From NCBI RefSeq assembly GCF_009811755.1, contig NZ_BLIV01000008.1, positions 1 through 64,000 of the forward strand: a stretch of 64,000 nucleotides of DNA, read 5' to 3'. Every line of letters starts with the position of its first letter. Position 1 is the stretch's first letter. This document shows positions 1-64,000 of this stretch, piece by piece. The translations under genes were made by a program, and so were the position numbers. The DNA comes from Roseobacter cerasinus. GTDB lineage: Bacteria; Pseudomonadota; Alphaproteobacteria; Rhodobacterales; Rhodobacteraceae. The notes under the pieces were generated by a model. That model searched no databases. It saw nothing but the letters and a program-made list of their open reading frames with translations, and was not told where the DNA came from.

Positions 1-198
1 GATCACGGCGCGTGCGTAACCCCAACAAGGCCACGGCCCGCGTGCCGATCAACAGGCCGGATACATATGAGCGACTTCCGAGAACATGCGAAGAAATCAA
101 TTGCGAACAGTAGCCGGTACATACATTGGGCCGCGTGCTCCTGCCTGTAGACGGGGAGTTGCACCGTGTCGGGGGCGCGTCGAGTGACGTTAGACGGC

Positions 199-1407
199 TC
201 ATTGAACCATGCCGTGTTGCAGGCCGGCAATGACGCCGCGGAGCTCGGCCAGCCCCTTGAGCCGCCCAATCGACGGATAGCCCGGCTGCGCCTTGCGCCC
301 CAGATCATCCAGAATGTCTTGCCCGTGATCAGGGCGGAAGGGAATCGACCAGTCTGCACGGCCCTCTGCCTTGCGGCGGTTCTGTTCCCGCAGGGCAGCG
401 GCGATGAGGGCGACCATGTCGGTGTCGCCGGCCAGGTGCTCGTCCTCGAAGAACGATCCACGAATATTGGCGGTTTCGCGTTTCACGTTCCGCAAGTGCA
501 GGAAATGCACGCGCGACCCCCAACGCTCCATCATGCCTGGCAGGTCATTATCGGGCCGTGCGCCGAGCGAGCCAGAGCACAGGGTAATCCCGTTGGCGGA
601 CAGGTCGACGGTATTCAATACGGCGGCATATTGCGCCTCAGTGGACATGATGCGCGGCAGGCCCAGAAGTGGCACAGGCGGATCGTCGGGGTGACAGCAC
701 AGACGCAGACCCAAGTCCTCAGCCAGAGGAGTCACTTCGGACAGGAAGTCGATAAGGTGCGCGCGCAGCCGATCTTCGCTGATGCTGTTATATTCTGCGA
801 CATGCTGGCGCACCTCATTGAGGCTGAAGTTTTCAGCGGCACCGGGCAGACCGAAGACAACGGTCTTGGCCAGTTCAGTACGGCGGCCCTCGGCCATCTT
901 GGCGAACCGCTCCTGTGCCGCTTCGCGCAGGGCGTCATCAAAGTCGTTTTCGGCCCCAGGACGGTGCAGGATGTGCAGATCGAAGGCAGCGAAATCGGTC
1001 AGGTCGAAACGCATGCAGGTCGCGCCATTGGGTCTCCGCCACGCCAGATCGGTGCGCGTCCAATCGAGCACCGGCATGAAGTTGTAGCAGATCACCTCGA
1101 TCCCGGCCTCGGCCAGATGGCGCAGGCTGATCTTGTAATTCTCGATATGCGTGCGCCAGTCACCCTGCTGCTTCTTGATATCTTCGGACACGGGCAGGCT
1201 TTCGACCACGTCCCAAGCGATGCCGGAGGGCGTGCCGTCCGTCATCGTGGCAATTTCACGCTGGCGTTGCGCGATCTCTTCGCGCGTCCAGACGGCGCCG
1301 GTCGGCACGTGATGCAGGGCGGAAACGATGCCTTCAACCCCGGCTTGCAAGGTATCATCAATGGACACGAGGTCCATGGGACCGAACCAACGCCATGTCT
1401 GTTTCAT
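199..1407 (-). CDS. uxuA: Mannonate dehydratase
   Basis: Converts D-mannonate to 2-keto-3-deoxygluconate in hexuronate catabolism, in the cytoplasm. The 402-residue product has the usual family length. It carries the UxuA signature CHPDDPP around residue 240, then LGLPRIMS, CSGSLGARPDND and FLHLRNVKRE, which form the metal-binding barrel. The ATG at 1407 was preferred over an upstream in-frame codon because GGGAGGAAT lies just ahead of it and the protein then opens with the family-typical MKQTWRWFG. It is divergent from a GntR regulator followed by a TRAP transporter, so the block looks like a uronate/aldonate uptake and degradation locus. No fructuronate reductase is visible downstream; bases 1-198 hold nothing I can support. 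Confidence 0.93.
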   Translation of the reverse strand: MKQTWRWFGPMDLVSIDDTLQAGVEGIVSALHHVPTGAVWTREEIAQRQREIATMTDGTPSGIAWDVVESLPVSEDIKKQQGDWRTHIENYKISLRHLAEAGIEVICYNFMPVLDWTRTDLAWRRPNGATCMRFDLTDFAAFDLHILHRPGAENDFDDALREAAQERFAKMAEGRRTELAKTVVFGLPGAAENFSLNEVRQHVAEYNSISEDRLRAHLIDFLSEVTPLAEDLGLRLCCHPDDPPVPLLGLPRIMSTEAQYAAVLNTVDLSANGITLCSGSLGARPDNDLPGMMERWGSRVHFLHLRNVKRETANIRGSFFEDEHLAGDTDMVALIAAALREQNRRKAEGRADWSIPFRPDHGQDILDDLGRKAQPGYPSIGRLKGLAELRGVIAGLQHGMVQ

Positions 1408-1504
1408 GCTATTCCTCCCAGGTCGTCGGGGTCTTTCTATCACCTGACATCATTGCCGACTAGTATGGAAGTATGGCATCCTGCATCGGGGAGGACAGCG
1501 AATC
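1408..1504. promoter_or_regulatory. Divergent intergenic region uxuA / GntR regulator
   Basis: This 97-base gap must contain the promoters of uxuA (leftward) and the GntR-TRAP operon (rightward). An FCD-type GntR protein encoded next to it would be expected to bind here. I see a partial repeat TATGGAAGTATGG near 1466 but no perfect palindrome, so no operator is assigned. Confidence 0.35.
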
Positions 1505-2251
1505 ATGACGGCCTATGGGATCATTTCCAGCGATCTGGATCCGGCGACCGCCATTGCGCCGCAGCTTTACGCGCGTCTGCGTGATGCCATCATCCGCAAC
1601 CGATTTGCCCCCGGCGACCGCATTTCCGAAAGCGAAATCGCCCGCTCCTGCGACGTCAGCCGTCAACCCGTGCGCGAGGCTTTCATCAAGCTGGCCGGCG
1701 AAGGCTTGCTTGCCATTCTACCGCAGCGGGGTACGATCATCACCAAGATCAGCTACACCGCCGTGCTGGACGCGCGGTTTCTGCGCGAAGCGATCGAAGC
1801 CGATATCGTCGCGATTCTCGCCGCGACCCCGAACATACCCTTGATCGCGGAACTGCGCCGCCAATTGCAAGTGCAGGCCAACGTGGCGGACAGCCAGAGT
1901 TTCATCGAGCTCGACGAACGGTTTCACCGGACGCTGGCGGATGCGGCTGGCAAGCGCGGAACTTGGAGGCAGATCGAGGGGCTGAAATCCCAGATGGACC
2001 GCGTGCGGTTCCTGTCTCTGGGCCACTTCCCCGTGGCCAAGCTGATCGCTCAGCACACGGCCATCGTCGACCGGATCGAAGCCGGCGATACGAGCGGGGC
2101 CAATGCCGCCATTCGCGGACATCTGCGTGAAGTTCTATCGGATCTGCCGCAGATCCGCGCCGCCAACCCTGACTTTTTTGATCTACCGGACGGGGACATT
2201 CCTGAACCGGTCAACGCCCCAATCCAAGCATCCATCAAGGAGGAGAACTGA
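1505..2251 (+). CDS. GntR-family regulator, FCD subfamily
   Basis: DNA-binding repressor, 248 residues. The winged helix-turn-helix occupies roughly residues 18-85 (GDRISESEIARSCDVSRQPV, then VREAF). A helical FCD ligand-binding domain follows, with conserved His and Glu/Asp residues such as LDERFHRTL. FCD regulators of sugar-acid genes bind metal plus a small carboxylate. The stop codon ends one base before the dctP start, and the gene is divergent from uxuA. It therefore probably controls both uxuA and the TRAP genes in response to a uronate or aldonate. The specific ligand is inferred from context only. Confidence 0.88.
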   Translation: MTAYGIISSDLDPATAIAPQLYARLRDAIIRNRFAPGDRISESEIARSCDVSRQPVREAFIKLAGEGLLAILPQRGTIITKISYTAVLDARFLREAIEADIVAILAATPNIPLIAELRRQLQVQANVADSQSFIELDERFHRTLADAAGKRGTWRQIEGLKSQMDRVRFLSLGHFPVAKLIAQHTAIVDRIEAGDTSGANAAIRGHLREVLSDLPQIRAANPDFFDLPDGDIPEPVNAPIQASIKEEN

Positions 2252-2252
2252 G

Positions 2253-3224
2253 ATGTCGTTCAAATGGAAAGTTGCAGCCGCTGCGGTCACCGCCGTTTCG
2301 CTGCTGGCCGGATCGGCCTTCGCACAAGACATGACCCTGAAATTGGGCCACCTCGCCAACGAAGAAAACCCGTGGCACCTGGCATCGGTGAAGTTCGGCG
2401 AGGAACTGTCGGCGCTGACCGATGGCCGCATCGCCGTCGAAGTCTTCCCGAACGAAAGCCTCGGCAAGGAAATCGACCTGATCAACGGCATGCAGCTTGG
2501 GACGGTCGACATGACCATCACCGGTGAATCTCTGCAGAACTGGGCGCCCAAGGCCGCGCTGCTGGCTGTGCCTTACGCGTTCAAGACGATCGAGGACATG
2601 GACGCCTTTGCCTCCGGCCCGGTCGGTGACGAGATCAAGAGCCAGGTCATCGAAAAGGTTCAGATCCGCCCGATCGCCTACTTCGCGCGTGGCGCGCGCA
2701 ACCTGACCTCGAACCGCCCGATCACATCGCCCGCCGATCTGAACGGCCTCAAGATGCGCGTTCCGAACGTGCCGCTGTTCGTGGACGTGTGGAAATCGCT
2801 TGGTGCGAACCCGGGCCCAATGGCGTTCTCCGAGGTCTTCACCTCACTTCAGAACGGTACGATCGAGGCGCAGGAAAACCCGCTGGCGCTGATCAAGTCC
2901 GCCTCATTCAACGAGGTCCAGAGCCACGTCAACCTGACCAGCCATGTGCGGTCGTGGATCTATCTGACGATTGCGGAATCCACCTGGAACAAGCTGTCCG
3001 AGGACGATCAGGCCGCCGTCACGGAAGCTGCCGCCCGCGCGCAGGCCTATGAGCGTGAACTGTTCGAGGCGTCGCTGGCCGCTGATCGCGCCGATCTCGA
3101 AGGCAAAGGCATGACCTTCGTCGACGTGGACTCCGCTGCCTTCCAGGCGGCTGCAAAGGACGCCGTTCTGGCCAACGTCAACGACGAGATAAAGCCGATC
3201 GTCGAAGATCTGTTCTCGAACTGA
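2253..3224 (+). CDS. dctP: TRAP transporter solute-binding protein DctP
   Basis: Periplasmic binding protein of a tripartite ATP-independent transporter, 323 residues. Residues 1-23 form a signal peptide ending GSAFA, with mature start QDMTLKLGH. DctP-family hallmarks follow: KEIDLINGMQLGTVDM, then ARNLTSNRPI and LKMRVPNVPLF, whose Arg normally pairs with the substrate carboxylate, and QNGTIEAQENP. The ATG at 2253 follows AAGGAGGAGAAC, which decides the start. Given uxuA next door, a hexuronate or aldonate is the likely ligand; this is inference. Confidence 0.93.
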   Translation: MSFKWKVAAAAVTAVSLLAGSAFAQDMTLKLGHLANEENPWHLASVKFGEELSALTDGRIAVEVFPNESLGKEIDLINGMQLGTVDMTITGESLQNWAPKAALLAVPYAFKTIEDMDAFASGPVGDEIKSQVIEKVQIRPIAYFARGARNLTSNRPITSPADLNGLKMRVPNVPLFVDVWKSLGANPGPMAFSEVFTSLQNGTIEAQENPLALIKSASFNEVQSHVNLTSHVRSWIYLTIAESTWNKLSEDDQAAVTEAAARAQAYERELFEASLAADRADLEGKGMTFVDVDSAAFQAAAKDAVLANVNDEIKPIVEDLFSN

Positions 3225-3234
3225 TCTTTCTGCT

Positions 3235-3264
3235 CTCCGGCACCATCTATCCCCGGTGCCGGAG
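3235..3264 (+). terminator. Stem-loop between dctP and dctQ
   Basis: A perfect 10-bp inverted repeat, CTCCGGCACC and GGTGCCGGAG with a 10-base loop, followed by GTTTTCC. It sits between the binding-protein and permease genes. Such a structure commonly stabilises the upstream mRNA or attenuates transcription so that the binding protein is made in excess. The T-run is short, so partial termination or 3'-end protection is more likely than full termination. Confidence 0.6.
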
Positions 3265-3287
3265 GTTTTCCATCCAAGGATCCGAGA

Positions 3288-3791
3288 ATGCGTCTCGCCG
3301 AAACGATCATGCAGGTTCTGACCCGAACCGCCCAATGGGGCACCGGTCTGTCTTTCGCCGTGTTGATCGCGTCGGTTCTCATTCAGGTGACGGGGCGAAC
3401 CACCGGTTTTGCCCCAGTCTGGACAGAGGAACTGACCCGCTATGCTTTGCTATTCAGCGTCGCGTTTGGCGCAGGGCTGGCGTTTCGGTCCGGTGATCTG
3501 GTGAACGTCGATGTCGTTTGTGAATCTCTTCCGGGCCGGTTGCCCTGGGTCCTGAGGTTGGTTTCGGCCATCGCGACCTGCGGTCTGGCGGTGTATCTGC
3601 TGCCGCACGCGTGGCGCTATGTGTCGATTGGCAAGATGCAGACTTCGCCCGCACTTGGCGTGCGGATGGATGTCATCCACCTGACCGTCTGGCTGCTGTT
3701 GCTGTTGCTCGCGGTTTTCGCGGGCCTACGCGTGCTGGGCATGCTGAGCGGTGCCGAAGATGGCAAACCGGTCAAGCCCGAGGAGGACTGA
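3288..3791 (+). CDS. dctQ: TRAP transporter small permease DctQ
   Basis: Small integral membrane subunit of the TRAP transporter, 167 residues, with four predicted membrane helices (around residues 15-35, 48-68, 85-105 and 128-150). It contains the family pattern WTEELTRYALLFSVAFGAGLAFR. The start ATG follows AAGGATCCGAG at modest spacing. It lies between dctP and dctM, and its 3' end contains the AGGAGG that serves dctM. Confidence 0.9.
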   Translation: MRLAETIMQVLTRTAQWGTGLSFAVLIASVLIQVTGRTTGFAPVWTEELTRYALLFSVAFGAGLAFRSGDLVNVDVVCESLPGRLPWVLRLVSAIATCGLAVYLLPHAWRYVSIGKMQTSPALGVRMDVIHLTVWLLLLLLAVFAGLRVLGMLSGAEDGKPVKPEED

Positions 3792-3794
3792 CCC

Positions 3795-5072
3795 GTGGAA
3801 GTCGCTGTTCTGTTTTCCGTCTTTGTCGGCGGGCTGATCGTTGGCGTGCCGGTGGCCGTGACCTTGGGGCTGGCGTCGCTGGCCTATTTGCTCCTGGCAG
3901 GCATTCCGCCTGTCGTCATGCCGCAAAAGATGTATGCGGGCATGGACGTCTTTGTGTTGCTGTCGATCCCTGGATTCATTTTGGCTGGGAACCTGATGAA
4001 CCAAGGGGGAATAACAGGCCGCATCATCCGCTTTGCCAACGCGCTGGTCGGGTGGATCAAGGGAGGGCTGGGCCTGACCAACATCGCCGCCTCCATGCTG
4101 TTCGGGGGCATCACTGGCACCGCGGTGGCCGATGCGGCCAGCATCGGCGGCGTGATGATCCCCGGCATGAAGAAGGCGGGCTATCCGGCGGATTTCAGCG
4201 CCGCCGTGACAGCGGCGAGTTCGACCGTCGGGCCGATCATCCCGCCTTCGGTGCCGATGATCATCGTCGGCGCGCTGTCAGGCATCTCCGTTGGGCAGAT
4301 GTTTCTTGCTGGTGCCATTCCCGGCATCCTGATGGGCGTCGCGATGATGGTCACCGCCTACGTGATTTCAGCCCGCCGCAATTTTCCACGTCAGGAATGG
4401 CAGGGTTCGGGAGAGGTCGCGCGCAGCTTCTTGGGCGCGTTCTGGGCTTTGGCTATGACGTTTCTGATCATTTACGGGCTGCTGTCCGGCCTCGCCACCC
4501 CGACCGAGACTGCCGTAGTTGCCAGCGTTTACGCGTTCGTCGTCGGTGCCTTCATCTATCGCGAGCTGCCGATCCGCAAACTGCCGGCCATTGTGGTCCA
4601 GAGCGCGACTTCGGCGGCAGGTATCCTCGCGCTGGTGGGCTTGGCAAATGTGTTCGGCTGGATCTTGGTGTCCGAGCGCATCCCGCAGGCCATCGCGGAT
4701 GGGGTGCTTCAGATCACCCACAACAAGTTCGTCGTGATCCTGCTGATCAATCTGCTGCTGCTCGTCGTTGGCATGTTTATGGAAACCATCGCCGCGCTGA
4801 TCATTCTGTTCGTGCCCTTGTTGTCTCTGGCGCAAGCCGTGGGGATCGAGCCATTGCACTTCGCCACCTTTGCCGTGCTGAACCTGATGATCGGCCTAAC
4901 CACACCGCCCGTCGGCGTTTGTCTGTTCGTCTGTGCGGGCATAGCGCGGTTGCCGCTGACACCCGTCGTTGTCGCGATCCTGCCGTTCCTGCTGACCAAT
5001 ATCGCCGTTTTGCTGGCCGTGTGCTACATTCCGGCGCTGGCCACGTGGCTACCTTCCCTCCTGATGAAGTGA
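3795..5072 (+). CDS. dctM: TRAP transporter large permease DctM
   Basis: Large membrane subunit that couples sodium-driven transport, 425 residues, with about a dozen hydrophobic helices. Family motifs include PGFILAGNLMNQGGITGRI, GITGTAVADAASIG and SSTVGPIIPPSVPMIIVG. The start is GTG at 3795, preceded by AGGAGGACTGACCC. The gene is directly downstream of dctQ and completes the dctPQM set. Confidence 0.93.
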   Translation: MEVAVLFSVFVGGLIVGVPVAVTLGLASLAYLLLAGIPPVVMPQKMYAGMDVFVLLSIPGFILAGNLMNQGGITGRIIRFANALVGWIKGGLGLTNIAASMLFGGITGTAVADAASIGGVMIPGMKKAGYPADFSAAVTAASSTVGPIIPPSVPMIIVGALSGISVGQMFLAGAIPGILMGVAMMVTAYVISARRNFPRQEWQGSGEVARSFLGAFWALAMTFLIIYGLLSGLATPTETAVVASVYAFVVGAFIYRELPIRKLPAIVVQSATSAAGILALVGLANVFGWILVSERIPQAIADGVLQITHNKFVVILLINLLLLVVGMFMETIAALIILFVPLLSLAQAVGIEPLHFATFAVLNLMIGLTTPPVGVCLFVCAGIARLPLTPVVVAILPFLLTNIAVLLAVCYIPALATWLPSLLMK

Positions 5073-5337
5073 GGTCCCTTACGTGAACGCGTGTCTGAAG
5101 CCTGCATGGTCAGAATGACCTGCGCCGTGCTGCGAGATGCGTTTCAAAGCATTGGTTGAACCTCGGAAACATGACCGTCGAGAAACGAGCAGAACGAAGG
5201 TTGAGAGCTGGAAATTTATTGACAGAAAATCCGCTGAACGTGAGTTCTTCAGTACCCCGATTTCGCGCTCGCAGTGAACGGCCGGTTTTACGGGCTGCAG
5301 GGCAGAGACGGACGAGCACGATGAATGTCTCTTATGG

Positions 5338-5562
5338 GCCTATTGTTTTGAAAAACTCGAAAATTCAGCCCCCTGACTTTTTCGCCAAATGCCGATGTAT
5401 CAGAGAAGTGGGCCCTGTTTCTGCAGAGAAGGTCACTAACCCTCTTCACATCGCCAAAGTAGTGTTTTGGCCGACCCCTTGGCCAAATTTTCCGACAGGC
5501 TCTCTATGGGCAGCTTTTTCTCCCATTTTAGGCAAAATCAGAGTTTTTCAACACAATCGGCC
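5338..5562. mobile_element. MITE-like element (about 225 bp) with inverted ends
   Basis: Imperfect terminal inverted repeats face each other: GGCCTATTGTTTTGAAAAAC at 5338-5357 and the reverse complement of GGCCGATTGTGTTGAAAAAC at 5543-5562, both followed inward by TC. The interior has no plausible gene. The TTGAAAAACTC end type is common in IS5/IS1182-like elements, so this is probably a non-autonomous derivative or two solo ends. No clear target duplication was seen. The surrounding gap 5073-5627 otherwise holds no gene; AT-rich composition inside the element contrasts with its flanks. Confidence 0.55.
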
Positions 5563-5627
5563 GTTTGTAGGATTTGCATGTCTTCGCGCGTCCTTGCAGC
5601 ATGTGAACATACTGCGGAGGTGATCAA

Positions 5628-5999
5628 ATGATCTATGCAATCACGATCTATGGGGAGCCAGGTGTCTTTGAAGCGTTGCCGAAGGAGCGCCAGGACGAAG
5701 TGATGACGGGCCATGGCGCTCTACAAGAGGCCCTTAAGGCCAGGGGGGAGTTTGTGTCGATGAAACTGATGCCGCCGACGTCTGCCGTGATGGTTGAACC
5801 GGCCAAGATCGAAGGCGCCGCGCCGTTAATCACCGACGGCCCTTTCGCTGACACCAAAGAGAACTTTCTGGGCTTTTACGCCGCCGACTTCAAAAATCTT
5901 GATGAGGCACTGAAATATGCCAAGATGATCTCCTCCCCAATTGCACGGCTTGAGGTGCGGCCTGTTGCCTGGGCCGGGGGGGCTATTTCGTCGGAATAA
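5628..5999 (+). CDS. YCII-related DGPF-domain protein
   Basis: Small cytoplasmic protein, 123 residues, of the YCII/DGPF family. The diagnostic DGPFADTKENFLGFYAAD segment lies around residues 69-86. The GGAGGTGATCAA just upstream supports the ATG at 5628. Its stop is three bases before the sigma-factor start. DGPF proteins are the constant genomic partners of ECF42 sigma factors and their molecular role is not established, so the pairing is more informative than the domain. Confidence 0.88.
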   Translation: MIYAITIYGEPGVFEALPKERQDEVMTGHGALQEALKARGEFVSMKLMPPTSAVMVEPAKIEGAAPLITDGPFADTKENFLGFYAADFKNLDEALKYAKMISSPIARLEVRPVAWAGGAISSE

Positions 6000-6002
6000 G
6001 AC

Positions 6003-7238
6003 ATGTCGGACTGGCTAGAAGCGACATTCGCCCAACAACGCCCGCGCGCTATCGCTGCGCTCACGCGGGTGTTTCGCGACATCGACACCGCGGAGGAGGC
6101 ATTTGCCGATGCTTGCCTGAAGGCGCTGACGGTCTGGTCGCAAGACGGGGCCCCGCGCGATCCTTTGGCGTGGCTGCTGACCACCGCACGAAACGCGGGT
6201 CTTGACCAGTTGCGCAAATCGCAACGCCGCGCGGCAATTCTGTCGCGCCATACCGAGGCGTTTCAGCCGATGCCTGCCGAAACGCCTGACCCGGACGAGA
6301 TGCGTGACGATGTTCTGCGGCTTCTGTTCATTTGCTGCCATCCGGAACTTGATCGCCGCGATCAAATCGCCATTGCCCTACGTATAGTGGTGGGATTGAG
6401 CGTCGAGGAGATTGCCAGCGGCTTTCTTGTGAAGCCCAAGACAATGGAACAACGCATCACCCGTGCCAAGAAAAAGATCACAAGCAATCCAGTTGCCTTT
6501 GAAACGCCCAACCCTGCAGAGCGGGGTGCGCGTTTGGGCGAAGTGTCCTTGATGATCTACCTGATGTTCAACGAAGGTTGGTCGACCTCCGCCGGGCCCG
6601 CGCAGATGAGACTGACGTTGTGTGAAGAGGCGATCCGCCTGTCCCGCCTTCTTGTGGTCCTCTTCCCCGCGATGGGAGAACAGGCAGCCTTGCTTGCGTT
6701 TTTATTGCTTCAGCACGCGAGACGGCGTGCGCGGATGGATGCGGATGGCAAGCTCGTTGCGCTCGATGATCAGGACCGAAGTCTGTGGGATCGCGCCAAC
6801 ACTTCGGAAGCGACAGTTCTTCTGCAAAAGGCAGAGCGGATCGGGCATCGCGGTCCCTATGTTATCCAAGCGGCGATTGCAGCGGCCCATGCACGTGCGG
6901 GCTCTCCCACCGAAACCGATTGGGCATTTATTGAAAGCCACTACGCGGCGCTTTACGCGTTACAGCCGACCGCAGTCGTGCGGCTCAACCAGATTGCAGC
7001 GCAAGCGAAACTATACGGGCCGCACCATGCTCTGAAGGCGATGGAGGGCCTTGCGGACGATCTGGCGACCTATCGCTGGTATCACGCGATGCGGGCTGGG
7101 CTTTTGCAAGACATAGGCGATCACAAGGCGGCCATAGCGGCATTTGAAACTGTATTGAGCCTGTCCCCAACAACACCTGAACGGGCGGCAGTCGCCGAGA
7201 AAATCGACCTGAGTAAAAAAGAATTGGGCGACATGTAG
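6003..7238 (+). CDS. ECF42-type RNA polymerase sigma factor with C-terminal extension
   Basis: Extracytoplasmic-function sigma factor, 411 residues. The sigma2 and sigma4 regions occupy about residues 1-170 (AFADACLKALTVW; SVEEIASGFLVKPKTMEQRI). A long helical C-terminal domain with tetratricopeptide-like character follows (ALYALQPTAVVRLNQIAAQ; ALKAMEGLADDL). That architecture, with a DGPF gene immediately upstream and no anti-sigma gene, matches the ECF42 group, where the extension is thought to control activity. Downstream genes for VOC, MAPEG, TfoX-like and DUF2461 proteins may be in the same transcription unit. Confidence 0.9.
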   Translation: MSDWLEATFAQQRPRAIAALTRVFRDIDTAEEAFADACLKALTVWSQDGAPRDPLAWLLTTARNAGLDQLRKSQRRAAILSRHTEAFQPMPAETPDPDEMRDDVLRLLFICCHPELDRRDQIAIALRIVVGLSVEEIASGFLVKPKTMEQRITRAKKKITSNPVAFETPNPAERGARLGEVSLMIYLMFNEGWSTSAGPAQMRLTLCEEAIRLSRLLVVLFPAMGEQAALLAFLLLQHARRRARMDADGKLVALDDQDRSLWDRANTSEATVLLQKAERIGHRGPYVIQAAIAAAHARAGSPTETDWAFIESHYAALYALQPTAVVRLNQIAAQAKLYGPHHALKAMEGLADDLATYRWYHAMRAGLLQDIGDHKAAIAAFETVLSLSPTTPERAAVAEKIDLSKKELGDM

Positions 7239-7306
7239 GGATACCTGCATCTCATGCGTCCTTGGATCAGACCCGCACGGGGCGGGCGCAACCAAGGGAG
7301 AGACCC

Positions 7307-7693
7307 ATGAGTATTCTTGAAATGACCACTGTCGGCAATTCCGGTTGGATCGGACATTCCGGCCCGGATCAAGTCAAAGCCAAAGCCTTTTATCAGGATG
7401 TGCTGGGCTGGACGATCAATGACATGCCGATGCAGGACGGATCCAGTTATTCAGCGGCCGTGATCGGCGAAACTGCGATTGGTGGCTTTTCCCCGATGCC
7501 CGAAGACACTGGCAGTTGGACGGTCTATTTCACCGTGGCTGATGTAGATGCAAGTGTGGCAACTGCGACAGCGAAAGGAGCCAGCGTGATCCAGCCGGCG
7601 ATGGACATTCCGGGGGTTGGACGTATGGCCACGCTGACGGACCCACAAGGCGCGCGGTTTGCTCTGATCACGTATGAAAGCATGGCGTCCTAG
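7307..7693 (+). CDS. VOC-family glyoxalase/dioxygenase-superfamily protein
   Basis: Small vicinal-oxygen-chelate protein, 128 residues, with a beta-alpha-beta-beta-beta fold (DQVKAKAFYQDVLGWTIND; GSWTVYFTVADVDASVATA; RMATLTDPQGARFALI). The ATG at 7307 was chosen over an upstream in-frame ATG because AAGGGAGAGACC precedes it. VOC proteins span many activities and antibiotic resistance, so the substrate is unknown. It follows the ECF42 gene by 68 bases. Confidence 0.82.
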   Translation: MSILEMTTVGNSGWIGHSGPDQVKAKAFYQDVLGWTINDMPMQDGSSYSAAVIGETAIGGFSPMPEDTGSWTVYFTVADVDASVATATAKGASVIQPAMDIPGVGRMATLTDPQGARFALITYESMAS

Positions 7694-7717
7694 GCGCCGC
7701 GCGAAGGGAGGGATCAG

Positions 7718-8116
7718 ATGGAACAGCTTCCCCAAATCACGCTGGCTGTGATGGCAGTGCTTGTTCTGATGAGCATTCCAATGGCTATTTCCGTTGGTGT
7801 GCGTCGGGCCAAAACAGGGATCTTACTGCTGCATGGCGAGGATGAAGACCTGCTGCGCTTGATGCGGGCGCATGGGAACTTCATCGAATATGTCCCGCTT
7901 GCCATTCTGGCCCTCGCCGGGGCCGAGATTGGCGGGGCGCCCACATGGCTCGTAGCGGTTTGCGGCGGTGTATTGCTTCTTGCCCGCGTTATTCACTTTT
8001 TCGGATTGCGCGCGGCTGCTGACAGCAAAGGCCGACCAATCGGCGCAGGGCTGACAAACGCGACGATGCTGGTCCTTGCGCTTGCGATCCTCTGGCAATT
8101 GGGAACCGTCGTCTGA
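7718..8116 (+). CDS. MAPEG-family membrane protein
   Basis: Integral membrane protein of 132 residues with four hydrophobic helices. The MAPEG pattern RRAKTGI, then RLMRAHGNFIEYVPLAILALAG, is clear, followed by ARVIHFFGL. Bacterial MAPEG proteins resemble microsomal glutathione transferases, but many are uncharacterised. The stop overlaps the next start (TGATG). Confidence 0.85.
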   Translation: MEQLPQITLAVMAVLVLMSIPMAISVGVRRAKTGILLLHGEDEDLLRLMRAHGNFIEYVPLAILALAGAEIGGAPTWLVAVCGGVLLLARVIHFFGLRAAADSKGRPIGAGLTNATMLVLALAILWQLGTVV

Positions 8117-8460
8117 TGCCTGTGGACGAGGTCCTTGCGGCCCGCATGCGCGACGCTTTGGCCGCGCATGCGGGTATATCTGAAAAACGGATGATGGGCG
8201 GGACGTGCTTCTTTTTGAGTGGCAACATGCTGAGTGGCGCGCGGCGTCACAAAGACGGGGTCGGGCGGTTCATGTTCCGGGTTGGCAAAGCGCAAGAAAC
8301 CGCGGCGCTCCTCGATCCGACCGCCGAGGCAGTGATCCATGGTACGCGCAAACTGGGTGGGTTTGTCCGCGTGGATGAGGACGCGTGCGACGATGGTGCC
8401 TTGCAGCGATGGTTGCAGCTTTGCCTTGCACACGCTGCGGCTTTGCCTGCCAAGGATTGA
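8116..8460 (+). CDS. TfoX N-terminal-domain protein
   Basis: A 114-residue cytoplasmic protein resembling the TfoX N-terminal domain (EKRMMGGTCFFLSGNML; GRFMFRVGKAQETAALL). It lacks the C-terminal domain of full competence regulators, so a competence role should not be assumed. It overlaps the MAPEG stop codon by one base, implying co-translation. Confidence 0.75.
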   Translation: MPVDEVLAARMRDALAAHAGISEKRMMGGTCFFLSGNMLSGARRHKDGVGRFMFRVGKAQETAALLDPTAEAVIHGTRKLGGFVRVDEDACDDGALQRWLQLCLAHAAALPAKD

Positions 8461-8472
8461 AGGGAGGATAAG

Positions 8473-9123
8473 ATGGCATCATTTGACAGCTTCCCACCGG
8501 AAGCCTTGAGCTTTCTGAGCGATCTGAAGGCCAACAACACGAAGAACTGGTTTGCGGCAAACAAGGCAACCTACGAAGATCACGTGAAAGAGCCAGGCAA
8601 GCAATTCGCTGATGCCATGGCGTTGGCTTTAGGTGAACTCACCGGCTGTGACCATAGCAGCAAGATATTTCGGATTCACCGCGACGTGCGTTTCTCAAAA
8701 GACAAAACGCCTTACAACGCACACTTGCATATAGCGTTTACGCCGCAGGGACAGCTGGGCCAACCCCCGATGTGGTTCTTTGGTCTGTCTCCCGATAAGC
8801 TATCCCTTGGTTGCGGCGTGTTTCAATATGACAAGGACGCACTGGTCGAATTCCGGTCTGCGATGGCTGGGCCGAAAGGGGCAGAATTAATCCAACTCAC
8901 AACCGAACTGCGCGCGGCTGGCATTCGAATTGGAGGGCCAGACCTAAAACGCGTGCCGACCGGTTATGACAAAGACCATCCACATGCGGCAGCGCTGCGC
9001 CGAAAAGGCTTTGCCGCCTGGATTGATATGCCGGACCCTTCCTTTGCAATCGAACGAGACCTGGTGAAGCGAACCACCAAACTGCTCGAACAACTCATGC
9101 CGGTGTTTCGATTGCTATCTTAG
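8473..9123 (+). CDS. DUF2461 (TIGR02453) family protein
   Basis: A 216-residue soluble protein of unknown function. Family landmarks are FLSDLKANNTKNWFAANKATY, FRIHRDVRFSKDKTPYN and HLHIAF. AGGGAGGATAAG precedes the ATG. It is the last gene of the group behind the ECF42 sigma factor, which is the only functional hint. Confidence 0.82.
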   Translation: MASFDSFPPEALSFLSDLKANNTKNWFAANKATYEDHVKEPGKQFADAMALALGELTGCDHSSKIFRIHRDVRFSKDKTPYNAHLHIAFTPQGQLGQPPMWFFGLSPDKLSLGCGVFQYDKDALVEFRSAMAGPKGAELIQLTTELRAAGIRIGGPDLKRVPTGYDKDHPHAAALRRKGFAAWIDMPDPSFAIERDLVKRTTKLLEQLMPVFRLLS

Positions 9124-9213
9124 GTTGCCTCGCGTCTATTTTCAGGCGCCGCGAAAGTCCGCCATGCTGGACAAGTATGTTTGATGTTTGATCGAAACCA
9201 GAAGGCGATCCAA

Positions 9214-9830
9214 ATGGTCGAGATTGTTCTTTATGCATCAAGGGCATCACGCTCGCTGGCTGGGTACTGGATGCTGGAAGAGCTGTGCACTCCCTACACG
9301 GTCGTCGATGTCGATCTCCGACAACGCAAGCAATTGGAACCAGGGTTCCTCAAGATCAATCTTTCAGGCCGGGTGCCTGTGGTCTCCGTTGATGGTATGA
9401 TCGTAAGCGAACGCCCGGCGATTTGTGCCTTGATTGTAGATCGATTTGGCTATGGCTCCCTAGCGCCCGCAATCGATCCAAGGATCGTGGCCCGTATCTC
9501 AAATGGCTGGTCTATGCGACGGCCGTCATTGATCCAGCAATCGCGTTGTGGGCGTCGAACCTTGATGCGACCCTTAAGCATACAACCTGGGATACTGCGC
9601 AACAGGCAGTCGACATACTTGGCAAAGCTCTGGAGGGGCAAACGTGGTTGCTGGGAGACCAGTTCACAGCGGCGCATGTCGCCATTGGGTCGGTCATTGT
9701 AATGGCTCGATTCAATGATTTTCTCCCGAAAAGCCAAATCGTGGACGACTACGTTGAAAGATTGAGGGAGCGCCCGGCTTTTCAGCAGGCTGAGAAACTT
9801 ACCTGGCCACCAGAGCTTTTCCCGAACTGA
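9214..9830 (+). pseudogene. Frameshifted glutathione S-transferase
   Basis: The N-terminal thioredoxin-like half (MVEIVLYASRASR; FLKINLSGRVPVVSVDGMIVSERPA, written here in parts) is open from 9214 until about 9480. The C-terminal helical half (GPYLKWLVYATAVIDPAIAL; GDQFTAAHVAIGSVI) continues in another frame to the stop at 9830. The shift falls near 9470-9490, where homologues read through a GPYLRWL-type junction. A one-base loss, or two-base gain, or a sequencing error would explain it. Intact, this would be a GST of about 205 residues. Confidence 0.75.
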
Positions 9831-9882
9831 GCGATCTGGCCTGCTGCCGGTTTGGCGTGCTGCCGGTTGCGTGGACGGCAAC

Positions 9883-10263
9883 TTAAGCTTTCATAGCTCG
9901 CTCCTCGAATGTGATAGGGCTTAGATATCCGATGGTCGAGTGGCGACGCTTCGGGTTGTAGAAGCGTTCGATGTAGTCGAAGACATCTGCACGCGCCTGC
10001 TTTGTGGTTCTGTAGGTTTTGCGTTTGATCCGTTCTGTCTTCAGCGAAGAGAAGAAGCTTTCCATCGCTGCCTTGTCCCAGACATTTCCGGACCGGCTCA
10101 TCGAACAGGTTATGCCATGATCTGCCATCAATCGCTGGAAAGGTTCGCTGGTGTATTGGCTACCCTGGTCGGAGTGATGCAGTAACTCTTTCGGTCGGCC
10201 CCTGCGCCAGATCGCCATGATCAAGGTATCCGTGACCATCTGGGAGGTCATCTGATCGCTCAT
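9883..10263 (-). mobile_element. IS3-family transposase OrfB, C-terminal fragment
   Basis: The C-terminal part of an IS3 integrase core: HHSDQGSQYTSEPFQRL holds the second catalytic Asp, and the Glu lies in NVWDKAAMESFFSSLKTERI. It ends RFYNPKRRHSTIGYLSPITF. The N-terminal part and OrfA are absent upstream of 10263, so the copy is dead. An 11-base direct repeat TGCTGCCGGTT lies just beyond its 3' end, at about 9842-9867. Confidence 0.85.
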
Positions 10264-10567
10264 GGATCAACCGACTACACGGCCCAAAACCTCCGCAAAT
10301 TAGCCAGGATCTTTCCTGCACCGCAGCAAATGCGCAAAGCCTGATAAGAAAGGCGCTTTCGCGCCGATTTGGGCTCCACTTTCTGCGCCCGCAACACGTT
10401 GTTTTTCAAAAGAATCGGCGATAAAGCGGAAGTTCGCCGCAGATGCGAACCGCCATTAACGAAGATGAGAAGCCGAGGTTCAAAGGAAGAACCGCATTTT
10501 GATATTTGTCAATGGTCCGACAGCAACTTGCCACAAACAGGTTTCGGTAAATGCTGGGAGCTGGATC
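10264..10567. other. Gap without a supported gene
   Basis: About 300 bases between the truncated transposase and the flavodoxin-like gene. Short open frames exist but none has recognisable content. It may carry the flavodoxin promoter and remnants of whatever the IS3 element interrupted. Confidence 0.4.
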
Positions 10568-11083
10568 ATGGGTCAAGCAAGCAAAATAGCTGTCGTCTAT
10601 TTCTCAATGTCTGGACACTCGGAAAAGGCGGCTAAGGATTTGGCCAAAAATCTTGCCGCGGAACTCATAGCGATACATGCGCCGAAGTACAGACCCGGAT
10701 TAACTGGCTACATTCGGGCAGGCCTCGATAGCCTGCGGCAGAAATGCGACCTGGCCCCTCAGACATTCACGACTTTAGCAGGCTATCGCTGCCTCGTCCT
10801 CTGCGGACCGGTCTGGACATCCTACCCCGCTACTCCCCTGCGCGCCTTATTGCGTTCAAAGATTGCTCTGCCCCAGTCGGTCAGTCTCTTTCTGACGTCG
10901 GGAGGGCATTCCCCCGCACAAAAGGCCTTTGACACCGCAGAAGCGGATTTGGGTCGCCCCCTGACAGCCACTGCAGTGCTGGCAAATACCGATGAAGACA
11001 CAGAACGCGGCAGCGACATAACAAGTCAGTTTGCAAGCCAACTCAAGTGCCGTCAGGTTGCCGAATTGGAACCTGCCCAGTGA
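10568..11083 (+). CDS. Flavodoxin-like protein
   Basis: A 171-residue protein with a flavodoxin fold. The phosphate-binding loop near the N-terminus reads VYFSMSGHSEKAAKDLA, and CGPVWTSYPATPLRALL matches the second flavin-binding region. I used the ATG at 10568 because it places the first beta strand directly after the start; the open frame extends further upstream without good coding character. It is probably an FMN-dependent oxidoreductase or quinone reductase. Its partner is unknown and neighbours are debris. Confidence 0.72.
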   Translation: MGQASKIAVVYFSMSGHSEKAAKDLAKNLAAELIAIHAPKYRPGLTGYIRAGLDSLRQKCDLAPQTFTTLAGYRCLVLCGPVWTSYPATPLRALLRSKIALPQSVSLFLTSGGHSPAQKAFDTAEADLGRPLTATAVLANTDEDTERGSDITSQFASQLKCRQVAELEPAQ

Positions 11084-11216
11084 GCGCATCCACAGGCCTG
11101 AGCGGGAAAGCGGAACCGGCCTTGGCGAAAATCAGATCAAAACGAAGCGCAACGAGACCGTTTCGTTTTGGCCCATGCCCGGTTTAGCTCCAGCGGACTG
11201 AAGCTATGCGAACCCT

Positions 11217-12179
11217 ATGCAGGAGCGGGAGAGCATCGTCGTGCCAGAACCGTATAGCAAAGATCGACCACTTGACCCGACTTGGCATTCAATGATCGGA
11301 AAGCTGAGCGGCGGCCTGTCTCCGGCGGCGCTGGCCACCGCGTACCTTGATTGGTCCCTGCATCTGATCGCCTCCCCCGACAAGCAGACCGAACTCATAT
11401 GGGCACTGCTTTCGGATCCTGCGGGCGAAGACGCGGCGCTGGACCCGCGCTTCAAAGATGCCACATGGCAGGCCCAGCCTTACGCTACATTTGCTCAGCA
11501 GTTTCTCGCAGCGCAGCAATGGTGGGATCAGGCCACGCGAGGTCTGCCGGGTGTAGATCCAAAACACGAACGCATGGTGAATTTCATGGCGCGCCAGTGG
11601 CTTGATATGATGTCCCCGGCCAATTTCGCCGCGACCAACCCGCTGGTCGTCGCGCGATCAATCGCTGAGGGTGGAGAGAACCTGAGACGCGGCCTGCGCT
11701 ACTGGCTCGAAGACTTCCACCGGTTGATATCGGGTCGCCCGCGCCGCGCCAGCACATTCGCCGTTGGTACAGATCTGGCGACGACGCCCGGGGATGTGGT
11801 CTTAAAAAATGACCTGATTGAGCTCATCCGCTATCACCCGACAACGGACAAACTGCACCCGGAACCCATCCTGATCGTCCCGGCTTGGATCATGAAGTAC
11901 TATATTCTTGACCTGACGGCAGAGCGTTCCCTGGTGGCCTATCTCCGCGATCAGGGATTTGAAGTCTTCATAATATCTTGGAAAAACCCGGGTGCCTCCG
12001 ATGCCCATCTGTCGATGCAGACCTATCTCGATCTTGGCCCCCGCGCGGCCCTGACGCATCTCAAACATGGCGGTGCGGAGCGTGTGCATGCGGTCGGCTA
12101 CTGTCTTGGCGGCACGCTTTTGTCGATTGCGGCAGCGGCAGCGGCCCGGGATCAGGACAGCACCCTTCTCGACGGCTAG
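11217..12179 (+). pseudogene. phaC: Truncated class I PHA synthase
   Basis: Poly(3-hydroxyalkanoate) synthase polymerises hydroxyacyl-CoA on granules. The N-terminal and early catalytic parts are present, up to the lipase-like box GYCLGGT with its Cys at residue 296. Homology stops at about residue 315 (AAAARDQDSTL) and a stop follows at 320. Class I enzymes run to about 570-600 residues, so the catalytic Asp and His are missing. The ORF itself has no internal damage, suggesting a fairly recent deletion or insertion at about 12170. It is not expected to be active. Confidence 0.85.
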
Positions 12180-12674
12180 AAACCGCTGTGGCGCTGCCAA
12201 AGGCGGCATCAGCGGGCTGAGTTCATCTCTGGTGGGTTCAATGTCAACCTTCCAGAAGGTGCGGTTTGCATGCCAGAATGACCTGCGTATCCACCAAAAA
12301 TCCGTTTTCGTGTCTGAGTTTATCTTGTGTGGCACTTCCAGCGAACTACCGCTTCCCGCCCGTGCCCGCCGAAGCTGCGCAATTCACTCGGCCCCTCAGT
12401 TCCCCCAAGACATTTGGCCTGAACTGAGCATGATGGTGACCCTTCTGCTTTGAGCACACCCCACTTGCTTTGAGCAGAGCCGGACGCGCTTCTCGCGGCC
12501 TCCCCATTGGTCGAGCGCAAAGACGATACGGACTGTCTCAAGTCAAACACGAAACGCGACAAGGGTGCACGGATGATCGCTGCTGCCAGAGCATCAGGCA
12601 TGACCTCATGCATATTTTGTTAAGTTCCGTGCTCTATTCGTTGGCCGATTTAGCAACTGAACTGGGAAAGCTTC
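12180..12674. other. Gene-poor scar between phaC fragment and torT
   Basis: Nearly 500 bases with no recognisable gene on either strand. It contains two copies of TGCTTTGAGCA (about 12447 and 12468) and probably the torT promoter near its right end. Together with the abrupt end of phaC this looks like a recombination scar. Confidence 0.4.
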
Positions 12675-13733
12675 ATGAAACACTCAACCAAATTCGTCGC
12701 TGCCGTGGCTATCGCCAGCTCTCAGGTGGCCTTTGCGGGCATGCCGAACTGGACAGTGACACAATGGGAACAGCCGTTCGATTTCGGCAGCGCGGCATCG
12801 CCAATGAACTATGAGGCGCTCGATCAAGCTTCAAAGAAGTGGAAGCTTTGCGTCGTTTTCCCCCACCTCAAGGATCCTTACTGGGTTGCGACAAACTATG
12901 GCGTCGTTAGCCACGCCGAGTCCATCGGCGTTTCGGTCGATCTGTTCGAAGCTGGTGGCTACGGTGAGTTGGAAGAACAGAAACGGTTGGTGAAAGACTG
13001 TGCGGCCAAGGGGTATGACGCCATTCTGCTGGGTACAGTGTCATATGACGCAATGACGTCCACCGTGGTTGAGGTGTCACAATCCGTTCCGGTGTTTGCG
13101 ACCGTAAACGCCATCGAAGGCGATGGGATCAGCGGTATGGTGTCTGTCGACTGGACAGATATGGGGCGCGCAGCAGCAGATTACTTTGTGGAGAACTATC
13201 CCGCCGGTGGCGATGCACCAAGCGTTGCGTGGCTGCCCGGACCGGAAACCGCAGGGTGGGTTATCTTCACCGACAACGGGTTCCAGGAAGTCATGCAGAA
13301 TTCTGCCGCCCAGATCGCCGACGTCTACTATGGCGACACAGGCGCGGATGTGCAGCGCGCCCTTGTGGAAGAGGCGCTCGACGCGAACCCCGACCTTGAA
13401 TATATCGCGGGCAATGCTGTGGCGATTGAGGCCGCGATGGGCGTGCTGCGCCAGCGTGGTCTGACCGATCAGGTGAACCTGGTTGCCGATTACTTCACAC
13501 CTGCCATGTATCGGGGCGTGCGCCGCGGCATCGTATCCAGCGCGCCCACAGACAGCGCAGCGCTACAGGGGGTCCTGTCCGTCGACCAGGCCGTGCGGCA
13601 TCTGGAGGGGATGGAGTACCCGCGCCACTTTGGCCCGGTCATCTTCAGCGTGACAAAGCAAAACGCAGGCGACTTCCCGGTGAACGAATCGCTGGCACCC
13701 GCGGACTTCAGCCCAACGTTCAAGGTCGAATAG
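12675..13733 (+). CDS. torT: TorT-like periplasmic binding protein
   Basis: Periplasmic sugar-binding-fold protein, 352 residues, with a signal peptide over residues 1-21 (cleavage after AFA). It resembles TorT, which binds trimethylamine N-oxide and presents it to the TorS sensor kinase: WKLCVVFPHLKDPYWVATNY, LVKDCAAKGYDAILLGTVSY and PGPETAGWVIFTDNGF are in the family style. No torS, torR or torCAD gene is in the window. The next gene is a chemoreceptor whose outer domain is long enough to take the place of the TorS sensor. The TMAO ligand is inferred from family. Confidence 0.85.
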   Translation: MKHSTKFVAAVAIASSQVAFAGMPNWTVTQWEQPFDFGSAASPMNYEALDQASKKWKLCVVFPHLKDPYWVATNYGVVSHAESIGVSVDLFEAGGYGELEEQKRLVKDCAAKGYDAILLGTVSYDAMTSTVVEVSQSVPVFATVNAIEGDGISGMVSVDWTDMGRAAADYFVENYPAGGDAPSVAWLPGPETAGWVIFTDNGFQEVMQNSAAQIADVYYGDTGADVQRALVEEALDANPDLEYIAGNAVAIEAAMGVLRQRGLTDQVNLVADYFTPAMYRGVRRGIVSSAPTDSAALQGVLSVDQAVRHLEGMEYPRHFGPVIFSVTKQNAGDFPVNESLAPADFSPTFKVE

Positions 13734-13756
13734 TCGATCGGTTCATTGGAACAGAT

Positions 13757-13779
13757 CAGGCGCCGGCTCGCGGCGCCTG
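13757..13779 (+). terminator. Hairpin between torT-like gene and chemoreceptor
   Basis: A perfect 9-bp inverted repeat, CAGGCGCCG and CGGCGCCTG with a 5-base loop, followed by TTTAAAAAAGG. It lies 18 bases ahead of the chemoreceptor start. It could terminate partially, giving more binding protein than receptor, or protect the upstream message. Confidence 0.55.
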
Positions 13780-13797
13780 TTTAAAAAAGGTGAGAAA

Positions 13798-16197
13798 ATG
13801 AAAAAGCTACGTTTGAGTATCCGAGCCGGTCTGCTTATCGCCTTTGCTGGTGTCACGGCCATGGTCGTTGTCTCCGCGGTGATGGGTTTCTTTGTGCTCA
13901 GGTCCATCATGGGGCATCAGTCCGTGATCAGTGAAGAGGCACTGCCAGCTTCGTTGACGGCCAATGCATTTTCGAACAGCGCCAGAGTTCTTGCGGAATT
14001 CGACGATCGGTTCGATAGGGCAAATACGCAAGCAGACATTTCAGCACTCACCGAAGAGTTCAGCGTGTCACAGGACGCCACACGCCAGCTTATCACCGAA
14101 CTGAGGCTTTTTGTTCCCGATACGATGCTTGTGGATACCGCCGAAGCATTGGTCAACGAAATGGGCAGTGTGGTCACGTCGTTCATAGACGTGTCTTCCC
14201 AAAGGGTAGCGCTGACCGCCACTGTTCGTGAAACCGACGCGACGATCACTGAGAATGCGAACGAGCTGAACCGTCTGTCTGAGGCGCTGGTCTCCAATGC
14301 GCGGTCCACTGTGACGAACAGAATTTCGAGGCTCTATGACACGATTGAAGATCCTGATCTGATCGATGCAACCTACGACTCCATTGATCAGGTCCTGGAT
14401 GTTGATCAGCCCTATGTTGCGCGGATGACCGATCTGCGCACATTCTCGCTCTTGCTGCGGCAGCATGCGCTGGGATTGATCAATGCGCCGGACCTGGCCG
14501 GTCTGGATGCCATTCAAACTATGGCAGAGGAAACCATCTCATCGGTCGAGCGCAGTATCGCAAATATTGACGATCCTGACCGCCGCTCGGCAGCAGAGAC
14601 ATATTTGTCAGCCATCATGCCACTCTTTGATAAAACTCAGGCGGAAAGCCTGCATGCAGCACGGGTGAGCCAGCTCGAACTGGCCTCCGGCCTCGCTGCG
14701 AAAAGAACGGAGCTTGCCGACGTTCAGGATCGCCTCGAGAAGACCGTGTCCGATATCGTGCAAGGCAGCAAGACCGAGATTACACAGGCGATTGCAACGG
14801 CGCGGCAAGGCGCTGTAACCGGCCGCCAAACGCTTGTTTCCATTGCGGTGGTCGCGGTCGTGCTTTCGTTGGGCATCGGCTATTTCTACATCAGTCAAAA
14901 CATACTGCGCCGCCTGAACAGACTGCGCATGAGCACATCGGAGCTGGCGAATGGTGACTTGGATGTTGATATCCCGCCCGCCTCTCACGACGAGCTGGGC
15001 CAAATGGCGTCCGCTCTCAATGTGTTCCGTGACGGAATGAAGACGCAAAAACGTCTCGAACAGGAAGAGCGTCAGCGCCAGGAAGAGATGCGCAAACAGG
15101 AAGAAGAGGCGCGCCAACGGGAAGCTGCCGAACAGCAGCGCCGGCGGGATGAAGAAGAGCGCCAGCGTCAGCTTGAGGAAAAACAGCGGTTGGAGAAGGA
15201 GCAGCTGCAGGCCGAGCAGGAAGCGGAGCGCCAACGCTTCCAAGAACAGCAAAACATTGTGGTCAATGAATTGGCAACTGGCATGCAATGTCTGGCCGAC
15301 GGCAATCTGACCTTCAGAATTGATCAGGAATTCCCGGAGTCATATGAGAAATTGCGCTTGGACTTTAACTCCGCAATGAGTTCGCTCGGAAGCCTTCTGC
15401 ACGGCGTATCCGAAGTTGCCAGCGTTCTCGATGTGGGCGCGGACGAAATATCCAACGCTGCCCTGAACTTATCAAGCCGCACGGAACGTTCGGCAGCCAG
15501 CTTGGAAGAAACCGCAGCGGCGGTCTCGGAATTGAGCGCTTCCGTGCAGTCCGCCTCCGAAGGGGCAAATCAATGCTCTGAGTTTTCTTCAGGCGTCAAA
15601 TCAAAGGCTGAAGAGAGCAGAAAGGTCGTTGAAGCAACGGTCTCCAATATGTCCGAGATCGAAAGGGCCGGACAGGAGATTGAGAATATCCTGAAGATGA
15701 TCGACGATATCGCATTCCAAACAAATCTGCTTGCACTGAATGCGGGCGTTGAAGCGGCGCGCGCCGGAGATGCCGGTCGTGGGTTTTCCGTTGTAGCCTC
15801 GGAAGTCAGAGAGTTGGCTTTGCGCGCGGCAAATGCCGCTCAGGAGATCAACAGCATCATACAAGTCTCAAATTCAAAAATATCCGATGGGGTGGGGCTG
15901 GTGAATGCTGCGGGCGACGCTTTGCAGGAGATCATTGGCGACGTGGCAGAGATAACGACCAACATCCAAAGTATCGCGTCCTCGACCCAAGAGCAGGCCG
16001 CCGGTATCTTGGAGATAGATTCCGCCGTGTCGGATCAGGAAAACACTGTCCAGCAAAATGCGGCGATGACGGAAGAAACAACCGCCGCAAGCCGCAACAT
16101 GGCCGACAAGGCAAAAGAGTTGCAGAGCTTGATCGCCCAGTTTGAGGTTCCGGAGCAAATCGTTGAAGAGACGGAGGCAACACGGGTTGCGTCTTGA
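13798..16197 (+). CDS. Methyl-accepting chemotaxis protein with large periplasmic domain
   Basis: Membrane chemoreceptor, 799 residues. TM1 is at about residues 13-36, a roughly 310-residue periplasmic helical domain follows, and TM2 is at 345-365. A HAMP domain (366-418) is followed by a Glu/Gln/Arg-rich charged helix (about 421-484), a second HAMP-like segment (484-530) and the signalling hairpin. The kinase-contact tip is recognisable (DDIAFQTNLLALNAGVEAA, then RAGDAGRGFSVVA), with Gly for the usual Ala in the NAAVEA motif. There is no CheR-docking pentapeptide; it ends ATRVAS. It starts 64 bases after the torT-like gene. Confidence 0.9.
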   Translation: MKKLRLSIRAGLLIAFAGVTAMVVVSAVMGFFVLRSIMGHQSVISEEALPASLTANAFSNSARVLAEFDDRFDRANTQADISALTEEFSVSQDATRQLITELRLFVPDTMLVDTAEALVNEMGSVVTSFIDVSSQRVALTATVRETDATITENANELNRLSEALVSNARSTVTNRISRLYDTIEDPDLIDATYDSIDQVLDVDQPYVARMTDLRTFSLLLRQHALGLINAPDLAGLDAIQTMAEETISSVERSIANIDDPDRRSAAETYLSAIMPLFDKTQAESLHAARVSQLELASGLAAKRTELADVQDRLEKTVSDIVQGSKTEITQAIATARQGAVTGRQTLVSIAVVAVVLSLGIGYFYISQNILRRLNRLRMSTSELANGDLDVDIPPASHDELGQMASALNVFRDGMKTQKRLEQEERQRQEEMRKQEEEARQREAAEQQRRRDEEERQRQLEEKQRLEKEQLQAEQEAERQRFQEQQNIVVNELATGMQCLADGNLTFRIDQEFPESYEKLRLDFNSAMSSLGSLLHGVSEVASVLDVGADEISNAALNLSSRTERSAASLEETAAAVSELSASVQSASEGANQCSEFSSGVKSKAEESRKVVEATVSNMSEIERAGQEIENILKMIDDIAFQTNLLALNAGVEAARAGDAGRGFSVVASEVRELALRAANAAQEINSIIQVSNSKISDGVGLVNAAGDALQEIIGDVAEITTNIQSIASSTQEQAAGILEIDSAVSDQENTVQQNAAMTEETTAASRNMADKAKELQSLIAQFEVPEQIVEETEATRVAS

Positions 16198-16377
16198 CGG
16201 AGACTGATGCCGGCGCGCGGCGTCAGATATCCGTACTTTCGGGACATCTAGGGTCGATTTTGCAAGGCAGATTTTCATCCCATCGTAACGACCATGGGGT
16301 GCAGATAAGACGGAACTGGAGAGAACAGGAAAGCCCGGTGGGGCTTTCTCCCCGAACAACGGGTGTCACCTGGCACA

Positions 16378-16867
16378 TCAATGTAAAAATGCGGGGGGTT
16401 CGACGACTGTCAGGATGCGTATCTTGCGGCCCGTCGCCAGTTGGTCGTGCACGAAGTCCATCGCCCAAACATCATTTGGGTTCACGGCCTCTTTGCGGTC
16501 GTCGCGAAGCTTCGCCTTTACACGTCGTTTGGGTGTCTTGTTCCTGAGCTGCATACCCAACTCCTTGTAAACTCGGTAAGTCTTCTTGGCATTGATCTCC
16601 CAACCCTCCCGGCGCAGAAGCACATGGACGCGCCGATAACCAAACCGCACGCGCGGCTCACAAATCTCCTTGATCCGCTGCTCCAACGCGGCCTGGTCGC
16701 GCCGACGAAACTTGTACCGGTATGTCCGCGGATCGAACCGGATAAGCCCACAGGCCCTCCGGATAAACGAGGACGTTTTCAGGAGACACAGCACCTTTCG
16801 AAGGAGCAAACGAATGCGAAAGAGCCGTTTTGCCGAGGCACAGATGATCGGTATGATCAAAGAATAA
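16378..16867. mobile_element. Head-to-head IS3-family relics
   Basis: On the minus strand (about 16390-16780) lies the first half of an IS3 OrfB: RRACGLIRFDPRTYRYKFRR, FGYRRVHVLLRREGW and NDVWAMDFVHDQLATGR, breaking off after LTVVE, before the second catalytic Asp. On the plus strand a 17-residue OrfA start, MRKSRFAEAQMIGMIKE, with its own AAGGAGC ribosome site, occupies 16814-16867 and then hits a stop. Opposite orientations mean rearrangement or nested insertions. Neither is functional. Confidence 0.8.
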
Positions 16868-17306
16868 GGTTCAAGCGTTTAGCGATTGAAATCGTAGCGC
16901 CAGACGACATCAGTCGAGCGTCCTCTAAGCTGGGCGTGTGGTCGCAGCCTTGCGCCTGAGGCGCGAAGTCGAGCGTGTTTGTCACATCTTTAGCCCTCAT
17001 CGTCGTGCAGAACGTCCAGGCGATGAATCTGAGGTAGTAAAGTCGGATCTGCTACAGCTCGTTGGGGCACGCGGTTTTGTCTCTGAACTCATCGGCTGCC
17101 TACAGAACCACATTGGCCGGGCTGGTGATCGGCTCGCAGGACTTGAGGGTGCAGCAGGCCGAAGCCTCTGATACGAAATACTATTCAGTCTCAGGGCGCG
17201 GGCCGCTTGTCAGCCAAAGCTTTGGGGGCGGCCCCCTAAAGCCACGGGCGTCAGGGAGCGGCACACACAAATATCACCAACAGCGCTAAGTGCGTGTGAC
17301 GTTTCA
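16868..17306. other. Gap without a supported gene
   Basis: About 440 bases between the IS3 relics and the Lrp-type gene. Small open frames exist in several phases but none has recognisable protein content. A GC-rich segment with inverted character (GGGGGCGGCCCCC, about 17224) may form a weak hairpin. Confidence 0.35.
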
Positions 17307-17768
17307 TCAGGTGGCAATGTCGGGCACGTAGGTCCCACGATCCAGGAAAGATTTGAACACGATAACTGTCTCTGATGTGTCGATGCCGGGGATCTCATAG
17401 AGGCGCTCATATAGCTCTTCCATCTGGGCCGGTCCTTCTGTTCTGACCTTCAACAGAATGGAAAACTGGCCAGCGGTCGAATGGATTTCTTCGATCTCCG
17501 GCACTTTGACGAGCTGAGCAACCTGTTGCTGTTTCTGAGACCCATTGGTCTTCAACAGAACGAATGAAAGCAAGCTCCGACCGACTTTCTCAGGATCGAT
17601 CATCAAACGATTCCCAAGAATGATCCCGGCGGCTTTTAACCTCTTAATTCGTTCGTGAACACCGGGCCCTGAGAGGCCAACCTGCTCCCCAAGTGCTGCG
17701 TTCGTTATATCCGCGTCTTTTTGTAAGATATTGATAATCTTACGATCTTTTTCGTCCATTGCCGACAT
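17307..17768 (-). CDS. Lrp/AsnC-family regulator
   Basis: Transcription regulator of 153 residues. The helix-turn-helix spans residues 5-60 (LGEQVGLSGPGVHERIKRLK), followed by a RAM ligand-binding domain (IEEIHSTAGQFSILLKV; LYEIPGIDTSETVIV). Such proteins sense amino acids. It is divergent from the dioxygenase-led cluster, with a promoter-like region between, so it probably regulates those genes in response to the pathway's amino-acid substrate or product. That link is inference from position. Confidence 0.88.
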   Translation of the reverse strand: MSAMDEKDRKIINILQKDADITNAALGEQVGLSGPGVHERIKRLKAAGIILGNRLMIDPEKVGRSLLSFVLLKTNGSQKQQQVAQLVKVPEIEEIHSTAGQFSILLKVRTEGPAQMEELYERLYEIPGIDTSETVIVFKSFLDRGTYVPDIAT

Positions 17769-17790
17769 GGCGAGAATCCCCGTAGCTGAG

Positions 17791-17818
17791 TTGACAATTT
17801 GTAAATCATTGCCATAAT
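17791..17818 (+). promoter_or_regulatory. Sigma70-like promoter for the dioxygenase cluster
   Basis: TTGACA at 17791 and CATAAT at 17813, 16 bases apart, in an AT-rich divergent region. It points toward the dioxygenase gene, leaving a leader of about 140 bases. The region is much richer in A and T than its flanks. Confidence 0.5.
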
Positions 17819-17868
17819 TTTATTACATTTAGTCAGCATAGTTTTGCTAGCACTTACAAAGTATCAGT

Positions 17869-17884
17869 GCAATGCTCGCATTGC
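17869..17884. promoter_or_regulatory. Palindrome in divergent region
   Basis: GCAATGCTCGCATTGC, a perfect 6-bp inverted repeat around CTCG, lies between the promoter-like site and the first gene. It could be a binding site of the adjacent Lrp-type protein or a leader hairpin; the sequence does not decide. Confidence 0.35.
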
Positions 17885-17964
17885 TTACTTTTTACTTACG
17901 CCCCTCGTTTGGCTGTGCCGCGAAGTGATGCGTCATCGCTAAGAGACCACAAATGGAGGACACA

Positions 17965-18702
17965 ATGAACGATCAAGTCGCCGGTGAGCTTGCAGCACAA
18001 GGCTATTCGTACATCGCTGCGCCAGATTTTGGTGTCCCGAATGCCACGGACAGCGACTTTGCAAGGCTGGCCGATGAGTGGAACAGGCTTGAGACAGACA
18101 ACTACCTGCAGGAAAATGCGACGTTTCGGGAACGGCGATTTGGCAGGTTCGCTTATCAGCCCTCGACCCAGACCGTGGTGCAACTGAAGCATACGCCTTA
18201 TTTTCAAGCAGCAGGGACCAACACCTATGCCGGGGGCATCCACAGAGTGGTTGCACCCCTGACGGAGCAGTTCGCCAAGGACCCCCTGCTGTCTGATTTG
18301 ATCAAACAGGACTTCGACTGTTTTCCGACGCGATCCTTTGACAAGTCAGAGTGGTGGTATGTGGCCTGTCACCTGTTCCGCATCATTGGCCGCGATGGAG
18401 AAGAAGGTGAGCCCACACCTGAAGGCGTTCACCGAGACGACATCAACTATGGCGCCATGCACTTGATGGACCGGGTGAACGCGACCGGTGGTCTGTCACG
18501 TATCCACGCGGAAGATCATTCAATCGCTGCTGAGCTGTGCCTGAAAAACCGTCTCGATACGTTGTTTTGGGCGGATGAACAGGTCCTTCATTCCGTCACA
18601 CCCATCAGACCAAGCGACACGCAACGATCTGCGGTCCGTGACATCCTGATCCTTGGCTACACGCATTCCCCCAACATCCTAGAAGAAGAAGGAACATCAT
18701 AA
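17965..18702 (+). CDS. 2OG-Fe(II) dioxygenase, amino-acid hydroxylase type
   Basis: A 245-residue enzyme of the 2OG-Fe dioxygenase family that includes bacterial L-isoleucine 4-hydroxylase. Iron ligands are visible: H156 and D158 in GVHRDD, and H209 in QVLHSVTPIRP, with a following Arg suited to bind 2-oxoglutarate. The ATG at 17965 follows GGAGGACACA. It heads a rightward cluster and its stop is one base from the exporter start. Expected reaction: hydroxylation of a free amino acid or pathway intermediate; the substrate is unknown. Confidence 0.85.
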   Translation: MNDQVAGELAAQGYSYIAAPDFGVPNATDSDFARLADEWNRLETDNYLQENATFRERRFGRFAYQPSTQTVVQLKHTPYFQAAGTNTYAGGIHRVVAPLTEQFAKDPLLSDLIKQDFDCFPTRSFDKSEWWYVACHLFRIIGRDGEEGEPTPEGVHRDDINYGAMHLMDRVNATGGLSRIHAEDHSIAAELCLKNRLDTLFWADEQVLHSVTPIRPSDTQRSAVRDILILGYTHSPNILEEEGTS

Positions 18703-18703
18703 A

Positions 18704-19606
18704 GTGTCCTCATCCGCTGAACCGACAGCCACATTCAAGAACTTCTCCGCGCTGGTCATAGCATGTCTCGTGATTGTCTATCTCGTCTGGGGATCGACAT
18801 ATCTGGCCATCGCACTTGTTCTGGAAACCATGCCCCCACTCCTGCAAACCAGTGCACGTTTTCTGGCAGCAGGGGTTGTCCTAATTGCGTTCCTCGCCAT
18901 TCGGGGAACTCTTGTAATCCCGAGCTTGCGCCAATTGTTCAACTGCACTCTGGTTGGTGGCTCCATGCTGGGCCTGGGTGTCGGCGGAATTGCGATCGCA
19001 GAACAGACGATTTCCAGCGGCCTTGCATCTGTTGGGATCGCAACTGTTCCCATCTGGGCCGTTATCTTCTCGGGATTATTCGCGCGCCAATGGCCAAATA
19101 ATTGGGAATGGCTTGGACTGTGCCTGGGTTTCGCAGGGGTCATCCTTCTGAACATGCAAAGTGGCTTCGGGGCGACGGGCTGGGGCGCGCTCATTATCGT
19201 AATGGCAGCCCTTTTCTGGTCCTTGGGTTCCGTCGCAAGCAAGTTGTTGTCATTGCCCGCAGGCCCATCCGCTTACGCCTTTGAAATGCTCATGGGAGGC
19301 CTTGCGATCGGTATCATTGGTTTAGCTGTCAACGAGAGCTTCACCGTCTTTCCGTCCATGCGGTCCCTTGGTGCCTGGCTCTTTCTGGTAGTAGGCGGGT
19401 CTCTGTTTGCATACTCCGCATACATGTACCTGCTGCAGACGGTCCGGACCTCGGTGGCGACAAGTTATGCGTTCATCACGCCTGTCGTGGCCATCCTGCT
19501 TGGCGTCTACTTCCTGGAAGAAACGCTGGACGCTTACTCCTTTGGAGCGATGGTCTGCGTCATCGCTGGCGTCTTGTGCATCTTCAGAGGCCGGGAAGAA
19601 GGCTGA
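18704..19606 (+). CDS. EamA/DMT-family exporter
   Basis: Drug/metabolite-type membrane transporter, 300 residues, ten hydrophobic helices in two EamA repeats (LVWGSTYLAIALVLETMPP; SYAFITPVVAILLGVYFLEE). It starts with GTG one base after the dioxygenase stop. Family members often export amino acids and metabolites. In this cluster it most likely exports the product or relieves its accumulation. Confidence 0.88.
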   Translation: MSSSAEPTATFKNFSALVIACLVIVYLVWGSTYLAIALVLETMPPLLQTSARFLAAGVVLIAFLAIRGTLVIPSLRQLFNCTLVGGSMLGLGVGGIAIAEQTISSGLASVGIATVPIWAVIFSGLFARQWPNNWEWLGLCLGFAGVILLNMQSGFGATGWGALIIVMAALFWSLGSVASKLLSLPAGPSAYAFEMLMGGLAIGIIGLAVNESFTVFPSMRSLGAWLFLVVGGSLFAYSAYMYLLQTVRTSVATSYAFITPVVAILLGVYFLEETLDAYSFGAMVCVIAGVLCIFRGREEG

Positions 19607-19678
19607 TCTGAGCACAAACAACAACAAAATATCTGGAATTGGGGACTTAACTCACACTAACGATCAAGGAAGTCTGAT

Positions 19679-20263
19679 ATGTTTCACGACGAGCGAGTTC
19701 TTTTCATTGGCGATGGATCAGGTTGGAGTTTTCTAGCAGCGACCCAGCTTAGACGGCTTTGCGGTCAGGTTGATGCCATCTTCTGGGACCATGGAACCCC
19801 CCGCCCAAAGGATCACCTGAATTGGAAAGGCGACTGGATCTTCACCTTTAAGGCTGACCTTGTTCTTCCAGAAACAGTGCTTTCAAAGGCAAGAAAGGGC
19901 GCAATAAACTTCCATCCTGCGCCCCCATCATATCGCGGCATCGGCGGGTATTACTTCGCCCTCGCGGACGGGTGCAAAACCTTCGGGGCAACCTGTCACC
20001 ACATGGACGACAAGATCGACCACGGTGACATCATTGCCGTTGATCACTTTGCCGTCTTCGAAGACGAGACGCCGGCCAGTTTGACGGACCGCACCGCGCA
20101 CGTCTGCCTGGGTCTCTTCTATCGAATGATCAACCAGATAGATCGAACGGGCCAAATTGTTCCGGAAGACAGAGAGACGTGGGGGGACCACCTCTACACG
20201 CGCAAGCAGCTCTCAAAACTCCACAAAGAACAACGTGCTGCCAAACAGCTCTCACTCGCTTAG
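19679..20263 (+). CDS. Formyltransferase (formyl_trans_N) protein
   Basis: A 194-residue single-domain enzyme of the N10-formyltetrahydrofolate formyltransferase fold. The catalytic triad is visible: N77 and H79 in INFHPAPPSYRGIGG, and D114 in KIDHGDII. It lacks the C-terminal domain of methionyl-tRNA formyltransferase, so it resembles stand-alone enzymes that formylate amino sugars or amino acids. AAGGAAG precedes the ATG. In this cluster it probably puts a formyl group on an amine before cyclisation; the substrate is inferred only. Confidence 0.83.
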   Translation: MFHDERVLFIGDGSGWSFLAATQLRRLCGQVDAIFWDHGTPRPKDHLNWKGDWIFTFKADLVLPETVLSKARKGAINFHPAPPSYRGIGGYYFALADGCKTFGATCHHMDDKIDHGDIIAVDHFAVFEDETPASLTDRTAHVCLGLFYRMINQIDRTGQIVPEDRETWGDHLYTRKQLSKLHKEQRAAKQLSLA

Positions 20264-20279
20264 GGAAAGGCTTTACCAT

Positions 20280-21491
20280 ATGAAAATCGTACTCGCGTAT
20301 TCTGGCGGTCTGGACACTTCAATTGCGCTGTCATGGTTGCAAGATGCCTACGATGCTGAGGTTGTCGCATTCTGTGCCGACTTGGGCCAGAACGAAGATC
20401 TTTCCTTGGTCAGGCGGCGTGCTGAGAAGAATGGCGCGTCCGCGGTCTACATTGACGATCTTCGCGATGAATTTGTGTCTGACTTTGCCTTCCCAACACT
20501 GCGTGCGGCTGCTCTGTATGAACAGCGTTATCATATGGCGGCGTCTCTCGGGCGCCCTCTTATCGCCAAGCGTCTTGTTGAGATTGCTCACAGGGAAGGC
20601 GCTGATGCGGTCGCACATGGGGCAACGGGAAAGGGCAATGATCAGGTGCGCTTCTTCTCAAGCGTGACCGCCCTTGATCCGTCGCTGAAGGTCATCACCC
20701 CCTTGATGGAATGGGACCTCAAAACCAGGAGCCAGCAAATCGCATATGCAAAGGAGCGTGGTATTGAGCTGCCTCCCTTCAAAACAAGTCCCTACAGTCG
20801 GGACTCCAATCTTTGGGGGACCAGTGTGGAATGTGGCATCCTCGATGAAATCTCCGAGGCTCCGCCAAGCGATGCATATACCTTGACGGACGCACCAGGG
20901 AACCGGCCAGCTGAAGTCATTGAGATCGGCTTTGAGCAGTCCATTCCCACGCACATCAATGGCGAACGGATGACCTCTGCTGTTCTGGTTGAAAAGCTCA
21001 ATGAGATTGGCGGCCGTCACGGAATTGGCCGCCTCGACATCATCGAGAACCGACTGGTCGGCTTCAAGGTACGCGGTGTCTACGAGTCACCAGCGGCTGA
21101 AATCCTGTTCCAGGCAAAGCGGGAGCTGGACGCGCTGGTTCACGAGCGGGACCTTCTGCATATGATCCCTTATCTGTCGCAGCAGTACAGCCAACTCGTT
21201 TATGACGGGAAGTGGTTTAGCCAAGCGCGAGACGCATTGGATAGCTTCTTCATATCCATCGGTGACCGCGTCACGGGTGTCGTGAAGCTCGAGCTGACAT
21301 CCGGGCGCATTGCCGTTCTCTCCAGAGAGGCCAACCGATCTTTGTACAACTTGGATATCGCGTCATATGAATCTGAGTATGGCTTTGATCAGACAGCCGG
21401 TGTTGGGTTCGCCTATATCTGGTCAATGCAGGGACGTGTTGCAGCTCTGAACGATAAAGAGCGCAGATCGAACATGTCTCTTGCTTCTTAG
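20280..21491 (+). CDS. Argininosuccinate-synthase-like ligase
   Basis: A 403-residue ATP-dependent ligase of the argininosuccinate synthase family, full length. The PP-loop is YSGGLDTSIALSWL at the N-terminus, followed by GATGKGNDQVRF, SPYSRDSNLWGTSVECGILD and the C-terminal SYESEYGFDQTAGVGFAY. The ATG at 20280 is supported by GGGAAAGG upstream and by the KIVLAYSGG start. The housekeeping enzyme joins citrulline and aspartate. Here the clustering with EctC-, RidA- and ArgB-like genes, and the absence of argH, argue for a specialised paralogue. Confidence 0.87.
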   Translation: MKIVLAYSGGLDTSIALSWLQDAYDAEVVAFCADLGQNEDLSLVRRRAEKNGASAVYIDDLRDEFVSDFAFPTLRAAALYEQRYHMAASLGRPLIAKRLVEIAHREGADAVAHGATGKGNDQVRFFSSVTALDPSLKVITPLMEWDLKTRSQQIAYAKERGIELPPFKTSPYSRDSNLWGTSVECGILDEISEAPPSDAYTLTDAPGNRPAEVIEIGFEQSIPTHINGERMTSAVLVEKLNEIGGRHGIGRLDIIENRLVGFKVRGVYESPAAEILFQAKRELDALVHERDLLHMIPYLSQQYSQLVYDGKWFSQARDALDSFFISIGDRVTGVVKLELTSGRIAVLSREANRSLYNLDIASYESEYGFDQTAGVGFAYIWSMQGRVAALNDKERRSNMSLAS

Positions 21492-21884
21492 GTGCATCCA
21501 ATGTTGCAAAGCACAGAAAACGTGGATGGGATTTACCCATCCACGGGTGGATATGCACATTCGATGCTTATCGACGCCCCGTCTCGTTGGCTTGTCACAA
21601 GCGGAACCATGGGTCTTGATTGTGACTGGAACGCTCTGCCAACAATTGACGCGCAACTGGACGCAATCTGGACCAACATAGATGCGATACTGTCAGCGAA
21701 TGCCTTCTCTCTGAGCGACATTGTTCATCTGAACTGTATGCTTGCAGATCCTTCCTATTCCAAAGCGAACGCAGCGGCGATCCGAAGCGCCTTGAACGGT
21801 CGTGCCGTGCCCCGCACCGTCTTCTGCGTCCAACTGCTCGACCAATCATGGTTGGCGGAAATCCAAGTCACAGCGGCACAGTGA
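21492..21884 (+). CDS. RidA/YjgF-family protein
   Basis: A 130-residue RidA-like protein (SRWLVTSGTMGLDCDW; IWTNIDAILSANAFSLSDIV; GRAVPRTVFCVQLL). RidA proteins hydrolyse reactive enamine/imine intermediates. The C-terminus reads SWLAEIQVTAA where canonical RidA has a KVEIEAIA-type end. The start is GTG directly after the ligase stop, or ATG at 21501. Its place in the cluster suggests a step with an imine intermediate. Confidence 0.8.
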   Translation: MHPMLQSTENVDGIYPSTGGYAHSMLIDAPSRWLVTSGTMGLDCDWNALPTIDAQLDAIWTNIDAILSANAFSLSDIVHLNCMLADPSYSKANAAAIRSALNGRAVPRTVFCVQLLDQSWLAEIQVTAAQ

Positions 21885-21893
21885 GGGCTGTCT

Positions 21894-22274
21894 ATGATCA
21901 TTCAAAACCTGCACGACCTCCGAGGATCGCAAAGGTACACAAGCCGCCCGAATTGGGACTCGACGCGACTTATCGTTGCCGATGATCAAATGGGGTTTTC
22001 ACTTCATGTCACGCGCATCTTTCCCGGCGAAACCGGCCTAACCGAGTACCCTGAACATGTTGAGGCTGCCTATTGCCTCTCGGGCCGTGCAACGCTGATC
22101 TATGACGATGGAGCAACACGCACCGAGATCGCTCCTGGCGTCGTCTATGCGCTGAACCAACACGATCCCCACAGAATGGTTGTGCATGAAGAGCTTAACC
22201 TCGTCTGTGTGTTTAATCCCCCTCTCGCTGGTTCTGAAAACGTCTCGGCCAGCGCCGCAAAGGAGGCTCGCTAA
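21894..22274 (+). CDS. EctC-like cyclase (ectoine synthase family cupin)
   Basis: A 126-residue cupin with EctC features along its length: the MII(V)xNLxDLRG start, MGFSLHVTRIFPGETGLTEY, HVEAAYCLSGRATLIYDDG, PGVVYALNQHDPHRM and VCVFNPPLAG. EctC closes N-gamma-acetyl-diaminobutyrate to ectoine. No ectA, ectB or ask_ect is present here. Instead the neighbours encode a formyltransferase, ligase and kinase, so it is a solitary EctC acting on another substrate. Its stop overlaps the kinase start by one base. Confidence 0.85.
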   Translation: MIIQNLHDLRGSQRYTSRPNWDSTRLIVADDQMGFSLHVTRIFPGETGLTEYPEHVEAAYCLSGRATLIYDDGATRTEIAPGVVYALNQHDPHRMVVHEELNLVCVFNPPLAGSENVSASAAKEAR

Positions 22275-23152
22275 TGATACACCCGCCAGAAATCCAGCCA
22301 GAGGACCGCCACAGAAATCCTCGACTCGGCTGCAATGCCTGCGGCTCACCGTGCCAGAAGACTGTTTCACAAAGGCGGCCAGTCGTCGTCAAAATCGGCG
22401 GCGACATTGCGTCTAACGACCAGGCACTCAGCTTCTTCACCCAACAAGTCTTGGAGCTAAAGGGACGCGGCAAAGCGGTTATCGTCGTTCATGGAGGCGG
22501 GCCATCGATCAACTTGGCGCTGCAGCGTGAAGGGATCGCGTACCAGTTTTCTCAGGGCAGTCGGATAACGACGGCCGATGTGATGAACGTCGTGCAGAGA
22601 ACATTGCTTGGTGAGGTGAACCCACGTGTTGTTTCTGAGCTCAATCGCGCAAGGGTCCGCTCTGCCGGCATTTCGGGGCTGGACGGCCACTTCATCCCAT
22701 GTGAGCAATCTGACCCTGTGTTGGGGTTTGTGGGCAGGCCGTCGCAGCTAGACCCAAGCATGTTGTCGGCACTGTTAGACAACAACATCACGCCCGTCGT
22801 CGCTCCAATTGGGGTCGACAAACAGGGGCGTGTCCACAATGTGAACGCAGACACTTTTGCTGGGTTCATCGCTGAAAAGCTGCAAGCATCAGCGCTTCTG
22901 ATCTTGACCAACGTGAACGGTGTGATGACAAAATGTGGGACAACGCTGGAAAAGGTGTCCACCGAAGTCTTCGACAACCTCGTCAAAACAGGTTCCGTCA
23001 AAGGAGGAATGACGCCAAAGATACAAGCAGCCCTAAAAGCGTTCAGCCAAGGTGTGCCACGAGCTGTAATTGTTGACGGCCGCAAGGCCCGTTCTGCGGT
23101 TCGCGCGCTCGAAGGGTTTTCTGGCGTGGGAACGCATATCGCTGCTCCTTGA
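22274..23152 (+). CDS. Acetylglutamate-kinase-like enzyme
   Basis: Amino-acid-kinase-fold protein, 292 residues, of the ArgB family: VVVKIGGDIAS, VVHGGGPSINLAL, SGLDGHFIP, VNADTFAGFIAEKL, LTNVNGVM and GGMTPKIQAAL. It would phosphorylate a carboxylate (N-acylated acidic amino acid in the family). An unusual N-terminal extension of about 37 residues contains CNACGSPC. No in-frame alternative start before the kinase fold was found. The start overlaps the EctC-like stop. As part of this cluster it is likely a specialised paralogue rather than the housekeeping argB. Confidence 0.85.
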   Translation: MIHPPEIQPEDRHRNPRLGCNACGSPCQKTVSQRRPVVVKIGGDIASNDQALSFFTQQVLELKGRGKAVIVVHGGGPSINLALQREGIAYQFSQGSRITTADVMNVVQRTLLGEVNPRVVSELNRARVRSAGISGLDGHFIPCEQSDPVLGFVGRPSQLDPSMLSALLDNNITPVVAPIGVDKQGRVHNVNADTFAGFIAEKLQASALLILTNVNGVMTKCGTTLEKVSTEVFDNLVKTGSVKGGMTPKIQAALKAFSQGVPRAVIVDGRKARSAVRALEGFSGVGTHIAAP

Positions 23153-23203
23153 AACGACCCAATGCATCTGTCTCCCTGAGAGGCCGCCAGGGCCTCACAA
23201 ACT

Positions 23204-23228
23204 GCCCGGCCGCGTGCCGGGCTTTTTT
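23204..23228 (+). terminator. Rho-independent terminator of the EctC/ArgB cluster
   Basis: Perfect 7-bp GC stem GCCCGGC / GCCGGGC around CGCGT, directly followed by six T residues. It lies 52 bases past the kinase stop and fits as the end of the rightward cluster. Confidence 0.85.
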
Positions 23229-23398
23229 CACTGCGGATGCCCTGCATCCCTGTCGCCAGCCAAGCGATGATCCGTTGGCCGTAAATTGCCAGGGTACCTC
23301 CGCCGCCGCAGAGCGCGCATGTTGTCGATCTCAAGCGGTCCGTTTGCCTTTAAGGCGCAATACTTTGGATCAAAGTCTTGATCGGAGGGTTTTGGACC

Positions 23399-23698
23399 TC
23401 AATTCTGGAAGAGCGGGACGGTCGAGATCGACATCTTGGCGGACCCATTCTGTACGTCCCGCGCGTGCGCAATGTAGATCAGCGTCTGGTTGTCCTCATC
23501 CAGGATGCGTTTGACATTCAAAGACTTCCAGACAATCGACCTGCGCTCGGAGAAGACACTTTCGCCTTCATCCGACCGGTCGATATCGCCAACCAAGATG
23601 GGCCCGGTCTGGCGGCACGCAATAGAGGAGTTGAAGGGATCCGGGAGCTGACTTTGTCGTGGAAGGCGACAATCGAAAAATCCCCTCCCCTCCGATCG
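23399..23698 (-). pseudogene. creA: creA-like pseudogene with internal deletion
   Basis: The C-terminal half of a CreA-family protein is intact in one frame: SIACRQTGPILVG, ERRSIVWKSLNVKRILDED, TLIYIAHARDVQNGSAKMSI and the end STVPLF. Just upstream, in another frame, FSIVAFHDKV resembles the start of the mature CreA domain. The section carrying the conserved CYVSRAKTGG-type stretch is missing, and no signal peptide is found. It is therefore a deleted and frameshifted relic. The family's function is unclear. Bases 23229-23398 and 23699-23873 show no other gene I recognise. Confidence 0.65.
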
Positions 23699-23873
23699 AA
23701 GGATGGTTATCCAGCCCCCTACGTCTTGGCCACTGATCGAGGTTTCTCCAATCTGGTTTCTGAGACCGGCGGACGCATGTTGAGCGCCAGATGCGGGTTG
23801 GTGTGATCTATACTGAGACCTGGCATGGCACGCTTCCGGACCTGAGCGTCCACAAGCCGCCAACTATCGCACG

Positions 23874-24839
23874 CTAGCTGCCTCGCGCCCTTCGCTGTGC
23901 AACGGCGAACGCCAGCGCTGACACCAGAATGATCCCTTGCAACGCGTCCTTGGTGTTGAAGTTCAGCCCCATCAGGTTCAGGCCGTTGGCGACCATTCCA
24001 AGAAACAAAACCCCGGCCACAGTCCCCAAAACATTCGGACGACCGCGCGGATGTAAGGCTGCGCCGATAAACACAGCTGCGATGGCGTCCAGCAGGTAGG
24101 AAAAACCAGACAGCGGTGTGAACATCCGGATGTTTGCCGCTGCGATCAAGCCGCCAACAGCGCACGTCATCGCCGCGAAGACAAAGCACCCGAACAGGAT
24201 GCGATTGACGCGAATACCCGCCACAATGGCAGCGGGACGTTGCATGCCCATGGCATGGATACGTCGCCCCCAGATCGACCGCTCAAGCAGCAGGTAATAG
24301 ATGACGACCAAAACAGCGGCGATCACAGCCTCGGTTGGGACGCCAAGGATATCGCCTTGCGCGATATTGCGGAACTCGGTTGGCATCCGGCGATAGGAAA
24401 TCGGCCCCCCGCCATTGGTGAAAATGCGTTGTACGGATGACCCGATAAAGAAGGTGCTAAGCGTCGCCAGAAACGGGCTGATCCGTAAACCGACGACGAG
24501 GATTGCATTGAAAATCCCCACCAGTGATCCGCCGATCACGCCGGCACAGGCCGCGCTGAACCAGTCCAGGCCATAGGTGCTCATCGCGACGACGGCGAAA
24601 GCCGCGCCAAAATCCAGCGCGATGCCTATCGACAGATCAATGCCACCCGTCGCAACAATTAGGGTCAAACCAAGCGCCATGATCATGAGGATGGCCGAGC
24701 CTTCAACGATGTTCAAAAGGTTGCCACCTTGCAGGAACACGGGGTTCCAAAACGCGAAGAGCACAAAGAACGCGGCAAAGACGATCAGAAAGCCAAAGCG
24801 CAACAGAACATCGCGGAGGGTGTTCGCACGGGTCGTCAT
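23874..24839 (-). CDS. Sugar ABC transporter permease (RbsC type), second subunit
   Basis: Membrane permease of 321 residues with about nine hydrophobic helices. The RbsC-family motif GGIDLSIGIALDFGAAF lies after the fourth helix. I place the start at ATG 24839, one base after the preceding permease stop, because the longer frame runs back into that gene. It is the last of four genes of a ribose-type importer. Confidence 0.88.
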   Translation of the reverse strand: MTTRANTLRDVLLRFGFLIVFAAFFVLFAFWNPVFLQGGNLLNIVEGSAILMIMALGLTLIVATGGIDLSIGIALDFGAAFAVVAMSTYGLDWFSAACAGVIGGSLVGIFNAILVVGLRISPFLATLSTFFIGSSVQRIFTNGGGPISYRRMPTEFRNIAQGDILGVPTEAVIAAVLVVIYYLLLERSIWGRRIHAMGMQRPAAIVAGIRVNRILFGCFVFAAMTCAVGGLIAAANIRMFTPLSGFSYLLDAIAAVFIGAALHPRGRPNVLGTVAGVLFLGMVANGLNLMGLNFNTKDALQGIILVSALAFAVAQRRARGS

Positions 24840-24840
24840 C

Positions 24841-25815
24841 TTATCGACCCCGCTGTGCCAAGGCAGAGAACGCGACAACCACAACAATCAAAGACCCTTT
24901 GATCAGCCCGGTCCAAAACACATTCACGCCAATTGATTTGAACCCGATGGAAATCGCGGCGACCAAGAGCGCACCCAGCACAGCCCCCCAAAGTGTCACA
25001 ACCCGACGTGGTGAAAACGCGGCCCCGAGGAATGTGGCAAGGACCATTTCCAGCATCAGGTTGTCCTGCACCCCGGGGGAACTTCCAGAGCCCCGCGCCA
25101 GCAGGAAGAAACCGCACAAAAAGCCTGTGAACGCTGCGACGACAAAACTCTGTGCAACAAGGCGATTTGCGTCGATGCCCGAGATCTCGGCCGCATCCCG
25201 GCTGCCGCCTGCAGCCTGAAGGTTCAGACCCCAGCCCGTGCGATGGGCCGCAAAGAACAAGATCGCAACGATCAGCGCGACCAACAGAATACCGGCCGGA
25301 ATGCCCGCAATCTCTTGTGCCCGCAGCGCGACGATCCAACTGTGATCCACATTGATGCGGCGGCTCACTGTGATCACGTTGTTCACGCCGACCACCGCAA
25401 CAAACATGGCCAGGGTTGTCAAAAGCGGGGTCATCCCGATTTTTGTGATCAACACCGCGTTCGACAGGCCGACGACGATACACGCCGCCAGAGCCACCAC
25501 AGCGCACAACGCCAGTGGCATGCCGGATGTCAGCATTTGTGCGGTGATCCCGGCAGACAAAACGGCGGTTGCCGGTATGGACAGGTCAATCCCGCCCGAC
25601 ACAACGTCATCCCCGCCCGCCATCACCACAACAGCCAGCCCCGCGCAAACCAATACGACGGGCAGGCTTTGCATCACGATCAACTCCAGACTCTGCAAGG
25701 TCAGGAAATTCGGCGCGTGCAGGCTGATGTAGGTGAGTACGAGACCAAAGATGACAAGCGGCAGATATCCCACAAGATCAGTGATCTTCAAAACAGAGGG
25801 CACCTCACCCCGCAT
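24841..25815 (-). CDS. Sugar ABC transporter permease (RbsC type), first subunit
   Basis: A 324-residue permease of the ribose/xylose/galactose importer class, with the motif GGIDLSIPATAVLSAGI. The ATG at 25815 overlaps the end of the ATPase gene by 11 bases, indicating coupled translation. Two different RbsC-like subunits in one operon imply a heterodimeric channel. Confidence 0.88.
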   Translation of the reverse strand: MRGEVPSVLKITDLVGYLPLVIFGLVLTYISLHAPNFLTLQSLELIVMQSLPVVLVCAGLAVVVMAGGDDVVSGGIDLSIPATAVLSAGITAQMLTSGMPLALCAVVALAACIVVGLSNAVLITKIGMTPLLTTLAMFVAVVGVNNVITVSRRINVDHSWIVALRAQEIAGIPAGILLVALIVAILFFAAHRTGWGLNLQAAGGSRDAAEISGIDANRLVAQSFVVAAFTGFLCGFFLLARGSGSSPGVQDNLMLEMVLATFLGAAFSPRRVVTLWGAVLGALLVAAISIGFKSIGVNVFWTGLIKGSLIVVVVAFSALAQRGR

Positions 25816-27328
25816 GTGCCGCCCCCTGAACCGATGCCGCACCGGTGGTCGCGGCCACCAGATCATCAACCGAAGCGTCACTGGCACGAAGCTCATCAAC
25901 GATCTTCCCGCGCATCATGACGATGATCCGGTCGCATATGCCTTGCAATTCAACGGGGTCCGAGGACGAAACGATCACCGACGCCCCTTTGCCTGCGAGA
26001 TCCGCGATCAATTGATAAATCTCGGCTTTGGCCCCCACATCGACGCCAACCGTTGGCTCATCAAAAATGAAGACCTTTGCATCGGTGGCAAGCCACCGGG
26101 CCAGAACAACCTTTTGCTGGTTGCCGCCGCTCAGAAGCCGGGTGATCGCATCAGGATTGGGCGGGCGAATATCCAGCGCCGTGATATGGGACTCGGTTGC
26201 GGCCGCCGCGGCTTTGGCATCCACGAGCCCAGCCCTTGACGTGCGATCCAGCGTTGCGAGTGTCGCGTTTTCAGAGACCGACATTGGCAAAACCAGCCCG
26301 TCGTTCCTGCGGTCACGGGGGACAAGCACTACACCCTGCGCAACAGCCTTTGCCGCGGTGTTCAGATCAAGTGATCGACCCTCAAAGGAAACAGTGCCCG
26401 CCGTTCTCTTTCGTAGACCGTAGAGACAATCGGTCAGCTCCTCGCGGCCGGACCCGATCAAACCGGCGATCCCTAGGATTTCACCCCTGCCGGCTTCAAA
26501 TGACACATCTGAAAACGCCCGGGCTGCCGCCAAACCACGAACTGATAAACCTGTATCCACGGACCGTTCTGTTCGTGCCGGGAACATGTCAGAGATCGCG
26601 CGACCGACCATCGCATAGATCAGCTCAGCGCTGCTGGCCGCAGTAATGTTGTCAAACACACCAACAGTCTCGCCTTGTCGGAACACGGTGACACGGTCAC
26701 AGATATCGGTGATCTCAGACAGGTAGTGCGAGACATAGAGGATCGCGATACCTTGAGCCTTCAACTTGGCGATGGCCCCCATGACCAGATCGACCTCTTC
26801 AATCGCCAAAGGGGCTGTCGGCTCATCAAAGACGACGACCTGCGCTGCGCCGTCGATCAGCGCGCGCGCGACTTGCACCAGCTTGCGTTCAGCTGGACCA
26901 AGGTCACGGATCAGGCGGTTGCCGGATAGGGGAAGGCCAAGATTGTCCCGCAAAAACGCTTCTGCCCGGCGCCGCATCTCGCGTTTCGCAATCCCAAACC
27001 GTCCGCGCAGTTCCTGCCCCATAAAGACGGACTCTGTCACGGTAAAATGCGGCACAAGGTGCAGTTCCTGGTGAATGAAACGAATGCCGGCATCATGGAC
27101 CGCGGCGGGAGTTGCGGGGTTCAGGCTTTGGCCGTTGATCATGATTGACCCCGCCTCCGGCTGATACACACCAGCGAGCACTTTGATCACGGTTGACTTG
27201 CCTGCACCGTTTTCACCGACCAGCCCATGGACCTCACCGGATTTCACCTCAAGCGAGGCTGAGTCCAAGGCGCGCACGCCCGGAAATTCTTTCACAATGT
27301 CTTTCAGCGAAACCGCGAAATCCGCCAT
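25805..27328 (-). CDS. Sugar ABC transporter ATP-binding protein (RbsA type)
   Basis: Tandem ABC ATPase, 507 residues. The first half has Walker A GENGAGKST and Walker B VVFDEPTAPL, but a poor signature (LGPAERKLVQVARAL). The second has a degenerate Walker A (GLIGSGREEL) and a good signature LSGGNQQKVVLARW. This asymmetry is normal for RbsA-like carbohydrate ATPases. It energises uptake through the two downstream permeases. Confidence 0.92.
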   Translation of the reverse strand: MADFAVSLKDIVKEFPGVRALDSASLEVKSGEVHGLVGENGAGKSTVIKVLAGVYQPEAGSIMINGQSLNPATPAAVHDAGIRFIHQELHLVPHFTVTESVFMGQELRGRFGIAKREMRRRAEAFLRDNLGLPLSGNRLIRDLGPAERKLVQVARALIDGAAQVVVFDEPTAPLAIEEVDLVMGAIAKLKAQGIAILYVSHYLSEITDICDRVTVFRQGETVGVFDNITAASSAELIYAMVGRAISDMFPARTERSVDTGLSVRGLAAARAFSDVSFEAGRGEILGIAGLIGSGREELTDCLYGLRKRTAGTVSFEGRSLDLNTAAKAVAQGVVLVPRDRRNDGLVLPMSVSENATLATLDRTSRAGLVDAKAAAAATESHITALDIRPPNPDAITRLLSGGNQQKVVLARWLATDAKVFIFDEPTVGVDVGAKAEIYQLIADLAGKGASVIVSSSDPVELQGICDRIIVMMRGKIVDELRASDASVDDLVAATTGAASVQGAAHAG

Positions 27329-27343
27329 TGGCCTGACCTCATG

Positions 27344-27374
27344 AAAAAAGGCGACGGAGGGTACCGCCGCCTTT
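27344..27374 (-). terminator. Hairpin between sugar-binding protein and ATPase genes
   Basis: Read on the minus strand, AAAGGCGGCGG pairs with CCGTCGCCTTT (one G-U pair) around TACCCT and runs into TTTTTT. It resembles an intrinsic terminator and probably lets the first gene be expressed more than the rest of the operon. Confidence 0.65.
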
Positions 27375-27390
27375 CTGAAATTAAGTTCCC

Positions 27391-28362
27391 TTATTCAAGC
27401 GAACCATAGCCAAGCGCCTCATAAGCGGCGATGGCCTCGTCGCGACCATTGACCGGCACAACGTCCACATAGGTTTGTGGCAGAAGGGTTTCACCTGCAA
27501 AGTGGCGCGCCACGTTCATCGCCGAGGTCGCACCAATCAGGTTTGGCTGCTGTGCGACATTGGCCACAAAGGGAGATCCTTCTTCGGCCATAATCTCCAG
27601 CGTGTCCGGTCCACCATCCAGAGCGGTGACCAGCACGTCCGTACGCCCTGCCTCTTCAAGCGCCTGCACCACACCGATGGCGGGCTGGTCCCAGCAGCCG
27701 ACATGGATCGCGTCGATTGCCCCTTCAGGATACTGGCTCAGCAGATCGAGTGTTTTCTTGCGCGCATCTTCAGGTGCATTTGCAAACTCTTCAGCCAGTT
27801 CAGGCTGAATGATCTCAATCCCTGGATAGTCCTCAAGCACGTATTTCCAAAGTCCCGCGCGAATGTCGCAGATGCGCAGGGCTTCTTGGAACGCATTGAA
27901 GACGGCAACCTTGCCTTCGCCACCAATCGCGTCCGCCATGTAGCGTCCGATTGTGGTACCCATGTAATAGTTGTCAGAGGTGGTATTGTTGATGGCATGC
28001 GGGCTGGGATGGTCCACGGTGAAAACTGGAATGCCTGCCGCCTTTAGCGCTTCGAACTTTGGCTCAACCGCGCCGTCGCCCAGAATCGAAATCACAGCAT
28101 CCACGCCGTTGTTCAACAAAATGTCGTGGTTGTCGGCATGCACCTGATTGTCGCGTCCGCCGTCAACAGGAACCACCGTTCCGCCAAGGCTTTCGACGGT
28201 GCTCGTTGCGCCGTTAAACGCTTCTCGGTCCCAGAAGTGCTGCGTGCCCACCACAGCCACGCCGATGGTCTTGCCTTCAAGGCTCAGATGCCCGTCTGCA
28301 AAGACCGGCGAGGCCAATACAAGGCTGGTGCAAGCCAATACGGCTTTCACTGAAAAGTTCAT
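27391..28362 (-). CDS. Sugar ABC transporter substrate-binding protein (RbsB type)
   Basis: Periplasmic binding protein of 323 residues with a signal peptide (residues 1-22, ending VFA). The body matches type-I sugar-binding proteins (KTIGVAVVGTQHFWDREAF; GIPVFTVDHPSP; VTALDGGPDTLEIM). GGGAGGAACATA precedes the ATG. It is the first gene of the leftward four-gene importer. The sugar cannot be named; ribose-type and polyol uptake systems share this layout. Confidence 0.9.
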   Translation of the reverse strand: MNFSVKAVLACTSLVLASPVFADGHLSLEGKTIGVAVVGTQHFWDREAFNGATSTVESLGGTVVPVDGGRDNQVHADNHDILLNNGVDAVISILGDGAVEPKFEALKAAGIPVFTVDHPSPHAINNTTSDNYYMGTTIGRYMADAIGGEGKVAVFNAFQEALRICDIRAGLWKYVLEDYPGIEIIQPELAEEFANAPEDARKKTLDLLSQYPEGAIDAIHVGCWDQPAIGVVQALEEAGRTDVLVTALDGGPDTLEIMAEEGSPFVANVAQQPNLIGATSAMNVARHFAGETLLPQTYVDVVPVNGRDEAIAAYEALGYGSLE

Positions 28363-28442
28363 TATGTTCCTCCCCTATGAACTGCGGCCTCCACCGCAAC
28401 CGATAGGAAAAAGAAAACAAGTAATTTTACAATTGTCAATTT

Positions 28443-28459
28443 TTAAACCACATGTTTAA
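28443..28459. promoter_or_regulatory. Inverted repeat upstream of sugar importer
   Basis: TTAAACCACATGTTTAA, a 6-bp inverted repeat around CACAT, lies 81 bases upstream of the binding-protein start. Next to it, on the minus strand, is a TTGACA-like -35 box within an AT-rich segment. It is a plausible promoter/operator of the importer; no dedicated regulator gene is adjacent. Confidence 0.4.
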
Positions 28460-28481
28460 TCACGCAGGAGGAACGCCGTGA

Positions 28482-28739
28482 CTATGATCCGGCTTGCATT
28501 GGATAGTTTTTGACGATGTAGCTTAAGCCACGGTCCAGCATGTCGTGACTTGCCGGGTGCCCAATTGCCTGTGCAAGCGCATAGGAATGCACAAGCCGAG
28601 TGGCGGTGTGCAATTCCTGTGGGCCAGAGGCGACCGGGAGACCGTCAAAATCGAGCTGGCGTACTGCTTCGGCCAGCAGCCACGCACCATGTTCCGTTTG
28701 GTTCAGCCAAGAGCCAGCGGCATTTTTCGGGGCCTGGGC
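28482..28739 (-). pseudogene. N-terminal remnant of an AGE-family sugar epimerase/isomerase
   Basis: An open frame of about 85 codons without a start codon, lying just past the transketolase-like stop. It reads SWLNQTEHGAWLLAEAVRQ, then ELHTATRLVHSYALAQAIGH and HDMLDRGLSYI, which fits the first helices of N-acylglucosamine 2-epimerase / aldose isomerase family proteins (about 400 residues). A stop at 28482 cuts it off. It suggests the operon once ended with a sugar isomerase gene. Confidence 0.55.
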
Positions 28740-28745
28740 TCATCA

Positions 28746-31133
28746 TCAACAGGCCAGCGGTTGCAGATACCGACCGTCGCCGCCAAAGCACAGGGCTCGG
28801 GCAGCATGCATGATCGCATTCCGATCCAAACCATGGTGGTGATAGAGATCTTCCACTTTCCCCGCCTGCCCGAAGTGTTCCACGCCGAGCGACTTTGTCC
28901 GGTGACCATAGACGCCACCAAGCCAGGACAGCGCAACTGGATGACCATCCGTGACAGTGACCAGACCTGCATCCCTCGGCAGCGCGGAGAGGAGCGTTTC
29001 CACCCGAGAACATGCGCCCACATCCCCGCGCTGCCGCGCACGCTCAGCCGCTTGCCAACCGGCGTTCAACCTATCGGCAGAGGTAACAGCAAGCACGCCA
29101 ATGCCGCGCATCGTTTCAGAAAGGAGCCCGGCAGCTGCAATGGCTTCAGGCGCCACAACGCCCGTGTAGGCAATCGCGGCCCTTGATCCTGGCTCGGGGG
29201 GGCGCAGCCAATATCCACCATCAATGACCCCTGCCTCAAACTCCGCATCGATTGGGCGATCAATCTGCTCAAGCGGGACCGTAGACAACCGCAGGTAAAC
29301 CGCACCACCACGCTCATCGCGGAGCCAGTTCTTCTCCTCCTGCGTGCCCGAGCCATCACGCTGCATGTAGTCAAAACCCCAATGCATGATCGTGGCGAGT
29401 TCGTCGGCAAAGGCTGGCTCGAATGTCGCCAGCCCGTCCTGAGCCATCCCGATCAGGGGTGTCGAAATCGATTGATGTGCCCCACCCTCATGGCTCAGCG
29501 ACACACCGGACGGTGTGGCCGCCAACATGAAGCGCGCATCCTGATAGCAGGCATAGTTCAACGCATCGAGACCACGGCAGATGAAAGGATCGTATAAGGT
29601 GCCAACAGGCAGCAGGCGCGCGCCAAACAGCGAATGCGAGAGCCCGAGCGCACCCAGAAACGTGAAGAGGTTGTTTTCGGCGATTCCAAGCTCGACATGC
29701 CGCCCGGCCATATGCCGTTGCCACTTTTGGACAGAGGCAATCTGTTCTTCGCGGAACACATCGGTCCTCTCCGCCTTCGCAAAGAGACCCGTTTTGTTGA
29801 TCCACGGCCCCAGATTGGTCGACACAGACACGTCTGGCGAGGTCGTCACAATCCGTTCAGCCAGGGCGGGCGCATCCTGCGCAATAGCGGCCAGGATCTG
29901 CCCGAACGCCTCTTGTGTCGAGAGCACAGGCTTGGCCCGCGGCGCGATCCGCTGATCCGCTTCGATGGCAGGAGCTGTGTAACGCCGCAGCCCACTTTGA
30001 TTGAACGGAACCGCGCGCAGGAAATCTGACAGTTTCTTTTCCGGGAGATCCATTCCTGAGAAACGGTCCCACTCTGCCCCTTCGGCGATCCCATGCGCTT
30101 GGCGGAGCGTCTCGATCTGAGCGGCGGTCATGATGCCCGCGTGATTGTCTTTGTGCCCCGCAAGCGGCAGGCCATGCCCCTTCACGGTGTAACAGATAAA
30201 GCAGATCGGGCGGTCGTGTTCGACCGCATGCATTGTTGCGGCCAAAAGCGCCGCATCATGACCCGCAAGGTTGCCCATCAACTCACCAAGCGCCGCATCC
30301 TCATAGCTCGCAATCAATGCTAAAACGTCGTTGTTGCCAGCAAAATCGATCTCCAGCCGCGCCCGCCATGCGGCCCCGCCCTTGAAACAGAGCGCGGAGT
30401 AGAGCGCATTCTCGCACCCGTCGATCCAATCGCGCAGCTTTGCCCCGCCGGGTTGTTCGAACGCTGCCTGTAGCTTTGAGCCATACTTGAGCTCGATCAC
30501 CTCCCAACCACATGCGGTGAAGATGTCGCGAAACCGGGCGTTCAGACCATCGCTGACGACACCATCAAGGGACTGACGGTTGTAATCGATAATCCACCAG
30601 CAGTTCCTGAGATCGTGTTTGGCGCCTTCCAGAAGCGCTTCATAGATATTGCCTTCGTCCAGTTCGGCATCCCCAACCAGCGCGATCATCCGCCCCTTTG
30701 CCCGGTCGAGCCAACCATGCGCCGCGAGGTAGTCCTGGGTCAGGCTCGCAAAAGCCGTCATCGCCACGCCCATGCCGACAGACCCGGTCGAAAAATCGAC
30801 ATCGTCCTGATCCTTGGTGCGTGACGGATAGGGTTGCGCGCCACCAAACGCCCGAAAGCCTTCCAACTGCTGGCGGGATTGGTTGCCAAGAAGATATTGG
30901 ATCGCATGAAAAACCGGGCTCGCATGGGGCTTGACCGCCACCCGGTCCTCCGGACGCAAAACATCAAAATAGAGCGCATTCAGAATGGCATTCATCGAAG
31001 CAGACGAGGCCTGATGTCCGCCCACTTTGATCTGCCCTTTTGGGCGAATTGCATTGGCATGGTGAATCATCCATGTGGCCAACCAAAGGGTCTTCTTCTC
31101 CAAGGCGGCACGAATATCGGCGTTGGTTGCCAT
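28746..31133 (-). CDS. AceE/transketolase-like thiamine diphosphate enzyme
   Basis: A 795-residue protein resembling homodimeric pyruvate dehydrogenase E1 and transketolase. The thiamine-diphosphate site is GDAELDEGNIYEALL, then WWIIDYNRQSLDG, with the glycine of the usual GDG replaced by Ala. N-terminal KVGGHQASSASMNAIL, SPVFHAIQYLLG and the pyrimidine-domain ELGIAENNLFTFLGALG are present. It is about 100 residues shorter than AceE, and no E2 or E3 gene is adjacent. It starts one base after the ATPase stop in a sugar-import operon, so a ketol transfer or 2-oxoacid step on an imported compound is likely. Confidence 0.8.
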   Translation of the reverse strand: MATNADIRAALEKKTLWLATWMIHHANAIRPKGQIKVGGHQASSASMNAILNALYFDVLRPEDRVAVKPHASPVFHAIQYLLGNQSRQQLEGFRAFGGAQPYPSRTKDQDDVDFSTGSVGMGVAMTAFASLTQDYLAAHGWLDRAKGRMIALVGDAELDEGNIYEALLEGAKHDLRNCWWIIDYNRQSLDGVVSDGLNARFRDIFTACGWEVIELKYGSKLQAAFEQPGGAKLRDWIDGCENALYSALCFKGGAAWRARLEIDFAGNNDVLALIASYEDAALGELMGNLAGHDAALLAATMHAVEHDRPICFICYTVKGHGLPLAGHKDNHAGIMTAAQIETLRQAHGIAEGAEWDRFSGMDLPEKKLSDFLRAVPFNQSGLRRYTAPAIEADQRIAPRAKPVLSTQEAFGQILAAIAQDAPALAERIVTTSPDVSVSTNLGPWINKTGLFAKAERTDVFREEQIASVQKWQRHMAGRHVELGIAENNLFTFLGALGLSHSLFGARLLPVGTLYDPFICRGLDALNYACYQDARFMLAATPSGVSLSHEGGAHQSISTPLIGMAQDGLATFEPAFADELATIMHWGFDYMQRDGSGTQEEKNWLRDERGGAVYLRLSTVPLEQIDRPIDAEFEAGVIDGGYWLRPPEPGSRAAIAYTGVVAPEAIAAAGLLSETMRGIGVLAVTSADRLNAGWQAAERARQRGDVGACSRVETLLSALPRDAGLVTVTDGHPVALSWLGGVYGHRTKSLGVEHFGQAGKVEDLYHHHGLDRNAIMHAARALCFGGDGRYLQPLAC

Positions 31134-31134
31134 C

Positions 31135-32202
31135 TTAAGACCTCCTTAGAATTGCCGTGCCATCCGAGGAGAACACATGGGCCTGCTCGGGCGGTATTCG
31201 CAGACCAAATCTCTCGCCGGATCGTACAAGCGTATTGCCGTGGTTGCGGACGACGATTTCGCCAACACCTTCGACCTGTGCATAGATATTCGTATCCGAC
31301 CCGAGGCGTTCCACGACGTCCGCGGATGCGACCAGATCCCCCTGCCCGTCCGCGACCAACTCCAAATGCTCAGGTCGGACCCCGAGGCTCGCGGCCTCCT
31401 TTGCATCCGGCACATTGGGCAGTGACACGACCGCGCCGTTTCGCAACTGCACACCGTTGTCTCGCCCTTCGACCGGCACGACGTTCATGGTGGGTGAGCC
31501 GATAAACTGGGCGACAAACCTGTTCGCCGGTCGCTCATAGAGGTCCATCGGGCTGCCAATCTGCTGGATATCGCCGTCATTCAGAACCACGATCCGGTCG
31601 GCCAGCGTCAGCGCCTCAACCTGATCGTGGGTCACGTAGATCATTGTGGCGCTCAAGCGGTGATGCATGCGCGCAATCTCAAGCCGCATCTCCACGCGCA
31701 GGGCCGCATCCAGATTTGAAAGCGGCTCGTCAAACAGAAACGCCTTGGGGTCGCGGATGATGGCCCGCCCCATGGCAACGCGCTGCCGTTGTCCACCGGA
31801 AAGCGCCTTGGGCAATCGGTCTGTCAGTGCGGAGAGACCAAGCGTTTCGGCCGCCTGCGCCACCCGGCTTTGCTTTTCCTCTACCGGATCTCGCCGGATT
31901 TCCATGGAGAAGCCCATGTTTCGGGCAACATCCATATGCGGGTAAAGCGCATAGGACTGAAACACCATCGCGATGTCCCGATCCCGTGGGCGCATGTCAT
32001 TCATGCGCGCCCCGTCGATCAGGAAATCGCCTTCGGTGATCGGCTCAAGCCCCGCGATCATCCGCAAAAGCGTCGACTTTCCACAGCCCGACGGCCCCAC
32101 CAGAACGATGAATTCCCCGTCGGCGATGTCCAGGTTTATGTCGCGAAGGACCTCCACCGTACCGTAGCGTTTGACAACACCTCTAAGTTCCATGCGCGCC
32201 AT
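31135..32202 (-). CDS. Carbohydrate ABC transporter ATPase (MalK/UgpC type)
   Basis: ATPase of 355 residues: Walker A GPSGCGKSTLL, signature LSGGQRQRVAMGRAI, Walker B FLFDEPLSNLD, and a C-terminal TOBE domain with VRPEHLELV. The start is ATG 32202, or ATG 32193 which gives the more typical MELRGVVKRYG opening. It is located between the MalG-type permease and the AceE-like gene. Confidence 0.92.
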   Translation of the reverse strand: MARMELRGVVKRYGTVEVLRDINLDIADGEFIVLVGPSGCGKSTLLRMIAGLEPITEGDFLIDGARMNDMRPRDRDIAMVFQSYALYPHMDVARNMGFSMEIRRDPVEEKQSRVAQAAETLGLSALTDRLPKALSGGQRQRVAMGRAIIRDPKAFLFDEPLSNLDAALRVEMRLEIARMHHRLSATMIYVTHDQVEALTLADRIVVLNDGDIQQIGSPMDLYERPANRFVAQFIGSPTMNVVPVEGRDNGVQLRNGAVVSLPNVPDAKEAASLGVRPEHLELVADGQGDLVASADVVERLGSDTNIYAQVEGVGEIVVRNHGNTLVRSGERFGLRIPPEQAHVFSSDGTAILRRS

Positions 32203-32212
32203 GATGCGGCCC

Positions 32213-33052
32213 CTATCCCTTGACCGCGCCGGACGTGAGGCCCTGCACGAGATACCGTTGAATGAAGATGAAGAAGAGACAACTGGGGATCAGGGCGAGC
32301 GATCCCGCCGCCATCATCTGTCCCCAATCGACCGAGAAACGGGACACGAAGGTCAGAAGACCCACGGGAAACGTCATGGACGCGTTGTCCGAGATCAGCA
32401 TGAGCGCGAAGAGCAGCTCGGACCATGCGGCGGTGAAAACGAAGCCCAGTGTCGCTCCGAGGCCCGGAAGTGTCAGCGGCACGATCACCTTACGCAATGC
32501 CTGAAAACGGGTGCAGCCATCCATCATCGCGGCCTCTTCCAGATCCTTGGGGATCGCGTCGAAGAAGCTCTGCATCAGGAAGGTCGCGAAAGGAATGTTG
32601 AAGGCTGTGTATACCACGATGAGCGACGTCAGCGAGTTCAGCATGCCAAGCGAGGACACGATCTTGTAGATCGGCGCGATGATCATCAGAAGCGGGAACA
32701 TCTGGGTGATCAGCATGATGGCCACGATGACCTTCTTGCCGCCAAAATCGAAGCGCGAAAACGCGTATCCCGCGCCTGCGGCAATCAGCGTTGTGACCGC
32801 CGCCGTTCCGAGTGAGACGTAGAGCGAATTGCCGAAGAACGCCATGAAGTCCGTTTGGAAGATCACGGTTCGAAAATTGTCGAGCGTGGTCGAGGATGGC
32901 CAGAGATCGGTGCCTTCGGTGAAGATCAGGCGGTCCGGCGTGATGGCGATTTTCACCAGCCAGTAGAGCGGGAAAAGCGCAAAGACCAGATAGCCTGACA
33001 GCGCCAGGTATTTCCCGACAGTCAGTATCGGATTTGAACGGGTGACGGACAT
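32213..33052 (-). CDS. Carbohydrate ABC transporter permease (MalG type)
   Basis: A 279-residue inner-membrane permease with six helices and the EAA loop, seen as DLEEAAMMDGCTRFQALRKV. The ATG at 33052 lies five bases after the other permease's stop and was preferred to the longer frame overlapping it. Confidence 0.9.
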   Translation of the reverse strand: MSVTRSNPILTVGKYLALSGYLVFALFPLYWLVKIAITPDRLIFTEGTDLWPSSTTLDNFRTVIFQTDFMAFFGNSLYVSLGTAAVTTLIAAGAGYAFSRFDFGGKKVIVAIMLITQMFPLLMIIAPIYKIVSSLGMLNSLTSLIVVYTAFNIPFATFLMQSFFDAIPKDLEEAAMMDGCTRFQALRKVIVPLTLPGLGATLGFVFTAAWSELLFALMLISDNASMTFPVGLLTFVSRFSVDWGQMMAAGSLALIPSCLFFIFIQRYLVQGLTSGAVKG

Positions 33053-33057
33053 GGGCG

Positions 33058-33993
33058 TCAGATCTTCACAAGTCTTTTGCGCAGCCAAAGCACAAAGACA
33101 GCATAGATGAGCAGGATGGCTAGAAGGGCCACGGCGATCGTCGATGCGAACCCGAAATCAAGGCGGCGGAAGGCGGTTGTGAAGATGTAGGTCGAGAGGA
33201 TCTGGGTGGAGTTGGCAGGTCCACCGCCGGTCATCACAAAGATCAGATCCGCGAAATTGGCGATCCAGATCGTGCGCAGCATCACGGTGATGGCAATCAT
33301 CGGCGCGAGAAAGGGCAAGGTGATCTTGGTGAAGGTTTGCCACGGCGAGGCGCCGTCAATCTCGGCCGCTTCATAAAGCTCACCGGGGATGGATTGCAGG
33401 GCGGCCAGTAGCGTGATCGCAAAAAACGGCACGCCGAACCAGATATTGGCCACAATCGGCCCCCAAAGGGCCGGGTCTGGGTCCCCCATGATGTTGTAGG
33501 GTTCATCGAGGATGCCAAGTGCCGCCATCCAGTGCGGCAGCGGTCCAATGGTCGGGTTGAAGAGCCAGGCCCAGGTCAGGGCGGACAGGAAGGTCGGCAC
33601 GGCCCAGGGCAGGAACACCAGAGCCTGAAACAGCTTCTTGCCGAAGAAGTGGGTGTTCAAAAGCAGCGCAAGACCCAGGCCCAGAAAGAACTGGAACGAG
33701 ACGGACCAGAACGTCCACCAGAAGGTGTTTTCCAAGGCGATCCAGAAGCGGCGGTCAGACCAGAGATCGACGTAATTCTCGAACCCCACCCAGCCGGTGG
33801 CAAAGGGGTTCAGGATCTCGATGGACTGAAAGGAATAGGAGATCCCGATGATCAGCGGGATCAGGATGATCGTGCCGATCAGCACAATCGCAGGCGACAG
33901 GTAGAGGAACGGCTCCACCATGTAGCGCCAGTAGAGCGAGCGGCCTGCCCGGGATGTCCCGGGCAGAGCATTGGTATCAGTGCGTGCGGTCAC
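33058..33993 (-). CDS. Carbohydrate ABC transporter permease (MalF type)
   Basis: A 311-residue permease with six helices and the EAA loop ELYEAAEIDGASPWQTFTKI. I place the start at GTG 33993, which overlaps the binding-protein stop (GTGA). The only upstream alternatives lie well inside the preceding gene. Confidence 0.88.
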   Translation of the reverse strand: MTARTDTNALPGTSRAGRSLYWRYMVEPFLYLSPAIVLIGTIILIPLIIGISYSFQSIEILNPFATGWVGFENYVDLWSDRRFWIALENTFWWTFWSVSFQFFLGLGLALLLNTHFFGKKLFQALVFLPWAVPTFLSALTWAWLFNPTIGPLPHWMAALGILDEPYNIMGDPDPALWGPIVANIWFGVPFFAITLLAALQSIPGELYEAAEIDGASPWQTFTKITLPFLAPMIAITVMLRTIWIANFADLIFVMTGGGPANSTQILSTYIFTTAFRRLDFGFASTIAVALLAILLIYAVFVLWLRKRLVKI

Positions 33994-35249
33994 TGGGCGG
34001 ACTGCCAGTTTGCGTAAGCATCGTTGAGGTACGCGGCCCATTGATCGGCCAGTTCCTGAGCGGTCAACTGACCCAGAAGCGCTTCCTGGCTGGTCTCAAC
34101 CACCATGGTGCTTGCGAAGTAACCCCATTCTTCAAGATAGGTCGGCATGATCGTCGGCACGTATTCCTCGCCATTCAGGGTCTCGAACCAGCCCGCGAAT
34201 TGATCGGTCTGGAAATAGGGATCTTGATCCGCGCCCTGGTGGATTGGGATCACACCAACTCGCTGTGCCCAGGTGGCGTTGGCCTCCGGGCTGGAGAGGG
34301 CTGCGACCAGGGCAAACGCCTCGTCCTCATGCTCGGTCGTGTTGAAGATCGACCAGCCCGCAAAGCCGATGGTCGGGAAGGCCTGACCTGAGGGGCCAAC
34401 CGGCATCGGGATGACCGCAAAGTCCTCCGCATCCATCCTCTCCGCAATCGCGATCAGGGCGTCGGGGTCCTGATCGAGAAACGCGCATTGGCCGGAATAG
34501 AACCCCGCCACGATTTCGTTAAAGCCCCAATTCACGCTGTCACGCGGCGCGTGGCCGTTCTGATAAAGATCCAGGAGGAACTGGATGCCTTCCACCGAGC
34601 CCGGCTCGTTGATGCGGGATTGGCCATCTTCCGTGAAGAATTCATTGGTGCCGTTCATCGCCGCGGCCATCATGATCCAGCCATTGGTGCCACCGGGACC
34701 GCCGCGCAGGCAATAGCCGGAACGACCGTCCAGTTCGGACACCTTGGCAGCAGCGGCAGCAAACTCTTCCATCGTGCGTGGCGGCTCAGCCACGCCAGCC
34801 TCTTCCAGCAGGCTGCGATTGTAGAACATTGCGCGCAGATAGAAGCCGTAGGGGATCATGTTGAAGGCGCCCGACTGGCTGCCCATGTCGACGCTGCGTT
34901 GCGTCAGCGTTGCACCATGCTCCCACTCCGCAACATGGTTTGACAGATCGACGAGACGATCAGACCCCGCGTAGAGCGCGGCCCAGGTGTCGGGCATTTC
35001 CACCACATCAGGGATGTCACCGCCCGCCACCATCGTGGCCAGCGTCTCGAAGGCCTGACCCCAAGGCAGGCTGGTGATCTCAACTGTGACACCCTCATTG
35101 GCCGCTTCGAACTCTGTAACCAGCTGTTCCAGCGTCGCCGTGCGCTCCGGGCTTGTGATGACCTCGACCAGCCGCAGCGTCGTCTCAGCCTGCGCCGCAC
35201 CCGCCATAAGCATTGCGGCGGCACTCGCGCTTGTAAGAATGCGTTTCAT
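33990..35249 (-). CDS. Carbohydrate ABC transporter extracellular-binding protein
   Basis: Periplasmic binding protein of 419 residues (MalE/UgpB class). The signal peptide ends at GAAQA. FEAANEGVTVEITSLPWGQ, MVAGGDIPDVVEM and the aromatic-rich binding cleft (GGTNGWIMMAAAMNG; IGFAGWSIFNTTEH) are typical. GGGAG precedes the ATG. It is the first transport gene, following the PLP-enzyme gene by 48 bases. Confidence 0.9.
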   Translation of the reverse strand: MKRILTSASAAAMLMAGAAQAETTLRLVEVITSPERTATLEQLVTEFEAANEGVTVEITSLPWGQAFETLATMVAGGDIPDVVEMPDTWAALYAGSDRLVDLSNHVAEWEHGATLTQRSVDMGSQSGAFNMIPYGFYLRAMFYNRSLLEEAGVAEPPRTMEEFAAAAAKVSELDGRSGYCLRGGPGGTNGWIMMAAAMNGTNEFFTEDGQSRINEPGSVEGIQFLLDLYQNGHAPRDSVNWGFNEIVAGFYSGQCAFLDQDPDALIAIAERMDAEDFAVIPMPVGPSGQAFPTIGFAGWSIFNTTEHEDEAFALVAALSSPEANATWAQRVGVIPIHQGADQDPYFQTDQFAGWFETLNGEEYVPTIMPTYLEEWGYFASTMVVETSQEALLGQLTAQELADQWAAYLNDAYANWQSAQ

Positions 35250-35297
35250 TAGCAACTCCCTTCTCTTCTTACGTGGTTCATGTTTGGACCCTCTTCT

Positions 35298-36449
35298 TCA
35301 GGTCAGGCTTGCGCTCAGAGCGGCTTGAAAGTCCGCCCAGAGATCTTCGGCGTTTTCCAATCCAAGGTTCAGGCGCACCAGGTTTGGAGACACACCAAAG
35401 GTCTGCATAGAGTTGTGCGCCCCGGCCTGGGCCAGCCCCACGCGGGCCGGCAGCAGCAGGCTTTCGAACCCCCCCCAGCTGACGCCAAGGCGGAAAAGTC
35501 TCAGGGCATCGGAGAACGCCGGAATATCAACGCTGTCGTCAAATTCGATGGACATCAGTCCGGATCGACCGCTCAGACCGGGCACCGTGTTGGCACCTGG
35601 ACTGTTCACTTTGCGCACCTGCGGGACTTGGCCTAGTCGGTCCACGAAAAGGTCAGCCGTCGCTTTGTGCAGCATCATCCGCGCGTTCAGCGTCCGCAAT
35701 CCTCTGGTCAAGAGAAACGCTTCGAACGGCGCGAGCTTCGCACCTAGCAAAGGAAGGGTCAGATCACGGATGCGGGCGATATGAGCACGGGAGGACACCA
35801 CCACGCCCGCAACCGTGTCCGAATGGCCCGAAATATACTTCGAGGCCGAATGCAGCACGATGTCGATCCCCAGTGTGATGGGACGTTGAAACACCGGGCT
35901 GGCCCAGGAATTGTCGATCATCGTCAAAGTGCCGTGGCGCCTGGCGTGCTCCGCAACGCGCGGCAGGTTCAGCGGTGCAAAAACAACCGAACTGGGGCTT
36001 TCCAGGTAAGCAACGGCAACGCCGTCCAAGAGGTCGGGATCGCTCTCAAAAGCACTGGCCGAATGGTACTGGATCTCCACTCCCATCGGACGCAGAATCT
36101 GCTCGAAGAAGCGGTAGGTGTCGGGATAGACATGTTCGACACATGCGATGCGGTCGAACGGTTTGATGAACGCCAAAACAGTCGAGCTGATCGCCGCCAT
36201 GCCGGAGGCGAAGCCAACAGCCGCATCCCCCTCTTCCGCCCCTGCCATCAGGCTTTCAAAGGCCGCAACGGTCGGGTTCTGGACGCGCGTGTAAAGGGCG
36301 GTGTCGCTCTCACCCGCCATCCGCGCCTCAAAGGCCGCGTAGCTGTCGAACGAAAAAAGGGAGGTTTGTACTATGGGCGGCGTAACGGCACCCCCCTCAT
36401 CCGCCAGAACCGATGCCAGAAGCGTTGCAATGTCAGGTTTATCAATCAT
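35298..36449 (-). CDS. Cystathionine synthase/lyase-like PLP enzyme
   Basis: A 383-residue PLP enzyme of the trans-sulfuration family. The cofactor lysine lies in SASKYISGHSD (about residue 205); phosphate and ring contacts are ASGMAAISST and MIDNSWASPVFQRP. It overlaps the regulator's stop codon, so it is the first enzyme gene of the operon. Family members make or split C-S bonds or eliminate at the gamma or beta carbon. Its association with sugar uptake hints at a sulfur- or amino-containing sugar conjugate, but that is speculation. Confidence 0.87.
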   Translation of the reverse strand: MIDKPDIATLLASVLADEGGAVTPPIVQTSLFSFDSYAAFEARMAGESDTALYTRVQNPTVAAFESLMAGAEEGDAAVGFASGMAAISSTVLAFIKPFDRIACVEHVYPDTYRFFEQILRPMGVEIQYHSASAFESDPDLLDGVAVAYLESPSSVVFAPLNLPRVAEHARRHGTLTMIDNSWASPVFQRPITLGIDIVLHSASKYISGHSDTVAGVVVSSRAHIARIRDLTLPLLGAKLAPFEAFLLTRGLRTLNARMMLHKATADLFVDRLGQVPQVRKVNSPGANTVPGLSGRSGLMSIEFDDSVDIPAFSDALRLFRLGVSWGGFESLLLPARVGLAQAGAHNSMQTFGVSPNLVRLNLGLENAEDLWADFQAALSASLT

Positions 36450-37182
36450 CGCCCTGCCCCATAACTTGCATCACCTCGCGGATCTCACCCTCCACTAGGG
36501 CGAGTATCTGCTCCATGAGCGCCGCGGCCTGTTCGACATCGCCGGCCACGACGGCATCGGCCATCGGCCCATGCAATGGGATCGACGCTTGGCCGAGATG
36601 CGCTCGGCCGAAGGGCGCCTCATAAATCTCATTGAAGCCTTGTTGAATCTGCTGGATGAGCTGACCAAACAAGGGGTTCCCACATGCGTCTTGGAGGGCC
36701 GCGTGGAACCGATAGTCCGCTGGCCTCCAGTCTTCCCCGGCCTCATAGACCGCCAAAAGCTCAGCGCAGCGCGCGATGATGATGCGCCGGTGTGTCTCAT
36801 CGCAATTCTTTGCGGCAAGGCGGACCGTTTCAATCTCAAGCGGCCGGCGGACGGCGTGCGTCCGCAACAGGCTTTCTGCCTCCAGTTTCACCGTCACCGG
36901 AAGCTGGATTGCGTTCGAAGACACCTCCGCAGCCAGGCGTGTTCCGGCTTTCTTGTTCCGCGTGACGATCCCCATGTTTTGCCAGGATGTCAGCGCCTCA
37001 CGCACCTTTGCACGGCTTATGCCAAGACCTTGGGCAATTTCGATCTCCGGTGGCAGACGGTCACCAACCTTGAGCTGATTGAGCTCGATCGCACGGGTCA
37101 GAGCATCAAGCACGTCTCGACTTGAGCATCCGCTCGACAAAGCTTCAAAAGCAAAGACCGGGGATCGTTCGGGCACACGCAT
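36442..37182 (-). CDS. GntR-family regulator, FadR/FCD subfamily
   Basis: Repressor of about 246 residues. The winged HTH (LPPEIEIAQGLGISRAKVRE) is followed by an FCD domain (ADYRFHAALQDACGNPLFGQL). The start is uncertain: ATG 37182 has AAAAAGGA directly against it, while GTG 37176 has better spacing and TTG 37209 is also in frame. It is the promoter-proximal gene of an operon running to 28746, directly behind two tandem palindromes that are its likely operators. Confidence 0.85.
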   Translation of the reverse strand: MRVPERSPVFAFEALSSGCSSRDVLDALTRAIELNQLKVGDRLPPEIEIAQGLGISRAKVREALTSWQNMGIVTRNKKAGTRLAAEVSSNAIQLPVTVKLEAESLLRTHAVRRPLEIETVRLAAKNCDETHRRIIIARCAELLAVYEAGEDWRPADYRFHAALQDACGNPLFGQLIQQIQQGFNEIYEAPFGRAHLGQASIPLHGPMADAVVAGDVEQAAALMEQILALVEGEIREVMQVMGQGDD

Positions 37183-37226
37183 TCCTTTTTGACAACAAGC
37201 AAGAATCAACGTGAACCAGCTTCCAC

Positions 37227-37265
37227 ATAATGTCCGACATAATCAAGTATAATGTCCGACATTAT
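37227..37265. promoter_or_regulatory. Tandem 17-bp operators of the GntR regulator
   Basis: Two copies of the same palindrome: ATAATGTCCGACATAAT at 37227-37243 (one mismatch) and ATAATGTCCGACATTAT at 37249-37265 (perfect, centred on C). Their centres are 22 bp apart, about two helical turns. They lie directly upstream of the GntR gene where its promoter must be, so autoregulation of the whole operon by cooperative binding is likely. Confidence 0.8.
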
Positions 37266-37592
37266 TACATGATAGATTTGCGGTTTGTTTCTCCCTCTGG
37301 GCTACCTGATGCCAAACCCTTGTTGTCACATAGGTTTACGAGCAGGTGTGCGGCTGCCCAATTGACCACCGCGTCGCCATACACCGCCACGTTGAGAGGA
37401 GAGTTAGATTGAGAGCTGACAGTCATCCACGGTTTAGCTTTAAAAGCATTGGGCTCATGCCAGATGTCGCTGTAAAGTATGAGAATGATGGGTACAGCTC
37501 GGCCTTGAAAATAAACAAAAATTTCAAGCCAGATATATCCGTCCGTTTTTGCGGCTCTGACGGGGCAAAGGGTGCGCTGATAATGTCGACCA
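37266..37592. other. Gap without a supported gene
   Basis: About 330 bases between the operators and the IS66 relic. No recognisable gene is seen. It should hold the -35 region of the leftward operon near its left end; the right part is AT-richer and may be the outer flank of the insertion. Confidence 0.35.
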
Positions 37593-39418
37593 TTGATAGT
37601 GGACATCTTGAGGCAATCTGTGGCGGACAAGAAGGGTCAGAAGAAGCGGTTCTGGTCGGACGAGGAGAAGCAGTCGATTTCAGATCAGGCGCGGGTTCCC
37701 GGCATTTCTGTCGCGCAGGTTGGGCGTCGGTATTCGATGAACGCTAACTTGATCCACAAATGGCTGCGTGATCCACGTTTTGCGCCATCCTAGACCGAGC
37801 CGGGACATGATATTGAGGTCCCCGACTTTATCGAAGTTGCTGTCACTACACCTGATTTCCCGGTCATTGCCGACACCGGCACAGCAATTGCCGCTGGCGG
37901 TCTTTCAGCTAAGCGGGTGGACATAACGCTGTCGGATGGGCGACGCATTCTGATTGAAGGCTCAACATCGCTGATGGCGATTGTTGGCCTGGTTCAGGGT
38001 TTAACTGATTGATCCCGGTTCCAAGCAATACCCGTGTTTGGTTGGCCGCCGGGGTCACGGACATGCGACGTGGGTTCAATACGCTGGCTGCGCAAGCTGA
38101 GAAGCTCAAGGCGGAGTTGGCGGGCCACCGCAAGGCGCGTTTTGGGGCAAAGTCAGAGAGCATGGATCAGCTCGCTCTAAATCTGGTGGATGATATTGAG
38201 ATTGGGACTGCGGCAGAAGAACAGAAGGCACAGTCGTCTACCGAGGCCAAACCCAAACGCCAGTATTCTCGCAAACCACTGCCCGATCATTTGGAGCGGC
38301 GCGAACAAGTTTTGTCACCGGGCGTACGTGCGGCGGAGTGTTGCGCCAGGTCGGCGAGGACATCACTGAAGAGCTGGAATACATCCCCGGTCGTTTTGTC
38401 GCAAACAGGATCGTCCGCCCCCGCATGGCCTGCAAGGACTGCGAGAGCTTCACCCAAGCTGATCTGCCTTCGCGACCGATTGAACGTGGTCGTCTTGGCC
38501 CTGGCCTGTTGGCGCACGTACTGGTCGGCAAATATTGCGATCACCTGCTGCGTGATCGGCAGTCCAAAATCTGCGCCCGAGATCAGGTAGACCTACATCG
38601 CTCGACACTCACCGATTGGGTAGACGCTGTACGGCATTGCTAGAACCCTTGGCGGATCACATCGGTACGTTGGTCAGGGATGGGCCCGCGCTGTTCTCAG
38701 ATGACACGCCAGTCAAACTGCAAACCAAAACTAAATCAAAGAAGACCCAGACCCCGCGCCTCTGGAGCTACCTCCGCGATGAAAGGCCCTGGAGCGGCCA
38801 AGCCCCGCCTTGTGTGTGGTATCAGTTCAGCGTGGATCGCAAGGGCGAACACCCAGCGACGCATCTGAAAGGCTACACTGGCACCGTGCATGCCGACGGA
38901 TTCACTGGCTTCAATGGCTTGTTCGGCGAGGGCAAGGCGCATGAACAGGCGTGCCTCGTGCATGTTTGCCGGAAATTTATCGATGAGTTCGAGCGTACCG
39001 GCTCAGAGATCGCCAAGGGGGCCATTTTACGGATCGCGCAACTCTATGCCGTCGAGAAGATGGCAAAGGGCAAACCCGCTGACGCGCGCGCTAAACTGCA
39101 CATGGAACATGCCGAGGCGATCCGCTACGCCTTGGGCCGGTTGCCCGAAGCCCGCGCCTATTTGAGCGATGGCCACTTTTAGCCCGATAACGACATCTGT
39201 GAACGTTCCATTCGTCCCGTCGCCTTGGGCCGCAAAACTACCTCTTCATGGGATCGGTCGGCGGAGGCAAGGCCGCTGCCCCCGCATACACCCTGATCGA
39301 AACGGCTAAGATGAACGGTGTAGACCCCGAAGCTTGGCTGACCTGGGTCCTGGAGCGGTTGCCGCATCATAAGGTCAACCGCATTCATGAACTCATGCCA
39401 TGGGTTTGGACGGAGTGA
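37593..39418 (+). mobile_element. Decayed IS66-family element
   Basis: Remains of the three IS66 genes in order. A tnpA frame (KRFWSDEEKQSISDQARVPG) has an in-frame TAG at 37791 and resumes to 38012. It overlaps the tnpB start ([19 protein letters not shown]), which after about 30 codons runs straight into tnpC ([20 protein letters not shown]). The tnpC body continues through several frames ([38 protein letters not shown]), with another nonsense codon near 39180, and ends at 39418. The tnpB/tnpC fusion and multiple frameshifts make it inactive. Terminal repeats were not located. Confidence 0.85.
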
Positions 39419-39441
39419 GCAGGTTGTCAAAGCGCGGGAAC

Positions 39442-39843
39442 ATGAACCTTTTGCTCTCCCTGGTCGCCTGCTTTGCAGCTGTCCAAGTCGGTGCTTTGGT
39501 CGTCTGCATCGGGATCATGACCCTCGATGACGGTCTGTTATCTGTACTGGAAGGGATCGCCGTCTGGGCAATCGCGCAACCTGTGATACTTCCAGTAGCG
39601 CTGCTGTCGTCCCCGATTGGCGCGTTAGTGCGAATGGTACTCGGCTTTGTGTTTGAGCAGCCCGCAAAGGTCGCAATGACTGTCCGGGTAGCCGTCGGCG
39701 TCATAGGCGCAGCCGCCTGGGGGCTAATCCTATTGATTGGTTCTCTCGCAGGGTTTTGCGGCGGCCTCACATGGTGGCGGATCGAAAAACCCTACTTGGA
39801 TCGTCTCAATACAGGGGACCCGATGCCGCATAGTGACGCTTAA
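39442..39843 (+). CDS. Small hypothetical membrane protein
   Basis: A 133-residue frame with three or four hydrophobic segments (MNLLLSLVACFAAVQVGALV; VWAIAQPVILPVALL; VGVIGAAAWGLILLIGSLAG). It begins just past the IS66 tnpC stop; an ATG at 39400 inside the IS is also in frame. GCGGGAAC precedes 39442. I do not recognise a family. It may be a genuine small gene trapped between IS66 and IS481 relics. Confidence 0.45.
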   Translation: MNLLLSLVACFAAVQVGALVVCIGIMTLDDGLLSVLEGIAVWAIAQPVILPVALLSSPIGALVRMVLGFVFEQPAKVAMTVRVAVGVIGAAAWGLILLIGSLAGFCGGLTWWRIEKPYLDRLNTGDPMPHSDA

Positions 39844-40009
39844 GCACTTACCGCCGCCATCGTAGCGCTACCCTTCATCATCTGGTTCATGCGCATGGGC
39901 ACGAGCGCACCGATACGAACGCGAACCGGCAAGATGCGCGCCGAGCGATCACGCAACGCAACCTATCGCGATACAGACTGGATGACTGAGAGCGAAGCCG
40001 CAGATCTTT

Positions 40010-40290
40010 CCCGGGCGGCCATGCGCTTCGACATGATCTGCGAAGCAAATGAGATTGAACACCGACGGACCAAACCGAGCCATCCATGGACCAACGAGCA
40101 GGTCGAACGCATGAACCGAATGATCAAGGATGCGACGGTGAAAAGGTATCACTGCGACACCCACGAGCGTCTTCGCAGCCACCTCGCCGGCTTCCTGGAT
40201 GCGTATAACTTTGCACGCCGCTTGAAGGCGCTGAGAGGTCTCACGCCCTACGAATACATCTGCAAAAACTGGACCGCAGAGCCAGATTGA
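40010..40290 (+). mobile_element. IS481-family transposase, C-terminal fragment
   Basis: The end of an IS481 integrase-type transposase: FDMICEANEIEHRRTKPSHP, then WTNEQVERMNRMIKDATVKR (catalytic Glu in the QVERMNR motif) and the closing LRGLTPYEYICKNW. The N-terminal half is missing and replaced by unrelated sequence, so it is a dead remnant. Bases 39844-40009 have no gene I can support. Confidence 0.8.
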
Positions 40291-40331
40291 TTCATCCTAA
40301 ACCCGATCCACCGGATGCCGGGACTGAACAA

Positions 40332-41450
40332 CTAGTTATTCACGGATCGCCTGAACATCAGTAGGCTGGCAGTAAGTAACACAATCCCCAATGCCGCCAT
40401 CCACAGAAATTCGGACCAAACGACGTTGATATTCGCGCCCTTAAACGCAATTGCCTGGCTCGCTGACATGTAGTGTCGGGACGGCAGTATCAGAGTTCCG
40501 GCTTGCAGCCACTCAGGTTGCCCTTCGACCGGCGTTTCACCGCCAGATAGCATCAGCATCGGTAGAATTGTGAGCATCACCAAGAGGGCGAATTGCGCCA
40601 TGGAGCGTGCGACAGTAGCCAGAAAGACGCCCATCGCCGTGGCGGTGAAGAGAAACAATGCGGTGCCCAACAAGAAGAGCGAGGTCGATCCGGCGATGGT
40701 GATCCCAAGGGTTCCGCGCATCACAAAGACGAGCGACAGGGCGGTTGCAGCCAGAACGACCGCTGCATTGGCCCAGATCTTGGCAATCGCGATGTCGAAG
40801 GGTGTAAGCGGCATGGCGAGCAGATGTTCGATGGTGCCGTGTTCGCGTTCGCGGATCATAGCGGCCCCCGTCAGGATGGTGGTCAGCCACATGATCTGGC
40901 CGATCAAGGCGACGATGCCTGCAAACCGAACGGTATCACGGTTGGGGTTGAAGCCGCTGCGCATCGTGAGCGTGATGGGCGAGGGTTCGACCAGCTCGCG
41001 CCCCAAGGCGAAGCGCTGGATTTCCGCAGCTAGGATACTGGTGATATAACGAGCACCGATTCCAGCCTGTTCCATGGCGGTGGCATCGATCAGGACCTGA
41101 ATCTCGGGTGTGCGCCCGGCACGGATGTCGCGTTCGAACCCAGGGGGGATCGCGACCACAAAGAGAAATCTCCCCGCGTCCATATGCGCAGGCCCCGACC
41201 CCGGTTCGATCTGCACCACGGGCTGGAACTCCGGCGGGAAGAACGAGGCGGCCATCGCGCGTGACAGGGGGGAATTGTCTTCATCTGCAAAGGCAATCGA
41301 GGCGTTGTTGACGGAGTTCGCGACCCCCGTCGCCTCCATGACCGGGGCGAGCGTGAAGGACCAGACCAGCAAGGCCATCATCACCCAGTCGCGGCGCAGG
41401 CTGACCATTTCCTTCAGACCCAGCCAGAAGATGCCTGAGATCCGCCGCAT
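40332..41450 (-). CDS. ABC-2 type efflux permease (YhhJ-like)
   Basis: Inner-membrane permease of 372 residues: one N-terminal helix, a long extracytoplasmic domain and five C-terminal helices (GAAMIREREHGTIEHLLAMP is the ABC-2 landmark). Its ATG directly follows the stop of the ATPase-permease gene. It is the third gene of a YhiI-RbbA-YhhJ style exporter. Confidence 0.88.
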   Translation of the reverse strand: MRRISGIFWLGLKEMVSLRRDWVMMALLVWSFTLAPVMEATGVANSVNNASIAFADEDNSPLSRAMAASFFPPEFQPVVQIEPGSGPAHMDAGRFLFVVAIPPGFERDIRAGRTPEIQVLIDATAMEQAGIGARYITSILAAEIQRFALGRELVEPSPITLTMRSGFNPNRDTVRFAGIVALIGQIMWLTTILTGAAMIREREHGTIEHLLAMPLTPFDIAIAKIWANAAVVLAATALSLVFVMRGTLGITIAGSTSLFLLGTALFLFTATAMGVFLATVARSMAQFALLVMLTILPMLMLSGGETPVEGQPEWLQAGTLILPSRHYMSASQAIAFKGANINVVWSEFLWMAALGIVLLTASLLMFRRSVNN

Positions 41451-44147
41451 TCACTTCTCCTGTGCGCGCAGGGATAGCGCGGCGACGGCGGTCAGCACCG
41501 GTCCGAAACAGGCAAGCGCCAGCAGGTCGGGGCCAAGCGCCTCCCAGCTCAACCCCTTGGTGAAGGCACCGACATTGAGGTGCAGGAAGTAGGACGAGGG
41601 CCAGAGCGAACCGATTATCTGCGCCCCCCCTTCCAGCGTCGAGACCGGCTGCAAAAGGCCAGAGAACTGGATTGTCGGCACCACGGAGGCGATGGCGGTG
41701 GCAAAGGTGGCCGCGACCTGATTGGACGTCATTGTCGCAATAACCAACCCATAGGACGTGGTGGCCCAAACGTAGAGCAGCGCGCCGATGGCCAGTGGTG
41801 CGGGATTGCCCTTGAGCGGTACGTCGAAGACCACGACGGTCATGGCGGCCAGCAATAGAAAATTGGCAAAGGCAATCGCGATGTATGGCAGTTGTTTGCC
41901 GACGAGAAACTCGAGCCGCGTGGTAGGCGTGACGTAGAAATTTGTCACCGACCCCAGTTCCTTCTCGCGCGCAACGCTGACCGCCGTCAACACAGCCGGT
42001 AGCATGATGAGCAGGATCGCGGGCATCGCGGGGGCCATCGCGGCGATGCTCTCGAAACTCTGGTTGTACCGGTAGCGCGGTTCGATCCGGGCTACCTCCC
42101 GCTGCGCCTTTCCAGCCTCTCTTGCGAGCGTGTCGAGAAACGTCTGGTGCAACCCGTAGACGTAGCCCTCAACAGTTTCGCCCTTGAAGGGAATAGCGCC
42201 GTCGACCGTTGCGAGTACCTCTGTCGGCTCCCCGGCGCGCAGTTTGCGCCCGAAGTCGGGCGGCAGTTCCACCACTAGCGAGATCTCTCCCGCCGCCAGC
42301 TGTGTTTGGCCATCGGCAGCGCTGCGCAGGGGCGTGGTTGGGCTGAAATAGCGCGAGCCCGCGATTTCGGCGGTGTAGCTGCGGCTTTCGGGGCTTTGCG
42401 ACAAGTCGAGCACGGCAAAGTCCAGGTCCTCGATGTCGAGTGTGATCCCGAAGCAGAAGACCAGCATCAGAATGGCCGAGCCGAGAAACGCGAAGGCGAG
42501 GCGTACCGGGTCCCGCAATATCTCGACCGTCTCGCGGCGGCCATAGGCGAGGGCCCGGGTGGCGCCGCCGCCGAAGCCGGCCTTTGTGGGCAGATCCTCC
42601 ACCTGTGGTGCTGTCGCTGGTTCTGGGGGTTCTGCACGTTCCAGGATCGCGACGAAGGCGTCTTCGAGGGTGTTTGCCGCTTCGGCTGCCATCAACGCCT
42701 CCGGCGTGCCCTCTGCCAGAACCCGACCGGCGTGCATGAAGGACACCCGGTCGCAGCGCTCGGCCTCGCCCATGAAGTGGGTCGAGACGAAGATCGTCAC
42801 GCTTTCGTCCAGCGAGAGTTCTTCCAGCAGAACCCAGAAGGTGTCGCGCGCTGCGGGATCGACCCCTGATGTCGGTTCATCGAGGATGAGAACGCGTGGC
42901 CGGTGAATGACCGCAACCGCAAGCGACAGGCGCTGCTTGAGACCAAGCGGCAGCGTCGCGGCCAGCGTGTCGCGATGCGCGGCCAGCCCGAAACGCTGGG
43001 TCAATTCGTCAATGCGCGCGGCCTGTTCGGGGATATCAAAGATGCGGGCGTGCAGCAGCAGGTTCTGATAAACCGTCAGCTCGCCATAGAGCGAAAACGC
43101 CTGGCTCATGTAGCCGATCTCACGATGCATATCGCGATCGCGCCCGTCGACCGGTTGGCCAAAGAGCAGCGCGTCTCCCGCGCTTGCGGGCAGCAGCCCG
43201 GTGAGCATTTTCATGGTCGTCGATTTGCCGCAGCCATTCGATCCGAGAAATCCGAAGATCTCGCCCCGGTTGATTGAGAAATCAACGCTGTCGACGGCGA
43301 TAAAATCACCAAAGCGCCGGGTCAGCCTGCGGGCGATGATCACCGGGTCCGGCGCGATGCGCCGCCGCGCCTGACGCGCTGTCTGGATCGTCGGTCCGGT
43401 GCCGGCCCGAAGCTGGCGATAGGCGGTCTCGAGGTCTCTCTCGGTGCCCCTCAACTCCGCCGGGGCGCCCTGAAAGAGGATGCGGCCTGCATCCATGGCG
43501 ACGATGCTGTCAAACCTCTCGGCCTCGTCCATATAGGCGGTGGAGACGATCACCGAGAGCGACCTGTTATCCCGCCGGATCGCGTCGATGAGCGACCAGA
43601 ATTGCCGGCGGGACAGCGGGTCGACGCCGGTTGTCGGCTCGTCGAGCACCAGCAGCTTGGGGTCGTGGATCAGTGCGCAGCACAGTCCCAGCTTTTGCTT
43701 CATGCCGCCGGAGAGTTTGCCCATCAGCCGGTCGGCAAAGGGCGACAGCCCGGTTGCGGAAAGCAGGGCCGCAATGCGGATCTCGCGCTCCTGCTGGCCC
43801 TGACCGAAGAGGCGCGCGAAGAACTCCAGATTCTCGCGCACCGACAATTCCGCATAGAGGTTGCGCCCCAGACCCTGCGGCATGAAGGCGATGTCGGAGC
43901 AGACGCGGCGGCGATGCGCCGCATCGTCAATGGAGCCGCCCAGCACCTCGATGGAGCCCGACTGCAGCGCCTTGGCTCCGGTGATCAGCCCCAGAAGGGT
44001 CGATTTACCCACGCCGTCGGGCCCGATGAGCCCGATCAGGCGACCCGCGGGCAGGTCCAGCGACAGCGCATCGAGGGCGATGTGCTTGCGGTACTGATGC
44101 GTCACGCCTGAGACGCGGATCGCACCGGGGGGCTCTTCCCTGCTCAT
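41451..44147 (-). CDS. Dual-ATPase/permease fusion (RbbA/YhiH-like)
   Basis: An 898-residue fusion. NBD1 (about residues 8-225) has Walker A GPDGVGKST and signature LSGGMKQKLGLC. NBD2 (about 270-500) has GSNGCGKSTTMKML and LDEPTSGVDPAARDTF. An ABC-2 membrane domain fills the last 350 residues (SVAREKELGSVTNFYVTP). This order is that of RbbA-like proteins. With the adjacent membrane-fusion and YhhJ-like proteins it should form a drug or macromolecule exporter; the substrate is unknown. The start overlaps the preceding stop (ATGA). Confidence 0.9.
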   Translation of the reverse strand: MSREEPPGAIRVSGVTHQYRKHIALDALSLDLPAGRLIGLIGPDGVGKSTLLGLITGAKALQSGSIEVLGGSIDDAAHRRRVCSDIAFMPQGLGRNLYAELSVRENLEFFARLFGQGQQEREIRIAALLSATGLSPFADRLMGKLSGGMKQKLGLCCALIHDPKLLVLDEPTTGVDPLSRRQFWSLIDAIRRDNRSLSVIVSTAYMDEAERFDSIVAMDAGRILFQGAPAELRGTERDLETAYRQLRAGTGPTIQTARQARRRIAPDPVIIARRLTRRFGDFIAVDSVDFSINRGEIFGFLGSNGCGKSTTMKMLTGLLPASAGDALLFGQPVDGRDRDMHREIGYMSQAFSLYGELTVYQNLLLHARIFDIPEQAARIDELTQRFGLAAHRDTLAATLPLGLKQRLSLAVAVIHRPRVLILDEPTSGVDPAARDTFWVLLEELSLDESVTIFVSTHFMGEAERCDRVSFMHAGRVLAEGTPEALMAAEAANTLEDAFVAILERAEPPEPATAPQVEDLPTKAGFGGGATRALAYGRRETVEILRDPVRLAFAFLGSAILMLVFCFGITLDIEDLDFAVLDLSQSPESRSYTAEIAGSRYFSPTTPLRSAADGQTQLAAGEISLVVELPPDFGRKLRAGEPTEVLATVDGAIPFKGETVEGYVYGLHQTFLDTLAREAGKAQREVARIEPRYRYNQSFESIAAMAPAMPAILLIMLPAVLTAVSVAREKELGSVTNFYVTPTTRLEFLVGKQLPYIAIAFANFLLLAAMTVVVFDVPLKGNPAPLAIGALLYVWATTSYGLVIATMTSNQVAATFATAIASVVPTIQFSGLLQPVSTLEGGAQIIGSLWPSSYFLHLNVGAFTKGLSWEALGPDLLALACFGPVLTAVAALSLRAQEK

Positions 44148-45139
44148 TCGAACAGCTCGGGCGGGATGCGCCGTTCAAGCGGTTCGGGCCAGGGCGCACC
44201 CCGGTCCATCTGGATGATCGCAACGCCGCGGACGCCGGTCTTCACATGTTCGATTCGCCCGGCGATCAGGTCTTCGGGGATGCGGACGCGCACACGAAAG
44301 ACAAGCTGCTCGCGCTCGCTCATGGTTTCCACTTGCTTCGGCGTGAACTGCGCCTCTGGCGAGACGAATGTGACAGTGGAGGGGATCGCGAAGTCGGGCA
44401 GGGCGTCCAGCACGATGCGGGCCTCGGCGCCAATAGGCAGTAGCCCGGCCTCGCGCGCGGGCAGGAAGACCTCCATATAGACGTTTTCGAGGCTGAGCAG
44501 CGTCATGATCGGCCCGCCCGAGCCAACCACTTCGCCCGGTTCCGCAAGCCGGTAGAGCACGCGCCCCGCCATCGGCGCAAAGAGCGTGCTGTCCTCGATC
44601 TGTGATGCGATCCTGCGCACCTCGGCCTGGGCCGCCGCGATCTGGCTGTCCGCGGTTGCCACGCGGGCCTTGGCCGCTCCGAGAACCGCCTCGGCGACCT
44701 GATGGTCCGTCTCCCGATCCTCGAAAACGCTGGTTGAGATGTTGTCGCCCGCGAGCAGGGATCTGGCGCGCACGAACTCTTGCGCGGCGCGGCGCTCCTC
44801 GCTCTGGCGCTGCACCACGATGGCCTCGGCTTCGGCCTTGCTCTGGCGGGCCAGCGCAACCTCGGCCTTCGCACGGTCGAGCGCTGCGGAGAGTTCGTCG
44901 GTGTCCATCTTGACGAGAACATCGCCGGAGGCCACGAGACTGCCTTCGGAGGCCATAACCTGCGCCACGCGCCCCGCCAAGGTGGGTGCGATTTCCACCT
45001 CTTCGGCTTCGATCCTGCCATTTCCCTGAACGAAGCCCGGCGGCAACTCCTGCGGGTCGTCGGACAGGAAAAAGAAGGACGCGGCCCCGGCTACCAGCAA
45101 GGCTCCCGCGGCAAGCGTCGTGCGTGTGGATGGTTTCAT
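44144..45139 (-). CDS. HlyD-family membrane-fusion protein (YhiI-like)
   Basis: Periplasmic adaptor of 331 residues anchored by one N-terminal helix (TLAAGALLVAGAASFFF). It has a biotinyl-lipoyl-like domain (RIEAEEVEIAPTLAGRVAQV), an Ala/Gln-rich hairpin around residues 80-190, and beta-barrel parts. I chose ATG 45139; an in-frame start at 45175 would add 12 residues and neither has a strong ribosome site. It is the first gene of the efflux operon. Confidence 0.86.
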   Translation of the reverse strand: MKPSTRTTLAAGALLVAGAASFFFLSDDPQELPPGFVQGNGRIEAEEVEIAPTLAGRVAQVMASEGSLVASGDVLVKMDTDELSAALDRAKAEVALARQSKAEAEAIVVQRQSEERRAAQEFVRARSLLAGDNISTSVFEDRETDHQVAEAVLGAAKARVATADSQIAAAQAEVRRIASQIEDSTLFAPMAGRVLYRLAEPGEVVGSGGPIMTLLSLENVYMEVFLPAREAGLLPIGAEARIVLDALPDFAIPSTVTFVSPEAQFTPKQVETMSEREQLVFRVRVRIPEDLIAGRIEHVKTGVRGVAIIQMDRGAPWPEPLERRIPPELFE

Positions 45140-45253
45140 GATCTGGCGCTCTGTCGTTGATCCCGTCTTGCACATAAACCCGACTCACTTGCGCCGCCTT
45201 GCGCTTGATCAAGTCGCGATCAATGTGAGCGCGGAGACAGATCTCGACGGTTT

Positions 45254-45267
45254 TTGACATTGGTCAA
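45254..45267. promoter_or_regulatory. Inverted repeat ahead of persulfide-dioxygenase-like gene
   Basis: TTGACATTGGTCAA, a 5-bp inverted repeat around ATTG, lies 86 bases upstream of the hydrolase start and overlaps a possible TTGACA -35 box. Its position suits a repressor that senses sulfide/persulfide, as is known for related hydrolases controlled by BigR/SqrR-type ArsR proteins, but no such gene is adjacent. Confidence 0.35.
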
Positions 45268-45352
45268 TGCGCCGCGTCGCACCAGCGCCAATCTGCACCT
45301 GTGCTGCGGTGCCCGGTCACGGGACCGTTTCCCAATCAAAGTGGAGAAAACC

Positions 45353-46237
45353 ATGGCGCAGTATCCTGTGACGCTGGACGTTCCTCCCGAGGTCGCCTCG
45401 TTTTTCGATCCCCAGACCAACACGGTCAGCCACGTGGTGATGGATCCGACCTCGCATGCCTGCGCTGTCATCGATCCGGTGATGGATATCGACTACGCGG
45501 CAGGCCGGATCAGTTATGACCACGCCGACGAGATCATCGCCTATATCAGGAAGTTCAAGCTGCAGCTGGAGTGGCTAATCGAGACGCATGTGCATGCCGA
45601 TCACCTGTCAGCCGCGCCCTACATTCAGTCAGAACTCGGCGGCAAGATCGGGATTGGGGATCAGATCACCGTTGTGCAGGAGACTTTTGGCAAGGTGTTC
45701 AACGAAGGCACGGCGTTTCAGCGCGACGGCTCGCAGTTCGATCGCCTGTTCAAGGATGGCGACACGTATGAGGTTGGTGAAATGACCGCCTTCGCGATGC
45801 ATACCCCGGGCCATACGCCGGCCTGCATGGTGCATGTCTTTGGCGACGCGGCCTTCGTGGGTGACACCCTGTTCATGCCGGACGCCGGGTCTGCGCGGGC
45901 CGATTTTCCGGGCGGAGATGCGGGCCAGCTCTACGATTCCATTCAGAAGGTTCTGGCGCTGCCCGACAAGATGCGGCTTTTCATGTGCCATGACTACGGC
46001 CCCGGCGGGCGCGACATCATGTGGGAGACGACCGTGGCGGAGGAAAAGGCCGAAAACATCCACGTCGGGCAGGGAAAGACCCGTGAGGAGTTCATAAAGT
46101 TCCGGCAGGCGCGCGATGCGCTCTTGGATATGCCAAAGCTGATCCTTCCGTCGCTTCAGGTGAACATGCGCGCGGGCGAAGTGCCGAAGACGGACGACGG
46201 AAAGCCGATGCTGAAGGTGCCGATCAACGCGATTTGA
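45353..46237 (+). CDS. MBL-fold hydrolase, persulfide-dioxygenase-like
   Basis: A 294-residue metallo-beta-lactamase-fold protein. The metal motif is ETHVHADHLSAA, with further ligands at HTPGHTPACM and FVGDTLFMPDAG and a late His in FMCHDYGP. This pattern fits ETHE1/Blh-like enzymes that oxidise glutathione persulfide in sulfide detoxification. The ATG at 45353 follows GGAGAAAACC. It is divergent from the efflux operon. Assignment to the persulfide branch is by motif only. Confidence 0.82.
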   Translation: MAQYPVTLDVPPEVASFFDPQTNTVSHVVMDPTSHACAVIDPVMDIDYAAGRISYDHADEIIAYIRKFKLQLEWLIETHVHADHLSAAPYIQSELGGKIGIGDQITVVQETFGKVFNEGTAFQRDGSQFDRLFKDGDTYEVGEMTAFAMHTPGHTPACMVHVFGDAAFVGDTLFMPDAGSARADFPGGDAGQLYDSIQKVLALPDKMRLFMCHDYGPGGRDIMWETTVAEEKAENIHVGQGKTREEFIKFRQARDALLDMPKLILPSLQVNMRAGEVPKTDDGKPMLKVPINAI

Positions 46238-46296
46238 GTGGCGGTCTGGGCCCATGTCGCCCGGCCAGGGGCGCTGGCGCGGTGCCGCCTTTGCGG

Positions 46297-46404
46297 TCAG
46301 CGCGATGCGAAGGCGACAAGCCCGCCGACAAGCAAGGCGTTGACGAGTGCCACGGTCCACCAGATGCGTTTTTCCTGGGGTCTTTGCCAGAACCACTTAG
46401 TCAT
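46297..46404 (-). CDS. 35-residue single-helix membrane protein
   Basis: A very short gene: MTKWFWQRPQ, then EKRIWWTVALVNALLVGGLV and AFASR. A charged, aromatic N-terminus precedes one hydrophobic helix (about residues 15-32). Its ATG lies inside the last codons of the ferric-reductase-like gene (8-base overlap), which argues for translational coupling. Small one-helix partners of this kind often join membrane redox complexes. Function is inferred from location only. Confidence 0.6.
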   Translation of the reverse strand: MTKWFWQRPQEKRIWWTVALVNALLVGGLVAFASR

Positions 46405-47707
46405 ATTGAAACCTTTCGGACAGGATGCGGTCTGCAGAGACGGCGCAAGCCATGAGCACCTCTTCCACGCTGGTCATCATCCGCGGCGGGCCGCAGAGCA
46501 CGAAAACCCAGGATGAGAGTCGATCGTCGCTGAAGACCCGGTCAAGAAGCGCTGAATCAACAACGCCGGTCAGCCCAGTCCAGCCCTCGGGTGGCTCCTG
46601 CAGGATGTGAAAGACCTGTGTTCCTTCGACGCCAGAAAGATCCGCGATCTCGTCTTCAAAGACGATCTGGTCGCGGGTGCGATTGGCGTAGATCAGAACC
46701 GCTTGGCGTGGATCGCCCGTCTGGACGAGGTCCCGCAAGATGCCCAGAAGCGGTGCGATGCCGACTCCTCCGGCGATCAGGGCGATGCCGGGTTCCGGGC
46801 GCCCGTCGACCGTCAGGGTGCCGTGCGGGCCATCGATATAGGAGCGGTCGCCCACTTTGACCTGATCGAAGTGAGAAGTGCAATCACCCAGCTCCTTGAT
46901 GATGAAGCTCATGTCCGCACCTGAACTGGGTCCCGAACTGATCGAGAAGGGGTTCTCGTACAGCGAAAATGGTGAATGGCCTATGTTGAGCCAGACGAAC
47001 TGGCCCGCCTTGTAGGCCAAACCGGCGTGCCCGTCGGGCGTGATCGTCAGGCCCCACTGGTGTGGTGCCAGGCGCGCAATCGCAGAGACCCGCCAGGGAT
47101 GGCTGCGCTGATAGGCGGGCTTGAGTCCGTAGACAGCAATAAGTGAGAAGACGGCGAGGGCCGCCATGATACTCCACATCCAGACCATCCGTGGATCGGC
47201 GCTGTAGCGGCCCGCGCTCAGCGCGTGGTGCAGCAGCAGCGCCACAATCAGCAAGGCTCCAAGCCCGTGCAGCAGCCGCCATCGTTCGTATTTGTAGCCA
47301 AGCGCGTCGTGATTGATGGCGGCCAGCAGGAATGCGGGCAGAAGAACGAAGGCGAGAATGCCGGTGATCAGCGACGGGAAATCGCTCGTCAGTGTCAACT
47401 GCCGCGTTGGATCCCAGGGTCTGTCTGGACCCGGTAGCCAGTGATAGGCGAAGGGATGCAGCAGGGCAAAAGCCAGTGCCGTTCGCGCCATGAGCTGATG
47501 GAACCGGATCGTCCGGTCCAGCCCCAACCCGGACGAGACGGTCCGGAAGCGTTCCGAGAGGACGAACTGGACGAGGATCATGGCAAAGGCGACCAAACCC
47601 AGCCCGGAGGCGATTTCGTTGCTAAAGGAGCGCGGCGGCGTGTTCGACGCCCAGGAGAGCAGCAGAGGCAGCCCGGCGACCGCGAGATAGAGCAGGATCA
47701 GACCCAT
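46397..47707 (-). CDS. Ferric-reductase-like transmembrane flavoprotein
   Basis: Membrane oxidoreductase of about 436 residues. Six helices carry candidate haem His residues (RFHQLMARTALAFALLHPF; LLHGLGALLIVALLLHHALS). A ferredoxin-reductase module follows, with FAD region ENPFSISSGP and NAD(P) region GGVGIAPLLGILRDL. The start is uncertain: ATG 47707 begins right at the first helix, while an in-frame GTG at 47764 adds 19 basic residues. It is followed, with overlap, by a 35-residue membrane ORF. Confidence 0.83.
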   Translation of the reverse strand: MGLILLYLAVAGLPLLLSWASNTPPRSFSNEIASGLGLVAFAMILVQFVLSERFRTVSSGLGLDRTIRFHQLMARTALAFALLHPFAYHWLPGPDRPWDPTRQLTLTSDFPSLITGILAFVLLPAFLLAAINHDALGYKYERWRLLHGLGALLIVALLLHHALSAGRYSADPRMVWMWSIMAALAVFSLIAVYGLKPAYQRSHPWRVSAIARLAPHQWGLTITPDGHAGLAYKAGQFVWLNIGHSPFSLYENPFSISSGPSSGADMSFIIKELGDCTSHFDQVKVGDRSYIDGPHGTLTVDGRPEPGIALIAGGVGIAPLLGILRDLVQTGDPRQAVLIYANRTRDQIVFEDEIADLSGVEGTQVFHILQEPPEGWTGLTGVVDSALLDRVFSDDRLSSWVFVLCGPPRMMTSVEEVLMACAVSADRILSERFQYD

Positions 47708-47869
47708 CCGCAAGCATTTGTGTTTCGAAGCAAGACGGAACCGACCACGCTGTTGCCATGCCACGGCTCACCGGTACGGTCCCCAGATCTTGGAGCACAG
47801 CTTCTTACGCAGCTTGAGGCACTGCAGTAAGCAATTGCCACAGGCGGGTACGACGGGCATGAGGACAGC

Positions 47870-48802
47870 ATGGCACTGTCCAAGACCTATCCGATAAAGC
47901 GTCAAACCGCCGTCGACTACCACAGACGTGTCGAGCGGGTGATCGACCTCATCCGCGCAGACCCGGCGCGCCCGGTCTCGGTGCGCGAACTGGCCGCCCA
48001 TGCCCCGTTTTCGAAGTTTCACTTTCACCGGGTCTTCAAAGCGATGACCGGCGAAACCATTGCGCAGTGCATTATCCGTTTGCGCCTCGAAGCTGCTACG
48101 CAGGCTCTGGCCTACCAGCCGAAGACGTCGCTCACCCAGATTGCCTTGGAGTGCGGATTCTCAGGCAGCGCACATTTCTCCAAGGCTTTTCGGAAGGTCT
48201 ATGGCTGCACGCCCACGCAATTTCGCAAGGACCACCCAACCGGGTTCAGAATGCGCAGGATTGGCAAAGACAGGGACGAGACGGCCCCCTATGTCGAGGA
48301 CATGAACGTGACCGTCGACATCAGACCGGTGCCTGAAAGGACCCTGGCCAGCCTGCGCCTCGTTGGCCCCTATACCCATACCGGAATCAGTTCCACCTAT
48401 GCTGAGCTTGGCCAGTGGTACAGCTCTGCCGTGGGTGAGACCCTTCCCAACGAAGCGATCAGCATCACCTGGTCCGATCCGACCCTGGCTGAGCAGGAGA
48501 CGCTGCGGCTGGATGCCTGCTATGAGGTGCCCGAGGGCACAGCGGTCTCAGGCAGAGTGGCTCTGCGTAAGCTGGGAGGTGGGCGGACCGCCTGCGTTGA
48601 TGCATCTCTGGCCGTGTCAGACATGCATCTGATCGCTGGCCTGTGGGATTGGCTCTTTGCGCGGTGGTTACCACAGTCTGGCGCCGCACTGGCGGATGAA
48701 CCGTCTTACGAGATCTACCGTAGGACCGAGGACCAGACAGGTTTCGATGTCACGCTCTGCCTTCCTTTGATTGACCCCAACGCGGACCTTGACCATGACT
48801 GA
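47870..48802 (+). CDS. AraC-family regulator with GyrI-like domain
   Basis: A 310-residue regulator. The AraC double HTH is N-terminal (VRELAAHAPFSKFHFHRVFK; IALECGFSGSAHFSKAFRKV). A GyrI-like small-molecule-binding domain (about residues 145-305) follows, as in Rob/SbmC-type multidrug sensors. It is divergent from the ferric-reductase gene and overlaps the next gene by 8 bases. Confidence 0.88.
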   Translation: MALSKTYPIKRQTAVDYHRRVERVIDLIRADPARPVSVRELAAHAPFSKFHFHRVFKAMTGETIAQCIIRLRLEAATQALAYQPKTSLTQIALECGFSGSAHFSKAFRKVYGCTPTQFRKDHPTGFRMRRIGKDRDETAPYVEDMNVTVDIRPVPERTLASLRLVGPYTHTGISSTYAELGQWYSSAVGETLPNEAISITWSDPTLAEQETLRLDACYEVPEGTAVSGRVALRKLGGGRTACVDASLAVSDMHLIAGLWDWLFARWLPQSGAALADEPSYEIYRRTEDQTGFDVTLCLPLIDPNADLDHD

Positions 48803-49274
48803 CCCTCTCACTCTCTCCCCAATTGGCCATACCGACACGCAGGACGGTGGCTTTATAATCCAGCTGTGGCCGAACACGCGCCCCGGGCTGACCGGCCTGT
48901 CCGGGTTCAGCCATGCCATCGTCCTTTGGTGGGCGCATAACGCAGACAGCGCCGAGGCGCGCACGCGTTTGAGCATTCAATCCCCCTACACGGCCACCTC
49001 TGCCAACATCGGTGTCTTTGCGACGCGATCCGAAGCGCGGCCCAATCCAATCGGGATGTCCGTGATCTCAATCGCCGCCATCGATCCCGATGCAGGACGG
49101 GTAGACGCGCATTATTTCGACATGTTGCCCGGTACCCCGATTCTCGATCTGAAGCCTTACTTCCCGGCCTCAGATCGCGTGAGCGACGCGCGGGTGCCTG
49201 CACATTTCGACCACTGGCCGACGTCCCTAGAGGCCTCCGCCACGTTCGACTGGGACCGCGAATTCCGGCACTAA
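48795..49274 (+). CDS. TrmO/YaeB-like methyltransferase
   Basis: A 159-residue protein of the TrmO (TsaA-like) beta-barrel family, which methylates t6A37 in tRNA using SAM. Family sequence: LSPIGHTDTQDGG, GFSHAIVLWWAHNAD, FATRSEARPNPIGMSVISI, MLPGTPILDLKPYFP. It lacks the extra C-terminal domain of E. coli TrmO. The ATG at 48795 lies within the AraC gene's last codons. Many short members are uncharacterised, so tRNA modification is probable, not certain. Confidence 0.8.
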   Translation: MTDPLTLSPIGHTDTQDGGFIIQLWPNTRPGLTGLSGFSHAIVLWWAHNADSAEARTRLSIQSPYTATSANIGVFATRSEARPNPIGMSVISIAAIDPDAGRVDAHYFDMLPGTPILDLKPYFPASDRVSDARVPAHFDHWPTSLEASATFDWDREFRH

Positions 49275-49285
49275 AAGGCGCGTGC

Positions 49286-50053
49286 CTAGAACTTCCCGGC
49301 CGAAGCGCCGCCGTCGATTGGGAAGACCGCGCCGGTGACATAGGCCGCCTGGCTGGAGAGCAGCCAGGCGACGATTTGCGACACGTCCTCGGGCCGACCG
49401 AGGCGGCGCATGGCGGTCACGCGGAGCTTCTGTTTCGTGCGCTCCGGGTCCTTCGCCAGCGCCTCTTCGGTGTTCATCCCACCTGAGATCGGGCCGGGGG
49501 CCACCACGTTGATGCGTATCTCCGGGTCGCGCGCGTTCTCAATGGCCGCCGCCTGGCTGAGACCAATTACGCCGAACTTGGAGGCAACGTAAGCGGGCTG
49601 CCCCGGCACCGCCGTGACTCCGGCGAGAGAGCTGTTGTTGACGATGGCACCGCCGCCGGTCTCGCGCATGGCGCGGATCTGCGCGCGCAGGCAATAGTAA
49701 ACCCCGGTCAGATTGACATCTATCGCCTGACGCCAGACCGCTGGATCGCTCTGCGCCAGCGGGGCCACGGGCACGGTGATCCCGGCGTTGTTGAAGGCGG
49801 CATCAAGCCGGCCATGATCGGCCACGATCTGTGCAACCAGCGCCTCGGCGGCGCCGTCCTCGGCCACGTCACATTGCAGAAAGCGGACATCCAGCCCCTC
49901 GCCGGTCAGTGCCGTCTCCGCCTCGACGCCCGCGTCGGCCCGGCGGCCACAGATGATGACCTGATGGCCGTCCTGGGCCAGATGACGCGCGGTTGTCAGG
50001 CCCATGCCCTGGGTGCCGCCGGTGACAAGTGTAACAGGTGTGTGCGTGTTCAT
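49286..50053 (-). CDS. SDR-family oxidoreductase
   Basis: Short-chain dehydrogenase of 255 residues. The NAD(P) motif is TGGTQGMG and NNAGI follows. The active site has Ser in NNSSLAGVTAV and Y-x-x-x-K in YVASK; the C-terminal part ends with the family VTGAVFPIDGG. It starts 13 bases after the OYE-family gene and is the last gene of the long leftward train. It probably reduces a keto group in the same pathway. Confidence 0.9.
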   Translation of the reverse strand: MNTHTPVTLVTGGTQGMGLTTARHLAQDGHQVIICGRRADAGVEAETALTGEGLDVRFLQCDVAEDGAAEALVAQIVADHGRLDAAFNNAGITVPVAPLAQSDPAVWRQAIDVNLTGVYYCLRAQIRAMRETGGGAIVNNSSLAGVTAVPGQPAYVASKFGVIGLSQAAAIENARDPEIRINVVAPGPISGGMNTEEALAKDPERTKQKLRVTAMRRLGRPEDVSQIVAWLLSSQAAYVTGAVFPIDGGASAGKF

Positions 50054-50066
50054 GATTTTCCAAACC

Positions 50067-51254
50067 TTATGAGAGAGCGGCCATGTCACCCTGTGGGGGG
50101 CGCAGATATTTGGGGTTCACACAGCAATAGACGCGGTCGAAGCCGGGATTGTACTTGTCCTTGAAGCACAGCCCGTCCCACCGGCATCGGTGCACATCGG
50201 CCTCGCGACCGGAGAGCTCTTTGCGAATGAGGTCATTGTCGGCCAGCAGTGCCCGCGCCATGGGGATGTAGTCGATGACGCCCTCCTCGATCAGGCGGCA
50301 GCCCTCGGTGAGGCTGCCGATGAACCCGGCATAGCCAACGGGCAGATCCGTCCGCGTGCGGAACGCCTTGACCTGCTCTGCTACCATGGCGCGCACCTCG
50401 GGCGTGTTGCTCGACATGGCGCCAAATGTGTCGGCGACGCAGAAGGACACCTCGAAGATATCTACCCCCGCTGCCTCAAGGGCCGGCAAAGCCGGGTAGA
50501 TATCTTCGGGCAGCATGCCATCTGCGCCCAGCAGGTCATTGATCTGCAGTCGCAGCCCCAGCACCACGTCATCCCCAATGGCTGCGCGCACGGCGTCGAC
50601 AACCTCGATAACACAGCGCGCCCGCTTCAGCGGGGTGCCGCCATAGCCGTCTGTGCGGTGGTTCGTTGCTTTGGACAAAAAGCTCGACAGCAGATAGCCG
50701 TTGGCCCCCTGCAACTGCACAAACCGCGCTCCGGCCTGACGTGCCCGGCGCGCCGCGGCGCTGAACTGGCCAATCACGGTCTGAATGTCCGAGCGGGTCA
50801 TCTCGCGGAACTGGAAATCCGGGTCGAGTGTTTTCAGCGATGTGTTCGCGATGCCGCTTGGCGTCAAAAGCACATCGGTCGGCGTGCACATGGTCATGCC
50901 CTGCCCACCGTAATGCTGCAGCTGAACGCCGATGACCACATCGCGCGCGGCCCCCTCGCGCAACAGCGGCGCCAAAGCCTGCTCCTGCGCGTCGCTAAAG
51001 AGCTTCAGCGCACGGGGCAGCAGCGCGGTGTCCGGCGACACGGCGGCATTGGACAGGATGATCCCGCCTGCACCGCCGTCCATGATCCCACGATAAAAGG
51101 CCGTGAGATCCGGCGACATACAGCCGTCCTCTTCGGCCATATCAAGCCCCATGGAGGCCAGCACCACGCGGTTCTTGAAGGTGACACCGCGCACCGTCAT
51201 CGGCTGCATGGCCCGGGTATAGCGCGCGTCATAAGGGGCTTGCGGAGCACTCAT
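50067..51254 (-). CDS. Old-yellow-enzyme family NADH:flavin oxidoreductase
   Basis: FMN-dependent TIM-barrel protein of 395 residues. Landmarks are GVTFKNRVVLASMGLDMAEE, QLQHYGGQG, FVQLQGANGYLLSSFLSKAT (then NHRTDGYGG) and PVGYAGFIGS. A Cys-containing C-terminal section (CRWDGLCFKDKYNPGFDRVY) is reminiscent of the 4Fe-4S-bearing 2,4-dienoyl-CoA reductase branch but lacks the usual full cysteine set. The start overlaps the AfsA-like stop (ATGA). It likely reduces a conjugated C=C bond of the pathway product. Confidence 0.87.
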   Translation of the reverse strand: MSAPQAPYDARYTRAMQPMTVRGVTFKNRVVLASMGLDMAEEDGCMSPDLTAFYRGIMDGGAGGIILSNAAVSPDTALLPRALKLFSDAQEQALAPLLREGAARDVVIGVQLQHYGGQGMTMCTPTDVLLTPSGIANTSLKTLDPDFQFREMTRSDIQTVIGQFSAAARRARQAGARFVQLQGANGYLLSSFLSKATNHRTDGYGGTPLKRARCVIEVVDAVRAAIGDDVVLGLRLQINDLLGADGMLPEDIYPALPALEAAGVDIFEVSFCVADTFGAMSSNTPEVRAMVAEQVKAFRTRTDLPVGYAGFIGSLTEGCRLIEEGVIDYIPMARALLADNDLIRKELSGREADVHRCRWDGLCFKDKYNPGFDRVYCCVNPKYLRPPQGDMAALS

Positions 51255-52429
51255 GCCGGAACCTCCAGGGTCGCATCCAGATGCGAGTAGTTCTTGATGG
51301 CCTCACACCATTTCCGCTTACCGTCGAGTGACATATCGAACATGTCGAGCTGCCCCCCTACACCCTCAGCCTCCACCGTCAGTGCACGGGGCTGTGCCTT
51401 GCCGTCGACATAACCGATGCCGTCGATGCAGATCACAAAGGTTAGCGGCGCATCGGCCTGCGGCTGCTTTGAAAAGACAATATCCATACCCGTTTCGGAG
51501 ACTTTGCGCAGCTTGCCTTCGATGCGTTTGCCCGATGGGTCGTGGAACAGCACCGAGGGCGCAAACCCCTTGATCGGAACAAACCAGTCATCCGGCTCGG
51601 GCTTGGTGCTGCGCAGGCGTCGGAAGAGCTTCATAGTGATCGACAGCCCAACGATGTTGATGCAGGCCACGCGCTTGCCGCGCTGGTAAAACTCGGCCCG
51701 GCGCCCCTCAAAAGGCCCGGTGCGTGCCTCTTCCGGCACATCGACCGGATCGACCGACAGCATGACCGGATAATTGGCGTCGACGTAATCGTCGAATTCG
51801 CATGTCATCGACTTGATGGTGATGGTCACATCGCCGCGCTTGAATTGAGCCGAACGGTAGATCTGCGCGTACATCGCCTGCCGCGCCACCTCGATCAACA
51901 TGATCCCGGGTACGTGTTCGTGATGTTTGCGGTAGAAGAAATAGTTCTTCAGATCGTTGATCATACAGAAGCTTTGCCGATCTGTGCGCAGGTTGCAGGG
52001 CAGACGGTCGGTGATCTTTGCCAACCGGCTGCGCGTGGCTGGACTGATCCGCGGCGTTTGGCCGGGCCGGAGGGCGGCCAGCTTTTCTTCCAGATGTTCG
52101 GGGATGAATTTGGCGTGCAGACGTAAGCCCCGGGACGCGACGGTGTAATAGTCCGCCACCCAGTCAAACCCCGGCTGCCCCGCAGCATCACGCGGAAGCA
52201 CGGGTGGCACCGAAGTTCGCAGAAACACCCTTTGGCCATCGTGCAGCGCACCCGCCTCGTAATGCGCGTGTAACAGACTATGCTCCTCTGCGCTGAGGTC
52301 GAGCCGGGCCAGCGCATCGGGGTGCACCCAGGTCGGGATATCGCTGCGCATGTTGGAGACGAGGATATCGTCGTCATGGTCTTTGTGGATCAGCCGGGGC
52401 GGAACCGGGATATGTTCAAAAACGGACAT
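51251..52429 (-). CDS. AfsA-type hotdog protein with C-terminal PilZ-like part
   Basis: A 392-residue protein with an AfsA-like hotdog region (about residues 150-250): DRQSFCMINDLKNYFFYRKH, HVPGIMLIEVARQAMYAQIY and the C-terminal edge MTCEFDDYVDANYPVML. AfsA-family enzymes condense 3-oxoacyl chains with dihydroxyacetone phosphate in gamma-butyrolactone synthesis. The last about 110 residues (HDPSGKRIEGKLRKVSETGM) look PilZ-like. AGGAGTTCCACT precedes the ATG. It is co-transcribed with the OYE and SDR genes. Confidence 0.75.
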   Translation of the reverse strand: MSVFEHIPVPPRLIHKDHDDDILVSNMRSDIPTWVHPDALARLDLSAEEHSLLHAHYEAGALHDGQRVFLRTSVPPVLPRDAAGQPGFDWVADYYTVASRGLRLHAKFIPEHLEEKLAALRPGQTPRISPATRSRLAKITDRLPCNLRTDRQSFCMINDLKNYFFYRKHHEHVPGIMLIEVARQAMYAQIYRSAQFKRGDVTITIKSMTCEFDDYVDANYPVMLSVDPVDVPEEARTGPFEGRRAEFYQRGKRVACINIVGLSITMKLFRRLRSTKPEPDDWFVPIKGFAPSVLFHDPSGKRIEGKLRKVSETGMDIVFSKQPQADAPLTFVICIDGIGYVDGKAQPRALTVEAEGVGGQLDMFDMSLDGKRKWCEAIKNYSHLDATLEVPA

Positions 52430-52588
52430 AGTGGAACTCCTGACAGTCTGATTTGCGGATCAGGTCCCGATGCCAGTGGTCAACTGCGGGCAGCCCTTTT
52501 GGATCGACGACGGCAGACGTCGTCAGAGGGCGTGATCCAGGGGTGGAGATGATAGCCCGCGCCGGGGGCCCGGCGTAGGCCTTAGGAT

Positions 52589-53998
52589 TTATGGCATGGG
52601 CTGCATCGCATCTTCGCTGGTGTCATCTGCCTCTTGCGACGATGCGGTTTTGCGGGCCATCAACTGCTCCTGATAGGTTTCCGCCCAAGCGATCGCATCT
52701 GCAATGATATCGACCGCTTTGATCAACGTGGCGTGGTCATGCTCCGGGCTCATGGACAGGCGGAACCGGGCCTTGCCGCGCGACACAACCGGATACTCCA
52801 GAATGGTGGTCACCAGACCCTCATGGAACGCCTTGGCGCAGGCCAGCCGGGCGACGTTTTCTGGCCCCACATGCAAGGACACGATGGGAGAAGGTGCGCC
52901 ATAGACGGCGATGCCGTGATGGGCCGCGCGGTCCCGCGTAACCTCGATGTTCGACGCCAGCTTTGCCCGTCGTTCGTCGCCTTCCGGCCCGGCGGCAAGC
53001 TCCAGCCCGGTGCGTGCGACGGCGATCTGCATCGGAGACAGCGAGGTGGAGTAGGTGTAGGGTCCGGAAAAGCAGATGGCGGAGAACAAAACGCCCAGGT
53101 TTGATGTGGTCAAAAACCCGCCGTTGGTGGCAAAGGCCTTGGAAAAGGCCCCGACCACGATCAGATCAGGATCGCCAAGGATCCCTTGTGTGCCCAAGGT
53201 GCCGGTGCCGCGCGGCCCGGTGCAGCCAAGATCGTGGCAGATGTCGACCAGCAGCGCCGCCTTGCCGGCCTTGCAGATCGCAAGCAGCTCCTTGATGTCT
53301 GGCGCATCGCCATCCATCGAATAAAGCCCCTCGGTCACCACAAGCACGCCGGCCTTGGGCGCCTCCTTGCGGATGCGGGCAAGCCGTTCCGCCACCTCCG
53401 CATTGTCGAGGTGCTTGAATTTGATGACATTCTTGCAGGAGGCATTGGCGCCCTGTTTCAGGCTTTGGTGTGCATATTCGTCGATCAGGATGTAGTCATC
53501 GGGGCGCGCGATGGCAGCCACACCGCCGAAAGATGCGCCCCAACCGGTGGGAAACAACATGCCGTGGTCGTGCTGCATGTGCCGCGCCATCCAGGTCTCA
53601 AACGCACCGGAGTCCGGTGAATTCCCCAGGAGAGGGCCGGTGTTCACACTATGCAGCCGCTTGGTATCCAAAGCGGTCTGTGCGGCCGCCTTGAGCTTTG
53701 GGTGGTCAGACAAGCCCATATAGTCCACCGTCGAGAGGTTGATGCCGCTGAAATGCCGCCCCGCGAGGTCCCGCACGGTGGCTTGTGTCCCCGGATCGCC
53801 GACAACCTGTAGCCGGTGGCTGAAAACACCAGCCTGAAGCCGCCGCCGCAACCAGCCTTCAAGCCCCTGGAACCGGTCGAGGATATGGTCTGCGTTCGGG
53901 TTGAAATACCGCATCTGCCCTTTGTTCAACACACCATCAGCAGTCAGCAGGTCTGTGTTGGGGAATTTGTCTTCGAATTCATAAATGGATGGGTTCAT
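52589..53998 (-). CDS. Alpha-oxoamine synthase-family PLP enzyme
   Basis: A 469-residue fold-type I PLP enzyme like serine palmitoyltransferase, 8-amino-7-oxononanoate synthase and CqsA. Landmarks are STVDYMGLSDHPKLKAAA, HSVNTGPLLGNSPDSGAFE, EGLYSMDGDAPDI, the PLP lysine in GAFSKAFATNGGF, and RFRLSMSPEHD. DICHDLG replaces the usual DEAHS(L)G motif. It would condense an acyl thioester with an amino acid. Extended N- and C-terminal ends are present. The start overlaps the HAD gene's stop (ATGA). Confidence 0.87.
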   Translation of the reverse strand: MNPSIYEFEDKFPNTDLLTADGVLNKGQMRYFNPNADHILDRFQGLEGWLRRRLQAGVFSHRLQVVGDPGTQATVRDLAGRHFSGINLSTVDYMGLSDHPKLKAAAQTALDTKRLHSVNTGPLLGNSPDSGAFETWMARHMQHDHGMLFPTGWGASFGGVAAIARPDDYILIDEYAHQSLKQGANASCKNVIKFKHLDNAEVAERLARIRKEAPKAGVLVVTEGLYSMDGDAPDIKELLAICKAGKAALLVDICHDLGCTGPRGTGTLGTQGILGDPDLIVVGAFSKAFATNGGFLTTSNLGVLFSAICFSGPYTYSTSLSPMQIAVARTGLELAAGPEGDERRAKLASNIEVTRDRAAHHGIAVYGAPSPIVSLHVGPENVARLACAKAFHEGLVTTILEYPVVSRGKARFRLSMSPEHDHATLIKAVDIIADAIAWAETYQEQLMARKTASSQEADDTSEDAMQPMP

Positions 53999-55533
53999 TT
54001 GACTTCACTCCAGTTTTCGTCATCAAACATGACCGGTTTTCCGAGATCGATACGCTCCAGCAGATCGTGCAGGTCTATTCCGGCAAAGGCGCGCCTGTGA
54101 GATCGCGTTCCGACAATCAATTGCCCAGCATCCATTCGCTTTCGAATGATATCGGCAATCACCTGTTTCTTTTCCGCTGCCAATTCGAACGTCCTTTCCC
54201 AGCCTTTCAGAAAGCGCTGGATTTCCGCGCTGCTGCGGTCTTCGTTTTTCAAGAAACACCGGCGCGCGCGGCGCACTGCCCCGGAGGACAGGACCCGGCT
54301 GCGGGTGAAAAGCGGGGTTTGGATACCCAGGGCGTCGATTGCCTTGGGGTCATTCACATTCATCTCGTCCCGTGACAGCGTAAGTATGCGGTCAAACAGG
54401 CAATGCTCCAGATCGATGCAGGTCAGTGTGCCACTGTCCTTGCGCAGGAAGGTGTTCCTCGGGCGCCAATCGGCGTTGCTGATGATGTAGGCCGCCGCCG
54501 CATGGGCCCCGACCTCTTCGGCGATGGACGCATCGCAATCCCCGTCCCGCCACAGCTCGCCCTCGGCGGGAGATGTAAAGAGAATGGGCTCGCTGGTGTC
54601 GGTCAGGAAAGCGCGCGGAACGGTCACACCCAAAAGCGCCATCAGCTCATGCGCGGTCAGCTCCACATGCACGCTGCTCGGGTCGAGAAAGCGCTTGGCG
54701 TACCAGACCTGAGGCGCGCCGGTGTCGGAATGGCCGTACACACGGGCGACAACATTATACATGCCGAGGTCTTTGTCGTTGAGCTGATCGATCTTATCGA
54801 CCGTGAACGTCCCGCGATCCGTCTCGACAGTCTGACCAGACCGCAGCAATGGCTCAGCGGACATCGATGTCCAAAGCAATTCACTGATATGGTTGACGGA
54901 TTCCGCACGCGGCGCGGTCCCTATATGAATGGGCCGCATATGAAGGTTCAGCGGCCCGTCATAGTCATTTTTCGCGTCATCCCCGAAAAACATGCACTCC
55001 TGTGGTGTGACATCCAGCGCCTGACAGACGCCCATATAGGCCTCGGGCATGGGCTTGCGGTGGCCCGTGTCGCTGGACCAATGAATGACATCAAAGTATC
55101 GATCCAGCCCGAGATCGTAGAAGGGTTTCTTGAAGATCTGCGCCACATTCGACAGCACCGCCAGCTTCAATCCGCGCCGGTGCAGGAAGGCCAGCAAAGG
55201 CTCCACACCCCGGATGACTTCGGCCTGCGCCAAATGCGCGCTCAGCAAACCTTCTGTATGTGCAATCTCTTCCGGCGTGGCGTCGCGGCCCAGGATGGTT
55301 TCCAGAAAACCGGCTAGCGCGGCCCGATCATTGGCAAACTCAAGTGTCATGGACTGGCGCAGCGCCTCGGGCGAGATGCGGATGCCAAAATACCGCGCCA
55401 GCTTCCGCAACAACGGTCGGGTTTCGAGATTGATAAGCGTGCCGTAGACATCAAAAATAGCGACGCGCTTTTCCACCTGTGTATTCCGGGGTTGAACCCA
55501 GGGGGTTTTTACAAGCGTTTGTGTGTGCACCAT
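53995..55533 (-). CDS. HAD hydrolase fused to kinase-like domain
   Basis: A 512-residue two-domain protein. Residues 20-230 are a HAD domain: motif I FDVYGTLI (D28, then Tyr where phosphatases have Asp), motif II LSNVAQI, Lys in HRKPMPEAY, motif IV FFGDDAKNDYDG. The rest (about 240-512) resembles protein/small-molecule kinases: a Lys in WYAKRFLD, then SNADWRPRNTF and CIDLEHCLF, like catalytic and DFG-type loops. I know no standard family with this pair. It is co-translated with the oxoamine synthase gene. GGATAGAAGG supports the ATG at 55533. Confidence 0.72.
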   Translation of the reverse strand: MVHTQTLVKTPWVQPRNTQVEKRVAIFDVYGTLINLETRPLLRKLARYFGIRISPEALRQSMTLEFANDRAALAGFLETILGRDATPEEIAHTEGLLSAHLAQAEVIRGVEPLLAFLHRRGLKLAVLSNVAQIFKKPFYDLGLDRYFDVIHWSSDTGHRKPMPEAYMGVCQALDVTPQECMFFGDDAKNDYDGPLNLHMRPIHIGTAPRAESVNHISELLWTSMSAEPLLRSGQTVETDRGTFTVDKIDQLNDKDLGMYNVVARVYGHSDTGAPQVWYAKRFLDPSSVHVELTAHELMALLGVTVPRAFLTDTSEPILFTSPAEGELWRDGDCDASIAEEVGAHAAAAYIISNADWRPRNTFLRKDSGTLTCIDLEHCLFDRILTLSRDEMNVNDPKAIDALGIQTPLFTRSRVLSSGAVRRARRCFLKNEDRSSAEIQRFLKGWERTFELAAEKKQVIADIIRKRMDAGQLIVGTRSHRRAFAGIDLHDLLERIDLGKPVMFDDENWSEVK

Positions 55534-55601
55534 CCTTCTATCCTCTCAGATTGGGTCTGATAAATTGATTTGGCTGATGGGAAATTGACCAGTGTATCTC
55601 A

Positions 55602-56786
55602 TCAGAAATACCACTCCAGGCTGACAAATAGCTGATCGATATCGCGAGAATTGAAGAGGCCATCGCTCTGATCAGATGCATCGGCGTAGATGTATTCGAA
55701 AGACGCGCGCAAATTGTCGGAGATCCGCGAACTCACATTGAAGGAGCCGATGAAATCGCCATCGTCGGTATCAATGATGACCCCGAGTTCAATTTCGGTA
55801 TCGAAGGTGTTGGACAGCCGAAATTGTGTTCCGAGGAATATGTCGTTTTCGAAAGCGACTGATGGATCGTCGCGGCGTGAATCATGATAGTATTCCGCAA
55901 AGAGCGAGGTTTCCGAAGGAATTCCAATGATATCGCCGATGATGTATTCGACGCCCAGAATGGCTGACCAATAGGTGCTGTCGCTGTCTGGCCAGACCTT
56001 CACGCCCTCGAATTTGTAGAGCAAAGGGCCAGTGGTGTACTGCGCCTCCGCCCCAATCTGCTCGCCCTGCACGTAATTGGGGATCAGGGTGTTCGTCGCC
56101 GTATCCACTTGGAATTCGGGTTGGCGCAGGGTCCCGTCAAAGGCAAAGATGCCATATTCCAGATTGCCCACACCCCCCGACAGGCGCAGGGCAAAATCGG
56201 TGTGATCCGCGCCATCGCTCGCTTCAAACGTGCTTCTGCTGTCGTCGACGGGCAAGCCGAGGCCCCAGGTTCGGCCTGTGGCGCCGAAATCCAGTTCTTC
56301 GAACCCCGGCAGAACAAAGGCCTCAACCGTCACCGACGGCGCAAAGTAGCGCACCGCGATCATGCGCTGACCCAGCCCCTGATCAAAGAACTGGTCGCGG
56401 ATCTGGTCGCGCTGGTTGATCACATTTACGACGTTGCGCCCCTCGGCCACGCCCCAGAACACCAGGTCGTAGCCTGCGTCGATCTGCCAGTTTCCCCGCT
56501 GCCAGGTCAGCTTGGCGATTGTCGGGTCGATATAGCTGCCATCCAGACCATCCAGGTTGGTGCGACCATAAAGCCGCAGGTCATAAGACAGGCTGTCGGT
56601 CAACGCGCCGCCGGAGCGGATTTCACCGGTGAGACTGTAAATCTGACGCGGCTCTCCATCAAAGGTGAGGAAATTCCGCGCTTCGATCCCGACGAACCCA
56701 TCAAGCGAAAAGGTGTCCGCACCTGCGGGCAGAGCCAGCGCAAGCGACAGGGCAGCCGCCGGGCGTATGATGCGGACAGAGGCCAT
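55602..56786 (-). CDS. Outer-membrane beta-barrel protein
   Basis: A 394-residue protein with a signal peptide (ending PAGA) and many alternating amphipathic strands rich in Tyr, Gly and Asp, ending with a C-terminal aromatic (EWYF), the sorting signal of outer-membrane barrels. The ATG at 56786 overlaps the LolA-like stop (TGATG). Barrels of this type sit beside RND/LolA-like pairs in lipid-export cassettes. A porin for the exported compound is plausible. Confidence 0.78.
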   Translation of the reverse strand: MASVRIIRPAAALSLALALPAGADTFSLDGFVGIEARNFLTFDGEPRQIYSLTGEIRSGGALTDSLSYDLRLYGRTNLDGLDGSYIDPTIAKLTWQRGNWQIDAGYDLVFWGVAEGRNVVNVINQRDQIRDQFFDQGLGQRMIAVRYFAPSVTVEAFVLPGFEELDFGATGRTWGLGLPVDDSRSTFEASDGADHTDFALRLSGGVGNLEYGIFAFDGTLRQPEFQVDTATNTLIPNYVQGEQIGAEAQYTTGPLLYKFEGVKVWPDSDSTYWSAILGVEYIIGDIIGIPSETSLFAEYYHDSRRDDPSVAFENDIFLGTQFRLSNTFDTEIELGVIIDTDDGDFIGSFNVSSRISDNLRASFEYIYADASDQSDGLFNSRDIDQLFVSLEWYF

Positions 56787-57571
56787 CACGACACCCGCTG
56801 GAACCGGTTGGCGCTGAAGTTCGATTCAGCCGTGCCGGTGGCCGTGAAGGTAGAAAAGGAGATCTGGGTGGTGCTGCCCTTGGCGTGATCTGTCATCACC
56901 AGGAGATGCGGCCGCCAAATGGCCCCGCCGCCGTAGGATTTGTACCGGCTGAGCTGCAGCGTTTTCACATGCTCGCCCCGACGGTTGAAGTAATGGTTTT
57001 GCACCGGCTGATAGTGCGACGGGTCAAGATAGGAGCGCAGCGCGGCATAGCCTGTGCCCGAATATGTCGGGGCATAATCGACCTGGATCAGCGTCTTGCC
57101 TCCTACAGAGGCATTCGCCGCAGCGCTGAACTTGAATTTCTCCAGCTCGAAGGAGGATAGATCTTCATAGGCGAAATCGCTGCCCACGAACGCACCGCTG
57201 CGGTTGGAGGAGGAGATCCGCTTGACCCGGCCTACCGACGGCAGCAGCAGCCATTGCTGATCGTTCCCGTCAAGCGCCGAATGCGTCAGGACCGACACAC
57301 CCCGCACGTCCGCCGGGCTGGAAAAGACGTTGATCACGCGGTTGCCCGAGTTGGACGTCTCCAGCACATATTGGCGCATTTTGCGTTCGGTGCTGCGGCC
57401 CCGAGCGGTGATGGTCATGGTCACATCGGCCATCGAATTTGTCAGGCCGCGCCGCATTTCGCGGCTCTTGCGCATGATGTCCTCGGGGTTGCTGGCCAGG
57501 GCGAACCGGGGAAGCGTGATTGCTGCGACACCAGTGGCCAGCAGGGTCCGGCGGGAAATCTTGGTAGACAT
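56786..57571 (-). CDS. LolA-like outer-membrane lipoprotein-sorting protein
   Basis: Periplasmic protein of 261 residues with a LolA/LppX-like fold (REMRRGLTNSMADVTMTI; QQWLLLPSVGRVKRI; GAFVGSDFAYEDLSSFE). The signal peptide SRRTLLATGVAAITLPRFAL carries a twin-arginine motif, so Tat export is likely. The ATG at 57571 follows AAAGGAAA. Proteins of this family work with MMPL/RND transporters to carry lipids across the periplasm, matching the gene next door. Confidence 0.83.
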   Translation of the reverse strand: MSTKISRRTLLATGVAAITLPRFALASNPEDIMRKSREMRRGLTNSMADVTMTITARGRSTERKMRQYVLETSNSGNRVINVFSSPADVRGVSVLTHSALDGNDQQWLLLPSVGRVKRISSSNRSGAFVGSDFAYEDLSSFELEKFKFSAAANASVGGKTLIQVDYAPTYSGTGYAALRSYLDPSHYQPVQNHYFNRRGEHVKTLQLSRYKSYGGGAIWRPHLLVMTDHAKGSTTQISFSTFTATGTAESNFSANRFQRVS

Positions 57572-57617
57572 GGTTTTTCCTTTCAACTTGGAGCTTTGGA
57601 AGCGTTGGGTCGGATCG

Positions 57618-60014
57618 TCATGATGAAGGTTTGGGGGTGGCGGACGGTGCCACCGTCGTCTCGGCCCAAGCGGCAGACTTGGGTTTGGCATCCTCTCGGC
57701 CCTCGTCCTTTGGAAGCAAGAGCGCCGGCAGGAAGGTCAGATCCACCACGAGGGCCACGAAGAGCACGGCGGCGGCGAGGATGCCAAAGACCTGATAGGG
57801 CGCGAAGGAGGCGAAGACCGACACGCCGAAGGCCACCATCAGCACCAGCGTGGTGGCACAGAGCGCCACACCAGTCTCGGCAAACACGCCTTCAAAGGCT
57901 TGCCGCGCGCTGAGACCCAGGCGCTTGAGGCGCTGGAATTCCGACAGGATATGCACGGTGTCATCGATGGCGATACCGAGCGTGATGCTCACCACAAGCA
58001 CGGTGCCGACGTTCAGGTTTTCCTGCAGCAGCCACAGGCCCAGCCCCCCGATCAGCAGCGGGGTCATATTCGGCAAGAGGGCAATCGCAGCCAGCTTGAA
58101 GGATCTGAAGGCCATCCAAAGCAGGCCACTGATCAGCAGCAGGGCGATGCCGACGGAGGAGAGGAAGGAACCCACTACATAGCTTTCCTGCCGCTGGTAG
58201 AGCGCATATTTGCCCGTCACCGTCGCATCGAGGCCAAGCCGCGCGGCCTCTTCTTCGATCAGAGCGATCTCCTGCAGAGCTTGGGAGGAGCTGCTCACCC
58301 GCCACATCACGGTCAGCCGCAGAGCGTCGCTTTGCGTCGAGATGCGGTTGTCCACAGACAGACCAAGCGGCAGACCCATGGTGTAGAACAGAAGCTCTTG
58401 CGCGATGACGCTCTGGGTATCGGCCAGGCGGTATTCATTTTCGTCGCCATCGTTCAGCGCACGACGAGACGCTTTCAGAAAGTCGACGATGGAGAGCACC
58501 TGGACCACGTCCGAGCGCGCCTCGATCCACTGTTCAAGCGTGTCGACCCGCCGCAGAAAGTCAGGATCTTTGGCACAATCGGCACATCCAGCTTCGATCA
58601 TGATCTCGATGTTGCGGGCTGAGCCGACGCCTGCGTCGATGGCTTCGACCCCATTGCGCAGCGGGTGGCCTTCGGTAAAGTAAGCCACCGGGTCCGCATC
58701 GATCTTCACTTGCGATCCGGCGAAGCTGCCTACTAGGATCAAGGCGGCAAACCCGGCAAGGATCGGCTTGCGATAGGCCGCCAGCCAGCGGACAAGGGTT
58801 TTGGTCCGCTCCGGCGCAAGGCGCATCGGCTCGCCTGCACGCGCCCCGCCGAACGGCAAGAGCAGCAGCAGCGGGCCGAGCAGCAGATAGGATAGCAGCC
58901 AGGCCAAGACGACCCCGGCAGATGCAGCCAGCCCCAGCTCGGCAATTGTCTTGATGTCGGAGACAGAGAAGCTGATGAACCCGATGGCTGTGGTCACCGT
59001 TGTGATCAGCGTAGGCTTTACGTTCTTGGTCAGCGCGTAGAGTGCTGCTTGCTTGCGGTCGGGTTGGTCTTTCTGAGCCAGGCGGTAGGTTACCAGAATG
59101 TGCAGGCAATCGGCGACGGCCACACCGATCATGATCTGCGGCAGCACCGTTGTGATCGACGTCATCTGCACGCCCAGCCAGCCCGCCAGCCCCAGCACCC
59201 CAAGCGCCGAGGTCACAATGACCACCATCGCATAGACCACACACCACACACTTCGCAGCACGGCAAAGATGATCAGCACGCAGGCCAGCAGCAGCAGCGG
59301 AATGATCTTGGCGTTGTCCGCCTCTGCGATCTCGGCGAAAGAGGCCACCAGCATGGGTGCTCCAACAAGGTGGAACGTGTGCCCAGTGCCTCTCTCTTCC
59401 GCTCGCGCGACCAGATCGCGCGCCGCAGCAACGACCTTGGCCGCATCGGGCGCGGTCTCACCACTGGGCCGCAACGTGCCGAACAGCAGCGCCATGGTGC
59501 CGTCAGGCGAAACCAGGTAGCCCGGCAGTGTTTCGTGCGACAGCGCGATCTCCTCGCGGTCGGTCAGAAAATCCGCGCTCAACTCTGCTGACGGCGCGAT
59601 CAGCGGCTCGACAAGAATGTCATCACCCTCAGCGAAGGCCCGTTGATAGTTGGTGAGGGAATCCACGCGGATGACCTCGGGCAGCTGCCACATCTCGTCG
59701 GTCAGCGCATGCAGCAGCGCGATGGACGCGGGGTTGAACAGGCCCTCGGTGTTCTGCACGGCGATGATGATGGAATCGTCATTGCCGAAGGTGTCCTCGA
59801 AGCGGTCGAAATCCTGCAGCCAGGTGTCGCTTTCATGGAAGTATCCGGCATAGCTGAAATCGGCCTGAAGCCGCGCGAGGCCGGAGAACGCAAAGGCCAT
59901 CACGAGCACCCCACAGAGCAGGGCAAGCCGCGGATAGGTCGCCAGCACCCTGGTCAGGGACCGGGCAAATCGCGGGTGCGCGTGCTGTTTCGGATCAAGC
60001 GGTGATGCAGACAT
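57618..60014 (-). CDS. MMPL/RND-family lipid transporter
   Basis: A 798-residue inner-membrane protein with twelve helices in two repeats of 1 + 5, and large periplasmic loops after TM1 and TM7. Core helices include SITTVLPQIMIGVAVADCLH and VVSITLGIAIDDTVHILSEF, with the TM4/TM10 acidic residues expected for proton use. It resembles HpnN/MmpL-type hydrophobic-compound exporters. ATG 60014 with AAGGAG upstream was preferred to a TTG nine bases earlier. It overlaps the ligase gene by 20 bases. Confidence 0.88.
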   Translation of the reverse strand: MSASPLDPKQHAHPRFARSLTRVLATYPRLALLCGVLVMAFAFSGLARLQADFSYAGYFHESDTWLQDFDRFEDTFGNDDSIIIAVQNTEGLFNPASIALLHALTDEMWQLPEVIRVDSLTNYQRAFAEGDDILVEPLIAPSAELSADFLTDREEIALSHETLPGYLVSPDGTMALLFGTLRPSGETAPDAAKVVAAARDLVARAEERGTGHTFHLVGAPMLVASFAEIAEADNAKIIPLLLLACVLIIFAVLRSVWCVVYAMVVIVTSALGVLGLAGWLGVQMTSITTVLPQIMIGVAVADCLHILVTYRLAQKDQPDRKQAALYALTKNVKPTLITTVTTAIGFISFSVSDIKTIAELGLAASAGVVLAWLLSYLLLGPLLLLLPFGGARAGEPMRLAPERTKTLVRWLAAYRKPILAGFAALILVGSFAGSQVKIDADPVAYFTEGHPLRNGVEAIDAGVGSARNIEIMIEAGCADCAKDPDFLRRVDTLEQWIEARSDVVQVLSIVDFLKASRRALNDGDENEYRLADTQSVIAQELLFYTMGLPLGLSVDNRISTQSDALRLTVMWRVSSSSQALQEIALIEEEAARLGLDATVTGKYALYQRQESYVVGSFLSSVGIALLLISGLLWMAFRSFKLAAIALLPNMTPLLIGGLGLWLLQENLNVGTVLVVSITLGIAIDDTVHILSEFQRLKRLGLSARQAFEGVFAETGVALCATTLVLMVAFGVSVFASFAPYQVFGILAAAVLFVALVVDLTFLPALLLPKDEGREDAKPKSAAWAETTVAPSATPKPSS

Positions 60015-61560
60015 CTTCTTCAATCTCCTTGGGTTTCACCCGGGTCAGCCAGTTGTCACGCAGGGCCCGTTTCAGGATTTTGCCGGAGGGGCCGAGGGGG
60101 AACTCCGCGACAAACCAGATTTCATTGGGATGTTTGTACTTCGCCAAAAGGCTGCGCACCGTGGTCTCGATCTGGGCGTGCGCCTGCGTGAGCGTGGCTC
60201 CATCATGCAGGATAACGGCAGCCAGAATACGCTCGCCCCGGACCGGGTCAGGCAGGCCCACAACCGCCACATCACGCACCCAAGCCGTCGTGCGGATCGC
60301 ATCCTCCACCTCCAGCGGTACGATGTTGTAGCCGCTCTTGATGATCAGGTCTTTCTTGCGCCCGACGATAAAGCAGAACCCGTCCGCATCGATGTAGCCA
60401 AGATCGCCGGTGTGCAGCCAACCGTCCCGGAGGACCTGCGCGGTTTCATCCGGGCAGTTGAGGTAGCCAAGCATCATGTTGCCGCCGCGAAAGACCAGCT
60501 CTCCGACCACACCCGCCGGGCAAGGGCGGCCGGCGTTGTCGATCACGCGGCCTTGCATGCCCACATAGGGTTGCCCGACCGATCCGATCTTGCGCCGATT
60601 GGGGGGCGGGCCGTTGCTGGCCACGCTGACGGTTGTCTCGGTCAGCCCGTATCCTTCAAAGATCGTCGTGTTAAAGCGCCGCTCAAATTCCGACAACAGA
60701 TCGCTGTTCATGGCGGCGCCACCTGTCAGGCAGACGTCGAGGACGGGAAAGGTCAGATCGGGCCGGGCCGCGCCTTGCTTCAGCAGAAAGTCATACATGG
60801 TCGGCACACCGGCGAACCAGTGGATGTCATCCCGCGCGAGGCTTGTCGCACAGGCCTCAGGGTCGAAGCGTGCATGCAGCACAACTGTCATCCGCCGTCT
60901 GATCGCCGTGCTGACCAGCGCATTGAGCGCGTAGGCGTGAAACAGCGGCAAGACGCAGAGGATACGGGTGCCCGGCGCGGGGTCGAAGGCTGTGCAGATC
61001 ATATCGACCTGCGTCTGCAGGCCCCGATCCGAGATCATGACCCCTTTGGAGGGGCCGGTTGTCCCCGATGTGTAGAGCGTGAGCATATGTTGGTCGGGGT
61101 GGATGGGATTGCACACAGCGTCGCCGCCCGTGTCGCAGAAGCGGTCGAACGTCATATGCGGCCCGGCATAATCACCGACGACGATGATGTCCGGAGCCTC
61201 CGCCAGACCTGCGATCGCCTCCTCAACCACGTCAAGGAACTGCCCAGAGACAAAAAGCAGCTTCAGGGCACTGTCACGAATGATGTGGCGCGCCTCGCGC
61301 GGGGTCAGCAGAACGCTCATCGGCGTCACCACCCGGCCGTCAAAGAAAGCGCCATAGGTGACGTATAGAAACTCCGGTAGGTTCGGCAGCATGACCCCGA
61401 CGGCCGCTTTGCGCGGCAAGGGCGCCGATTGCAGCGCGGCGGCGACCCGGCAGGCCCGGTCGTGAAAGTTGCGATAGCTGATGCCCTGCCCCTCGAATTC
61501 CAGGGCGATGGCATCAGGGCACTCCCGCGCCGCGCTCACCAGATCCCGGTAGATCGCCAT
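59995..61560 (-). CDS. Acyl-CoA/ACP synthetase (AMP-binding ligase)
   Basis: A 521-residue acyl-adenylate enzyme. Adenylation motifs: LYTSGTTGPSKGVM, GYGLTETTVSVASNG, GWLHTGDLGYIDADG, DLIIKSGYNIVPLEVED and the catalytic Lys in GPSGKILKRAL. It activates a fatty or aryl acid for the acyltransferase or oxoamine-synthase steps. The ATG at 61560 follows the previous stop by one base. Confidence 0.9.
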   Translation of the reverse strand: MAIYRDLVSAARECPDAIALEFEGQGISYRNFHDRACRVAAALQSAPLPRKAAVGVMLPNLPEFLYVTYGAFFDGRVVTPMSVLLTPREARHIIRDSALKLLFVSGQFLDVVEEAIAGLAEAPDIIVVGDYAGPHMTFDRFCDTGGDAVCNPIHPDQHMLTLYTSGTTGPSKGVMISDRGLQTQVDMICTAFDPAPGTRILCVLPLFHAYALNALVSTAIRRRMTVVLHARFDPEACATSLARDDIHWFAGVPTMYDFLLKQGAARPDLTFPVLDVCLTGGAAMNSDLLSEFERRFNTTIFEGYGLTETTVSVASNGPPPNRRKIGSVGQPYVGMQGRVIDNAGRPCPAGVVGELVFRGGNMMLGYLNCPDETAQVLRDGWLHTGDLGYIDADGFCFIVGRKKDLIIKSGYNIVPLEVEDAIRTTAWVRDVAVVGLPDPVRGERILAAVILHDGATLTQAHAQIETTVRSLLAKYKHPNEIWFVAEFPLGPSGKILKRALRDNWLTRVKPKEIEEDVCITA

Positions 61561-61561
61561 C

Positions 61562-64000
61562 TCAAGCCACCGTCTCAAGCTGGGGGCGCTGGCGCTCTGC
61601 GGTCAATTGCGCGGCCTGATGCAGTGATGCGGCCTCGGGGATGTACTCGCGGATCGCTTTGTCTTGGGCTGCGGCAGAGACGCAGTTTTCCATCAGGAAG
61701 ACCACGAAGGCGAAGAACTCTGCCGCGAAATCGCGATCCGCCGCCGGGTTGACCGATGTGCCGCTGTAAAAGAACCGCCCGTTCACGGAGCGCAGCCAGA
61801 AATAGAGCATCGCCCCCCCTTTCTGCGAGGCACTCATCCCGTGCAGACTCCTGATCCGAACCGGCCCGACCTGCGGGTCGAAGGGGAATTTTCCGACATT
61901 GCTCATGGTCAGCGGCCCGCCAACCCCGCCGCCGTCGACGCAGTGCAGATTGTACTTGTCGTAAGCCCGTTCGAGGTTGAAAAACCGATCAAAGACCTGG
62001 TGGAAGATCAAAGGCGATTTGGTATCGATCTCCGCTCGGGAAGCCTCCATGAAAGATCGGGCCAGCTCCCAGAAACTCGCCGACGGATCGCCGTTGAAAA
62101 TGACCGGCGAGACGCCGGAAAACAGGCCCACGGACTCCTGCGCCCTGTCTCCACCCGGGATGAACCGGCGCAGGCTGAAATCCATAGGTACATAGTATTT
62201 CTCCTTCGGCCCGAAGGACGATTTGGAGAAATGCAGCATCGCGCATTGGATCGCGGCGGCATAGGCGCCGCCCACGGTCACACCCTGCGCGCGGCACGCA
62301 GCTGTGATCTTGTCAAAATTTGCCGGATCGCCATCGTGGAAGTGGCAGTCGGTTACCATCTGCGCGCCCTTTTTCAGACGCCCTGCAATGGGCAGCGTGC
62401 TCCACTCGGCAAAACGGGTGCGGGCGCGGATAAAGCTCTCGCGGTGGATCAACCCCACGATCTTTTCCAGCAGGTTGACTTTGGGTGCGCTGACCAGTGC
62501 CGCTTCGGTTGGGGGCAGATCAGGGCCAAGATCTTCGCCCGCGCAGTGCCGGGCAAAGTCGTGCAACAGCCGCATCAGCGATACGCCGTCAATCACCGCA
62601 TGCTGCGCGTTCAGAATGACGTGGCCGCTTTCCGGCAACCAGGTCAAACGGAACATGTAACCCTCGGACAGATCAAAAAGGTGATTGACCTCGCGTTCCG
62701 CCACCTCTTCCCAGAAAGGCCGAGCCTCCGCGTCACGACCCTGCGCGGGGCGTTCCTCGCGGACGTGCAGCCGGGTCTGATCGGCGGGCTGGTATTCAAA
62801 GACCGGGCGCTTGTCGCGACCTTCAGGCCAGACGACGCGCGCCCGCAGCCCCGGATGGCGCTGTTGCAGCGCACTGGCGGCGTCAAACACCTGCGCAAAA
62901 TCGAAAATGCCATCGATCTGCGCCACGATGATGTCAGAAATGCGGGTTTGCGCCATGACCAGTTCGAACCCCCGCAACGGGCGTGTGGGTGGCGTGGCTG
63001 TTGTGGTGTCGGTCTGCTGTAGCTTGGTCATGAGTGCCAATCCTCTCTCCCGGCGCCGCAAGGCACGCACGCCGGATATGCTCTGAGTTCCGTCAAATGT
63101 GGTTTGAAGAAGGGACAGCGCCGATGCAGTCTCGCCCTGGCCCGCGAGGGCCTTGGCATAGCCGTGCACAAACCGCGCCTTGGGGTAGCCGTAGGTCTCG
63201 GCGGTCTCATACGCCGTTTCGAAGTACCGTACCGCTGCCAGCGGATCGCCACCGCCCAAAAGCCGGGGCAGTCTGAGCTGCAAAAGCCCCGCGCAGTAAT
63301 TCAGATACGCATGGGTCCCGTCCTGCGCGAGGGCGGCCTCCAGAAGGGTCTTATAATAGCCCAACTCGAACACCGCGCGATAAAGCGGCAAGTCCCCCAC
63401 CCGGAAGCCCACCGCGCGCAGCTCCTGCAAATCGAGGTCAAAGTTAGTTTGCCGCAGAATGTTCTTGGCCGAGGTAATCTGCAGCACACGCGCGGCATCC
63501 TGGCGGGTGATCAGCTCCGCTCCTTGATCCAGCAGGTCTTCGAGGTCGTCATCGGCCCGTCGGGCCACTGCTGAGACTTCGGCAGAGACCTGCTGTGCGA
63601 CCTCCTGGTCCGAGACTGTGCGAAAGGCGGTGCTATGGATCCACCCCCGGACCTCGTCACAGATCCGGCGCGCGACCTCCTGTGGGTCCGCGCCTGCAAA
63701 TCGCTGGCTGCGTGGGTCGATGGGGGCGCCAAAAACGATGCTGCCGGTTTCACCCGCTTTGAACCGCAGGCTTCCCTTGGGCAAAACATTGGCAAAGTTG
63801 CGCACGGTGACCGGCAGGATTGGAACCCCGAGATCAACCGCGAGGTTGAACGCCCCGTACCGGAAGGGGTGCAGCATCGTTCCGTCAGACCGTGTGCCCT
63901 CAGGGTAGATCACCACCGCCTCGCCCCGCTGCAACAGGGCCGTCATACGCGCATAGGTGTCAGCCTTGGCGGCCGGATCAATCGGAACCGCGCCGCCCGC
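61562..64000 (-). CDS. PlsC-like acyltransferase fused to condensation-like domain (partial)
   Basis: The reading frame is open to the right edge, so the N-terminus is outside; 812 residues are visible. The first about 100 form the second half of a PlsC-type acyltransferase (GGAVPID, VVIYPEGTRSDG, PILPVTVRNFANVLPKG); its HX4D motif lies beyond the edge. A helical, TPR-like section follows. From about residue 340 the chain looks like a condensation/wax-ester-synthase domain, with NAQHAVIDGVSLMR where HHxxxDG is usual (first His is Gln). It likely transfers acyl groups to build the pathway's lipid. Confidence 0.75.
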   Translation of the reverse strand, partial: AGGAVPIDPAAKADTYARMTALLQRGEAVVIYPEGTRSDGTMLHPFRYGAFNLAVDLGVPILPVTVRNFANVLPKGSLRFKAGETGSIVFGAPIDPRSQRFAGADPQEVARRICDEVRGWIHSTAFRTVSDQEVAQQVSAEVSAVARRADDDLEDLLDQGAELITRQDAARVLQITSAKNILRQTNFDLDLQELRAVGFRVGDLPLYRAVFELGYYKTLLEAALAQDGTHAYLNYCAGLLQLRLPRLLGGGDPLAAVRYFETAYETAETYGYPKARFVHGYAKALAGQGETASALSLLQTTFDGTQSISGVRALRRRERGLALMTKLQQTDTTTATPPTRPLRGFELVMAQTRISDIIVAQIDGIFDFAQVFDAASALQQRHPGLRARVVWPEGRDKRPVFEYQPADQTRLHVREERPAQGRDAEARPFWEEVAEREVNHLFDLSEGYMFRLTWLPESGHVILNAQHAVIDGVSLMRLLHDFARHCAGEDLGPDLPPTEAALVSAPKVNLLEKIVGLIHRESFIRARTRFAEWSTLPIAGRLKKGAQMVTDCHFHDGDPANFDKITAACRAQGVTVGGAYAAAIQCAMLHFSKSSFGPKEKYYVPMDFSLRRFIPGGDRAQESVGLFSGVSPVIFNGDPSASFWELARSFMEASRAEIDTKSPLIFHQVFDRFFNLERAYDKYNLHCVDGGGVGGPLTMSNVGKFPFDPQVGPVRIRSLHGMSASQKGGAMLYFWLRSVNGRFFYSGTSVNPAADRDFAAEFFAFVVFLMENCVSAAAQDKAIREYIPEAASLHQAAQLTAERQRPQLETVA

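Follow-up and report, generated by a model that had tools for sequence, protein, structure and literature searches.

A seven-gene operon of Roseobacter cerasinus that places a paralogous ArgG beside a free-standing formyltransferase and an EctC-type cyclase

The operon and its flanking features

The window, by which we mean the whole stretch of 64,000 nucleotides of Roseobacter cerasinus DNA that was analysed, carries seven intact genes on the plus strand between 17953 and 23152, and a further gene at 17307-17768 that is divergent from them. The gene order, 5' to 3', is PF10014 dioxygenase, EamA exporter, formyltransferase, ArgG, RidA-family protein, EctC and ArgB. The features of the locus are:

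17307..17768, minus strand: Lrp/AsnC-type regulator, 153 aa (PF13404 and PF01037 over cut-off)
17791..17818, plus strand: candidate sigma-70-type operon promoter, TTGACA-16-CATAAT, extended -10 (11/12 matches)
17792-17804/17854-17866: imperfect inverted repeat, separate from the palindrome below
17869..17884, no strand: short palindrome 3' of the promoter, listed as a stem, a possible operator
17953..18702, plus strand: 2OG-Fe dioxygenase (PF10014), 249 aa (PF10014 E 5.5e-55)
18704..19606, plus strand: EamA/DMT-family exporter, 300 aa (PF00892 E 5e-32)
19679..20263, plus strand: free-standing formyltransferase, 194 aa, catalytic domain only (PF00551 E 1.9e-17)
20280..21491, plus strand: ArgG paralogue of a distinct clade, 403 aa (passes equivalogs NF001770 and TIGR00032)
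21492..21884, plus strand: RidA-family protein, 130 aa (PF01042 E 6.7e-12)
21894..22274, plus strand: EctC, ectoine-synthase-type cyclase, 126 aa (PF06339 128.5 bits)
22274..23152, plus strand: ArgB paralogue (N-acetylglutamate-kinase type), 292 aa (TIGR00761 215.7 against 151.3)
23204..23222, plus strand: intrinsic terminator, a hairpin of 7 G-C pairs, then TTTTTT

A preliminary description of this DNA had proposed seven co-directional genes with overlaps or short gaps, and the ORF coordinates bear this out: the dioxygenase and exporter genes are separated by 1 bp, exporter and formyltransferase by 72 bp, formyltransferase and ArgG (start at 20280) by 16 bp, ArgG and RidA by 0 bp and RidA and EctC by 9 bp, and the EctC stop and ArgB start overlap by 1 bp. 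An ORF check found all eight frames intact, regulator included, and the gene families named earlier agree with their Pfam matches (AsnC/Lrp, PF10014, EamA, Formyl_trans_N only, argininosuccinate synthase, Ribonuc_L-PSP, Ectoine_synth and AA_kinase). The divergent Lrp-type regulator and the closing terminator are likewise where they had been placed, although the regulator reaches no Lrp/AsnC equivalog cut-off, and the ORF list and Pfam matches confirm that the operon has no ectA, ectB, argC or argH. Shuffling predicts 3.6 promoter-like sites in the region against 5 observed, so only the strength of the site at 17791-17818 counts; terminator-like sites number 6 against 7.1 expected. A transposase-like fragment lies just upstream of the operon, at 16378-16860.

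Have these genes come together merely by chance, or are they a decaying insertion next to the transposase remnant? Either would sit well with that remnant and with the absence of the full gene set from all other genomes and plasmids sampled, where single-marker searches recovered sub-modules alone; conservation of the neighbours in relatives, to which the preliminary description had looked, was thus not borne out beyond those sub-modules. However, the frames are intact, the spacing is tight, a promoter and terminator are in place and the active-site residues are kept, and we therefore hold chance clustering or decay to be highly improbable. The combination had also been called undescribed, and an open-access literature search found no paper joining its parts.

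The cyclase, the dioxygenase and the accessory proteins

The operon EctC scores 131.8 against the NF009806 cut-off of 128 and keeps the active-site residues of the P. lautus ectoine synthase except N38, here H, a residue also found at this position in 5bxx (S. alaskensis). No relative among the matches listed shares more than 48% identity with it. Matches to EctC were present in 127 of 394 genomes of the family, its own included, and none of 29 EctC loci in family genomes other than its own had another cluster gene within flanks of ∼1.5 kb. At 15 EctC loci in genome contigs, flanks of up to 8 kb gave no match at E 1e-6 to the other cluster proteins, barring a single locus (L023) with one ArgB-like match of 22.7% identity. 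The role of orphan EctC is called unresolved in the accessible part of one paper (PMC5924519).

Given that the EctC active site is kept, and that formyltransferase, EctC and hydroxylase share one operon, the product might be an ectoine-like solute. The formyltransferase would then take the place of EctA, EctC would convert N-formyl-diaminobutyrate to desmethyl-ectoine, the dioxygenase would take the place of EctD, and ArgG and ArgB would be accessory. We consider this quite unlikely: the best score in the genome to the Dat diaminobutyrate-aminotransferase model is 236.4 bits against a cut-off of 401.6, an exporter and an Lrp-type regulator are unlike an osmolyte operon, and the ArgG is left unexplained.

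The PF10014 dioxygenase is likely to be an amino-acid hydroxylase, judging by its family and residues. H160, D162, H213 and R229 are invariant in all six aligned rows, the window's among them; we take the first three to be the HxD...H metal ligands and R229 to be the 2OG arginine. A solved relative, 9dqp, matches at E 5.6e-68, and the structure predicted for the protein alone has a mean pLDDT of 34.9. Searching 210 genomes of the class gave two others at E 1e-30, neither having a further cluster gene in the flanks fetched. Relatives in Streptomyces (44-47%) adjoin polyketide or other unrelated genes, and so do not tell us the substrate.

The exporter, at 269.9 bits, falls just below the YedA cut-off of 270. 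The RidA-family protein misses the subfamily model TIGR00004 (29.1 against 106.25 bits), matching only the wider Pfam family. ArgB carries a C-x2-C-x3-C stretch at its N-terminus, and a search of 219 Pseudomonadota at E 1e-62 returned its own genome alone.

The ArgG paralogue and its formyltransferase neighbour

Elsewhere in the genome are a second ArgG, 46% identical to that of the operon, and a second ArgB, 40% identical. Thus the operon ArgG and ArgB are paralogues, as had been claimed, and the possibility that they are the genome's only copies is ruled out. One ArgH over cut-off is also encoded elsewhere, ArgH being absent from the operon.

The operon ArgG falls in one clade (100/99) with two ArgGs from Streptomyces plasmids and the ArgG of the R. 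fascians att region. This clade of five rows is set inside the ArgG tree, against 23 other ArgGs that are ordinary by our own label; the nearest rows outside it are two Actinomycetota ArgGs and one from Anoxybacillus (100/98, midpoint root). A first tree, built without other phyla, supported the five rows at 88/67 only and carried a long-branch warning, and the operon ArgG forms a long branch in both trees. For the final tree seven rows were added, and two distant ArgG-like rows (argG_rel) and 15 of 29 Pseudomonadota rows were left out. Among 299 Pseudomonadota, the best ArgG match outside its own genome reached only 48%.

We placed the numbering of human ASS on the operon ArgG by way of sequence motifs. 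By this placement, all nine of the listed citrulline and aspartate contacts are kept. The list is that given for human ASS in the accessible part of PMC13289927. At 28 positions, clade residues occur in none of the 23 other ArgGs. Beside the contact residues, the clade has E changed to F/Y at 126, R to M/I at 143 and G to A at 272, the old residue at each being fixed in all 23, and A-A at 87-88, where other ArgGs have G/V and T/S. Several of these swaps go from polar to apolar, as would suit a substrate lacking the ureido NH2. Annotation models call the operon ArgG an ordinary argininosuccinate synthase, though it belongs to this distinct clade, one member of which has a formyltransferase of the same kind as its neighbour in a metabolite locus.

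Given that the equivalog cut-offs are passed and the contacts kept, the window and R. fascians ArgGs may simply use citrulline. This leads to the main rival to the pathway proposed below, in which the ArgB and ArgG isoenzymes would raise citrulline and arginine for an arginine-derived product, with ArgG acting on citrulline as usual, the dioxygenase hydroxylating arginine or ornithine, the formyltransferase formylating and EctC cyclising. The operon ArgB passes the ArgB model, and the R. fascians ArgG locus contains ArgH and ArgJ, as precursor supply predicts. However, the ArgG clade is distinct and changed at positions fixed in 23 others, the operon is without argC, argH, argF and argJ, and the repeated adjacency of ArgG and formyltransferase is left unexplained. 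Supply of arginine thus seems to us unlikely, though clearly less so than an ectoine-like solute.

In the formyltransferase, N77, H79 and D114, presumably the Asn-His-Asp catalytic set of formyl-THF-dependent formyltransferases, are invariant in all five aligned rows, the window's among them. It matched 106 plasmid records, of which the top three are from R. fascians (46, 45 and 45%). There the formyltransferase gene overlaps the ArgG gene and ArgG overlaps ArgH, with ArgH preceding; in both the operon and R. fascians, therefore, the formyltransferase adjoins an ArgG of the clade, which suggests a shared piece of chemistry. At E 1e-20 the formyltransferase profile found matches in 7 of 398 Pseudomonadota, one of them its own genome, and at E 1e-18 in 2 of 396 Actinomycetota; flanks of ∼1.5 kb at the six other Pseudomonadota loci contained no ArgG. 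Across these two samples, another of 59 genomes and nine viral contigs, no ArgG was found beside the formyltransferase loci checked, a set that does not include L125, an NRPS-sized frame. No related formyltransferase lies near the two Streptomyces ArgGs of the clade.

Proposed pathway and comparison with known systems

We think it very probable that the operon is dedicated to a specialised amino-acid product. The preliminary description had called the gene set compatible with a hydroxylated, cyclised and exported derivative: a modified, exported product fits the paralogues, the EctC residues, the exporter, the Lrp-type regulator and the recurring formyltransferase-ArgG pair, while hydroxylation and cyclisation are steps that we infer. 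As a tentative proposal, put forward at rather less than even confidence, the operon would make and export a small modified amino acid bearing a one-carbon, formyl-derived amidine. With marginally more reserve, we suggest that formyltransferase and ArgG, with ArgH, would convert an amino group on an ornithine-like amino acid to a formamide and then a formamidine, followed by ring closure by EctC and export by EamA. We infer every substrate, the step order and the product, and any exact structure named for the last would very probably be wrong.

By this route ArgB, a paralogous N-acetylglutamate kinase, would increase flux to ornithine, the dioxygenase would hydroxylate the amino acid and the formyltransferase would formylate the side-chain amine. 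N5-formyl-ornithine differs from citrulline only in having H where the latter has NH2. ArgG would adenylate the formamide oxygen and add aspartate, giving an N-succinyl-formamidine, from which the ArgH encoded elsewhere in the genome would remove fumarate; at EctC the other amine would attack and close the ring, and the cyclic formamidine so formed would resemble the ectoine ring minus its methyl. EctC could also act on the formamide directly, without ArgG. The RidA-family protein would clear a reactive imine or enamine, EamA would export the product and the Lrp-type protein would control the operon.

It is possible, though we put it more cautiously again, that the formyltransferase and clade ArgG, with ArgH, constitute a portable cassette that takes an amine through formamide to formamidine by aspartate transfer in unrelated metabolite clusters, here supplying an EctC whose product would be a cyclic formamidine amino acid. 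Were the pair to form formamidines, this would be a new biosynthetic step and would give orphan EctC a role, and the chemistry of the att signal would become testable; from the cassette a first prediction could be made of the chemical nature of the R. fascians att compound.

Compared with an arginine biosynthesis operon, the present one is without argC and argH and does not hold the genome's only ArgB and ArgG. Its EctC resembles those of ectABC operons and orphan EctC in exceeding family cut-offs with its active site kept, but ectA, ectB and ask are missing beside it. Its dioxygenase shares the family PF10014 with HilB and the isoleucine dioxygenases, yet scores 39.1 bits against the HilB equivalog cut-off of 350.

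Neither the sets joining EamA, an ArgG-like protein and PF10014 nor the links of the formyltransferase-ArgG pair with the att region and Salinispora nrps1 were part of the preliminary description. Like the operon, these sets combine an ArgG-like protein with a PF10014 dioxygenase: behind an EamA gene in Agrobacterium vitis (L072), behind an EamA gene and fused to one another in Rhizobium sp. 007 (L071), and beside a 303-aa protein in Vibrio halioticoli (L153). Unlike the operon, they have no formyltransferase, EctC or ArgB match. Their ArgG-like proteins are only 27-30% identical to the operon ArgG, and the two tested lack four of the nine contacts (the equivalents of T119, D124, S189 and Y282), all nine of which the operon ArgG keeps. 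An argininosuccinate-synthetase-like nitrile synthetase has been reported, to go by a title cited in PMC13060819, so that ArgG-like nitrile chemistry is already in print, and ArgG-like/PF10014 pairs recur; the operon ArgG might by analogy activate an amide so that it can be dehydrated to a nitrile. Given that it keeps its aspartate contacts, and that the distant ArgG-like proteins are better candidates, we hold this to be very improbable.

The formamidine route has its parallels in two loci with the formyltransferase-ArgG pair. The orphan cluster nrps1 of Salinispora tropica lists, in the accessible part of PMC7888443, an ArgG (A4X2R7) and a formyltransferase (A4X2R8) under consecutive accessions, together with a RidA (A4X2P5); it is an NRPS cluster, unlike the operon, and we liken the two by listed accessions rather than by sequences. 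The att region (pFiD188, pA21d2), the gene cluster for a signal of plant-associated R. fascians, encodes ArgH, an enoyl-CoA-hydratase-like protein, an Asn-synthase-like protein, a TauD-type dioxygenase, an AMP ligase and ArgJ, which the operon does not, whereas the operon has EctC, ArgB, RidA, PF10014 and EamA, none of which was matched in the att stretches fetched. Both nevertheless hold the same pair side by side (formyltransferase 45-46%, ArgG 49%), and the att region also has a divergent LysR/ArgP-type regulator, a LysE-type exporter and a 2OG dioxygenase, like the roles found in the operon.

Layout of the seven-gene operon

The window lies on contig C8 of the 4.47-Mb genome. The features of the operon are as follows.

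17791-17818: single outstanding promoter-like site, 11 of 12 matches
17953-23152, + strand: seven intact genes, all in one direction
Gene 1, + strand: 2OG-Fe dioxygenase, PF10014
Gene 2, + strand: EamA exporter
Gene 3, + strand: formyltransferase of 194 aa, catalytic domain only
Gene 4, + strand: ArgG
Gene 5, + strand: RidA-family protein
Gene 6, + strand: EctC
Gene 7, + strand: ArgB
23204-23222: terminator 3' of ArgB

From the first gene to EctC the gaps are, in order, 1, 72, 16, 0 and 9 bp; ArgB then overlaps EctC by one base. An Lrp/AsnC-type regulator gene is divergent from the set. The arrangement in the preliminary description, a one-direction set divergent from an Lrp-type regulator and ended by a terminator, is present in full with its genes intact, although the totals of promoter-like sites (5, against 3.6 expected from shuffles) and terminator-like sites (6, against 7.1) are close to chance numbers. 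This is a real and probably functional operon for an amino-acid product.

The G+C content is 51–56% in the operon and 54–61% in its surroundings. Upstream, on the - strand at 16378-16860, lies a transposase-like fragment with an HTH_21 domain, a possible mobile-element boundary.

Paralogues and the ArgG clade

The ArgG and ArgB of the operon had been proposed to be spare copies, and the same genome does encode a second ArgG (contig C2, 46% identical) and a second ArgB (contig C1, 40% identical), along with a single ArgH over the family cut-off (contig C1). The two ArgBs are alignable along the kinase domain; an N-terminal C-x2-C-x3-C stretch (22331-22354) is missing from the other copy. A second EctC, 43% identical, lies on contig C10 (L128:7163-7591), and no ectA or ectB was recognised by eye among its surrounding ORFs. 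When the genome was scanned with the Dat diaminobutyrate-aminotransferase model, no protein scored over its cut-off.

In a tree of ArgGs from Pseudomonadota, Actinomycetota, Bacillota and Thermomicrobiota, the window ArgG, on a long branch, forms a five-protein clade with two Streptomyces plasmid ArgGs (L030 and L031) and two from Rhodococcus fascians (support 100/99 against 23 others); an initial tree that lacked the other phyla gave this group 88/67. With midpoint rooting, the closest rows beyond the clade are an Anoxybacillus ArgG and two from Actinomycetota (100/98), which places the clade inside the ArgG family, and from these neighbours we infer that the window copy probably has an outside origin. 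Excluding the start residue, which is missing in other rows, there are 28 alignment positions at which the residues of the five occur in none of the 23 others. Among them, position 126 is F/Y against E in all 23, and position 143 is M/I against R in all 23; the clade also has A-A at 87-88 and A replacing G at 272, and these selected differences are close to contact residues in sequence.

No related formyltransferase was found near the Streptomyces plasmid ArgGs; the L031 ArgG lies beside a DUF6875 protein and an ORF whose protein-kinase match stays below threshold. On plasmids of Agrobacterium vitis (L032) and Rhizobium sp. AB2/73 (L151), an ArgG is divergent from an Lrp-type regulator; both cluster with the second ArgG that the genome of the window encodes.

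Active-site residues and a candidate route

The dioxygenase residues H160, D162, H213 and R229 (six aligned rows) and the formyltransferase residues N77, H79 and D114 (five rows), which we take to be catalytic, show no variation. Human ASS numbering was placed on the window ArgG through sequence motifs. On this numbering, all nine citrulline/aspartate contacts given in PMC13289927 are kept. For the P. lautus enzyme, PMC6344544 lists Trp21, Ser23, Arg25, Thr40, Tyr52, Glu57, Tyr84, His92 and Phe106 as binding iron, substrate and product; the window EctC keeps these residues, the last three being 85, 93 and 107 here. Asn38 is replaced by His, a change also present in the S. alaskensis enzyme (5bxx). 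Across 44 relatives, Arg25, Tyr52, Glu57, Tyr85, His93 and Phe107 are kept in all, Ser23 in 43, Thr40 in 42, Trp21 in 38 and His38 in 34.

Citrulline and N5-formyl-ornithine differ solely in NH2 versus H on the carbonyl carbon. Because the formyltransferase adjoins an ArgG that keeps its contacts, with an ArgH as well in R. fascians, the gene set suggests a route in which formyltransferase and ArgG (and ArgH in R. fascians) would convert a formamide through an N-succinyl-formamidine to a formamidine. Purine synthesis goes through a comparable sequence of stages in a different form: formylation comes first, amidine formation second and ring closure last. ArgB would supply ornithine and EctC would close the ring; EctC cyclises N-gamma-acetyl-diaminobutyrate and, poorly, glutamine, according to PMC5924519 and PMC6344544. 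We infer every substrate in this route. The closest competing reading has ArgB and ArgG do no more than raise arginine. Annotation models class both the window and the R. fascians copies as ordinary ArgG.

Related gene sets in other genomes

The families had been expected to be conserved together in other genomes; the full seven-gene operon was not found elsewhere in the genome and plasmid samples searched, which cover only a small fraction of known genomes; most of these searches relied on single markers with short flanks. The best formyltransferase match in 18 same-genus genomes had E 3.7e-9 and 28% identity (own gene, 1.4e-138). The preliminary description knew of no pathway with this combination, and in the open-access library searched no paper was found that joins the operon's parts or describes the set.

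More distant ArgG-like proteins occur with PF10014 enzymes: fused into a single 654-aa frame that follows an EamA exporter gene on a Rhizobium sp. 007 plasmid (L071:4738-6699), adjoining after an EamA gene in Agrobacterium vitis, and adjoining, with a 303-aa ORF following, on a Vibrio halioticoli plasmid (L153:4695-7835). These proteins are distant (27–31% identical), and four of the nine contact residues are absent from the two that were tested, so the sets speak for no more than a cooperation of ArgG-like and PF10014 enzymes in some pathways.

The formyltransferase matched 106 of 72,556 plasmid records, the top three from R. fascians (46, 45 and 45%). A formyltransferase-ArgG pair was absent from the six Pseudomonadota loci outside the own genome that the formyltransferase matched, and from nine viral loci; an Actinomycetota match on a 3.4-kb contig (L124) had no ArgG, and another (L125) was left out. 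In Photobacterium sp. GJ3 (L066:3312-9546), a related formyltransferase (35%) adjoins a class III aminotransferase, a carbamoyltransferase and a protein with an iron-containing redox (haem-oxygenase-like) domain.

In Salinispora tropica, a proteomics table in PMC7888443 lists an ArgG (A4X2R7), a formyltransferase (A4X2R8) and a RidA (A4X2P5) for the orphan NRPS cluster nrps1. Two R. fascians plasmids carry a LysR-type regulator, a LysE exporter, ArgH, ArgG and formyltransferase, these last three overlapping one another, then five more genes to ArgJ. The att locus on pFiD188 has ten genes and a metabolite not identified in the available parts of PMC4092121, PMC7261884 and PMC12130866; since LysR to ArgJ is also ten genes, we take this stretch to be att, matched by gene count rather than by att gene names. 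Among the new leads, the formyltransferase-ArgG pair is the most useful. The att-type locus shares with the window operon a formyltransferase beside ArgG, and differs in that it includes an ArgH.
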